DNA of 38,553 nt, from contig JACZUI010000022.1 of the NCBI GenBank assembly GCA_022573225.1, positions 1 to 38,553 on the forward strand. The letters are read 5' to 3'. The number at the start of each line of letters is the position of its first letter. Within the stretch, counting starts at the first letter, position 1. Below, in pieces: positions 1 through 38,553 of the stretch. Under the pieces are notes generated by a model, which was not told where the DNA came from, ran no database searches, and worked only from the letters and a program-made list of their open reading frames with translations. The DNA comes from Acidobacteriota bacterium (GTDB taxonomy: Bacteria; Actinomycetota; Acidimicrobiia; Spongiisociales; ZC4RG35). The position numbers were made by a program, and so were the translations under genes.

Positions 1-129
1 CCCGGTGACAACACGGAAATGTCGGTGGAGCTGATCGCTCCGATCGCGATGGATGAGGGTCTCAGGTTTGCTATCCGTGAGGGCGGCCGGACCGTCGGCG
101 CCGGACGAGTCACCAAGATCACCAAATGA
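1..129 (+). CDS. tuf: Elongation factor Tu, C-terminal end (partial)
   Basis: The window opens inside a reading frame giving 42 residues and a TGA stop. Motifs such as [19 protein letters not shown] and [15 protein letters not shown] are the conserved last strands of the EF-Tu C-terminal beta-barrel (domain 3), which contacts aminoacyl-tRNA. EF-Tu is the GTPase that delivers aminoacyl-tRNA to the ribosome. The stop overlaps the rpsJ start in an ATGA arrangement, so the two genes look translationally coupled. The tuf-to-rpsJ junction is the usual boundary between the str and S10 operons. The rest of the gene lies outside the window. Confidence 0.95.
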
Positions 130-437
130 GCAACGAGCAGAAGATTCGAATCCGACTCAAGGCTTACGACCACAGGGTGATCGATGAGTCTGCGAAGAAG
201 ATCACCGAGACGGTGCTTCGGACCGAGGCCAAAATCAAGGGCCCGATACCACTCCCGACGGAGATCCACCGCTACTGCGTCATTCGTGGACCCCACGTCG
301 ACAAGGACTCGCGTGAGCATTTCGAGATGAGGATCCATAAGCGTCTCATTGACATCTTGGAGCCCACCCCGAAGACCGTCGACTCGCTGATGCGTCTCGA
401 GCTGCCTGCCGGAGTGGAAGTGGAGATCAAGCTGTGA
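126..437 (+). CDS. rpsJ: 30S ribosomal protein S10
   Basis: This 103-residue protein matches the usual S10 length. It starts [20 protein letters not shown] and ends in the conserved [17 protein letters not shown]10 sits in the 30S head and, in other bacteria, also works in Nus-dependent antitermination. The ATG overlaps the tuf stop by 4 nt, and the TGA overlaps the rplC GTG start. It is the first gene of a classical S10 operon. No promoter is visible here, so it is probably co-transcribed from upstream. Confidence 0.97.
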
Positions 438-1072
438 AGACGATTCTTGGACAGAAGCTGGGCATGACCCAGGTCTTCGATGAAGAGGCCCGGGCGATCC
501 CGGTCACCGTCATCAAGGCCGGGCCGTGCCACGTTGTCCAGATAAAGACAACCAAGACCGACGGCTACTCGGCCATCCAGATCGCCTTCGGCGAGGTCAA
601 GCCGAGCAGCGTCAACAAACCGGCCGCGGGCCACTACGCCAAGGCCGGCGTGGCTCCGGCCAAGCATCTGATTGAGGTGCGGGTCGAAGACACCGCCGAA
701 TACGAACTTGGCCAGGAGATCAACATCGCGGATGTGTTGAAGAAGGGTCAGAAGGCCGATGTCTCGGGTGTTTCCAAGGGCAAGGGCTTTGCGGGTGTGA
801 TGAAGCGGCACAATTTCGCTGGTCAGAACGCCTCCCACGGAGTGCACAAGACCCATCGTGCCCCCGGCTCGATTGGGGCCTGCGCCACTCCGGCCCGTGT
901 TTTCAAGGGAATGCGAATGGCCGGCCGGATGGGTGGCGAGCGTGTGACCACGCTGAGTCTCGATGTCGTCGGAGTCGATGCCGAGCGCAACCTGCTCCTG
1001 CTGGGTGGCTCGGTTCCCGGACCCAAGGGCTCCATCGTTTTGGTCAGGGAGGCGGTGAAGGCCGGTGGCTGA
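434..1072 (+). CDS. rplC: 50S ribosomal protein L3
   Basis: The product has 212 residues, normal for L3. It begins [17 protein letters not shown] and carries the conserved [15 protein letters not shown] and [20 protein letters not shown] stretches that reach toward the peptidyl-transferase centre. L3 is an early 23S rRNA assembly protein. The start is GTG at 434, overlapping the rpsJ stop, and the end overlaps rplD by 8 nt. The long open frame on the opposite strand here is a codon-bias shadow. Confidence 0.97.
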
Positions 1073-1865
1073 TATCAAGGCTCCCCTTTACACATCGGAC
1101 GGCACCTCATTGGGTGACGTGAAGCTCGATGCCGCCATTTTTGGCATCGAGCCCAACATGGATGTCCTTCATCAGGTCATCACTGCGCAATTGGCTGCCA
1201 AGCGCTCCGGTTCGGCTTCGACCAAGACCCGGTCTGAGGTTCGCGGTGGTGGTCGTAAGCCATGGCGTCAGAAGGGTCTCGGCCGTGCCCGCCAGGGTTC
1301 GATCCGTGCTCCCCACTGGGTCGGCGGCGGTGTCGCCCACGGGCCCAAGCCACGCGACTACACACAGCGGACCCCAAAGAAGATGAAGCGTCTTGCCTTG
1401 CGCAGCGCCCTGTCGGCTCGTGCCTCGGAATCAGCGGTCAAGGTGGTCGAGGACTTCGACTGGGCCGCTCCGAAGACCAAGCAAGCGGTTTCGCTTCTCG
1501 ACGCTGTCGGTGCAAGCACCAAAGCTGTCGGTGCAAGCACCAAGACACTCGTGGTGCTGAGCAGTATCGACGGTGTCGCCGGCCGCTCATTCCGCAATCT
1601 TCCCGAAGTCATCCTGGCGGAGCCGGGCCAACTCACCCCCTATGACGTTCTTTGGGCAGACCAGGTGATTTTCACCTCTCACACCGTGGGCTCGGTTGGC
1701 CAATCGAGCACCTACGAGGTCAGCGAACGGGACTTTGTGAAAGACGACGCCTCCGACTCTGTCGGAGGTAAAGACGCCTCCGACTCTGTCGGAGGTAAAG
1801 ACGCCTCCGACTCTGTCGGAGTTCGTGCCTCTGACTTGGTCACAGAAGATGGAGGTGAGTCCTGA
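1065..1865 (+). CDS. rplD: 50S ribosomal protein L4 with repeat-bearing C-terminal extension
   Basis: L4 binds 23S rRNA and lines the exit tunnel with its long loop. The loop signature [19 protein letters not shown] is intact. The protein is 266 residues, against roughly 200-220 for typical L4. The excess has two sources. An exact-length 7-residue duplication (AVGASTK twice) lies in the globular part. A C-terminal tail carries the 9-residue unit DASDSVGGK in nearly three copies. The start is GTG at 1065 inside the rplC end, and the stop shares one base with rplW. Core function looks intact. The acidic, serine-rich tail is probably surface-exposed or disordered, which is inference. Confidence 0.95.
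1503..1544 (+). repeat. 21-nt in-frame tandem duplication inside rplD
   Basis: Two adjacent 21-nt units (1503-1523 and 1524-1544), GCTGTCGGTGCAAGCACCAA plus A or G, differ only at the last base. They encode AVGASTK twice. The near-identity suggests a recent slippage or unequal-exchange duplication that kept the reading frame. Confidence 0.9.
1746..1820 (+). repeat. 27-nt tandem repeat in the rplD tail
   Basis: Units start at 1746, 1773 and 1800; the third is truncated after 21 nt. Each unit encodes DASDSVGGK. Each also contains an inverted repeat, CTCCGAC and GTCGGAG around TCT, so the mRNA could form two to three successive small hairpins just before the rplW start. Confidence 0.9.
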
Positions 1866-2152
1866 TGAGGGACGCAACTGACGTGATTCTGGCTCCCATC
1901 GTCTCGGAGAAGTCATACAACCTCATCGAGTTCAACAACACCTACACCTTCGAGGTCGATCCCCGCTCCAACAAGGGTGAGATCCGGGACGCCGTCGAGG
2001 CTCTCTTCGAGGTGAGGGTGGTGCGGGTCAACACCATGAATCGTAAGGGCAAGCAGAAGCGACAGGGCTTCACCGTCGGGCGACGCAAACACACCAAACG
2101 CGCCGTCGTGACGCTTGCCGAAGGCAACTCAATCGACGTGTTCGGAGTCTGA
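1865..2152 (+). CDS. rplW: 50S ribosomal protein L23
   Basis: A 95-residue protein with the L23 pattern: [17 protein letters not shown] at the N-terminus, then [19 protein letters not shown] and [17 protein letters not shown]23 binds 23S rRNA domain III at the tunnel exit and is the docking site for trigger factor and SRP. The ATG shares one base with the rplD stop. Length and start agree with the family. Confidence 0.97.
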
Positions 2153-2154
2153 GA

Positions 2155-2988
2155 ATGGTTGTCAGGAAGCGCAAACCAACTTCTCCGGGCCGCCGGTTCC
2201 AGACTGTCTCGGACTTTGCCGAGATCACAACGGACAAGCCGGAGAAGTCACTCATCGCCAAGAAGGGCAAGACCGGCGGTCGCAACACGTATGGCCGCAT
2301 CACCTCCCGCCATCGCGGTGGTGGGCACAAGCAGCGGTATCGGATCATCGACTTCCGGCGTGACAAGGACGGGGTGCCGGCACGGGTCGCGAGCATCGAG
2401 TACGACCCCAACCGCAACGCCCGCATTGCCCTCCTCAACTATCTCGACGGCGAGAAGCGCTACATCCTTGCTCCGGTCGGGGTGAAGGTGGACGATCGCC
2501 TGGAGTCGGGGTCGGGCGCTGAGATTCGCCCCGGAAATGCTCTTCCCTTGAGGAACATCCCGGCAGGAACCATCGTTCATGCCGTCGAGATGCGTCCCGG
2601 CGGGGGAGCCAAGCTGGGGCGTTCCGCCGGCTCCGCAGTTCAGCTCATGTCCAAAGAGGGCAAGCTGGCCCTGCTGCGTCTCCCCTCGGGCGAGATGCGT
2701 CAGGTCCCGATGGATTGCCGAGCCACGATCGGCCAGGTCGGCAATACCGAAGCCGAACTGATCAAGCTTGGCAAAGCAGGTCGCAGCCGCTGGAAGGGCG
2801 TTCGCCCCCAGACTCGCGGCGTGGCGATGAACCCGGTCGACCACCCCCTTGGTGGCGGCGAGGGTAAGTCGTCGGGTGGTCGCCACCCGGTCAGCCCCTG
2901 GGGCAAGCCCGAGAAGCGAACCCGAAGCAAGAAAAAGGCCTCAAACAAGTACATCGTGCGACGGCGCACGAAGAAGGGCAGGCGCTGA
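2155..2988 (+). CDS. rplB: 50S ribosomal protein L2
   Basis: At 277 residues this is full-length L2, needed for subunit association and peptidyl-transferase activity. It has [19 protein letters not shown] near residue 50 and the catalytic-region motif [18 protein letters not shown] near residue 225. It ends [10 protein letters not shown], then TGA at 2986-2988. The ATG at 2155 follows the rplW stop after 2 nt. The end is odd: the same ten-codon tail occurs again at 3045-3077 with different synonymous codons, immediately before rpsS. Confidence 0.97.
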
Positions 2989-3077
2989 TGAGCAATACCT
3001 ATCAATGTCACACGCCGGCGCGTGGCAGAAGCTGCGCTTCTGGGGTGCGTCGCCGCACGAAGAAGGGTCGGAGATAA
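2988..3077 (+). pseudogene. 29-codon ORF ending in a duplicated rplB tail
   Basis: Between rplB and rpsS lies an unusual 88-nt spacer. An ATG overlapping the rplB stop (TGATG) opens a 29-codon frame whose last ten codons (3045-3074) read [10 protein letters not shown], identical in protein to the real L2 terminus. Four synonymous codons differ between the copies. Its TAA at 3075-3077 shares one base with the rpsS ATG. The simplest reading is that the second tail is the 3' end of an older rplB, left after the body of the gene was replaced or the junction was disrupted. Whether the small frame is translated is unknown; it may preserve coupling to rpsS. Confidence 0.6.
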
Positions 3078-3352
3078 TGGCAAGAAGCCTCAAGAAGGGC
3101 CCCTTCGTCGACGAGCACCTTGCCGCGAAAGTCGACGAGTTGAACAGCTCGGGCGCCAAGCGTGTGATCAGGACATGGTCGCGTCGTTCCACCATCATCC
3201 CGGAGATGATCGGCCACACGATTGCCGTTCACGACGGTCGCAAGCACGTTCCCGTCTACATCACCGAGTCGATGGTCGGCCACAAGTTGGGTGAGTTCGC
3301 ACCCACCCGCACCTTCCGCGGCCACGCGGAGAGAGCTGCGAAAAAGCGATGA
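3077..3352 (+). CDS. rpsS: 30S ribosomal protein S19
   Basis: The protein is 91 residues, standard for S19. It starts [15 protein letters not shown] and has the conserved [20 protein letters not shown] and [16 protein letters not shown] segments. S19 forms the head of the 30S subunit with S13. The ATG at 3077 was chosen because homology begins exactly there. The frame stays open further upstream, but that part is non-homologous. The TAATG junction with the duplicated rplB tail suggests ancestral translational coupling to L2. Confidence 0.96.
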
Positions 3353-3696
3353 GAGTCAAAGCCCAAGCAAGATACGTCCGGCAGTCGCCCTACAAGGTGC
3401 GGCGTGTTCTCGATCTGGTCCGGGGTCTTCCCGTTCATGAGGCCGAGCACGTCCTGCGCCTCACTCAGCGCGGTGCCACCGACCCGATCAACAAGGTGTT
3501 GAGGTCCGCAGTGGCCAATGCCGAGCACAACCACGCCCTCGATGCAGAGGAGCTGATAATTGCGGAGGCCTTTGCCGATGAAGGACCGACTCTCAAGCGG
3601 TTTCGGCCCCGTGCCCGTGGGCGGGCGTCACGAATCAACAAACGCACGAGCCACATCACCATCGTGGTGTCGGACATGAACGAGGAGGTGAACTGA
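3349..3696 (+). CDS. rplV: 50S ribosomal protein L22
   Basis: The product is 115 residues with typical L22 features: [19 protein letters not shown], the [19 protein letters not shown] core, and the beta-hairpin end [20 protein letters not shown] that lines the exit tunnel near the macrolide site. L22 contacts all six 23S rRNA domains. The ATG overlaps the rpsS stop (ATGA). The TGA shares one base with the rpsC start. Confidence 0.97.
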
Positions 3697-4847
3697 TGGG
3701 TCAAAAAGTACACCCCTATTCGTTCCGGCTTGGCATTGCCACCGACTGGAAGTCGAGATGGTTCTCGACCAAGGATTACGTCGCCTTCGTCAACGAAGAC
3801 TGGAGAATCCGCGATTATCTGAGAGGCGAGCTTGTCCGTGGCGCGGTGTCGAGGATCGAGATCGAGCGGACCCGCGATCGTCTCATCGTGGACATCCACA
3901 CGGCCCGTCCTGGCGTAGTCATCGGGCGCAAAGGCTCCGAGGCCGAGCGTCTCCGAGCCGCCCTCGAAGAGCTGACGGAGCGCCGGGTCAAGCTCAACAT
4001 CATCGAAGTCAAGGATCCGGATCTCGATTCGGCTCTGCTCGCTCGTGGCATTGCCGACCAGCTCGAGAACCGCATTGCCTTCCGTCGTGCCATGAAGCGC
4101 GCCATTGCCTCCGCTATGAAGGCTGGCGCCGAAGGCGTTCGCGTCGAGTGCAAGGGCCGTCTCGGTGGCTCAGACATGGGTCGGCGTGAGTGGTACCGAG
4201 AGGGTCGCGTGCCCCTTCACACATTGCGCGCCGACATCGACTACGGAACCGCGACGGCTCACACCAATGTTGGCACCATTGGCGTCAAGGTGTGGGTTTA
4301 CCGGGGAGAGGTGGTCCGCCGAGGTGGCATCTCCGGTGATCGGATCGCAGCTGAGGCCGATCTGGCTACCGGCGGTCCCGCTCGCCGCACCCGCAAGAGC
4401 ATCAAATCCCGGGCCGAAGAAGCCGCCGGGAGCGACCAAAAGCCGCGTCTCATCGAAGCCGGTGGTGGTAAGCGCCTCATCGAGGCCGGTGGTGGCAAGA
4501 AGGAGGGCCGCAAGCTGATCGAGGCAGGCGGAGGGCGTCGTCCCACCGCGGCCGAGGCCGAACTCGAGTATGAAAGCGCCCGTCAGGACAGTTCAGTGGA
4601 TGATCGGGAGGCCACTGTCACGACCAGCGAGGCAGCCGAGGAGACCGCGCCGGCCCCCTCGACCGACGAAGCGCCGGCCCCCTCGACCGACGAAGCGCCG
4701 GCCCCCTCGACCGACGAAGCGCCGGCCCCCTCGACCGACGAAGCGCCGGCCCCCTCGACCGACGAAGCGTCGGCCGGTGCCTCCGCAGAGCAGGAAGACA
4801 GGGCTGCAACCGAGTCCGACGCCCATGTCAGCTCGGAGGAGGAATGA
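3696..4847 (+). CDS. rpsC: 30S ribosomal protein S3 with a long repetitive C-terminal extension
   Basis: S3 binds the 30S head at the mRNA entry. The N-terminal and KH type-2 domains are intact, with the GRKG loop at residues 77-80 and the conserved C-terminal domain ending near residue 225. At 383 residues it is over 100 longer than most S3 proteins. The extra part has two sections. The first is basic, with three copies of LIEAGGG. The second is acidic and Pro-rich, with five exact copies of the 8-residue unit APAPSTDE, ending in SSEEE. Actinobacterial S3 often has a charged tail, but tandem identical units are unusual. The extension is probably disordered. Confidence 0.95.
4449..4541 (+). 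repeat. LIEAGGG repeats in rpsC
   Basis: Three in-frame copies of LIEAGGG followed by Lys or Arg lie at about 4449, 4476 and 4515, the third after a short KEGRK insert. The DNA copies have diverged at third positions. They are therefore older than the exact repeat downstream. Confidence 0.85.
4647..4766 (+). repeat. Five exact 24-nt tandem repeats in rpsC
   Basis: Five consecutive identical 24-nt units run from 4647 to 4766. Each encodes APAPSTDE, and a partial sixth with changes follows. Exact identity, including third positions, indicates very recent expansion or active homogenisation, so copy number may vary between strains. Confidence 0.95.
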
Positions 4848-4933
4848 GCATTCCTGATTACTACCCGGTACCTACTACCGACGACGCGCCGCGGCAGCGT
4901 AGAGGGCCGGAGAGACGACGGAGCTACCTATGA
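4844..4933 (+). other. Possible 29-codon leader ORF between rpsC and rplP
   Basis: The 87-99 nt spacer between rpsC and rplP contains an ATG at 4844 that overlaps the rpsC stop and is preceded by a good GGAGGA ribosome-binding site. The frame runs 29 codons, starts [10 protein letters not shown] and ends just before the rplP start. I do not recognise it. It may be a translated spacer that keeps ribosomes moving into rplP, or chance. Confidence 0.25.
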
Positions 4934-4934
4934 G

Positions 4935-5360
4935 ATGGGCCACAACATGTTGATGCCCAAGAGGACCAAGCACCGCAAGGTGCACCGCGGCCGCAGGTCC
5001 GGTGTCGCCAAGGGCGGAACCCGGGTTCATTTCGGTGAGTACGGGCTCCAGGCCCTCGAGGAGGCCTGGATCACAGCCCGTCAGATCGAATCGGCTCGTA
5101 TCGCCATCACCCGTGCCGTCAAGCGTGGCGGAAAAGTGTGGATCACCATATTCCCGGACAAGCCGGTCACACAGAAGCCTGCTGAGACTCGTATGGGCTC
5201 CGGCAAGGGGAACCCTGAGTTTTGGGTTGCTGTGGTGAAGCCGGGTCGCGTGATGTTCGAGCTCGCCGGTGTTCCGGAGGATCTTGCCCGCGAGGCCATG
5301 AGAAAGGCAGGTCACAAGCTGCCGATCAAAACCCGCTTTGTGACAAGGGAGGACTCATGA
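4935..5360 (+). CDS. rplP: 50S ribosomal protein L16
   Basis: L16 helps place tRNA in the A and P sites. The canonical sequence starts [17 protein letters not shown] at 4947 (137 residues). An in-frame ATG at 4935 would add MGHN; it is better placed relative to the GGAG at 4920-4923, so the longer form is given here. Family alignments favour 4947. Conserved stretches include [19 protein letters not shown] and [20 protein letters not shown]. The TGA overlaps the rpmC ATG. Confidence 0.95.
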
Positions 5361-5602
5361 GCATGTCTGACCTTCGCGAACTGACCAACGAAGAGCTAGT
5401 CGAGAGCCTGAAGGAGGCGAAGAACGAGAAGTTCAACCTTCGTTTTCAGGTGGCGACGAACCAGCTCCACAACACCGCCCGGATCAAGGCGGTCAAGAGA
5501 GAAATCGCCCGCATGCTGACCGTGATGGGAGAGCGAGAACGCGCGTCTTCAGCCATCCCGGCTGACGTCGGTGCGACTGAAGACACGATGGAGAGTGCCT
5601 GA
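5357..5602 (+). CDS. rpmC: 50S ribosomal protein L29
   Basis: An 81-residue protein, mostly helical, with the L29 signature [19 protein letters not shown] and the conserved [19 protein letters not shown]29 sits beside L23 at the tunnel exit. Typical L29 is about 65-70 residues, so the last fifteen or so ([19 protein letters not shown] region) are a small extra tail. The ATG overlaps the rplP stop, and the stop shares one base with rpsQ. Confidence 0.95.
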
Positions 5603-5868
5603 TGGCTGACAACCAAACCCGAAACCGTCGCAAAGTGCGCGTCGGCGTTGTGACCTCGGACAGCCGCGACAAGACGGTGACCGTTGAGGTCTCGTCGACG
5701 TCCCGGCATCCTCGTTACGACAAGATTCTTCGCACCAGCACGAAGCACCACGCCCATGATGAAGAAAACGATGCTCGCACGGGCGACACCGTCCGCATCA
5801 TGGAGACCCGCCCGCTGTCGAAGCAGAAGCGCTGGCGTGTCGTTGAGATCGTCGAGCGTGCCAGATGA
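5602..5868 (+). CDS. rpsQ: 30S ribosomal protein S17
   Basis: The 88-residue product is an OB-fold protein that binds 16S rRNA near helix 11. It shows the S17 pattern [39 protein letters not shown] and [19 protein letters not shown]. The start shares one base with the rpmC stop, and the end overlaps rplN by 4 nt. Length is normal. Confidence 0.97.
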
Positions 5869-6233
5869 TCCAACAGGAGTCCCGACTCAAGGTGGCGGAC
5901 AACACCGGTGCGCGCGAGGTGCTCTGCATTCGCGTCCTCGGTGGCTCGGGCCGCCGCTATGCGGCCGTTGGTGACGTCATCGTCGCGACCGTCAAAGAGG
6001 CGACCCCCGGTGGTGCTGTCAAGAAGGGCGAAGTGGTCAGGGCCGTCGTGGTCAGGACCAAGAAAGAGTCCAGACGACAGGACGGCACCTACATCCGTTT
6101 CGACGACAACGCCTGTGTGATCATCGAGCCCAACCAGCAGCCACGCGGAACGCGCATCTTCGGGCCGGTGGCGAGGGAGCTACGTGACCGGAGATTCATG
6201 CGGATCGTGTCACTGGCACCGGAGGTTTTGTGA
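5865..6233 (+). CDS. rplN: 50S ribosomal protein L14
   Basis: The 122-residue protein is a textbook L14: [20 protein letters not shown] at the start, then [16 protein letters not shown] and [20 protein letters not shown]14 lies at the subunit interface with L19 and is the binding site of the silencing factor RsfS in other bacteria. The ATG overlaps the rpsQ stop. No anomalies are seen. Confidence 0.98.
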
Positions 6234-6538
6234 TGAAATTGAAGAGTGGCGACAAGGTGATGGTCATTTCCGGCAAGGACACCGGCAAGGAATCGAAGAT
6301 CAGCCGTGTCCTTCCCGCCAAGGGAAAGATCCTCGTGGAGGGGGTCAACACCGCCAAGCGACACACCAAGCCCACCGGTCGGACCATGCAGGGCGGCATC
6401 ATCGACAAGGACATGCCGATCGATGCGTCCAACGTGATGATCGTCTGTGACGAGTGCGGACCTACTCGGATCGGTCACCGATTCGATGACGACGGTGGAA
6501 AGCACCGTGTATGTGTCAAGTGTGGGGGTGACCTGTGA
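6233..6538 (+). CDS. rplX: 50S ribosomal protein L24
   Basis: The 101-residue protein has the KOW motif near its start ([20 protein letters not shown]) and the conserved [15 protein letters not shown]24 initiates 50S assembly on 23S rRNA. ATG 6233 is preferred over GTG 6230 because the GGAGG at 6221-6225 is 7 nt away and the TGATG junction with rplN is typical. The C-terminus has two CxxC-like pairs (VCDECG and VCVKCG), a common zinc-ribbon-like L24 variant. Confidence 0.96.
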
Positions 6539-7095
6539 GCCTTCCCCGATTGCAGGCCAGATACCGCGACGAGATCGCTCCCCAGCTTCAGAAGGATCTT
6601 GGCCTCGAAAACGTCATGGAGATCCCGGTGCTGGACAAGATCGTCCTCAACATGGGGATCGGCGAGGCCATCCAGGACAAGAAGGCGGTTGAGCAGGCGG
6701 TAGACGAGTTGAGCCTGATCACCGGGCAGAAGCCTCGTGTCAATAGGGCCCGGAAGTCGATCGCCAACTTCAAGCTTCGTGAAGGCACGCCGGTCGGCGT
6801 CTCGGTGACTCTGCGCGGTGCTCGCATGTGGGAGTTCTTTGACCGGCTTCTCGCGGTCGCCATTCCCCGAGTCCGTGACTTTCGAGGGCTCAGCCCCAAG
6901 GCCTTCGATGGTCGGGGCAACTACAGCCTTGGTGCTTCGGAGCAGCTGATCTTCCCGGAGATCGATTTCGACAACGTCACGACAACCCGCGGAATGGACA
7001 TCACCATCTGCACGACCGCCCCCAACGACGAGCAAGCCAAGGCATTGCTCGATGCGTTCGGTTTCCCGTTCCGCAAGGTCGAGGCCGGGGTTTAG
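6535..7095 (+). CDS. rplE: 50S ribosomal protein L5
   Basis: The product has 186 residues, normal for L5, which binds 5S rRNA and contacts P-site tRNA. Conserved parts are [35 protein letters not shown] and the [20 protein letters not shown] loop. The start is GTG at 6535, overlapping the rplX stop. A 64-nt spacer follows before rpsZ, one of the few real gaps in this operon. Confidence 0.97.
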
Positions 7096-7159
7096 GCGAT
7101 GCGATGCTCAGTTATCAGCGCAGTCTGCTACCGAACGCCATATCACCAGGAGGAAATGA

Positions 7160-7345
7160 ATGGCTAAGAAGTCTCTAATTGCAAAGGCCAAACGCGAACC
7201 GAAGTTCAAGGTGCGTGCCTACAACCGCTGCCAACGGTGCGGTCGATCCCGCGCCTATCTGCGCGACTTTGGCATGTGCCGAATCTGCGTTCGTGAATTG
7301 GCCTCAAAGGGCGAGTTGCCCGGTGTCAGAAAGGCCTCATGGTGA
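7160..7345 (+). CDS. rpsZ: 30S ribosomal protein S14, zinc-binding type
   Basis: This 61-residue S14 is the short zinc form (type Z), with four ligands Cys24, Cys27, Cys40 and Cys43 in CQRC and CRIC. It ends GVRKASW as expected. S14 completes the 30S head. An AGGAGG ribosome-binding site at about 7149-7154 fits ATG 7160. The zinc form in the spc operon is typical of actinobacteria and Bacillota. The stop lies inside the rpsH start region. Confidence 0.97.
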
Positions 7346-7743
7346 CAGTCGTTACAGATCCCATCGCAGACATGCTGACGAGGATTCGCAACGCGGTTGC
7401 GGTGGGTCATGAGCGTGTCTCCATGCCGTCTTCCAAGATGAAGGTGGGCATAGCGAGAATCCTCGTAGAAGAGGGTTTCATAGACCGGTTCGATGTCAAA
7501 GAGGACGGTCATCGTCACGAGCTGGAGCTGGTCCTTCGCTACGGAGCCAAACGGGCTCCTGCCATTGTGGGGATCAAGCGGGTGTCGAAGCCTGGTCACC
7601 GCGTCTACCGCGGCGCCGCTGACATTCCCCGGGTCCAGGATGGCATTGGTGTCGCCGTGGTTTCCACCAGTAGGGGACTTCTCCCCGATCGCGAAGCGCG
7701 TCGTCGCCGGCTCGGCGGCGAGGTTGTTTGCGAGGTGTGGTGA
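7339..7743 (+). CDS. rpsH: 30S ribosomal protein S8
   Basis: The 134-residue protein begins [15 protein letters not shown] after a short leader and ends [13 protein letters not shown], the standard S8 ends. S8 nucleates the 30S platform and, in E. coli, is the translational repressor of the spc operon. ATG 7339 overlaps rpsZ by 7 nt; GTG 7342 is a possible alternative. No truncation is seen. Confidence 0.97.
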
Positions 7744-7744
7744 C

Positions 7745-8284
7745 ATGAGTCGTATTGGAAAGGCGCCGATCACCCTGCCTTCGGGTGTCGATGTCGTCAT
7801 CGACGGTGTCTCCGTGACGGTCAAGGGCTCCAAGGGTGAGCTCTCCAGGCAGTTCAACGATCGGGTTTCGTTCGAGATGGAGGATGGTGTGGTGACCGTC
7901 ACCCGTTTCGACGACACTCGCGAGTCCAAGGCCCTTCATGGCCTGAGCCGGGCTCTCCTCGCCAACATGGTCGAGGGGGTCACTGATGGCTTCAAGAAAG
8001 AGCTCGAGATCCAGGGTATCGGTTATCGCGCCACCCTCAAAGGCAGGGACATCGAGCTGCTGGTTGGTTTCAGCCACTCCGTGATGGTGCATGCGCCCGA
8101 GGGGATCACATTCGAGGTTCCCGAGCCGACCAAGGTCATCGTCTCAGGCATCGACAAGGAGCAGGTCGGCCAGGTGGCCGCCAATGTCCGCAAGGTCCGT
8201 CCTCCCGAGCCGTACAAGGGCAAGGGCATCCGGTACGCCGGCGAGTACGTCAGACGCAAGGCCGGAAAGGCAGGTAAGGCATGA
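7745..8284 (+). CDS. rplF: 50S ribosomal protein L6
   Basis: The 179-residue protein has the duplicated L6 fold, starting [17 protein letters not shown], with the C-terminal signature [19 protein letters not shown]. It lies near the GTPase-associated centre by the sarcin-ricin loop. ATG 7745 is where homology starts and is one base after the rpsH stop. The frame is open further upstream only as a shadow of rpsH. The end overlaps rplR. Confidence 0.97.
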
Positions 8285-8634
8285 AGGGTTCAAGGAAGGA
8301 TGCTCGGGCACGTCGCCACAGGAGGGTGCGCAAGCGCGTTCGTGGCACGGAGAGTCGCCCCCGTCTCTCGGTGTTTCGGAGCAACCGTTACATCTACGCT
8401 CAGGTAATCGACGACACCGCCGGTCGCACCGTTGCCGCCGCCTCGTCCCAGGAAGCCGATCTTCGTGGCAGTAACCTCAACAAGGAGACTGCCGCCAAGG
8501 TTGGCGAGCTGGTTGGTGTTCGTGCCAAGAATGCCGGGGTCGAAGCCGTCATCTTCGACCGTGGGGGCTACAAGTATCACGGCAAGGTCAAGGCTCTGGC
8601 CGACGCCGCCCGCGAATCCGGATTGGAGTTCTGA
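8281..8634 (+). CDS. rplR: 50S ribosomal protein L18
   Basis: The 117-residue L18 has a basic N-terminus ([20 protein letters not shown]) and the conserved [34 protein letters not shown] and ESGLEF ends. It binds 5S rRNA with L5. The ATG overlaps the rplF stop. Length and termini match the family exactly. Confidence 0.98.
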
Positions 8635-8636
8635 AC

Positions 8637-9215
8637 ATGGCCCGCCAACAGGGTTCTCGCCAACATAGATCAAACCAAGAACAGAGCCAGTACGACGAGC
8701 GCGTCGTCCAGATCAACCGGGTCGCCAAGGTCGTCAAGGGTGGACGTCGCTTTAGCTTCACCGCCCTGGTTGTCGTTGGTGACGGCAATGGTCGGGTCGG
8801 TATCGGTTATGGCAAGGCAAAGGAAGTGCCCGCGGCCATCCAGAAGGGTATGGAAGCGGCTCGCCGATCCATGGTTGCCATCCCGATGGCCGGGCAGACG
8901 ATCGTTCATCAGCACACCGGCGTTCATGGCGCCTCCAAGGTTCTCATCAAGCCGGCTGCTCCCGGTACCGGCGTCATCGCCGGCGGTGCGGTCCGTCAGA
9001 TCCTCGAGGCCGCCGGTATCAAGGACGCCCTTGCCAAGTCGCTCGGCTCGCCTACCCACCTCAATGTGGCGAGGGCGGCGATGAACGCTCTGACCGAGCA
9101 ACGTCGCCCCGACGAGGTGGCCAAGCTGCGCGGCAAGCGGGCGGAAGACATCATTCCCCCGGGTCTATTGGCCGCATACCGATCGACCGAGTCTCTTCGC
9201 GCCCATAGCGAGTGA
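8637..9215 (+). CDS. rpsE: 30S ribosomal protein S5
   Basis: The 192-residue S5 has the double-stranded RNA-binding domain ([20 protein letters not shown]) followed by the C-terminal domain with [20 protein letters not shown] and [14 protein letters not shown]5 acts at the mRNA entry and in decoding accuracy. The ATG lies two bases after the rplR stop. Ends and length are normal. Confidence 0.97.
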
Positions 9216-9222
9216 GGTGACC

Positions 9223-9408
9223 ATGGCTGAAAAGATTTTGAAAGTGACTTTGAGACGATCGGTGATCGGCGAGAAGCCGAAGACCCGTGCCACGGTCGAA
9301 TCGCTTGGTCTCCGCAAGCTCAACCAGACCAGAGAGCACATCGACAGCCCGAGCCTTCGCGGGATGCTCGCCAGGGTCCGGCATCTTGTTGAGATCGAGG
9401 AGGTTTGA
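9223..9408 (+). CDS. rpmD: 50S ribosomal protein L30
   Basis: The 61-residue protein shows the L30 pattern [20 protein letters not shown], then [21 protein letters not shown] and [11 protein letters not shown] 9223 is chosen because GAGGTG at 9214-9219 gives a suitable ribosome-binding site; an in-frame GTG at 9217 lies too close to it. It is placed normally between rpsE and rplO. Confidence 0.95.
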
Positions 9409-9416
9409 ACCAGACA

Positions 9417-9872
9417 ATGAGTGAAAAAAACCAGCTGAAACTGCACCATCTCAAGCCGGCTCCCGGATCGAAGAAGAAAAAGATCCGAGTTGGTCGAGGC
9501 GAGGGCGGTCGCAGAGGAAAGACCGCCGGACGCGGTACCAAGGGTCTCAAGGCTCGTAGCAGCCTTCGCCCCGGTTTCGAGGGGGGCCAGACGCCTCTCG
9601 TGGTGCGCATCCCTAAGCTGCCCGGGTTCACGAACCCGAACCGGGAAGAATTCGCAATCGTCAACCTTGCCGCGCTCGACGCTTTTGATACCGGCAGTGA
9701 GGTGAGTCCCGAGACGCTTCGTGATCGCGGCCTGATCCGGCACAAGGGCCGGGTGAAGGTTCTCGCCGAGGGCGACGTAGGCAAGTCGCTGACCGTGAAG
9801 GCGCACGCCTTCAGCGCATCGGCCAAGGCAAAGATCGAACAGGCAGGAGGTTCGGTCGAGATACTCGACTGA
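9417..9872 (+). CDS. rplO: 50S ribosomal protein L15
   Basis: The 151-residue L15 has the Gly/Arg-rich N-terminal arm ([19 protein letters not shown]) that threads into 23S rRNA, then [20 protein letters not shown] and the conserved C-terminal beta-domain. ATG 9417 matches the family start; a TTG at 9405, overlapping the rpmD stop, is possible but badly spaced from the GAGGAGG at 9397-9403. A 108-nt spacer before secY follows. Confidence 0.95.
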
Positions 9873-9980
9873 ACCGGAAGTAACAGTTAGTAGGTAGCTA
9901 GTACCAAAATGGCTCTATCCAGGCATCTGCCACCGGCCGCCAGACTCCACCCACCACCAACAAGGTAAACCCGAAACCCA

Positions 9981-11294
9981 ATGCTCTCCATCTACCGCAA
10001 CATGTTCAAGATCCCGGATCTCCGGGGGAAGATTTTCTTTACCCTGGCGATGTTCGGGGTCTACCGACTCGGCGCCACCATCCCGGTGCCGGGCATCGAC
10101 CTCGAGGCCGTCAAAACCTTCCAGACTCAGCAGCAGGCTGGTGGCATCTTCGGTCTTCTGAACTTGTTCTCTGGTGGAGCCCTGGAAGCGTTCTCGGTGT
10201 TTGCCCTGGGGATCATCCCCTACATCACCGCCTCGATCATCATGCAGTTGCTGACTGTGGTGATCCCTCGTCTTCAGGCGCTCCAAGAGGAGGGCGAGTC
10301 GGGGCAAAAGGTGATCACGCAGTGGACCCGCTACATGACGGTGGTCCTGGCACTCATCCAGTCGACCGGCTTCACCTTCTTGTTCCACTCCGGTCGTTTC
10401 ACCAACGGCATCGACCTGATTCCGAACTACACGCCGGGGCGGGTCCTTCTCGTAGTCCTGACCATGACCGCCGGCACGGCGATGGTCATGTGGTTGGGCG
10501 AGCTGATCACACAGCGAGGCGTTGGCAACGGAATGTCGCTCATAATCTTTGTGTCGATCCTGAGCCAGTTCCCCTTTATCTTCGGTCAGATCTGGGCGCA
10601 GACCATTGCAGCCAACCTGCCCATCAGGTTCTTCGTGATCGTCGCGATATTCCTGTTGATGATCGTCGCCATCATCTTCGTCGACCAGGGCCAGCGGCGA
10701 ATCCCGATCCAGTTCGCCAAGCGGGTGCGTGGTCGCAGGGTGATGGGCGGCCAGTCGACCTACATTCCGCTCAAAGTCAACACGGCTGGTGTCATCCCGG
10801 TCATCTTTGCCACCTCGGTTCTGCTGATTCCCTCGCTGCTGATCACTGCCATCCCTTCGGATGCCGCGTGGATCCAACGGGTTTACACCTGGATCGATCT
10901 GAACCTGGGCGGCGGGACAGGCGGGGTGAGCTGGTGGTATATCTTGATCCTGTTCAGCCTGATCATCTTCTTCACCTACTTCTATACCGCGATTCAGTTT
11001 GACCCCGAGAAACAGGCCGAGATGATTCAGCGTCAGGGCGGATTCGTCCCAGGAGTGCGTCCCGGTCGTCAGACTGCCAAGCATCTCGCTTTCATCCTCA
11101 ACCGGATCACCCTTCCGGGTTCGATCTTCCTCGGCTTGATAGCCGTCCTACCGGCGGTGGCCGGGGCCATCTGGAACATCTCGATTGCATTCTCCGGCGT
11201 CTCGATCCTGATCGTGGTCGGAGTCGCCCTGGAGACGATGAAGCAGATCGAGAGCCAGCTCACCATGAGGAATTACGAGGGAATTCTCACTTGA
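9981..11294 (+). CDS. secY: Protein translocase subunit SecY
   Basis: SecY forms the protein-conducting channel of the plasma membrane with SecE and SecG. The 437-residue product has ten hydrophobic segments and the family starts and ends: IPDLRGKIFFTLAMFGVYRL near the N-terminus, LLNLFSGGALEAFSVFALGI in the plug region, and ETMKQIESQLTMRNYEGIL at the end. The cytosolic loop with GQRRIPIQFAKRVRGR contacts the ribosome. ATG 9981 has no strong ribosome-binding site. The 389-codon frame on the other strand is a shadow. Confidence 0.97.
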   Translation: MLSIYRNMFKIPDLRGKIFFTLAMFGVYRLGATIPVPGIDLEAVKTFQTQQQAGGIFGLLNLFSGGALEAFSVFALGIIPYITASIIMQLLTVVIPRLQALQEEGESGQKVITQWTRYMTVVLALIQSTGFTFLFHSGRFTNGIDLIPNYTPGRVLLVVLTMTAGTAMVMWLGELITQRGVGNGMSLIIFVSILSQFPFIFGQIWAQTIAANLPIRFFVIVAIFLLMIVAIIFVDQGQRRIPIQFAKRVRGRRVMGGQSTYIPLKVNTAGVIPVIFATSVLLIPSLLITAIPSDAAWIQRVYTWIDLNLGGGTGGVSWWYILILFSLIIFFTYFYTAIQFDPEKQAEMIQRQGGFVPGVRPGRQTAKHLAFILNRITLPGSIFLGLIAVLPAVAGAIWNISIAFSGVSILIVVGVALETMKQIESQLTMRNYEGILT

Positions 11295-11546
11295 TGATTG
11301 CCGGTCGCCCCTCCACCCCTTGGGAAGGGAGCCGCGTGACCGTTGGGGGGAGTACCGGCGAAGCCGGGGAGGGGGGCAACCCCTGATGTGTGTCCGGATC
11401 TTGTCACGTGACGGCAGCTCCGGCCGACCGGCGTCTGTTTGCCCGGCGGCAAGCCCCCCGACTTCAACTAAGCCTGAGGTTGTCCCCAGCATTGCTATCG
11501 CAGCCGGCGGTTGGAGGCAATCTGGCAAAGTCGGCCGGCAATCAAG
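11295..11546 (+). other. Spacer secY-adk with small hairpins
   Basis: This 252-nt gap holds no convincing gene. It has a G-run-rich stretch around CCGGC-GAA-GCCGG near 11352-11370 and a perfect 10-bp palindrome GTCACGTGAC at 11403-11412. The latter could be a regulator site, but nothing else supports it. A promoter for adk-map may lie here; I see no clear -35/-10 pair. Confidence 0.4.
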
Positions 11547-12134
11547 ATGAACCTGCTCTTCATTGGTCCCCCGGGGGCCGGTAAGGGAACCCAGGCCGGC
11601 CGTGTGGCCGATCGGTTGGGCATCCCTCACATATCCACCGGCGACATGTTCCGCCAACACGCGTCTAACGGCACCGAGCTGGGCAGGAGAGTCGATGTCA
11701 TCATGAAAGCCGGCGATTACGTTCCTGACGAGATCACGGTGGCGATGCTGGCCGAGCGAATCGCCGAGCCGGACGCAGACGGGGGGTTCATTCTCGACGG
11801 TTTCCCGAGGACTCTCGTCCAGGTCGAGGCCCTCGATGGCCTCATCGGGACGGACGGTCTCGACGCCGTCATCGTGTTCGACGTCGATGTCGACGAGTTG
11901 ACCAGTCGCCTGCTGGCTCGGGGCCGCGCCGACGATTCTGAGGACACCATCCGCAACAGGTTTGACGTCTATCAGAGCCAGACCGCTCCACTGCTCGACA
12001 TTTACGGAGAGCGCGGCGTTGTCTCTCGTGTCAACGGGCTAGGCGAGCTGAACGATGTGACGAATCGGATACTCGATTCTCTAGGCCAGGTACGGGATGC
12101 CAAGGATTCGGCCGAGCCCCGGGCTCGATCGTGA
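11547..12134 (+). CDS. adk: Adenylate kinase
   Basis: Adenylate kinase converts ATP plus AMP to two ADP. The 195-residue protein has the P-loop GPPGAGKGT at residues 7-15, the AMP-binding segments ISTGDMFR and DGFPRTLVQ, and RLLARGRADDSEDTIRNRF. The LID domain is short and lacks the zinc Cys residues, as in many actinobacterial enzymes. ATG 11547 is where homology begins; an upstream extension of 12 codons is open but non-homologous. The TGA overlaps the map GTG. Confidence 0.96.
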   Translation: MNLLFIGPPGAGKGTQAGRVADRLGIPHISTGDMFRQHASNGTELGRRVDVIMKAGDYVPDEITVAMLAERIAEPDADGGFILDGFPRTLVQVEALDGLIGTDGLDAVIVFDVDVDELTSRLLARGRADDSEDTIRNRFDVYQSQTAPLLDIYGERGVVSRVNGLGELNDVTNRILDSLGQVRDAKDSAEPRARS

Positions 12135-12922
12135 TCACGATCAAGAGCAAGCGAGAGTTCGCCAAGATGCAGAGAGCCGGCGCGACCGTGTTCGAGGTTC
12201 ATGTCGCGGTGCGCGAGGCGGCCGGGCCGGGGGTATCGCTGTCGACCCTCGATGACATCGCGGCGAAAGTGATCGAGGGAAACAACTGCACCTCGTCATT
12301 TCTTGGCTACCAGGGATACCCGGCCAACATCTGCCTGTCACCAAACGATGTGATCGTTCACGGGATCCCCTCCGACTACGCCCTTCGAGAGGGGGACATC
12401 CTTTCTGTGGACGCCGGGGCCGTCTTTGAGGGCTTCCACGGGGACGCCGCCTTCACCATGGCGATCGGGCAGGTGACTCCTGAAGCGCAGCATCTGATCG
12501 ATGTCACCGAAGAGGCAATGTGGGCGGGTGTCCGCGAGGTTCGCAAGGGTGCACGGCTGGAAAGCATTGGAGCCGCGGTGCACGAAGTCGGCACCGCCAA
12601 CGGATATGGCGTCGTTGAGGAGTACGTAGGTCACGGCATTGGCCGCGAGATGCACGAGGAGCCTCAGGTGCCCAACTATGGGAAAAGGGGCAAGGGCATG
12701 AGACTCCGCACGGGCATCGCCCTATGCATAGAGCCGATGTTCAACATGGGCGCCAGGCACACCAGAGTCGACCCGGACAATTGGACCGTTCGCACCGAGG
12801 ACGGTTCGCTTTCGGCCCATTGGGAGCACACCGTCTGCGTTACTCCTGACGGAACCCAGGTGTTCACTGCCGGTTCTGAGCCGTTGGCGGTTCAATTTGA
12901 GGAGAGTTCGGCTCTTGGGTAG
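12131..12922 (+). CDS. map: Methionine aminopeptidase, type I
   Basis: This 263-residue enzyme removes N-terminal Met from new proteins. The five metal ligands are visible: Asp94 and Asp105 (SVDAGAVFEGFHGDAAF), His168 (YVGHGIGREMHEEP), Glu201 (CIEPMF) and Glu232 (WEHTV). The start is GTG at 12131, overlapping adk, with homology at once (ITIKSKREFAKMQRAG). Its place after adk and before infA/rpmJ is the classical order. Confidence 0.97.
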   Translation: MITIKSKREFAKMQRAGATVFEVHVAVREAAGPGVSLSTLDDIAAKVIEGNNCTSSFLGYQGYPANICLSPNDVIVHGIPSDYALREGDILSVDAGAVFEGFHGDAAFTMAIGQVTPEAQHLIDVTEEAMWAGVREVRKGARLESIGAAVHEVGTANGYGVVEEYVGHGIGREMHEEPQVPNYGKRGKGMRLRTGIALCIEPMFNMGARHTRVDPDNWTVRTEDGSLSAHWEHTVCVTPDGTQVFTAGSEPLAVQFEESSALG

Positions 12923-12962
12923 CATTCGTGGGTCTTTCCAGGACCGATGTGGGTCTGGATCG

Positions 12963-13106
12963 ATGGCATCCGGTCCAGGGCAGTGTGCTGCGGCACCAGT
13001 CCCAACCACCCGAACCCAGTTCATGGTTGAGATTGACGCTGGCCTGGTAGCGCTCGCGCACGTACCGACACGGGTCGGTAGCCGACGAATGGCGGCGCGA
13101 GTTTGA
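12963..13106 (+). pseudogene. infA: Degenerate infA (IF-1) relic in the canonical infA slot
   Basis: Between map and rpmJ one expects infA, about 72 codons. Only a 47-codon frame remains (ATG 12963 to TGA 13106). Its middle, [16 protein letters not shown], follows the IF-1 core pattern F-x-V-E-L-x-N-G-x-x-V-L-A-H-I. The upstream part does not resemble the IF-1 N-terminus in this frame; a neighbouring frame gives VQGSVLR, like the VxGxV start, suggesting a frameshift. The second half of the OB fold after AHV is missing. It could also be a strongly diverged real gene. IF-1 is normally essential, so another copy should exist elsewhere. Confidence 0.45.
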
Positions 13107-13122
13107 GGTTTTGGAGTTGATG

Positions 13123-13236
13123 ATGAAGGTAAGGCCTTCTACCAAGAGAATGTGTGAAAACTGTCGGATCATTCGGCGTCGTGGCCGCGTCTGGGTGATC
13201 TGTAGCAACCCCCGTCACAAGCAGCGTCAAGGCTGA
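13123..13236 (+). CDS. rpmJ: 50S ribosomal protein L36, zinc type
   Basis: The 37-residue protein [20 protein letters not shown]... has zinc ligands Cys11, Cys14, Cys27 and His32, so it is the C-type L36. It binds 23S rRNA under the A-site finger. Two ATGs are adjacent (13120 and 13123); the second is the family start. GGAG at 13113-13116 is a suitable ribosome-binding site. The gene is short but unmistakable. Confidence 0.96.
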
Positions 13237-13252
13237 GAGGCGACTAGTTGAT

Positions 13253-13630
13253 ATGGCTCGTATCGCAGGAGTAGACCTCCCCAGAGACAAGAGACTCGAG
13301 GTGGGTCTCACTTACATCTACGGTATCGGGCTGACCCGATCCCACCAGATCTGCGCCGAAACGGGCGTCGACATGGATACCCGTGTTCGTCAGTTGACCG
13401 ACGACGAGGTGTCCAAGATTCGGCGTTTCATCGAGGCGAACTATGAGGTTGAAGGTGACCTCCGACGGGAAGTCCAGCAGAACATCAAGCGAAAGATCGA
13501 GATCGGCAGCTATCAGGGCATTCGCCACCGTCGCGGCCTGCCTGTTAGGGGTCAGCGCACCCACACCAACGCCCGCACCCGCAAGGGCCGTCGCGTTGCC
13601 ATTGCCGGCAAGAAGAAGGTCACAAAGTAG
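13253..13630 (+). CDS. rpsM: 30S ribosomal protein S13
   Basis: The 125-residue S13 starts [20 protein letters not shown] and ends in the basic tail [18 protein letters not shown] that reaches P-site tRNA. The helix-two-turn-helix signature [20 protein letters not shown] is complete. It is the first gene of the alpha operon part and is followed by rpsK after 8 nt. Confidence 0.97.
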
Positions 13631-13638
13631 GTAAACCA

Positions 13639-14064
13639 GTGGCAAATCAGCCAAGCACAAATCAGCCAAGCACAAATCAGCCAAGCACAAAGCGGGTACG
13701 TCGCCGCGAGCGAAAGAACATCTCGCACGGCCAGGCCCATATCAAGGCAAGTTTCAACAACACGATCATCAATATCACCGATCAGACCGGAGCCACGGTT
13801 GCGTGGACGTCAGGCGGGTCGGTTGGCTACAAGGGCTCGCGGAAGTCGACTCCTTACGCCGCGCAGGTAGCGGCCGAAGAGGCGGCCCGCAGGGCCGGCG
13901 AGCACGGGATCCGAAAGATCGACGTCATCGTGAGCGGCACCGGATCCGGTCGCGACACTGCGGTCCGGACCTTGCAGAACATGGGTTTGGAAGTCACCTG
14001 GATTCGTGACGTGACTCCCATCCCGCACAACGGCTGCCGCCCCAAGAAGCGTCGGAGAGGCTGA
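13639..14064 (+). CDS. rpsK: 30S ribosomal protein S11 with repeated N-terminus
   Basis: S11 lies on the 30S platform at the mRNA exit. The core is normal, with [19 protein letters not shown] and the end [15 protein letters not shown]. The start is GTG 13639, and the first 17 residues are three copies of NQPST after MA. This is a 15-nt exact triplication replacing the usual basic N-terminal tail. The protein is 141 residues; most S11 are about 128-135. Confidence 0.95.
13645..13689 (+). repeat. Three exact 15-nt tandem repeats at the rpsK start
   Basis: The unit AATCAGCCAAGCACA is present three times in a row (13645-13659, 13660-13674, 13675-13689), in frame, encoding NQPST each time. It begins only two codons after the GTG start. 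Confidence 0.95.
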
Positions 14065-14065
14065 C

Positions 14066-14671
14066 ATGGCTCGTTACACAGGGCCCCGTCACAAGGCGTG
14101 CCGTCGGGCACGCACACCTCTGTGCCAGTCAAAGAGGTGCCCCGTCGATCGTCGCCCTTATCCCCCTGGCGAGCACGGCCGCGGGCGGATCCGCGAGAGC
14201 GACTACATGATCCAACTGCGCGAGAAGCAGAAATTGCGCACGATGTACGGCGTCCTCGAGAAGCAGTTCCGCCGCTACTACCGGGAAGCCGCGCGGCGCC
14301 CCGGGATCACCGGTGACACCCTGCTGGAGCTCCTCGAGCAGCGTCTCGACAATGTTGTCTGGCGTGCTGGCCTCGCCGCCACCCGTCCCCAGGCCCGCCA
14401 GCTCGTGAATCACGGTCATTTCCAGGTCAATGGCAAGAAGGTGGACATTCCGTCCTATCAGGTCAAGCCCGGCGACCTAGTGAATGTCAAGGAAAAGAGC
14501 AGGGACGCAATCGTCATCCAGCACGCCATCGACACCCAGGGACGCGAGGCTCCGGCCTGGCTCTCCGTCGACCTCGGCGAGCGAACGGTGGTGGTTGGCG
14601 ATCATCCCCGCAGGGATCAGATCGACACCGCCATCAACGAACAGTTGATCGTCGAGCTCTACTCGAAGTGA
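14066..14671 (+). CDS. rpsD: 30S ribosomal protein S4
   Basis: The 201-residue S4 is a primary 16S binder and acts in decoding fidelity. The S4 domain is visible (LEQRLDNVVWRAGLAATRPQ, then QLVNHGHFQVNGKKV). The N-terminal zinc module is present with an unusual set, His9, Cys12, Cys20 and Cys25, where zinc-type S4 normally has four Cys. So it may be a CCCH site. PYPPGEHGRGR is conserved. The ATG lies one base after the rpsK stop. Confidence 0.96.
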   Translation: MARYTGPRHKACRRARTPLCQSKRCPVDRRPYPPGEHGRGRIRESDYMIQLREKQKLRTMYGVLEKQFRRYYREAARRPGITGDTLLELLEQRLDNVVWRAGLAATRPQARQLVNHGHFQVNGKKVDIPSYQVKPGDLVNVKEKSRDAIVIQHAIDTQGREAPAWLSVDLGERTVVVGDHPRRDQIDTAINEQLIVELYSK

Positions 14672-14681
14672 GGTAACCGAA

Positions 14682-15641
14682 TTGTTGATTGTCCAGCGCC
14701 CCCAAATCGAAGAGGAACCACTCTCGCCAACGAGGTCGAAGGTTGTGGTCGAGCCTCTCGAGCCGGGCTTCGGGTACACGCTTGGGAACACCATGCGTCG
14801 CACCCTTCTTTCCCGCATCCCTGGAGCTGCCATCACCTCGATCCAGATCGAAGGTGTCGAGCATGAGTTCACCACCATCAAGGGTGTCGTTGAGGACGTC
14901 GTAGACATCATCCTCAACATCAAGCGGATCGTCCTCCGCATGGATGACTTCGAACCCCAGATCCTCTACCTGTCGGCGAAGGGTGCCGGAGACGTCACGG
15001 CCGGAGATCTCAAACTCCCCGCCGGCGTTGAGATAGTCAACCCGGACGCCCACATCGCCACTTTGTCGGCCTCTGGCCGTTTCGAGATGGAGATGACAGT
15101 CGCTCCAGGTGTCGGATACCGCACCGCCGACGGCAACAAGGGTGGAAGCTCCACCATCGGTGTCATTCCGGTTGACTCGATCTTCTCCCCGGTCCGGAAG
15201 GTCTCCTACAAGGTCGAGAACACCCAGGTCGGCCAAATGACCAACTTCGATCGTCTGGTGCTCGACATCGAGACCAACGGCGCCATCGACCCTAGCGAGG
15301 CCGTGTCATCGGCAGGGAAGACGCTGCGCGAGCTGATGGGTCTCTTCGCCGATATCGGCGAAGGCCAGGGTCTCGAGCTCGGGGAGATTTTGCCCGAGAT
15401 CTCGGGATCGCCCGACCTCGAACTGCCCATCGAAGCTCTCGATCTGTCGGAGCGTCCCCGCAACTGTCTGCGTCGCGCTCAGATCAAGACCGTCGGTGAG
15501 CTGGTTGAGAGGACTTCGGATGACCTCCTCAACATCACCAACTTCGGCCAAAAGAGCCTCGAAGAGGTGGCGGCCAAGCTGGATGAACTGGGTCTCAGCC
15601 TCGCCGACGCCAGCTCCGGCGGAGCCGGCAGCGGAATCTGA
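14682..15641 (+). CDS. rpoA: RNA polymerase alpha subunit
   Basis: The 319-residue alpha subunit has both domains. The N-terminal domain ([20 protein letters not shown]) drives dimerisation and assembly. After a linker, the C-terminal domain ([20 protein letters not shown], then [20 protein letters not shown]) binds UP elements and activators. The start is a TTG at 14682, with GAGGT at 14670-14674 as ribosome-binding site. The stop overlaps rplQ (TGATG). Confidence 0.97.
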
Positions 15642-15991
15642 TGCCACGCCCCAAGAAGGGCTCCCGCTTTGGGGGTTCGCCGTCCCACAGCAAGCTGATC
15701 ATGGCCAACCTGGCGAGTGACCTCTTCATCTACGAGAAGGTGACGACCACCCACGCCAAGGCGAAGGCGGTGCGTCCGCTGGCGGAGAAGCTGATCACCA
15801 AGGCTCGCAAAGGTGACCTGCACTCGAAGAGGATCGTGATGAAGACGATCACCAATCGCGATGCTGTGGTTGCATTGTTCGACGAGATTGCGCCCCGGTA
15901 CGAGGATCGTCCCGGCGGTTACACCCGTATCACCAAGCTCGGGCCCCGTCGCGGCGACGGCACCGAAGAGGCCATCATCGAACTGGTGTAG
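15641..15991 (+). CDS. rplQ: 50S ribosomal protein L17
   Basis: The 116-residue L17 starts [20 protein letters not shown] and ends [20 protein letters not shown] plus [11 protein letters not shown], both canonical. It sits at the tunnel exit and ends the alpha operon. The stop is only 6 nt from the end of a convergent gene, leaving no room for a separate terminator. Confidence 0.97.
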
Positions 15992-15997
15992 TCACTC

Positions 15998-16771
15998 CTA
16001 GTTCGCCAGAAGCGCCAGTACGAATCCGAAGACGAGGATTCCCACTCCAACTATCAAGACATGCGCGGCGGTCGCCCTGCCCGGCAGTATCCGGGCTGCA
16101 AGCGTGCTATCGGTATAGACGACTGCTCCGAGCACTAGGAGTAGGAAGCCACCGATAAGAAGGACTGTCGAGAAGATGCCGGGGAGTATGAGCATCACTA
16201 GAATTCCTGCTGCGAAGAAACCCGCCGTTCCCCGAGTAAACACCCATTCGGGCAAGAGAGAGCCCCAGGACTTCTCAGCCCGGTCGAGTCCTTTGTCGAG
16301 GGCAGTCAGGAACGCGGCCGACGCGCGTTTAGCTCGACCATCGGTTGTACTTTCGGTTTGAGTGGTTGTCTGTTTCGTGGCTTGACCGTCCGGCCTGCTC
16401 TTGGCTGGAGTACTTGTCTGTCTTGTGGATCGACCGTCCGGTCTGGTCTTGTCCTTGGTACTCGTCTGTTTGGTGGATTTGCGGCTTTTTCCCTTGAATC
16501 GTCCGGTCCGATTCTTGGCTGCTTTTCGGTCGTTGGTTCCTATCGCTTCCTCGAAGGCGAGGGGATCGGATACCTCTAGCAACAGTTCTTCGCCTTCGAC
16601 CTCGAAACGGAACCCTTCTGGCGTCCGTCCGATGTCGAGATCCTCCAAATTCCAATCACCAATGCTCTGGTTCGCAGCGCTGATGATCAGACGACCGTTC
16701 TCCACTTCCAGCCGGGCCTGAAGAGGTTCGGTGTCGCCCTTCACCTTCAAGGCCGCGGTGAAGCCACTCAT
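15998..16771 (-). CDS. Membrane protein of unknown function with Thr/Lys-rich repeats
   Basis: I do not recognise a named family. The 257-residue product has three parts. Residues 1-80 look like a small beta-rich domain (LQARLEVENGRLIISAANQS, then DWNLEDLDIGRTPEGFRFEV). Residues about 95-148 are three imperfect 16-residue repeats patterned TKQTSTKDKTRPDGRS. The C-terminal third has three hydrophobic helices (AGFFAAGILVMLILPGIF and others). It probably places a cytosolic domain on the membrane through a flexible basic linker. It faces rplQ tail to tail and diverges from coaA. Confidence 0.7.
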   Translation of the reverse strand: MSGFTAALKVKGDTEPLQARLEVENGRLIISAANQSIGDWNLEDLDIGRTPEGFRFEVEGEELLLEVSDPLAFEEAIGTNDRKAAKNRTGRFKGKSRKSTKQTSTKDKTRPDGRSTRQTSTPAKSRPDGQATKQTTTQTESTTDGRAKRASAAFLTALDKGLDRAEKSWGSLLPEWVFTRGTAGFFAAGILVMLILPGIFSTVLLIGGFLLLVLGAVVYTDSTLAARILPGRATAAHVLIVGVGILVFGFVLALLAN

Positions 16772-16895
16772 CGGTGAGTTATCGGCACGAGAGTGAGGAT
16801 TCTGTTGACGTTCCCTGCGGGCGGGTCATGGGTTAAGTATCGCACGCCACGCCGGGTGACTCCGAGATTTCGGCCGGCGGTAACCTGGATGTTCT

Positions 16896-17810
16896 ATGAC
16901 CGAGCCCCGCTATCTCGATTTTGACCGTGCCGAATGGGCTCTGCTTCGCGCCAACACGCCCTTGACGCTCGACCGGGCGGACATCGAGAAGATCAGGGGT
17001 ATCAACGTGCTGCTTGATGTGGACATGGTGGAGCACACTTACCTTCCGCTCAGCCGGCTGCTCAACCTCCACGTCCAGGGGAGTCACCAACTGGCGACCG
17101 TAACCGAAACCTTCCTGGGCACACCACCTAGCCCCGTCCCGTTTGTGATCGGTGTTGCCGGGTCCGTCGCGGTGGGAAAGTCGACCATCTCCCGTGTTCT
17201 CCAACAATTGCTTGCCCGATGGCCTCATCATCCGGGGGTGGAGCTGGTCACTACCGATAGCTTTCTCTACCCAAACGCAATCCTGGCTGAGCGGGGGCTG
17301 ATTGACCGGAAGGGGTTCCCGGAGAGTTATGACCGCAAGGCCCTTCTGGAGTTTGTGTCCCGGGCCAAGGGTGGGGATGAGCACCTGGAGGTGCCTGTGT
17401 ACTCCCACGTTGCGTATGACATCGTCCCAGGTGAGGCACGAATGGTGAATCGTCCGGACATATTGATCATCGAGGGGCTCAACGTCCTTCAGGCCGGCGA
17501 GACGGGCGCTTTCGTATCTGACTACTTCGATTTCTCGATCTTCGTAGACGCCGATGTTGACGACGTGCGCGGCTGGTATATCGAAAGGTTTCTCACACTT
17601 CGGGAAACGGCTTTTGTCCAGCCCAACGCCTATTTCCGGCGCTATGCCGACCTGACCGATGAGGAAGCGATCGAAGTCGCGGCGGAAATCTGGACCAGCG
17701 TCAACGAGATCAACCTGGTCGAGAATATTCTTCCAACTCGGGATCGAGCCTCCCTCATTCTGGATAAGGCGCGCGATCACTCGGTCGAGAGGGTTCGGCT
17801 CCGCCGCTGA
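16896..17810 (+). CDS. coaA: Pantothenate kinase type I
   Basis: CoaA phosphorylates pantothenate, the first step of CoA synthesis. The 304-residue protein has the P-loop [12 protein letters not shown] at residues 86-97, the conserved [24 protein letters not shown] and [13 protein letters not shown], and the C-terminal [17 protein letters not shown]. Length is typical for type I. ATG 16896 starts at family homology. The 124-nt divergent gap to the preceding gene should hold its promoter; I cannot define it. Confidence 0.96.
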
Positions 17811-17826
17811 TTACCCTCCCCGCACC

Positions 17827-18369
17827 GTGAGCAGGATGTTTTCTCGGGCCGGTCGCGCCGCCCTTCTCGACCGCAAGCCATTCACCGAGGCCTTTTTCGA
17901 CAGCGACTCGGCTGCCGACGCGGCGATTCTCGTCTCCTCGGTGGCGGCAGCAACCTACGCCGGCATCCTTCTCCTCCCAGGAGGGATCGGAGCCTTCTCG
18001 GTGATCGGCCTGCTACAGGTCGTCATTGCCGGGGTGGTTTCCTGGCTGATCCTGGGCTTCGCCACCTGGTTCGCGGCCACTCGCCTGTTTGGTGGTTCAG
18101 GTCGTCCCCAGACGATGCTGGGCCTGCACGGCCTGGCAGTCCTACCGCTGCTCCTCGAGATGACGGGATCGCTCGGGGGGACCATCGGGTCGCTCGGGGG
18201 GACCATCGGCCTCATCTGGTATCTGGTGGTCCTGGTTGTTGCCACCCGTGAAGCGGTCGATCTCCAGACGCGTGACGCTGCGGTGTCGGTTCTGATCGGC
18301 TTTGCCCTGGCGGTGATCTTTCGGGCCCTCCTCGGGGTGCCGTTCGCCGTGTTCAGCGCCATGTTCTGA
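17827..18369 (+). CDS. YIP1-family-like membrane protein
   Basis: A 180-residue protein with about five hydrophobic segments (AAILVSSVAAATYAGILLL, VVIAGVVSWLILGFATWFAA, LHGLAVLPLLLEM, LIWYLVVLVV, AVIFRALLGVPFAVF). The layout resembles bacterial YIP1-domain proteins, whose role is unknown. GTG 17827 and ATG 17836 are both possible starts; neither has a strong ribosome-binding site. It carries a 7-residue duplication (GSLGGTI twice). The stop overlaps the truA ATG. Confidence 0.7.
   Translation: MSRMFSRAGRAALLDRKPFTEAFFDSDSAADAAILVSSVAAATYAGILLLPGGIGAFSVIGLLQVVIAGVVSWLILGFATWFAATRLFGGSGRPQTMLGLHGLAVLPLLLEMTGSLGGTIGSLGGTIGLIWYLVVLVVATREAVDLQTRDAAVSVLIGFALAVIFRALLGVPFAVFSAMF
18166..18207 (+). 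repeat. 21-nt in-frame duplication in the YIP1-like gene
   Basis: Units 18166-18186 and 18187-18207 share 20 of 21 bases (core TCGCTCGGGGGGACCATC) and encode GSLGGTI twice, in a loop between hydrophobic segments. Confidence 0.9.
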
Positions 18370-19100
18370 TGTCCCGCTACCGCCTCGACCTGGCCTACGA
18401 AGGCACCGGGTTCCGCGGGTACGCCCGCCAGCCGGGGTTGAGAACGATCCAGGGCGAGTTGGAGGACGCTCTCGAGAGGGTTCTGGGTGGTGCTGTTGAA
18501 ACGGCTGTAGCCGGGCGGACCGACGCCGGGGTCCATGCCAGGGGCCAGGTCGTCTCATTTGATGCCGACGGAGTCGACCCCCGTCGATTGCGTCGGTCGC
18601 TCAACGGGATCGTCGGCGCAGAGATCTCAGTGAAGGAGCTTGTCGAGGTCGACGTCGATTTCGACGCGAGATTCTCGGCAAAATGGCGACGATATCGCTA
18701 CGTCGTCGACCAGTCATCAGCAGCCGACCCTCTCGATCGCCACCGTGTCTGGCACGTCGGTCGGGAGCTGGATGTTCCCGCGATGAGATCGGCAATCGCG
18801 TCGATCATCGGCGAACACGACTTCAGTTCCTTCTGTCGCGCCATCGAAGGCAAGACGAATGTGCGACGCGTCGAGGAGGCTGCTTGGAACGATCTCAAAG
18901 ACGGAAAGTTGGAGTTCTGGATTCGGGCCAACGCCTTCTGCCAGCAGATGGTTCGATCGGTTGTCGGGTTTTGCTACGACGTCGGCCGGGGGTTCTCTCA
19001 GGCCGAGGCCGCGGAGAGTGTGCTCGCCGCCAGGGATCGCTCCGCAGTCGCCACAGTCGCTCCGCCACACGGGCTCACCCTTTGGGAGGTCGGGTATTAG
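18369..19100 (+). CDS. truA: tRNA pseudouridine(38-40) synthase
   Basis: TruA makes pseudouridine in the anticodon stem-loop of many tRNAs. The 243-residue protein has the catalytic Asp52 in GRTDAGVHARGQV, the DFSSFC motif and the end SAVATVAPPHGLTLWEVGY. The ATG overlaps the preceding stop. In many bacteria truA lies close to rplQ or rplM-rpsI, and the same holds here with ilvA inserted between. Confidence 0.96.
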   Translation: MSRYRLDLAYEGTGFRGYARQPGLRTIQGELEDALERVLGGAVETAVAGRTDAGVHARGQVVSFDADGVDPRRLRRSLNGIVGAEISVKELVEVDVDFDARFSAKWRRYRYVVDQSSAADPLDRHRVWHVGRELDVPAMRSAIASIIGEHDFSSFCRAIEGKTNVRRVEEAAWNDLKDGKLEFWIRANAFCQQMVRSVVGFCYDVGRGFSQAEAAESVLAARDRSAVATVAPPHGLTLWEVGY

Positions 19101-19115
19101 GAATACGGCCGGCGA

Positions 19116-20306
19116 TCAGGTCGTCATGTACTTGCTCAACACAGCCGCGATCCGGGCGGCGTGGTCGGCATCTCGAGTCTCCACCGAGATCTCAATCTCC
19201 ACCATCCCGAAACGGAGGCCAAACCCCTCCCTATGGTGCTCCACCTGGACTACGTTGGCGCCCTCCTTGGCAATCTTGCCGAGGACCTTGAGGAGACGGC
19301 CCGGTTGGTCGGGCACCAGCACCTTGAACTTGGCGAATCGCCCGGAGGCCTCGAGACCGTGACGAACGGCCTTTCCGAGGACCATGAGATCGATGTTGCC
19401 CCCGGAGAGGACAAGACAAATCGGGTCGGGAGCGTCGTCGGGAATCAGCTTCTCCAGGAGGGCGGCCACACCGACGGCCCCTGCCGCTTCCACCATCAGC
19501 TTGGACCGCTCGAGGATCAGAGTCAACGCTGCCATTGTCTGGTCATCGTCGACCACCAAGATGTCGTCGACATGGTCTTGGGTGATCTCCCACACGAGAT
19601 CCGATGGGACGGTCACTGCGATCCCGTCGGCTACGGTCGGGAGGCCGCGGGGATAGTCCCGAACCACCGCTCCCCGGCGACGGCTCTCCGCATACACAGA
19701 CGCCGCCTCTATCTCCACGCCGATCACCTTGACGTCGGGCTTGACCGAGTGAAGGGCCAGCGAGGTACCAGCGAGGAGTCCGCCTCCGCCGGTCGGAATG
19801 ACCACGGTGCCGACCTCGGGGAACTGCTCGGCGATCTCGAGACCGAGCGTGCCCTGTCCGGCGACGATCAAAGGGTCGTCGTAGGGATGGACGAATCTGG
19901 ATTCGGTCTCCTCGGCGAATTCGACAGCCGCCTCTACCGCGTCGGCCAGTGAATTTCCGGTGAGCCGGACGATGGCCCCGTAGTCCTCGGTCGCCTTGAT
20001 CTTCGGGATTGGCGCCGCCTTCGGCATGAAAACCGTGCAGGGTGATCCGGAGAAGGCTGCGGCGAGCGCAACGCCCTGACCGTGGTTGCCGGCTGAGGCT
20101 GCAACCACAGCCTGACCCTCGAGTCGAGTGACCACGTTCATGGCCCCTCTGATCTTGAACGAGCCCGCCCGCTGCATGTTCTCGGCCTTGAGATACACCT
20201 CGCGTCCCGACAATCTGGAGAAAGACTGGGACTGGATCAGAGGAGTCGTGGTAACTCGTCCTTCAAAACGGGAGCGGGCTTCAAGTATGTCTTCGGGTGT
20301 GATCAT
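19116..20306 (-). CDS. ilvA: Threonine ammonia-lyase, medium form with ACT domain
   Basis: This PLP enzyme deaminates threonine to 2-oxobutanoate, the entry to isoleucine. The 396-residue protein has the PLP lysine Lys51 in SFKIRGAMN, the [10 protein letters not shown] motif and the phosphate loop GGGGLLAG. Its C-terminal ACT domain ([20 protein letters not shown]) may bind an effector. The start is ATG at 20306, where homology begins. It lies on the minus strand, tail to tail with truA and divergent from rplM. Confidence 0.93.
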
Positions 20307-20348
20307 CGCGATTGGCCTAGCGACCGGCCGGCGAATAGCATATGCGGC

Positions 20349-20365
20349 GCTCCCACGTCGGGAGC
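20349..20365 (+). promoter_or_regulatory. Small hairpin in the rplM 5' region
   Basis: GCTCCC, a 5-nt loop ACGTC, then GGGAGC form a perfect 6-bp hairpin in the 109-nt divergent gap between ilvA and rplM, about 50 nt before the rplM start. It could be a leader structure; the gap should also hold both promoters. Confidence 0.3.
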
Positions 20366-20415
20366 CGTTTCCCAAAACGCTCCCCGGTATCTTCAATGTG
20401 TCCGAGGAACAACCC

Positions 20416-20874
20416 ATGACCATGAACAAGACATATTCGCCCAAACCGGGTGACATAGAACACGGTTGGTACGTCGTGGATGCGACCGACCTCCCGCTCG
20501 GCCGTCTCGCTTCCGAGGTGGCAACCCGGCTCCGCGGCAAGCACAAGCCCACGTACGCGCCTCATGTCGATGGCGGCGATTTCATTATTGTCATCAACGC
20601 CGAGAAGGTGGCTGTCACCTCTGGCAAGAGCCAGAGCAAGATCTACTATCGCCATTCCGGGTATCCGGGCGGCATCAAGGCCGAAACCTTCGACTCTCTG
20701 CGCGAGCGTCGTCCCGAGGCCATCATCGAACGTGCCGTGAAGGGCATGCTCCCCAAGAACAAGCTCGGCCGCCAAATGGGCCGCAAGCTCAAGGTCTACG
20801 CCGGATCTGATCATCCGCACGCTGCTCAGAAGCCGGAGACTCTCGAATTCAACATCCGAAAGGTGGAACTCTGA
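20416..20874 (+). CDS. rplM: 50S ribosomal protein L13
   Basis: The 152-residue L13 begins [20 protein letters not shown], with [20 protein letters not shown], the [13 protein letters not shown] core and [23 protein letters not shown] 20416 has GAGGA at 20404-20408 as ribosome-binding site; ATG 20422 is an alternative. L13 is an early 50S assembly protein. It forms the usual rplM-rpsI pair. Confidence 0.96.
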
Positions 20875-21266
20875 TGGCGAAGCCACTCGTCCAGACCACT
20901 GGTAGACGCAAAGCTTCCGTCGCCAGGGTTCGTTTTCATGACGGCTCCGGCCAGATGACTCTGAATAAGAGGCCCCTCGAGGAATACTTTCCGACCATGG
21001 CCTCGCGGATGAGGATCATGGAGCCGCTCAATCTCACCGACACCCAGGGTCGTTACGACATCGACGCCACTCTCGAAGGTGGCGGTACCACGGGTCAAGC
21101 CGACGCTCTGCGCCTCGGGATAGCGCGGGCTCTCATCGCACTCGATCCCGAACTTCGCCCCACCCTGAGGAAGGCCGGGCTCCTCACGCGCGACTCCCGT
21201 GTCGTCGAGAGCAAGAAGTATGGCCTCCGCAAGGCGCGGAAGGCTCCTCAGTACACCAAGCGCTAG
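20874..21266 (+). CDS. rpsI: 30S ribosomal protein S9
   Basis: The 130-residue S9 starts [16 protein letters not shown] and ends [14 protein letters not shown]; the basic C-terminal tail touches P-site t[22 protein letters not shown] is conserved. The ATG shares one base with the rplM stop. It is followed by glmM after 13 nt, the actinobacterial order. Confidence 0.97.
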
Positions 21267-21280
21267 TGGCAGGCCACTAG
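21263..21280 (+). promoter_or_regulatory. Hairpin spanning the rpsI stop and glmM start
   Basis: CTAGTGG, a CAGG loop and CCACTAG make a perfect 7-bp hairpin that contains the rpsI stop codon and ends on the G of the glmM GTG. It may tune glmM translation by exposing or hiding the start. This is inferred from position only. Confidence 0.4.
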
Positions 21281-22644
21281 TGTCCGATCTCCGTCGTCTC
21301 CTGGACGAGGGCAAACCGATATTTGGCACCGACGGTGTTCGTGGTGCCGCCGGCTCCGACTTGACGCCGGAGTTGGCACTCGCAATTGGCAGGGCAGCCG
21401 GGTCCTACCTTCGGGGCGGCCCGGTTCTCATTGGGCGCGATACCCGGCGCTCCGGCGCAATGCTTTCTTCGGCGCTTCAAGCCGGATTCAATGCCGTCGG
21501 CATTGACACAGTCGATGTCGGTGTTCTTCCAAGCGGCGGAATCAGTCATCTCACGGCGACATCCGGGGCAACCATGGGTGCCGTCGTCTCGGCGTCACAC
21601 AACCCGGCCGACGACAACGGGATCAAGTTTCTCGCCGGTCGCGGCACCAAGCTTGCCGATGAAGTCGAACGGGAAATCGAGGATCGGCTTCGCTCAACGG
21701 GGTCAAAGACGGCCATTGGTCCTTCCATTGGAACTCGATTCCTCAAGTCCGATGCGCTGGAGGTCTACGTTGACCATCTGGTCGAGGCCTCCAAGTACAA
21801 CCTGAGCGGGATCGAGATCGCAGGGGATTGTGCTCACGGCGCCGCTTATCAAGCCGCACCAATGCTGTTCGAGCGTCTTCAAGCCGATGCCAAATGGTTC
21901 GGGGTCGAGCCCGATGGCACCAACATCAATGCGGGCTGTGGTGCGACCCACCCCGAGTATCTGGCGGGTCTTGCGGAGGGCAAGGTCGGATTCGCCTTTG
22001 ACGGCGACGCCGACCGCCTCATAGCCCTCGATGAGGACGGACGTGTCGCCAATGGCGATGTGATCATGGCGATCATCGCTCGTCATCTCAAAGCCCAGGG
22101 GAAGCTGAGGAAGAACCTCGTAGTCGCCACCGTCATGTCCAACCTCGGTTTCCGGAAGTCCATGGCCGAAGCCGAGATCGAGCTGGTCGAGACCAGGGTG
22201 GGCGACCGCTATGTAATGGAGAAGCTGTTGGCCAGGAAGGCCCTGCTTGGCGGCGAACAGAGCGGTCACATCATCTTTCTCGACCAAGGCCAGACGGGCG
22301 ACGGCCTTCTTACCGCGGTGAAGATCCTCGATGTCATGGCGGGGACCGGCAAGGAGATGCGAGAGCTTCGGGCAGAGGCAATCACTGAATACCCCCAGGT
22401 TCTTCAGAACGTAGAGGTGGGGCGACAGATCGACCTCACCGAGGCCGGCGAGCTTTGGGAAGCGGTTTCGGAGGTCGAAGAGGAGCTGGGCGAAGAGGGG
22501 AGAGTCCTGGTCAGGCCCTCGGGCACCGAGCCCGTTGTGCGGATAATGGTCGAAGCACCTACCGAAGACGATGCCAGGAGGTACGCTGATCATCTGGCAA
22601 CGGTGACACGAGCCTCCCTAGAAAGGATGATCGATAGGAAATAG
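21280..22644 (+). CDS. glmM: Phosphoglucosamine mutase
   Basis: GlmM converts glucosamine-6-phosphate to glucosamine-1-phosphate for UDP-GlcNAc synthesis. The 454-residue protein has FGTDGVRG, the active-site Ser106 in SASHNPADDNGIKF, the metal loop FDGDADR and the phosphate-binding RPSGTEPVVRIMVE. The start is GTG at 21280, where homology begins; the longer upstream frame overlaps rpsI and is a shadow. The next gene, glmS, makes its substrate. Confidence 0.96.
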   Translation: MSDLRRLLDEGKPIFGTDGVRGAAGSDLTPELALAIGRAAGSYLRGGPVLIGRDTRRSGAMLSSALQAGFNAVGIDTVDVGVLPSGGISHLTATSGATMGAVVSASHNPADDNGIKFLAGRGTKLADEVEREIEDRLRSTGSKTAIGPSIGTRFLKSDALEVYVDHLVEASKYNLSGIEIAGDCAHGAAYQAAPMLFERLQADAKWFGVEPDGTNINAGCGATHPEYLAGLAEGKVGFAFDGDADRLIALDEDGRVANGDVIMAIIARHLKAQGKLRKNLVVATVMSNLGFRKSMAEAEIELVETRVGDRYVMEKLLARKALLGGEQSGHIIFLDQGQTGDGLLTAVKILDVMAGTGKEMRELRAEAITEYPQVLQNVEVGRQIDLTEAGELWEAVSEVEEELGEEGRVLVRPSGTEPVVRIMVEAPTEDDARRYADHLATVTRASLERMIDRK

Positions 22645-22668
22645 ACGAAGCGTGCGTCACAAGAGATA

Positions 22669-22880
22669 GCGCCTGGCCTCACAGCACGGCCCATGGTGAG
22701 GATGTAGATCCTCTCCAGGTCTGACGGTTGCGAGGCGACGAGGAGGAAGGTCATCGAAACATTCGGCGGATACCTTCCCGGCCAACCACGGTCGTTACGT
22801 ATGAGAGCAAACCCCGGGAGTGATCCCGGTTCACAGAAGCTCATGCGAAGGGTGCCGGTTCCGATCTGAACCGGTCTGTC
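22669..22880 (+). ncRNA. glmS ribozyme / glucosamine-6-phosphate riboswitch
   Basis: The glmM-glmS gap matches the glmS self-cleaving ribozyme. The cleavage context A-GCGCC is at 22668-22673, so cutting is expected between A22668 and G22669. The core GACGAGG is at 22737-22743 and ATCGAAACATTCGGCGG at 22753-22769, flanked by the perfect 7-bp stem GGAAGGT (22745-22751) with ACCTTCC (22772-22778). CGCC (22670-22673) can pair with GGCG (22765-22768) as in the P2.2 pseudoknot. A P4-like stem (GTATGAG with CTCATGC, about 22797-22846) and a terminal hairpin CCGGTTC/GAACCGG follow. The 3' end is approximate. In the family, glucosamine-6-phosphate acts as cofactor for cleavage and glmS mRNA is then degraded. 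Confidence 0.88.
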
Positions 22881-22978
22881 GCACGCGATCTACCCACTTC
22901 CTTCCCCAGGCGTTGTCCGTTGGGGGAGGTGGAGACGGAGGGGGCTTCCCCTCCCAACACGAGAGGAACTGATCGCAT

Positions 22979-24805
22979 ATGTGTGGAATTGTTGGATACG
23001 TCGGCCCACGGCCGGTGATTGATGTCTTGGTGCCGGGGTTGGCTCATCTCGAGTACCGGGGTTATGACTCGGCAGGTATCGCCCTGAACCATGGCAACAG
23101 TTTGAGCGTGTTGAAGAGGGCGGGCCGGATCGCCGACCTTCGCCTATTGATCGACCAGGAGTCGCTCGACGACGCCATCTCCGGCATCGGCCATACCCGT
23201 TGGGCCACCCACGGCGCTCCCAACAGTGGCAATGCCCATCCCCACGTCGACTGCGACCGCGGAGTGGCCGTGGTCCACAACGGCATCATCGAGAACTGGG
23301 CCGTGCTCAAGGAGAAGCTGATCGGGGCCGGACACGAATTCGAAAGTGACACCGACAGCGAGGTCGTTGCTCACATGATCGAGGACATGGGTGACGTGCC
23401 ACTTGCCGAAGCGGTGCGTCGGGTGATGAATCAGGCCGAGGGCGCGTTGGCTCTCGCCGTGATGAGACGTTCGGAGCCGGATGTGCTGGTCGGCGCCAGG
23501 CGAGGGTCGCCCCTGGTGGTAGGTCGAGGAGACGGGGAGAATTTCCTTGCTTCTGACATCCCCGCCTTCCTCGAGCACACCAGGGAGATGGTGGTGGTCG
23601 ACGACGACCGGGTCGTGGAACTGAGAGCGGACTCGGTGTCTTTGACCGACCTCGAAGGCAACGCGATCGAGCCCGTCCAGCACAAGGTGGATTGGAACTT
23701 CGAGGCGGCCGAAAGGGACGGTTATCCCACCTTCATGCTCAAGGAGATCTACGAGCAGCCCCATGCAATCGCGGACACCCTCGCGGGCAGGGTCTCCCCC
23801 ACTGGCCAGGTGGTGCTCGACGAGCTCGAAATCGATGGCCGGATGCTTCGGGCCATCGACAAGGTGTTTGTCGTGGCCTGCGGCACGTCATATCACGCCG
23901 CGATGATGGCCAAGTACGCCATAGAGCGGTGGGCAAGGCTGCCTGTTGAGATCGACATCGCCTCGGAGTTCAGATATCGCGACCCGGTGCTCGACAGCCG
24001 GTCGTTGGTGATTGGGATCAGCCAGTCGGGAGAGACCATCGACACACTCGCTGCAGTCCGGTACGCCAGGGCACAGGGATCGCTGGTCATCGGCGTTTCC
24101 AACGTTGTTGAGTCGGCCTTGGCCCGTGAGGCGGATGCCGTTCTATACACGAGGGCCGGTCCCGAGATCGGTGTCGCCGCCACGAAGACGTTCACTACCC
24201 AGCTGGTGGCTATGCAATTACTCGGTCTCTATCTGGCACAGGTGCGAGGGGCAGTCGACCCCGGCGCTGTCGAGGTGCTGGTGACGGAGATGCTCCGACT
24301 GCCCGATCAGGTGGAGTCGGTGTTGTCGACCTCGGACGCCATCGAGAAGCTGAGTCGCGATTGGACCGACACCCGCGACTACTTCTTCCTGGGTCGTTCG
24401 GGAGACTTCCCGGTTGCGATGGAGGGGGCCCTCAAGCTGAAGGAGATTGCCTACGTCCGCGCCGAGGGATACGCGGCCGGCGAGATGAAGCACGGGCCGA
24501 TCGCGCTCATCGAGGAGGGCGTGGTTGTTGTTGGCGTCGTTACCGATAGCCATGTTCGGACCAAGACGCTCTCCAACATGGAAGAGATGAAGGCGCGCGG
24601 CGGGACCATTGTCCTCGTCGCGGAGGAGGGCGACGACGTCGGCAATGTGGCCGACCATGTCATCAGGGTTCCGGCCGGCCCGGATCTCTTGTGCACGGTC
24701 ACCGCGGTAGTGCCGCTACAACTGCTGGCCTATCACATCGCCACGGCGCGGGGCATGGACGTCGATAAGCCGCGCAACCTGGCCAAGACGGTGACTGTGG
24801 AGTAG
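22979..24805 (+). CDS. glmS: Glutamine-fructose-6-phosphate aminotransferase
   Basis: GlmS makes glucosamine-6-phosphate from fructose-6-phosphate and glutamine. The 608-residue protein has the N-terminal glutaminase domain with nucleophile Cys2 (MCGIVGYVG), GHTRWATHGAPNSGNAHPH, and two SIS sugar-isomerase domains (VACGTSYHAA, then EMKHGPIALIEEGVV). The end DVDKPRNLAKTVTVE is canonical. Length is complete. The ribozyme in its 5' region should give feedback control by its product. Confidence 0.97.
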   Translation: MCGIVGYVGPRPVIDVLVPGLAHLEYRGYDSAGIALNHGNSLSVLKRAGRIADLRLLIDQESLDDAISGIGHTRWATHGAPNSGNAHPHVDCDRGVAVVHNGIIENWAVLKEKLIGAGHEFESDTDSEVVAHMIEDMGDVPLAEAVRRVMNQAEGALALAVMRRSEPDVLVGARRGSPLVVGRGDGENFLASDIPAFLEHTREMVVVDDDRVVELRADSVSLTDLEGNAIEPVQHKVDWNFEAAERDGYPTFMLKEIYEQPHAIADTLAGRVSPTGQVVLDELEIDGRMLRAIDKVFVVACGTSYHAAMMAKYAIERWARLPVEIDIASEFRYRDPVLDSRSLVIGISQSGETIDTLAAVRYARAQGSLVIGVSNVVESALAREADAVLYTRAGPEIGVAATKTFTTQLVAMQLLGLYLAQVRGAVDPGAVEVLVTEMLRLPDQVESVLSTSDAIEKLSRDWTDTRDYFFLGRSGDFPVAMEGALKLKEIAYVRAEGYAAGEMKHGPIALIEEGVVVVGVVTDSHVRTKTLSNMEEMKARGGTIVLVAEEGDDVGNVADHVIRVPAGPDLLCTVTAVVPLQLLAYHIATARGMDVDKPRNLAKTVTVE

Positions 24806-24827
24806 CCGGCTACGTAGGCTGCCGCTT

Positions 24828-25205
24828 ATGAGAATCCTTGGCCTCGGAGTGGACCTGGCCGACATCGAACGAGTCGAGCGGGTCTTGGAGAAGTACCCGA
24901 GGTTCGCGGAGCGTTGTTTCACCGACCATGAGCGGGAGTACGCCTTCCGTTTCGCAAACCCCTCCCGGCGTTTTGCCGCCCGTTTTGCCGGCAAGGAGGC
25001 GGTGATGAAGTCGATGGGCACCGGTTGGCGGAGGATCCGCTGGAAGGACATCGAGATCACCGGTGGGGGCAAGCCGACGGTCCGCATGTCCGGCAACGCA
25101 AGCCGCCGTGCGGAAATGTTGGGGGTAACTGAGGTCCTGGTGACGATCACCCATACCGACAAATCCGCCCTGGTGATGGCCATTGCGGTCGGAGACCACG
25201 ACTAG
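24828..25205 (+). CDS. acpS: Holo-[acyl-carrier-protein] synthase
   Basis: AcpS attaches the 4'-phosphopantetheine arm of CoA to acyl carrier protein. The 125-residue protein has the Mg-binding GVDLADIERVE near its start and the conserved RFAGKEAVMKSMGTG and ITHTDKSALVMAIA. Length is typical. It lies 22 nt after glmS and before nnr and alr, a common actinobacterial order. Confidence 0.95.
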   Translation: MRILGLGVDLADIERVERVLEKYPRFAERCFTDHEREYAFRFANPSRRFAARFAGKEAVMKSMGTGWRRIRWKDIEITGGGKPTVRMSGNASRRAEMLGVTEVLVTITHTDKSALVMAIAVGDHD

Positions 25206-25212
25206 TCGTCCG

Positions 25213-25268
25213 AGCGTGTGCAGCGATCCCGCGCTGTCGCAGGTGGGCGGGCGCCGGTTGCACACGCT
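25213..25268. repeat. 10-bp perfect inverted repeat upstream of nnr
   Basis: AGCGTGTGCA (25213-25222) and TGCACACGCT (25259-25268) are exact reverse complements 36 nt apart. They occupy almost the whole acpS-nnr gap. It could be an RNA stem in the nnr leader, an operator pair, or a small element end; nothing decides. Confidence 0.6.
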
Positions 25269-25283
25269 TGTAATCTGCAACTC

Positions 25284-26651
25284 GTGAAACCGGTTCTCAC
25301 CGCCGACGAGTACAAGCGTGTCGACAAGGCGTTCACGGGCGATCTCGTCCAGGCTATGGACAGGGCCGGCTACGCGGTGGCACAGGCTGTCATCAGGGCA
25401 GGAGCCGGATACGGCAAGCGCGTCGTCGTGCTTGCCGGGCCGGGCAACAACGGTGGCGATGGTTATGTCGCTGCTCGTTATCTCAAGGCCCGCGGGTGCG
25501 ATGTCGAGGTCCAGACCCTCACTTCGCCCAAGACCCCCGAAGCAATCGATGCCGCTCGGAAGGCAGCCGGCTACGGAGTTCGGGTGCGCGACCTCGGCCC
25601 GCCATCCGAGCCGGATGTGGTCGTCGACGCCCTGTTCGGCGGTGGAGCCAGAGACGGCCTGCCGGATCATGTCCTCGCGTGGATGGACACCAATGCCCCC
25701 GTTGTCGCCGTTGACTACCCGACCGGGCTCGATCCCAACACCGGGAAGGTGGAAGCGACCGCGTTCAGCGCTGTTGAGACAGTGACGTTCCAAACGCTCA
25801 AGACATCACACGTGCGGGGATCTGGCCCTGACTATTGCGGGAAGGTCACCGTCGCCGACATAGGGATCCCCGGGGGCGAGCCAGCCATGTTCGTTGCCGA
25901 GGAGGCAGACGCGCTCCGTCCACAGAGGCCTCGACAGGCACATAAGTGGTCGGTTGGATCGGTGCTGGTCGTTGGTGGGTCGACGGGGATTGTCGGCGCC
26001 GCCGTCTTCGCCGGGGTGAGCGCTCTTGGCTTTGGGGCCGGTTCGGTCGTCGTCGCCAGCCCGAGACCGGACTTGGTCACCCAAGTGGCGCCTGAGCTTC
26101 CGACGTTCACGTTGGTCGACGCCGAGGCGCGACTCGATCGTTTCGATGTGGTGGTCGCTGGTCCGGGCCTGGCCGATGATGACTCTGCTCAGGTTGCGCC
26201 GATACTGAGAAAGGCAACGCGGGTAGTGCTGGACGCCGGCGGCCTGACGCCCGAGCTGGTTCAAGCGGCGAGGGAGGGGGATGCGTCGGTAGTGGCGACC
26301 CCGCATTCGGGTGAGTTCGAGAAACTGGCCGGCGTCGAACAAGGGGCGTTCTCGGCGAGATCGTTTGCTCGAACCCACGAGGTTGTCCTTCTTCTCAAGG
26401 GAAACCCGACTCTGATCACCGATGGCGGCCTACCCGTGCTGGTGGATACCGGGGGCCCGGAGCTGGCCACTATCGGAACTGGTGATGTTCTCGCCGGGAT
26501 GATCGGCGCGCTATGGGCCCGAGGCCTCGGTCCGTTGGAAGCGGCCATCTCGGGCGCCTACTGGCACGGCGTAGCAGGGGCAGACCTTGCTGCCCGGGGG
26601 GCAGTGACGGCTCCGGCGCTCGCCGCTCACGTGCGTGGCTTCCACCAGTGA
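25284..26651 (+). CDS. nnr: Bifunctional NAD(P)H-hydrate epimerase / ADP-dependent dehydratase
   Basis: This enzyme repairs hydrated NADH and NADPH. The 455-residue protein fuses two domains. The N-terminal YjeF_N epimerase has LAGPGNNGGDGYVAARYL and VDALFGGGARDGL. The C-terminal ribokinase-like dehydratase has LLKGNPTLI and the GTGDVLAGMIGAL motif. GTG 25284 is chosen because homology starts there; the frame continues upstream without support. The stop overlaps the alr GTG. The nnr-alr pairing is common in bacteria. Confidence 0.94.
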   Translation: MKPVLTADEYKRVDKAFTGDLVQAMDRAGYAVAQAVIRAGAGYGKRVVVLAGPGNNGGDGYVAARYLKARGCDVEVQTLTSPKTPEAIDAARKAAGYGVRVRDLGPPSEPDVVVDALFGGGARDGLPDHVLAWMDTNAPVVAVDYPTGLDPNTGKVEATAFSAVETVTFQTLKTSHVRGSGPDYCGKVTVADIGIPGGEPAMFVAEEADALRPQRPRQAHKWSVGSVLVVGGSTGIVGAAVFAGVSALGFGAGSVVVASPRPDLVTQVAPELPTFTLVDAEARLDRFDVVVAGPGLADDDSAQVAPILRKATRVVLDAGGLTPELVQAAREGDASVVATPHSGEFEKLAGVEQGAFSARSFARTHEVVLLLKGNPTLITDGGLPVLVDTGGPELATIGTGDVLAGMIGALWARGLGPLEAAISGAYWHGVAGADLAARGAVTAPALAAHVRGFHQ

Positions 26652-27724
26652 GACAGACCTTTGCCGAGATCGATCTCTCCGCGATCCGGCACAACGCTTC
26701 AGCCTTTAGGGACCTGATCGCACCTTCGGAGCTATGCGCCGTGGTCAAGGCCGATGGTTACGGTCACGGCGATGTCCCGGTTGCCAACGCTGCGCTCGAT
26801 GCCGGTGCGACCAGGCTGGCGGTGGCGCTGGTCGAGGAGGGGATTCGGCTCCGCGAGGCCGGAGTTGATGTGCCGATCCTCATTCTCTCCGAGCCGGATC
26901 TTTCCTCGGCGACGGACATAGCCCAGTTTGATCTGACGCCGACCGTGTATTCGGTTCGGGCGATCGAGGGTCTGGATTCTGTGGGGACCGACATCAACGT
27001 CCATCTGAAGATCGACACCGGGATGCATCGAGTGGGAGCATCTCCCCAAATCGTCCACGATCTGGCAGAGGCCGTTGCCGACTCAAAACGGATCAAGGCC
27101 GAAGGAGTGTTCACCCATTTTCCTGTGGCCGACGAGGACCCTCGGTTCACCAACCAACAGATCGATGAATTCGAGTCGATCATCGCCGGGCTCGACATTC
27201 CGTTGGTCCACATGGCGAACACGGCCGGCGCTGTTCTCTTCCCCGATGCGAGGAGAGACTTCTGTCGGGTGGGCCTCGGGCTCTACGGGCTGCACCCTTG
27301 TGATGAGACCAGGGATGTCTTTGATCTCCGACCGGCGATGAAGATCCTCAGCCATGTCTCACATGTCCAGCAACTCGAGGTCGGCGCACGCCCCAGCTAC
27401 GGCAGGATCAAGGCCCTGGAGCGCGACTCGACGGTGGTTACGGTCCCGATCGGATACGCGGACGGCTATTCGCGGAGGCTCACCCGCTATGGATCTGTGC
27501 TGATCGGGGGGCAGCGGTTTCCCCTGGCCGGTGCGGTGACCATGGATCAGATCGTCGTTGACGTCGGAGACGCCGATGTTGAAATAGGCGACGAGGTGGT
27601 GCTGATGGGAAGCCAGGGTGGGGCCGAGATCTCGGCGGATGAGCTGGCCGAGACACTGGAGACGATCACTCATGAGATCGTGTGCAAGATTGGTGCCAGG
27701 GTGCCGAGGAGGTATGTCGGATGA
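26648..27724 (+). CDS. alr: Alanine racemase
   Basis: Alr interconverts L- and D-alanine for peptidoglycan. The 358-residue PLP enzyme has Lys34 in VVKADGYGHG, the KIDTGMHRVG motif, the catalytic Tyr in PIGYADGYSRR, and MDQIVVDVGD. The GTG start overlaps the nnr stop. Length is slightly below the common 370 but all motifs are present. Confidence 0.96.
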   Translation: MRQTFAEIDLSAIRHNASAFRDLIAPSELCAVVKADGYGHGDVPVANAALDAGATRLAVALVEEGIRLREAGVDVPILILSEPDLSSATDIAQFDLTPTVYSVRAIEGLDSVGTDINVHLKIDTGMHRVGASPQIVHDLAEAVADSKRIKAEGVFTHFPVADEDPRFTNQQIDEFESIIAGLDIPLVHMANTAGAVLFPDARRDFCRVGLGLYGLHPCDETRDVFDLRPAMKILSHVSHVQQLEVGARPSYGRIKALERDSTVVTVPIGYADGYSRRLTRYGSVLIGGQRFPLAGAVTMDQIVVDVGDADVEIGDEVVLMGSQGGAEISADELAETLETITHEIVCKIGARVPRRYVG

Positions 27725-28602
27725 ACCAGACCATCACCGCTGTGCCCGGCATCGAGGTGGGCCACTGGACCAACAGGGAGGCCATGACCGGTTGCACCGT
27801 GGTCGTCCTGCCCGAGCCGAACGTTGTGACTGCTGAGATTCGGGGTGCCGCTCCAGGCAGTCGGGAGACCGCCCTGCTCCAGCCGGGGATGCGGGTCGAG
27901 CACGCCCAGGCCATCCTCCTCAGTGGCGGAAGCGCTTTTGGCCTTGCAGCCGCCGACGGGGTCGTCCGTGGTCTGGAGGCCGACGGACGGGGCCACGACG
28001 CGGTTGTGGCCAAGGTGCCCATCGTCCCTGCCGCCGTGCTTTTCGATCTTTTTCCTGACTCGTCGATTCGCCCTGGTCCCGACGAGGGCGAGGCGGCCTA
28101 TCAGACGAGATCATCCGACCCGGTCGAATCCGGTTTGATCGGCGCAGGCACAGGCGCCACGGTGGCCAAGTGGCGAGGCTTCGAGCACATGCAGCCTGGT
28201 GGGCTTGGCACCGCTATCCGCACAGCCGGGACGGCGACGGTCGGAGCGCTCGTTGCGGTGAATGCCGTGGGCGATGTGTTCACCATTGATGGAGAGTCCC
28301 TGACAGGTGGCGATCATGAGCCCGGCCCGCCGGCCCTGATTCCCGAGGCGCTGACCAACACGACACTTGCGGTGGTTGCCACCGACGCCCGGCTCACACG
28401 CAACGAGCTCAGCCGGCTGGCGATTCGGGCTCAGGATTCGTTCTCGGTTTGCCTTCGTCCCACCCACACCAGATTGGATGGGGACATTGCGTTCGCGGTG
28501 TCCTGCGGCAGCGTCGAGGCGGATGTCGAAGCCCTTGCTGAGGCTGCATTCGGGGCCACAGCCGCCGCCATCGAGAACGCCGTCCGATCGTCCGCGGTCT
28601 GA
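27721..28602 (+). CDS. P1-family (S58-type) peptidase, DmpA/NylC-like
   Basis: The 293-residue protein belongs to the P1/S58 family of self-cleaving Ntn-fold aminopeptidases and amide hydrolases. Visible features are the N-terminal VPGIEVGHWTN, LSGGSAFGLAAADGV, GAGTGATVAKWRGFEHMQPG and the C-terminal LTNTTLAVVATDA. By analogy with NylC, autocleavage would fall between Asn213 and Thr214, making Thr214 the nucleophile; this is inference. The substrate is unknown. The ATG overlaps alr, so it is co-transcribed with a D-alanine enzyme and might act on peptide or amide linkages. Confidence 0.85.
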   Translation: MNQTITAVPGIEVGHWTNREAMTGCTVVVLPEPNVVTAEIRGAAPGSRETALLQPGMRVEHAQAILLSGGSAFGLAAADGVVRGLEADGRGHDAVVAKVPIVPAAVLFDLFPDSSIRPGPDEGEAAYQTRSSDPVESGLIGAGTGATVAKWRGFEHMQPGGLGTAIRTAGTATVGALVAVNAVGDVFTIDGESLTGGDHEPGPPALIPEALTNTTLAVVATDARLTRNELSRLAIRAQDSFSVCLRPTHTRLDGDIAFAVSCGSVEADVEALAEAAFGATAAAIENAVRSSAV

Positions 28603-28630
28603 CCCGCCGATTTGCCACAATGGGCTGCCC

Positions 28631-29257
28631 GTGAGCGAGTCGTCCCGTGTCCTGATCGAGCTGAGAGATCGTGCCCTGGTCTGTGTCGACTGCGGGCTGT
28701 CCGAGACCAGGACAAAGGTGGTCTTTGGTGTTGGGGATACGAGTGCAGGCTTGATGCTGGTCGGCGAAGCCCCCGGCAAGAACGAGGATCTCCAGGGAGA
28801 GCCGTTTGTCGGCGCGGCAGGCAAGCTCCTCGATCGCCTGCTTGCCGACGTGGGCCTGGAGCGGTCCGATGTCTACATCGCCAATGTCCTCAAGTGCCGC
28901 CCACCCGGCAATCGGGATCCACGTCCCAATGAGATCGACGCCTGCAAGGGATACCTGCGAGAGCAGATTCGTTTGGTCGACCCAACGGTGGTGATGACCC
29001 TGGGCAACTTCGCCACCAAGCTCCTTCTCAATACCGATGTCGGGATCACCCGTCTCCGCGGTCAGCAGCATGAGTGGTGGCTGGGAATCACCCTCATTCC
29101 CACCTTCCACCCGGCGGCGGCTCTGCGTGGTGGAGATCGCGTCACCAACCAGATGCGGGAGGATTTCGCGGTCGCCAGGTCGGTTCTCGATTCCGAGGCC
29201 CCGGATGAGGAGAAGGTCGAGACGGCGGAGACGGAGCAGATGGAGTTGTTTGGATGA
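28631..29257 (+). CDS. Uracil-DNA glycosylase, family 4 (Fe-S)
   Basis: Family 4 enzymes remove uracil from DNA and carry a [4Fe-4S] cluster. The 208-residue protein has the four expected ligands Cys18, Cys21, Cys89 and Cys105, the GEAPGKNEDLQGEPFVG active-site motif at residues 45-61, and the HPAA motif near the end. GTG 28631 begins at homology. The stop overlaps the tsaE ATG. Confidence 0.93.
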   Translation: MSESSRVLIELRDRALVCVDCGLSETRTKVVFGVGDTSAGLMLVGEAPGKNEDLQGEPFVGAAGKLLDRLLADVGLERSDVYIANVLKCRPPGNRDPRPNEIDACKGYLREQIRLVDPTVVMTLGNFATKLLLNTDVGITRLRGQQHEWWLGITLIPTFHPAAALRGGDRVTNQMREDFAVARSVLDSEAPDEEKVETAETEQMELFG

Positions 29258-29706
29258 TCGAGTTGCGCTGCCCTACCGAGGCCGACACCAGGGTGTCTGC
29301 CCGGAAACTGGCGGCCACCCTTCGACCCGGCGACGTGATCGTTCTCTCCGGTTCGCTTGGCGCGGGCAAGACCCTCTTCGTCTCAGGGCTTGCCACGGGC
29401 CTCGGTATCGAGGAGACGGTCGTCAGTCCGTCGTTTGTCCTGGTTCGGCAGTACGAGTCGGGATTCCTTCCTCTTGTCCATGTGGACGTCTATCGGCTGG
29501 GCTCGCTCAACGAGTTCGACGACCTCGACGTTTTCGAACTCGCATCCGAGGGTGTCCTCGTCATCGAGTGGGGAGACGCGATTGAGTCGACGCTTCCTGA
29601 CGAGTACCTGAAGATCGAGTTTGCCGTGGACGATGACGAGGTCAGGACTCTCACCGTTGTGGGGACGGGCAGCTGGGAAGATCGCGATCTGGAGGGGCTT
29701 TTGTGA
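29254..29706 (+). CDS. tsaE: tRNA threonylcarbamoyladenosine ATPase subunit TsaE
   Basis: TsaE is the ATPase that works with TsaB and TsaD to put t6A on position 37 of ANN-decoding tRNAs. The 150-residue protein has Walker A GSLGAGKT at residues 33-40, the switch-like TVVSPSFVLVRQY and HVDVYRLG, and the VIEWGD motif. It overlaps udg and tsaB by 4 nt each. Confidence 0.96.
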   Translation: MIELRCPTEADTRVSARKLAATLRPGDVIVLSGSLGAGKTLFVSGLATGLGIEETVVSPSFVLVRQYESGFLPLVHVDVYRLGSLNEFDDLDVFELASEGVLVIEWGDAIESTLPDEYLKIEFAVDDDEVRTLTVVGTGSWEDRDLEGLL

Positions 29707-30413
29707 AGTTCCTTGCCATAGAGACGGCAACTCCCGGGGCTTCGGTAGCCCTCGTCGAGGATGCCACCACACTCGCGGCGGCCTCTCGCATCGATCGGTT
29801 GGGTCATGCGACGTTTCTGGTTCCTGCCATCGATTTCTGTTTCCACCAGGTGGGATGGTCGCCATCAGATCTCGAGGCTGTGGTCGTCGATGTGGGGCCG
29901 GGTCTCTATACCGGCATCCGGGTCGGGCTGGCCACGGCCCAGGGCTTGGCTGCCGCCTTCGGTATCCCGGTGGTTCCGGCCGTGTCGGTGGATGCCCTGG
30001 CACTTGAGGCCAGAACCGGGCATCGGACAATATGGACTGTGGTGGATGTGAGACGGGGAGAATTCGCGATCGCCCGTTATCGGCCAGTTCCGGGTGGGGT
30101 GGTTCGTGACTCTTCCACCGAGCTCGTCAAGCCCGAGGTTCTCCGAGCCCAGATCGAGGCTCGCCCGGGTCAGAGCCTGGTGGTGGGAGATGTTGCCCAG
30201 TTGCCCGAAGGGTTGCTCAGCGGTTTGCACCGCGCCAAGATGGCCAAGCCCCGGTATCCATATGCGGTCGCCCTGGCGGAGGTGGGCAGGGGGAGGTACG
30301 AACGGGACTTGTACCCGGCGCCAGACGACGTGCGGCCGCTCTATCTGCGTGAGCCCGACGTCACCATCAACTGGGCCAAGATTCGACAGGAGGGGCCATG
30401 GGGGTCGGGCTGA
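29703..30413 (+). CDS. tsaB: t6A complex dimerisation subunit TsaB
   Basis: TsaB is the inactive ASKHA partner that dimerises with TsaD. The 236-residue protein begins MKFLAIETATPGASVAL and has GHATFLVPAI and VVDVGPGLYTGIRVGLATAQ, the family core. It has no HxxxH metal site, as expected. GTG 29703 overlaps tsaE. The 3' end overlaps rimI by 16 nt. Confidence 0.95.
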   Translation: MKFLAIETATPGASVALVEDATTLAAASRIDRLGHATFLVPAIDFCFHQVGWSPSDLEAVVVDVGPGLYTGIRVGLATAQGLAAAFGIPVVPAVSVDALALEARTGHRTIWTVVDVRRGEFAIARYRPVPGGVVRDSSTELVKPEVLRAQIEARPGQSLVVGDVAQLPEGLLSGLHRAKMAKPRYPYAVALAEVGRGRYERDLYPAPDDVRPLYLREPDVTINWAKIRQEGPWGSG

Positions 30414-30901
30414 TGGTCGAGATCAGACCGTTCGAGGTCGACGACATACCGGCGGTCGCCGCCTTGGAGGCGGCCAACCAGCCCCAACCGTGGACCGAGG
30501 GGATCCTCGAGGACGAACTCGCCGCCGAGAACCGCTCCTACCTGATTGCTGAAGACGAAGGCGCTTTCGGCCTTGCCGGCGTCATCGGCTTTGCCGGCGT
30601 CATGGTGGTGGGTGAGGAGGCGCACGTTACCAATCTGCTCGTGGCCGAGGAGGACCGTCGCCGAGGGGTGGGCAAGGTCCTGATGCTCGGTCTCGTCGAC
30701 GCCGCGCTGGAGATGGGGGCCCGGCATCTCACTCTGGAGGTTCGTTCGAAGAATGAAGCTGCCCGCTCGTTCTACGCCCATTTCGGCTTGGCCCCGATTG
30801 GGGTTCGAAAGGGTTACTACGGCGATGATGATGCCCTGATCATGTGGGTCCACGACATCGACTCCGAGACGTATGCCCAGGGATTGGAGGCAATCCGATG
30901 A
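30398..30901 (+). CDS. rimI: Ribosomal protein S18-alanine N-acetyltransferase
   Basis: A 167-residue GNAT acetyltransferase. The CoA-binding signature RRRGVGKVLM and the C-terminal NEAARSFYAHFGLAPIGVRKGYY match RimI. RimI acetylates the N-terminus of S18 and often lies between tsaB and tsaD, as here. ATG 30398 has an AGGAGG just upstream; ATG 30413 (TGATG with tsaB) is an alternative. It carries an 18-nt in-frame duplication in the strand before the acceptor-binding region. Confidence 0.92.
   Translation: MGVGLMVEIRPFEVDDIPAVAALEAANQPQPWTEGILEDELAAENRSYLIAEDEGAFGLAGVIGFAGVMVVGEEAHVTNLLVAEEDRRRGVGKVLMLGLVDAALEMGARHLTLEVRSKNEAARSFYAHFGLAPIGVRKGYYGDDDALIMWVHDIDSETYAQGLEAIR
30569..30604 (+). 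repeat. 18-nt in-frame tandem duplication in rimI
   Basis: Units 30569-30586 and 30587-30604 (GGCCTTGCCGGCGTCATC and GGCTTTGCCGGCGTCATG) differ at two bases and encode GLAGVI and GFAGVM. This lengthens a core beta-strand or its loop. Confidence 0.85.
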
Positions 30902-31902
30902 ACCCGACGGTCCTCGCCTTCGAAACCTCATGCGACGAGACCGCCGTCGCTGTGGTCAGAGGAACCGAAGCATTGTCGAATGTGTTGTCATCTCAGGTCG
31001 ACCTTCACGCGAGGTTCGGGGGGGTGGTTCCAGAAGTCGCCGCAAGAGCCCATGTCGAGTCGATCAGGTCACTGACGCATCAGGCTTTGAACGAAGCCGG
31101 GGTCCACCCGGCGGATCTCGATGGGATAGCAGCAACGGTCGGGCCCGGGCTGGTCGGGGCGCTGCTGGTGGGGCATTCATTCGCCAAGGCAACCGCATGG
31201 GCGCGACAGCTTCCGTTCGTGGGGATCGACCACATGGAAGGGCATCTGATGGCCCCTCGCCTCCAGTTCGATGACTTTGCGCCTCCCGCCATTGCGCTAC
31301 TCGCCTCGGGGGGCCACTCCCAGATCGTCCATGTCCGCGACTGGGGTGACTACGAGGTCCTAGGCCATACCATTGATGACGCTGCCGGGGAGGCCTTCGA
31401 CAAACTGGCACGGGTGATGGGTCTCGGGTTCCCCGGCGGGCCGGCGATGGACGCCGCGTCCGATGGTGGCGACCCCGCGGCAGTGGCTTTTCCCCGGGCC
31501 TTGCCCGACCGTCCGTTCCACTTCTCCTTTTCCGGTCTCAAGACGTCGGTGGTGACCTACATCAACAAGGCGCAGAAGAGCGGTGACCTCCCGCCCCTGG
31601 CCGATGTGGCTGCGTCGATCCAGGAGGCCATCGTCGACGTGCTGGTCAACAAGACCTTCAAGGCTGTCGATGAGACCGGCGCCCGCGTGGTGGGCGGCGG
31701 GGGAGGTGTCCTCGCCAACCGGCGTCTGCGCCACCGATTCGCGGAGGAAGCCGACAAGCGAGGAGTGCAGGTTGCGTTGCCCGACCCCGTCCTGTGCACC
31801 GACAACGCCGCCATGATCGGGGTGGCGGGCGCCCACTGGCTCTCCCACGGCCGCATCAGCGATTGGGCCGAAAACGTTGACCCCGGCCTAGCCCTTACCT
31901 GA
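30898..31902 (+). CDS. tsaD: tRNA threonylcarbamoyltransferase TsaD
   Basis: TsaD transfers the threonylcarbamoyl group to A37 of tRNA. The 334-residue protein begins MNPTVLAFETSCDETAVAVV, has the metal-binding His112 and His116 in DHMEGHL, then LLASGGHSQIV and GEAFDKLARVMGLGFPGGP. ATG 30898 overlaps the rimI stop and is where homology starts. The last eight codons lie inside the first copy of a 74-bp tandem repeat that continues past the stop. Confidence 0.96.
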   Translation: MNPTVLAFETSCDETAVAVVRGTEALSNVLSSQVDLHARFGGVVPEVAARAHVESIRSLTHQALNEAGVHPADLDGIAATVGPGLVGALLVGHSFAKATAWARQLPFVGIDHMEGHLMAPRLQFDDFAPPAIALLASGGHSQIVHVRDWGDYEVLGHTIDDAAGEAFDKLARVMGLGFPGGPAMDAASDGGDPAAVAFPRALPDRPFHFSFSGLKTSVVTYINKAQKSGDLPPLADVAASIQEAIVDVLVNKTFKAVDETGARVVGGGGGVLANRRLRHRFAEEADKRGVQVALPDPVLCTDNAAMIGVAGAHWLSHGRISDWAENVDPGLALT

Positions 31903-32040
31903 GGTTTGTGGCGCCACTATTGGCGCCATAGTCGCGGGGAAAAGCAATAATCGATCCCGGCCTAGCCCTTACCTGAGGTTCGTGGCGCCACTACTGGCGC
32001 CATAGTCGCGGAGAAAGGCGATAATCAACCTCGGCCTAAC
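31881..32040 (+). repeat. 74-bp tandem repeat over the tsaD 3' end
   Basis: Two full 74-nt units (31881-31954 and 31955-32028) and the first dozen bases of a third (from 32029) stand in tandem. The first includes the last codons and stop of tsaD; the next copies that stretch after the stop. Each unit contains TGGCGCCA, four bases, then TGGCGCCA, a perfect 8-bp hairpin (31909-31928, 31983-32002). It may act as a terminator or mRNA end. The rest of the gap, 32041-32138, holds only a small TGAGTC/GACTCA inverted repeat at 32114-32130. Confidence 0.9.
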
Positions 32041-32138
32041 CGAACGCTGGTAAATCCTGAGCTATGGCGTCGAAATCTGCACACGCTCGGTCCCAGGACG
32101 GATGATTCAACCTTGAGTCTCCTCGACTCAGATCTGAC

Positions 32139-32165
32139 TTAGCACTCGTCGCCATGGAGTGCTAA
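32139..32165 (+). promoter_or_regulatory. CIRCE operator 1 (perfect)
   Basis: TTAGCACTC, a 9-nt spacer, then GAGTGCTAA match the CIRCE consensus exactly. CIRCE is the binding site of the heat-shock repressor HrcA. It lies about 125 nt before groES. A possible promoter, TTAGCA with TAAGGT 18 nt later, would sit on it; that is weak. Confidence 0.95.
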
Positions 32166-32172
32166 GGTCGCG

Positions 32173-32199
32173 TTAGCAGTCGAATTCTACGAGTGCTAA
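32173..32199 (+). promoter_or_regulatory. CIRCE operator 2 (one mismatch)
   Basis: TTAGCAGTC, 9 nt, then GAGTGCTAA: the same operator with one base changed in the left arm, centred 34 bp after the first. Two tandem CIRCE sites before groESL are typical of actinobacteria and suggest tight HrcA control. Confidence 0.93.
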
Positions 32200-32290
32200 C
32201 AAGAGAGGGTCATCACCAACCAGTGCATGTACAAATGCGCTGCGCGAATGGTCCCAAAGTATAGGAAGAGCTTCAAGGAGGAGCTAAAGA

Positions 32291-32581
32291 ATGACGCTTC
32301 AACCGCTCGGTGATCGAGTGGTGGTCAAGTCCGACGACGACGGTGAGTCACTTACCGCGTCCGGGCTGGTCATCCCCGACACCGCCAAGGAAAAGCCACA
32401 GATTGGCGAAGTCATCGCTATCGGCCCTGGTGGCCGCGACGATGATGGCGACCGCATCCCGATGGATGTTTCTGTTGGCGACAAAGTCCTCTATTCGAAA
32501 TTCGCCGGCACCGAGATCAAGCTGGACTCCGACGAGTACCTCGTCCTGTCCGAGCGTGATCTTTTGGCCGTGGTCATTTGA
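32291..32581 (+). CDS. groES: Co-chaperonin GroES
   Basis: The 96-residue GroES caps the GroEL ring. It begins [17 protein letters not shown] and has the mobile loop ([18 protein letters not shown]) and the roof and core [18 protein letters not shown]. An AGGAGG ribosome-binding site precedes ATG 32291. It is followed by groEL after 15 nt and regulated through the CIRCE pair. Confidence 0.97.
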
Positions 32582-32593
32582 GGAGCTGATTAA

Positions 32594-34237
<1,644 letters not shown>

Positions 34238-34257
34238 GTCCCACCTCATTGATTCGC

Positions 34258-34289
34258 AGGAAGGGGGCCCCTTCGTGGGCCCCCTTCCT
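34258..34289 (+). terminator. Intrinsic terminator after groEL
   Basis: AGGAAGGGGGCCC (34258-34270), a 6-nt loop CTTCGT and GGGCCCCCTTCCT (34277-34289) form a perfect 13-bp stem. The following CATTCTTGGTGTT is moderately T-rich. It closes the groESL operon. Confidence 0.9.
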
Positions 34290-34300
34290 CATTCTTGGTG

Positions 34301-34336
34301 TTACCTCAGGTACGCGGCGCCACATCTGGCGCTATA
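34301..34336 (+). repeat. Diverged copy of the tsaD-downstream hairpin repeat
   Basis: Bases 34301-34336 match 30 of 36 positions of the core of the 74-bp repeat (31970-32005), including GGCGCCAC and TGGCGC. The repeat therefore stands on both sides of groESL. Confidence 0.75.
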
Positions 34337-34439
34337 CGAGGTCAGTATTTCCCTCCATGTGTTGGAGTGGTTACTCAGTCGAAATCTCTCATCTATTTGT
34401 TTGAGAAGTAGCGGACATGGCGGACAGTGGTCTAGCTCA

Positions 34440-34613
34440 TCAGGCCAATCCGATCCCGACGTACTCCCGTTTGCGGGGTGCGCCGGAGCCTCGTACGACT
34501 TCGAGGTTGTGGATCACCGCTCTGAGCTTCCCCAGGAAGCCGTTCTTCGACCCAGCGATGTGGCCGTTGGCCTGACACCAGTCGCCCAACTCCTCCGGTG
34601 ACGACCACCACAT
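34440..34613 (-). CDS. Small unrecognised ORF (57 aa), possible gene fragment
   Basis: On the minus strand an ATG at 34613 opens 57 codons ending at 34440. The protein reads naturally (EELGDWCQANGHIAGSKNG, then KLRAVIHNLEVVRGSGAPRK) and may be the C-terminal part of a larger protein, but I do not recognise it. Its start overlaps the plus-strand lamin-tail ORF, so both cannot be intact genes; the region is probably a junction of gene remnants. The rest of the 360-nt stretch 34238-34597 holds the terminator and the hairpin repeat. Confidence 0.35.
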   Translation of the reverse strand: MWWSSPEELGDWCQANGHIAGSKNGFLGKLRAVIHNLEVVRGSGAPRKREYVGIGLA

Positions 34614-34984
34614 CGTCGACGTCTACAACGGTGGTCGAAGGCGATGCAGACGTCGTGATCGCCAACATCGTCTACGACGCACCCGGCAACGACGTCGTCT
34701 ACAACGACTCCGAGTATGTGGTCCTCTCCAACACAGGCACCGGAACCGCTGACGTTGGAGGCTGGTGGCTGGTCGACATCGCCGACCATCGGATCACCAT
34801 CCCATCCGGCTACGCCATCGCGCCGGGAGGGACGCTCAGGGTGTACACCGGACCCGGCGACTCCACTACGGACCGGTACTTCGCAGGGCGTGGTCAGGCC
34901 ATCTGGAACAACTCCGGGGGAGACACCGCCACCCTCCTCGACGACTCCGGGGAGACCGTCGACACTTACTCCTACTCGTCATAG
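34598..34984 (+). CDS. Lamin-tail-domain (LTD) protein, probably truncated
   Basis: The frame gives 128 residues starting with a Thr/Ser linker (TTTTSSTSTTVVEG) and then one LTD beta-sandwich: DVVIANIVYDAPGNDVVYND, EYVVLSNTGTGTADVGGWWL and GGTLRVYTGPGD. LTDs occur at the C-terminus of secreted or cell-surface nucleases and hydrolases in actinobacteria. There is no signal peptide or catalytic domain. The frame is open back to 34526 without a good start, so it looks like the tail end of a lost larger gene. GTG 34598 is arbitrary. Confidence 0.55.
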   Translation: MTTTTSSTSTTVVEGDADVVIANIVYDAPGNDVVYNDSEYVVLSNTGTGTADVGGWWLVDIADHRITIPSGYAIAPGGTLRVYTGPGDSTTDRYFAGRGQAIWNNSGGDTATLLDDSGETVDTYSYSS

Positions 34985-35009
34985 GAATTCGGCTTGGACT
35001 GGCCGGTCA

Positions 35010-35037
35010 GCCGCCCATAAGTGCCGTTATGTGCGGC
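35010..35037 (+). repeat. dif-like recombination site, copy 1
   Basis: Left arm GCCGCCCATAA, central hexamer GTGCCG, right arm TTATGTGCGGC. The 11-6-11 layout with CATAA and TTATG inner ends is that of Xer/dif sites. It lies 77 nt past the stop of the pilin-like minus-strand gene. Confidence 0.8.
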
Positions 35038-35113
35038 TCTCGCGACGCCTCGATCTCTGCTTAGTCCTACTTCTCGATAGCGATCGGCTCGGTCCCGGTC
35101 TCAGAAGACGGCC

Positions 35114-35302
35114 CTACCGTGGAGAGTGGTGGGCAACAGGCTCGAACGATTGGGACGAGGTCGGTATCAGGCTCCTCATGGTTATCAGACTGGTGATTGC
35201 AACCAGAACGACGAGCAGCGCATATCCAACGAGTACAAGAACGATGAGCAGCGCATATCCAACGAGTGCTACACCTTCGGGGCTCTCTACTGCCGTCCTC
35301 AT
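35114..35302 (-). CDS. Small Flp-pilin-like membrane protein with duplicated helix
   Basis: The 62-residue frame begins MRTAVESPEGVALVGYALL; its hydrophobic part resembles Flp/Fap type IVb pilins (pattern GxxLVEYALLxVLxxI), but the conserved Glu is Gly here. The segment VGYALLIVLVL is repeated as VGYALLVVLVA, a 33-nt tandem duplication, giving one long hydrophobic stretch. ATG 35302 is chosen; an in-frame upstream extension crosses the leader hairpin and is unlikely. It is followed by dif-like copy 1. Function is uncertain; it may be a decayed pilin. Confidence 0.45.
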   Translation of the reverse strand: MRTAVESPEGVALVGYALLIVLVLVGYALLVVLVAITSLITMRSLIPTSSQSFEPVAHHSPR

Positions 35303-35323
35303 GACTAAACATCGGTGGCGATG

Positions 35324-35350
35324 GGCCTTTCGGACATAGGACGAAAGGCC
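35324..35350 (-). promoter_or_regulatory. Leader hairpin upstream of the pilin-like gene
   Basis: GGCCTTTCG (35324-35332) and CGAAAGGCC (35342-35350) form a perfect 9-bp stem with a 9-nt loop (TCCTATGTC on the minus strand). A second small stem GGTC/GACC lies at 35353-35364. Both fall in the presumed 5' leader of the minus-strand gene starting at 35302. It could be a structured cis-regulatory RNA; I cannot name the class. Confidence 0.5.
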
Positions 35351-35407
35351 GGGGTCTCTCGACCTAGAGATCTCCGGATATGGGACCAGTCCGCGAGGGC
35401 CCTGGCG

Positions 35408-35435
35408 AGTGCCCATAAGTGCCGTTATGTGCGGA
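35408..35435 (+). repeat. dif-like recombination site, copy 2
   Basis: Left arm AGTGCCCATAA, centre GTGCCG, right arm TTATGTGCGGA. Same orientation as copy 1, 398 bp away. It lies after the stop of the minus-strand RAM-domain gene. Confidence 0.8.
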
Positions 35436-35563
35436 TCGCGTGGAGCCGTTCCGGTGTGATTTCCTTTCCGAGACGCCGGTCGGCAATCAGGTGGAAAGCC
35501 CTGTTACTCCATTCTGAGGGCGACCGCTGTCGGTCGCTGCGGATCGGGCTGGGCGGTTTACCT

Positions 35564-35797
35564 TCAGAGATGCACGACTGGGCACGTCAGGGTGCGCACG
35601 ATACCGTCGACCGCCTGAATCTCGGAGACGATGAGCATTCCTATCGAGTCCAAATCCACGTCGGTGACGCGTGCTACCACGTCGTAGGGTCCGGTCACGA
35701 CGTCCGCGTTACTAACACCGGCGATCTGTCTTACGCTGGCAGCAACCTCGGCCATCAGCCCAATCTCGGTCTGGATGAGAACGAATGCGTCGATCAT
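35564..35797 (-). CDS. Stand-alone Lrp/AsnC ligand-binding (RAM) domain protein
   Basis: The 77-residue product MIDAFVLIQTEIGLMAEVAA... is a single RAM domain, the effector-binding half of Lrp/AsnC regulators, without a DNA-binding domain. ADVVTGPYDVVARVTDVDLD and GIVRTLTCPVVHL are typical. Such proteins form ring-like oligomers that bind amino acids; the partner here is unknown. ATG 35797 is used; upstream codons in frame are not homologous. A 6-bp hairpin GCGACC/GGTCGC (35520-35537) lies beyond its stop. Confidence 0.85.
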   Translation of the reverse strand: MIDAFVLIQTEIGLMAEVAASVRQIAGVSNADVVTGPYDVVARVTDVDLDSIGMLIVSEIQAVDGIVRTLTCPVVHL

Positions 35798-35895
35798 GTC
35801 TGTCTCTCGACCAGGGGGCTCTGACTCAACCGTAGCCGAGTCGAAAACGGTTTCGACTGAGTCTCGGACTGCCAGCCCCCTCGACCGTCCCACGG

Positions 35896-35923
35896 CCCAC
35901 GCATAAGTGCCGTTATGTGCGCG
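35896..35923 (+). repeat. dif-like recombination site, copy 3
   Basis: Left arm CCCACGCATAA, centre GTGCCG, right arm TTATGTGCGCG. It is 488 bp from copy 2 and touches the stop codon of the sensor-domain gene (35924). The outer arm bases vary most; the inner CATAA-6-TTATG is invariant. Confidence 0.75.
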
Positions 35924-36556
35924 CTACTGAGCCGAACTCTGGTATCTGTTAATGGGAGCCGTGGTGCTGGGACCCAGGAGTGCGTCTGCGATGAGCGCCC
36001 AGATCCGGGCGGTGCCGTTGATCAGGTGAAGGAACACGAAGCCAAGACCCACGCCGATCACGGCGACAACAATCGCTTCCCAGATTTCATCGACTTCCCC
36101 AATAGTGCCGATGTTTAGGTTGTACCAGTCCTGCTCATAGAAGAGAGGGGCAAGGATCAGCCCAAACAACGCAAACGCAACCACGACGAGCACAAAACCG
36201 ACTATCCCGAACGGAAATTTGAGAAGCAGGTAGAAAACCCGTTTCCAGGTTTCGGACCTGACTACCAGTTCTTTGAGCTTCGCCCAGAATCCTTCAGCGA
36301 GGGAGATCCTGTCGGTATGGGCAATGGAGGTCTCCAACAGTTGGTTGGAGACCTCCCTCTCGAACTCTCCCAACCCATAGCTAGCGGCAATCATGCCAAC
36401 CAGGATCGGGATTCCCATCAAAGTGATCAGCAGACCGAACCCGAGCGAGAAGCCAGTGACCAGAAAGACGAAATAAAAGATCCCCAACGGAAACGACAAC
36501 AGCAGATACCCGACACTCTTCCAAGTCGTTGATCGCGTGATCACACCAAAGAACAT
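35924..36556 (-). CDS. Putative sensor-domain membrane protein
   Basis: The 210-residue protein resembles the putative sensor domain found at the N-terminus of actinobacterial histidine kinases and as stand-alone proteins. It has two similar halves, each starting with a pattern like TWKSVGYLLLSFPLGIFYFV or TWKRVFYLLLKFPFGIVGFV, followed by further hydrophobic helices, about four to five in all. No kinase domain is attached. The ribosome-binding site GAGGAGGAG precedes ATG 36556. A signalling role is inferred only from the family. Confidence 0.75.
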   Translation of the reverse strand: MFFGVITRSTTWKSVGYLLLSFPLGIFYFVFLVTGFSLGFGLLITLMGIPILVGMIAASYGLGEFEREVSNQLLETSIAHTDRISLAEGFWAKLKELVVRSETWKRVFYLLLKFPFGIVGFVLVVVAFALFGLILAPLFYEQDWYNLNIGTIGEVDEIWEAIVVAVIGVGLGFVFLHLINGTARIWALIADALLGPSTTAPINRYQSSAQ

Positions 36557-36652
36557 GACGAACTCCTCCTCAATGCAAATCCGAAGCTACCTTGAACCAC
36601 GACATGCCGCCGTCCGTAGCAGGCAATATTTTCGGTTTCTGACGCCTTGATC

Positions 36653-36680
36653 GCCGCCCATAAGTGCCGTTATGGGCGGT
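36653..36680 (+). repeat. dif-like recombination site, copy 4 (perfect palindromic arms)
   Basis: Left arm GCCGCCCATAA, centre GTGCCG, right arm TTATGGGCGGT. Ten bases of each arm are exact reverse complements. It is 757 bp from copy 3 and lies about 78 nt past the stop of the cyclase gene. Confidence 0.85.
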
Positions 36681-36757
36681 TGAACCTCGCTATTGGGTGT
36701 CGGGTCGTCAACGTCTGAGTAGTTCTACAAGACGTTGTTGCCCCTTTGTCTGAGTCC

Positions 36758-37594
36758 TTACGTCCGCAGCTCCGGGAAGTCAGGTTGTAGGCCGTCGACA
36801 CGGAGTTGAAACAACTCATGGGCCTCGGGCAGCCCTGCAAGTCGATGCGCTCCGAGGCTCTGGAATCCGACGTTGGCCGGGGTCGAACGCCCTAGTGCGT
36901 CCTTCGTCTCTTCTGACGCCACGACCTGGCCGCCGTGGGCAGCCGAACAAACTCGTGCGGCCTTATGAATCACCACCCCGAGATATCCGCTGCTGGTCAT
37001 CTTGACGGTGCCGCTATGAATCCCCGCCCGGACTCGAAACTCCAGGCCGTCAGGCCATCCCGTGTCTCTCATAATCATCTGAATGTCGATAGCCGCTCGG
37101 ATCGCGTCGCCAGGTTCCTCGAACACCGAAAAGGACTCGTCGGCCACGATGTCGACCTCTCGTCCGCCAGCCTGAGATACGCTGTCGCGGATAATCCTCC
37201 GGGTCTCTTCCAGTGGCGCCTCATAGCCGTCGCCAAGCTCCCGGATCAGACGGGTCGATCCCTCGATGTCGGTTAGCAGCAGCGTCACGAATCCAACGGG
37301 GAGATCGGGCGCGTTCCGCTGAGAGCTTGTGACGGCGTTGCCTCTTTCGGAACGGACCTGACGCGTTATGAAACCGACTGGCATGATCCCGTATCCATGG
37401 GCGGCCTTCAACAGCCGGATGCGAGCCTTTTCCCGCGCTGCCTCTGACTCGAAGTTCACCTGACTGAACCGAGCCAAAGCATTACGCACGTGCGACTCGT
37501 CGTTGATAGGCAAAAGCCGCTTTCCCCGCGAGTCCACATATGCGAACGATCGATCCGGCAGGTTCGCCCTCTCTTTAGCAGTGAGCTGCGCCAC
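36758..37594 (-). CDS. Class III nucleotide cyclase-domain protein
   Basis: The 278-residue protein has two domains. Residues 1-75 match a small helical domain seen in many actinobacterial proteins (LPDRSFAYVDSRGKRLLPIN, then HVRNALARFSQV). Residues about 98-270 form a class III adenylyl/guanylyl cyclase domain with metal-binding Asp109 (LLLTDIEGSTRL) and Asp152 (IVADESFSVF), and IHSGTVKMTSSGYLG. The usual GDG around the second Asp is ADE, so activity is uncertain. The start is GTG at 37594 without a clear ribosome-binding site. It is followed by dif-like copy 4. Confidence 0.8.
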   Translation of the reverse strand: MAQLTAKERANLPDRSFAYVDSRGKRLLPINDESHVRNALARFSQVNFESEAAREKARIRLLKAAHGYGIMPVGFITRQVRSERGNAVTSSQRNAPDLPVGFVTLLLTDIEGSTRLIRELGDGYEAPLEETRRIIRDSVSQAGGREVDIVADESFSVFEEPGDAIRAAIDIQMIMRDTGWPDGLEFRVRAGIHSGTVKMTSSGYLGVVIHKAARVCSAAHGGQVVASEETKDALGRSTPANVGFQSLGAHRLAGLPEAHELFQLRVDGLQPDFPELRT

Positions 37595-37609
37595 ACCGCG
37601 ACACTACTT

Positions 37610-38553
37610 CTACGTGGTCGGGACTTCTACGTGCTCGGGCAGACGATGCGCGACCAGACTTACGGCCGCATCCTGATGACCGCCGGGAGGCCGAGAATTC
37701 TTGATGTGGCCTACTTCAAGGACCCCGACCTCGTCGCCGGCGTCGTGCACGCCCCCGTGCTCGACGAGCACTTCTCGCCCCCGCGTTCGCCAGCGCGGGG
37801 CTTCGTCCGTTTCACCGAACACCAAGCCGATTAGTAATAGTGCGGTCGCCTCGCCGATGAGGTGGTTGTAAGGGCTTGAGTAAAACGAGAAGTGATGTTC
37901 CAGATACGTTGCGTGATCTTCCAATGATCTGATGATTGCCGAAAAATCGCGTGGTTGCCAGCCGTTCCACTCCGAGAGAGTTGCCAGCGTCCACAGCCAG
38001 GAGATAACCCGCATCGCCACTTCCAGCCCGCTCGTCCAGTGAATGCCTTCATACAGCGGGTTGTGTTTGATCCAATCCAACAAGAGTTCGCGAGCGCGGC
38101 CGGCATACTTTTCGGCCCCGCTCAACCGCCAGCCACGGGCCAAGTCGACAAGATACTGCTGACGGCCCAACTCCCAGACGTATTTGACGTCCACCCCCTC
38201 TTCCAATTCATAGAGCGGCACATCGGCATAGAAGCCTTTTGGCCAGCAGAATTCAGAACGCGGATCGCGGTGCCAGTCAATCGGCGACCTGAGGTCATAC
38301 CGATGGCCAAGCATCTCCCACGATCCCGACAGCACGCGCTCGGCGACTGCTTTTGATTGTGTGGCCAGCCGGAAGTAGTGTTGCGGAAATTCTCGTTCCA
38401 GCTTACATAGCTCAACGACTCGCGTTCCGGGAATGAGGCAGGCGAGCGATTCTTGAACCGCCTGCTGGTCAACCAACCCGGCAGACGACGCTTTGTTGAT
38501 CCCGTTTCCCTCCCTCCGAACGGATCGCAGGTAGGATTTCCGCTCGCGGCGAC
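37610..38553 (-). CDS. Heparinase II/III N-terminal-domain protein, truncated at both ends
   Basis: The frame is open to the window edge (5' end outside) and gives about 314 residues. Family marks are LGHRYDLRSPIDWHRDP, VDVKYVWELGRQQYLVDLAR, IHWTSGLEVAMRVISWLWTL and SPYNHLIGEATALLLIGLVF. This is the alpha-helical toroid domain of polysaccharide lyases. After about position 37790 homology stops and the rest is a random-looking tail (GGVHDAGDEVGVLEVG), so the catalytic C-terminal part is missing. The gene is less GC-rich than the window. It looks foreign and broken, or the assembly joins two sources here. Confidence 0.65.
   Translation of the reverse strand, partial: RRERKSYLRSVRREGNGINKASSAGLVDQQAVQESLACLIPGTRVVELCKLEREFPQHYFRLATQSKAVAERVLSGSWEMLGHRYDLRSPIDWHRDPRSEFCWPKGFYADVPLYELEEGVDVKYVWELGRQQYLVDLARGWRLSGAEKYAGRARELLLDWIKHNPLYEGIHWTSGLEVAMRVISWLWTLATLSEWNGWQPRDFSAIIRSLEDHATYLEHHFSFYSSPYNHLIGEATALLLIGLVFGETDEAPRWRTRGREVLVEHGGVHDAGDEVGVLEVGHIKNSRPPGGHQDAAVSLVAHRLPEHVEVPTT
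37620..37834 (+). other. Plus-strand coding-like fragment of unknown origin
   Basis: A frame reading RDFYVLGQTMRDQTYGRI, then PRILDVAYFKDPDLVAGVV and ending at 37834 has strong third-position GC bias, as real genes here do, and lacks a start of its own. It occupies the place where the heparinase-like gene on the other strand loses homology. It begins next to a near-tandem duplication of CTTCTACGTG. It may be the end of a different gene joined here by rearrangement. Confidence 0.25.

Follow-up and report, generated by a model that had tools for sequence, protein, structure and literature searches.

Our analysis showed that the leader of glmS in the window (the whole stretch of DNA analysed, 38,553 nucleotides) is occupied by a complete, ordinary member of the known glmS ribozyme class, in a lineage that rarely comes up in accounts of this class. 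Upon cmscan of the window, the Rfam covariance model of the glmS ribozyme (RF00234, gathering score 37 bits) matched positions 22657 to 22856 of the plus strand over its full length (model positions 1–167 of 167), with a score of 87.7 bits and an E value of 4.6e-19. This was the sole Rfam match above threshold in the window, and the 2.46 Mb genome contained one RF00234 match in all, that of the window. The original prediction had placed a glmS ribozyme between glmM and glmS and had proposed a run of the Rfam glmS model with Infernal as a check, and the full-length match above the gathering score bears it out. Since the model picks up the window ribozyme readily, the ribozyme belongs to an already known class. 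Judging from the sequence, we consider it very likely that the element is a genuine and probably active glmS ribozyme, with cleavage as predicted below.

Structure of the window ribozyme

Helix pairing was checked over 57 distinct sequences of the host's order, the window counted in, and in the sequence alignment the helix pairs were kept and covaried across them. Helix names follow the usage of the glmS literature, and core contacts follow the description for B. subtilis (PMC11602151). All features given here are on the plus strand. The AGCGCC cleavage context lies at 22668–22673 and is aligned to the AGCGCC of the model. By analogy with the family, self-cleavage is predicted between A(−1) and G(+1), A22668/G22669, which is 24 nt past the glmM stop codon (22642–22644) and 310 nt upstream of the glmS ATG; the coordinates first proposed for the cut, and its distance from the glmM stop, were correct on the sequence. 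CGCC (22670–22673) pairs with GGCG (22765–22768) to form the four pairs of the P2.2 pseudoknot, which were invariant and paired in 57/57 sequences. The GACGAGG active-site strand (22737–22743) and the P2.1 pseudoknot (C22739–G22756 and G22740–C22755) were likewise invariant in the 57 relatives. The core strand AUCGA...UUCGGCGG at 22753–22769, which reads ATCGAAACATTCGGCGG, is aligned to the model.

P2 (22745–22750 with 22773–22778) had all six pairs in 57/57 sequences, and its first and fourth pairs switch as pairs between the G-C and A-U types. The supporting domain formed by P3/P3.1 and P4/P4.1 is also present. In P3 (22779–22783 with 22790–22794), four pairs were found in 57/57 sequences and the fifth in 54/57. 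P4 (22799–22805 with 22840–22846), which is the 7-bp closing stem noted originally, showed many compensatory pair types and paired cells well over shuffles in the 57 sequences. P4.1 (22814–22819 with 22824–22829) was paired in 53–57 of the 57, with compensatory pair types, and is capped by a GUGA tetraloop at 22820–22823. The P3.1 pseudoknot of the window has 3 bp: read by eye, only ACC (22785–22787) with GGU (22851–22853) can form. Most relatives have a longer P3.1, and their aligned rows, also read by eye, showed the matching changes CUCAC/GUGAG, CCCAC/GUGGG, and UUCAC/GUGAA. The cleavage context, the GACGAGG and second core strands, the closing stem, and the P2.2-like pairing of the original prediction could thus all be read in the sequence.

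P1 (22676–22736) is unusually long, and its proximal pairs vary among relatives and still pair. It measures 63 nt from GCGCC to GACGAGG and folds as one continuous, imperfect stem of −31.8 kcal/mol (z −3.7), equalled by 1 of 200 shuffles. In relatives, P1 ranged from 16 to 63 nt, and in the window's family from 18 to 63 nt with a median of 24. The window had the longest P1 among the parsed relatives, and that of locus L025 was 59 nt. The lengths of L004, L019, and L033, for which the automatic parse took a wrong upstream GCGCC, were left out, and the re-parse took the nearest AGCGCC. An extra hairpin had been described in this region, GGTGAGGAT/ATCCTCTCC, but it is the tip of the single continuous long P1; a separate hairpin at 22695–22716 is ruled out by the continuous stem in the fold.

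We have also identified an accessory hairpin, GCCGGUUC/GAACCGGU, at 22854–22875, directly after P3.1 and beyond the Rfam model, with an 8-bp stem of −12 kcal/mol (z −4.4). Its sequence varies among members of the order. A perfect stem of 5 bp or more after P3.1 was found in 38/57 relatives versus 14.5 expected from dinucleotide shuffles, and in 8 of 57 in a control zone. By folding energy, the zone after P3.1 was no more stable than shuffles, and only the fixed position of the stem stands out. The enrichment of the putative accessory hairpin is therefore a modest result. Further downstream, at 22937–22954, a 7-bp GGAGGGG/CCCCUCC hairpin lies right before the GAGAGGA ribosome-binding-like site of glmS.

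Compared with the RF00234 ribozymes of B. subtilis and Thermoanaerobacter tengcongensis, the window ribozyme has the same cleavage site, P1–P4.1 layout, double pseudoknot core, GNRA loop on P4.1, and position in the glmS leader. It differs from them in its high-GC Acidimicrobiia host, its long P1, its 3-bp P3.1, and the hairpin directly after P3.1, which is common in the window's order. McCown et al. 2011 reportedly described structural variants of the glmS ribozyme in Deinococcus-Thermus, with additional core stems. Those are alike in being glmS ribozymes outside Bacillota, but the core of the window ribozyme is of standard length.

Host and distribution

The host belongs to Acidimicrobiia (Actinomycetota). 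The closest named GlmS proteins, at 83% and 73%, come from MAGs of Acidimicrobiia, among which the trees also placed the window, in agreement with the actinobacterial host suspected originally. A survey of neighbouring lineages, also suggested at that stage, found the ribozyme to be nearly universal in the order: it was present in 29/34 genomes of the window's family, and in 123/138 genomes and 57/61 genera of the order. The ribozyme was missing from 15 genomes of the order; of these, G054 alone had a full-length glmS, two others had C-terminal pieces of GlmS, and the rest had no GlmS match. Most of these absences are explained by incomplete assemblies. In G054 (locus L210), a full-length glmS lies about 500 bp from glmM with no recognisable ribozyme, which is an apparent ribozyme loss. 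In the window's own family, no GlmS protein match was found in four genomes of genus g14 (G023–G026; 59–82% complete) or in G033 (95% complete); here GlcN6P synthesis may have been lost, or the assemblies may have gaps.

In a sample of the class, 161/395 genomes scored above the cut-off, and those outside the order were mostly of one genus with genomes of about 1 Mb. In a sample of the phylum, 75/396 were positive, and those apparently beyond the class included families f61, f71, f77, f82, f93, f96, and f120. The ribozymes of f82 (L202, 4129–4371) and f77 (L200, 9870–10061) are structural variants: their core hairpin loop carries long insertions, of about 58 nt in f82 and about 17 nt in f77, and the f82 ribozyme has AGCGCA where AGCGCC is usual. 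Among 76 other named GlmS loci, the core motif was found only in that of a Bacillota MAG (L095). In all loci examined, glmS followed directly after the ribozyme, which in the window's family lay 24–253 nt past glmM. One genome with a normal ribozyme also had a second, sub-threshold RF00234 match of 26.3 bits (G131:C72:18760–18922). Our literature search, whose reach did not include McCown et al. 2011/2012, found no report of a glmS ribozyme for Acidimicrobiia.

Gene context, proposed action and other readings

The upstream gene, glmM (phosphoglucosamine mutase; ORF as listed, 21199–22644, plus strand), matched TIGR01455 with 491.9 bits (cut-off 447.6). The match starts at residue 42, so the true start of glmM is probably further in than that of the listed ORF. 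The downstream gene, glmS (glutamine–fructose-6-phosphate transaminase; 22979–24805, plus strand), matched TIGR01135 with 790 bits (cut-off 418). In B. subtilis, too, glmM lies directly upstream. Cotranscription of glmM and glmS appears likely because of the 24-nt spacing, but it is not assured, since a weak promoter-like match lies within glmM at 22603–22631 (two such matches were found on both strands, versus 0.6 expected). No intrinsic terminator was found past the ribozyme on the plus strand between 22645 and 22978.

From the sequence, structure, conservation, and gene context, and from an RNase J gene in this genome (TIGR00649, G000:C23, 507 bits versus a cut-off of 400), we infer cleavage, ligand, cotranscription, and decay as follows. 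GlcN6P, on accumulating, would bind the core of P2, P2.1, and P2.2 and act as the cofactor for cleavage at A22668/G22669. The downstream product, glmS with a 5′-OH end, would then be degraded, probably by the RNase J of this genome; in B. subtilis, decay of the 5′-OH glmS fragment depends on RNase J1 (PMC3997798). The upstream fragment of a glmM-glmS transcript would retain glmM and a 24-nt trailer. The outcome would be a feedback repression that acts on glmS and spares glmM, as can reasonably be expected from B. subtilis and from the RNase J of this genome. In enterobacteria, glmS is controlled by GlmY/GlmZ/RapZ, that is, by trans-acting small RNAs and a protein adaptor (PMC4908143, PMC3997798). 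This is likewise a GlcN6P-related control of glmS via RNA, but unlike in the window it has no self-cleaving leader.

It is highly improbable that the element is a decayed or inactive ribozyme kept merely as a structured leader. The short P3.1 and the longest P1 of the sample could be read in that way, as could the score of the window, which is below that of most family members (up to 111 bits), but all core nucleotides checked equal the consensus, and the P2.1 and P2.2 pairs are all intact. Moreover, the added length falls in the variable tip of P1, and loss of the ribozyme next to a full-length glmS was found in just one genome of the order. With the cut immediately past the glmM stop and glmM-glmS adjacency common within the order, the RNA might instead chiefly separate the glmM and glmS messages by constitutive processing, and not be a metabolite switch. 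We give very little credence to this, as in 25 of 25 loci parsed the ribozymes of f71 precede glmS and the 1.5 kb upstream contains no glmM, so that the shared partner is glmS, and the cofactor-binding core is wholly kept.

Bacillota are the best-known hosts of the class, and one GlmS type of the order, that of f4–f8 and not that of the window, groups with a Clostridia MAG; both points would fit a recent transfer in which ribozyme and glmS were acquired jointly from Bacillota. However, the GlmS of the window lies among Actinomycetota, adjoining Acidimicrobiales (98/98* for the wider group), and the ribozyme is order-wide, a single clade for all ribozymes of the order being acceptable by the AU test (p 0.41). 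Bacillota are represented in the tree by one ribozyme, that of L095, which is distant and on a long branch. Such a joint acquisition is therefore very unlikely.

Two GlmS types behind one ribozyme

The GlmS proteins of the order form two unrelated clades, both of which are found behind the same glmM-ribozyme arrangement (loci L172–L194, L210, and L211). Type A, in f1, f2, and f3 and including the window, is about 61–83% to the window and groups with Acidimicrobiales and other Actinomycetota. Type B, in f4–f8 plus f12, is about 42–51% to the window and stands apart, adjoining the Clostridia MAG. Forcing the GlmS of the order into one clade gave a tree 110 log units worse and was rejected (AU p 2e-17).

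In a tree of GlmM, RplM, RpsI, and TruA of the same loci, the order was one clade (100/100*), and f3 (type A) stood beside f7 (type B) with 96/98*. In this tree, the type B hosts as one clade were rejected (p 0.007), and the type A hosts as one clade were not (p 0.21); the result was alike in an earlier tree that also contained the f12 rows, which have long branches. The ribozyme tree placed f3 with f5 and f7 (98/86*) and f2–f8 together (91/87). Forcing f1, f2, and f3 together made it 27 log units worse, which was not rejected (p 0.12). Paralogous glmS copies as the source of the two types are ruled out among the 14 order members checked, each of which had at most one full-length GlmS and none of which had both types.

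With ribozymes of one kind, at one position, preceding the glmS genes of both clades, it seems that glmS was replaced and the ribozyme stayed. We lean slightly towards the reading in which the ribozyme is resident in the locus of the order, and a distant GlmS took the place of the earlier one there on at least one occasion, and probably on two if f3 is counted. Replacement under the ribozyme is likely and not proven, since the alignment behind the ribozyme tree comprises no more than 142 columns.

An entire order of uncultured Acidimicrobiia thus has, as its usual control of glmS, a ribozyme class mostly discussed for Bacillota, and the class is also present in several further actinobacterial families. 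If the replacement is true, the incoming GlmS enzymes fell under a pre-existing GlcN6P control. One RNA before two unrelated GlmS proteins offers a naturally occurring test of whether regulatory RNAs can persist longer than the genes under their control.
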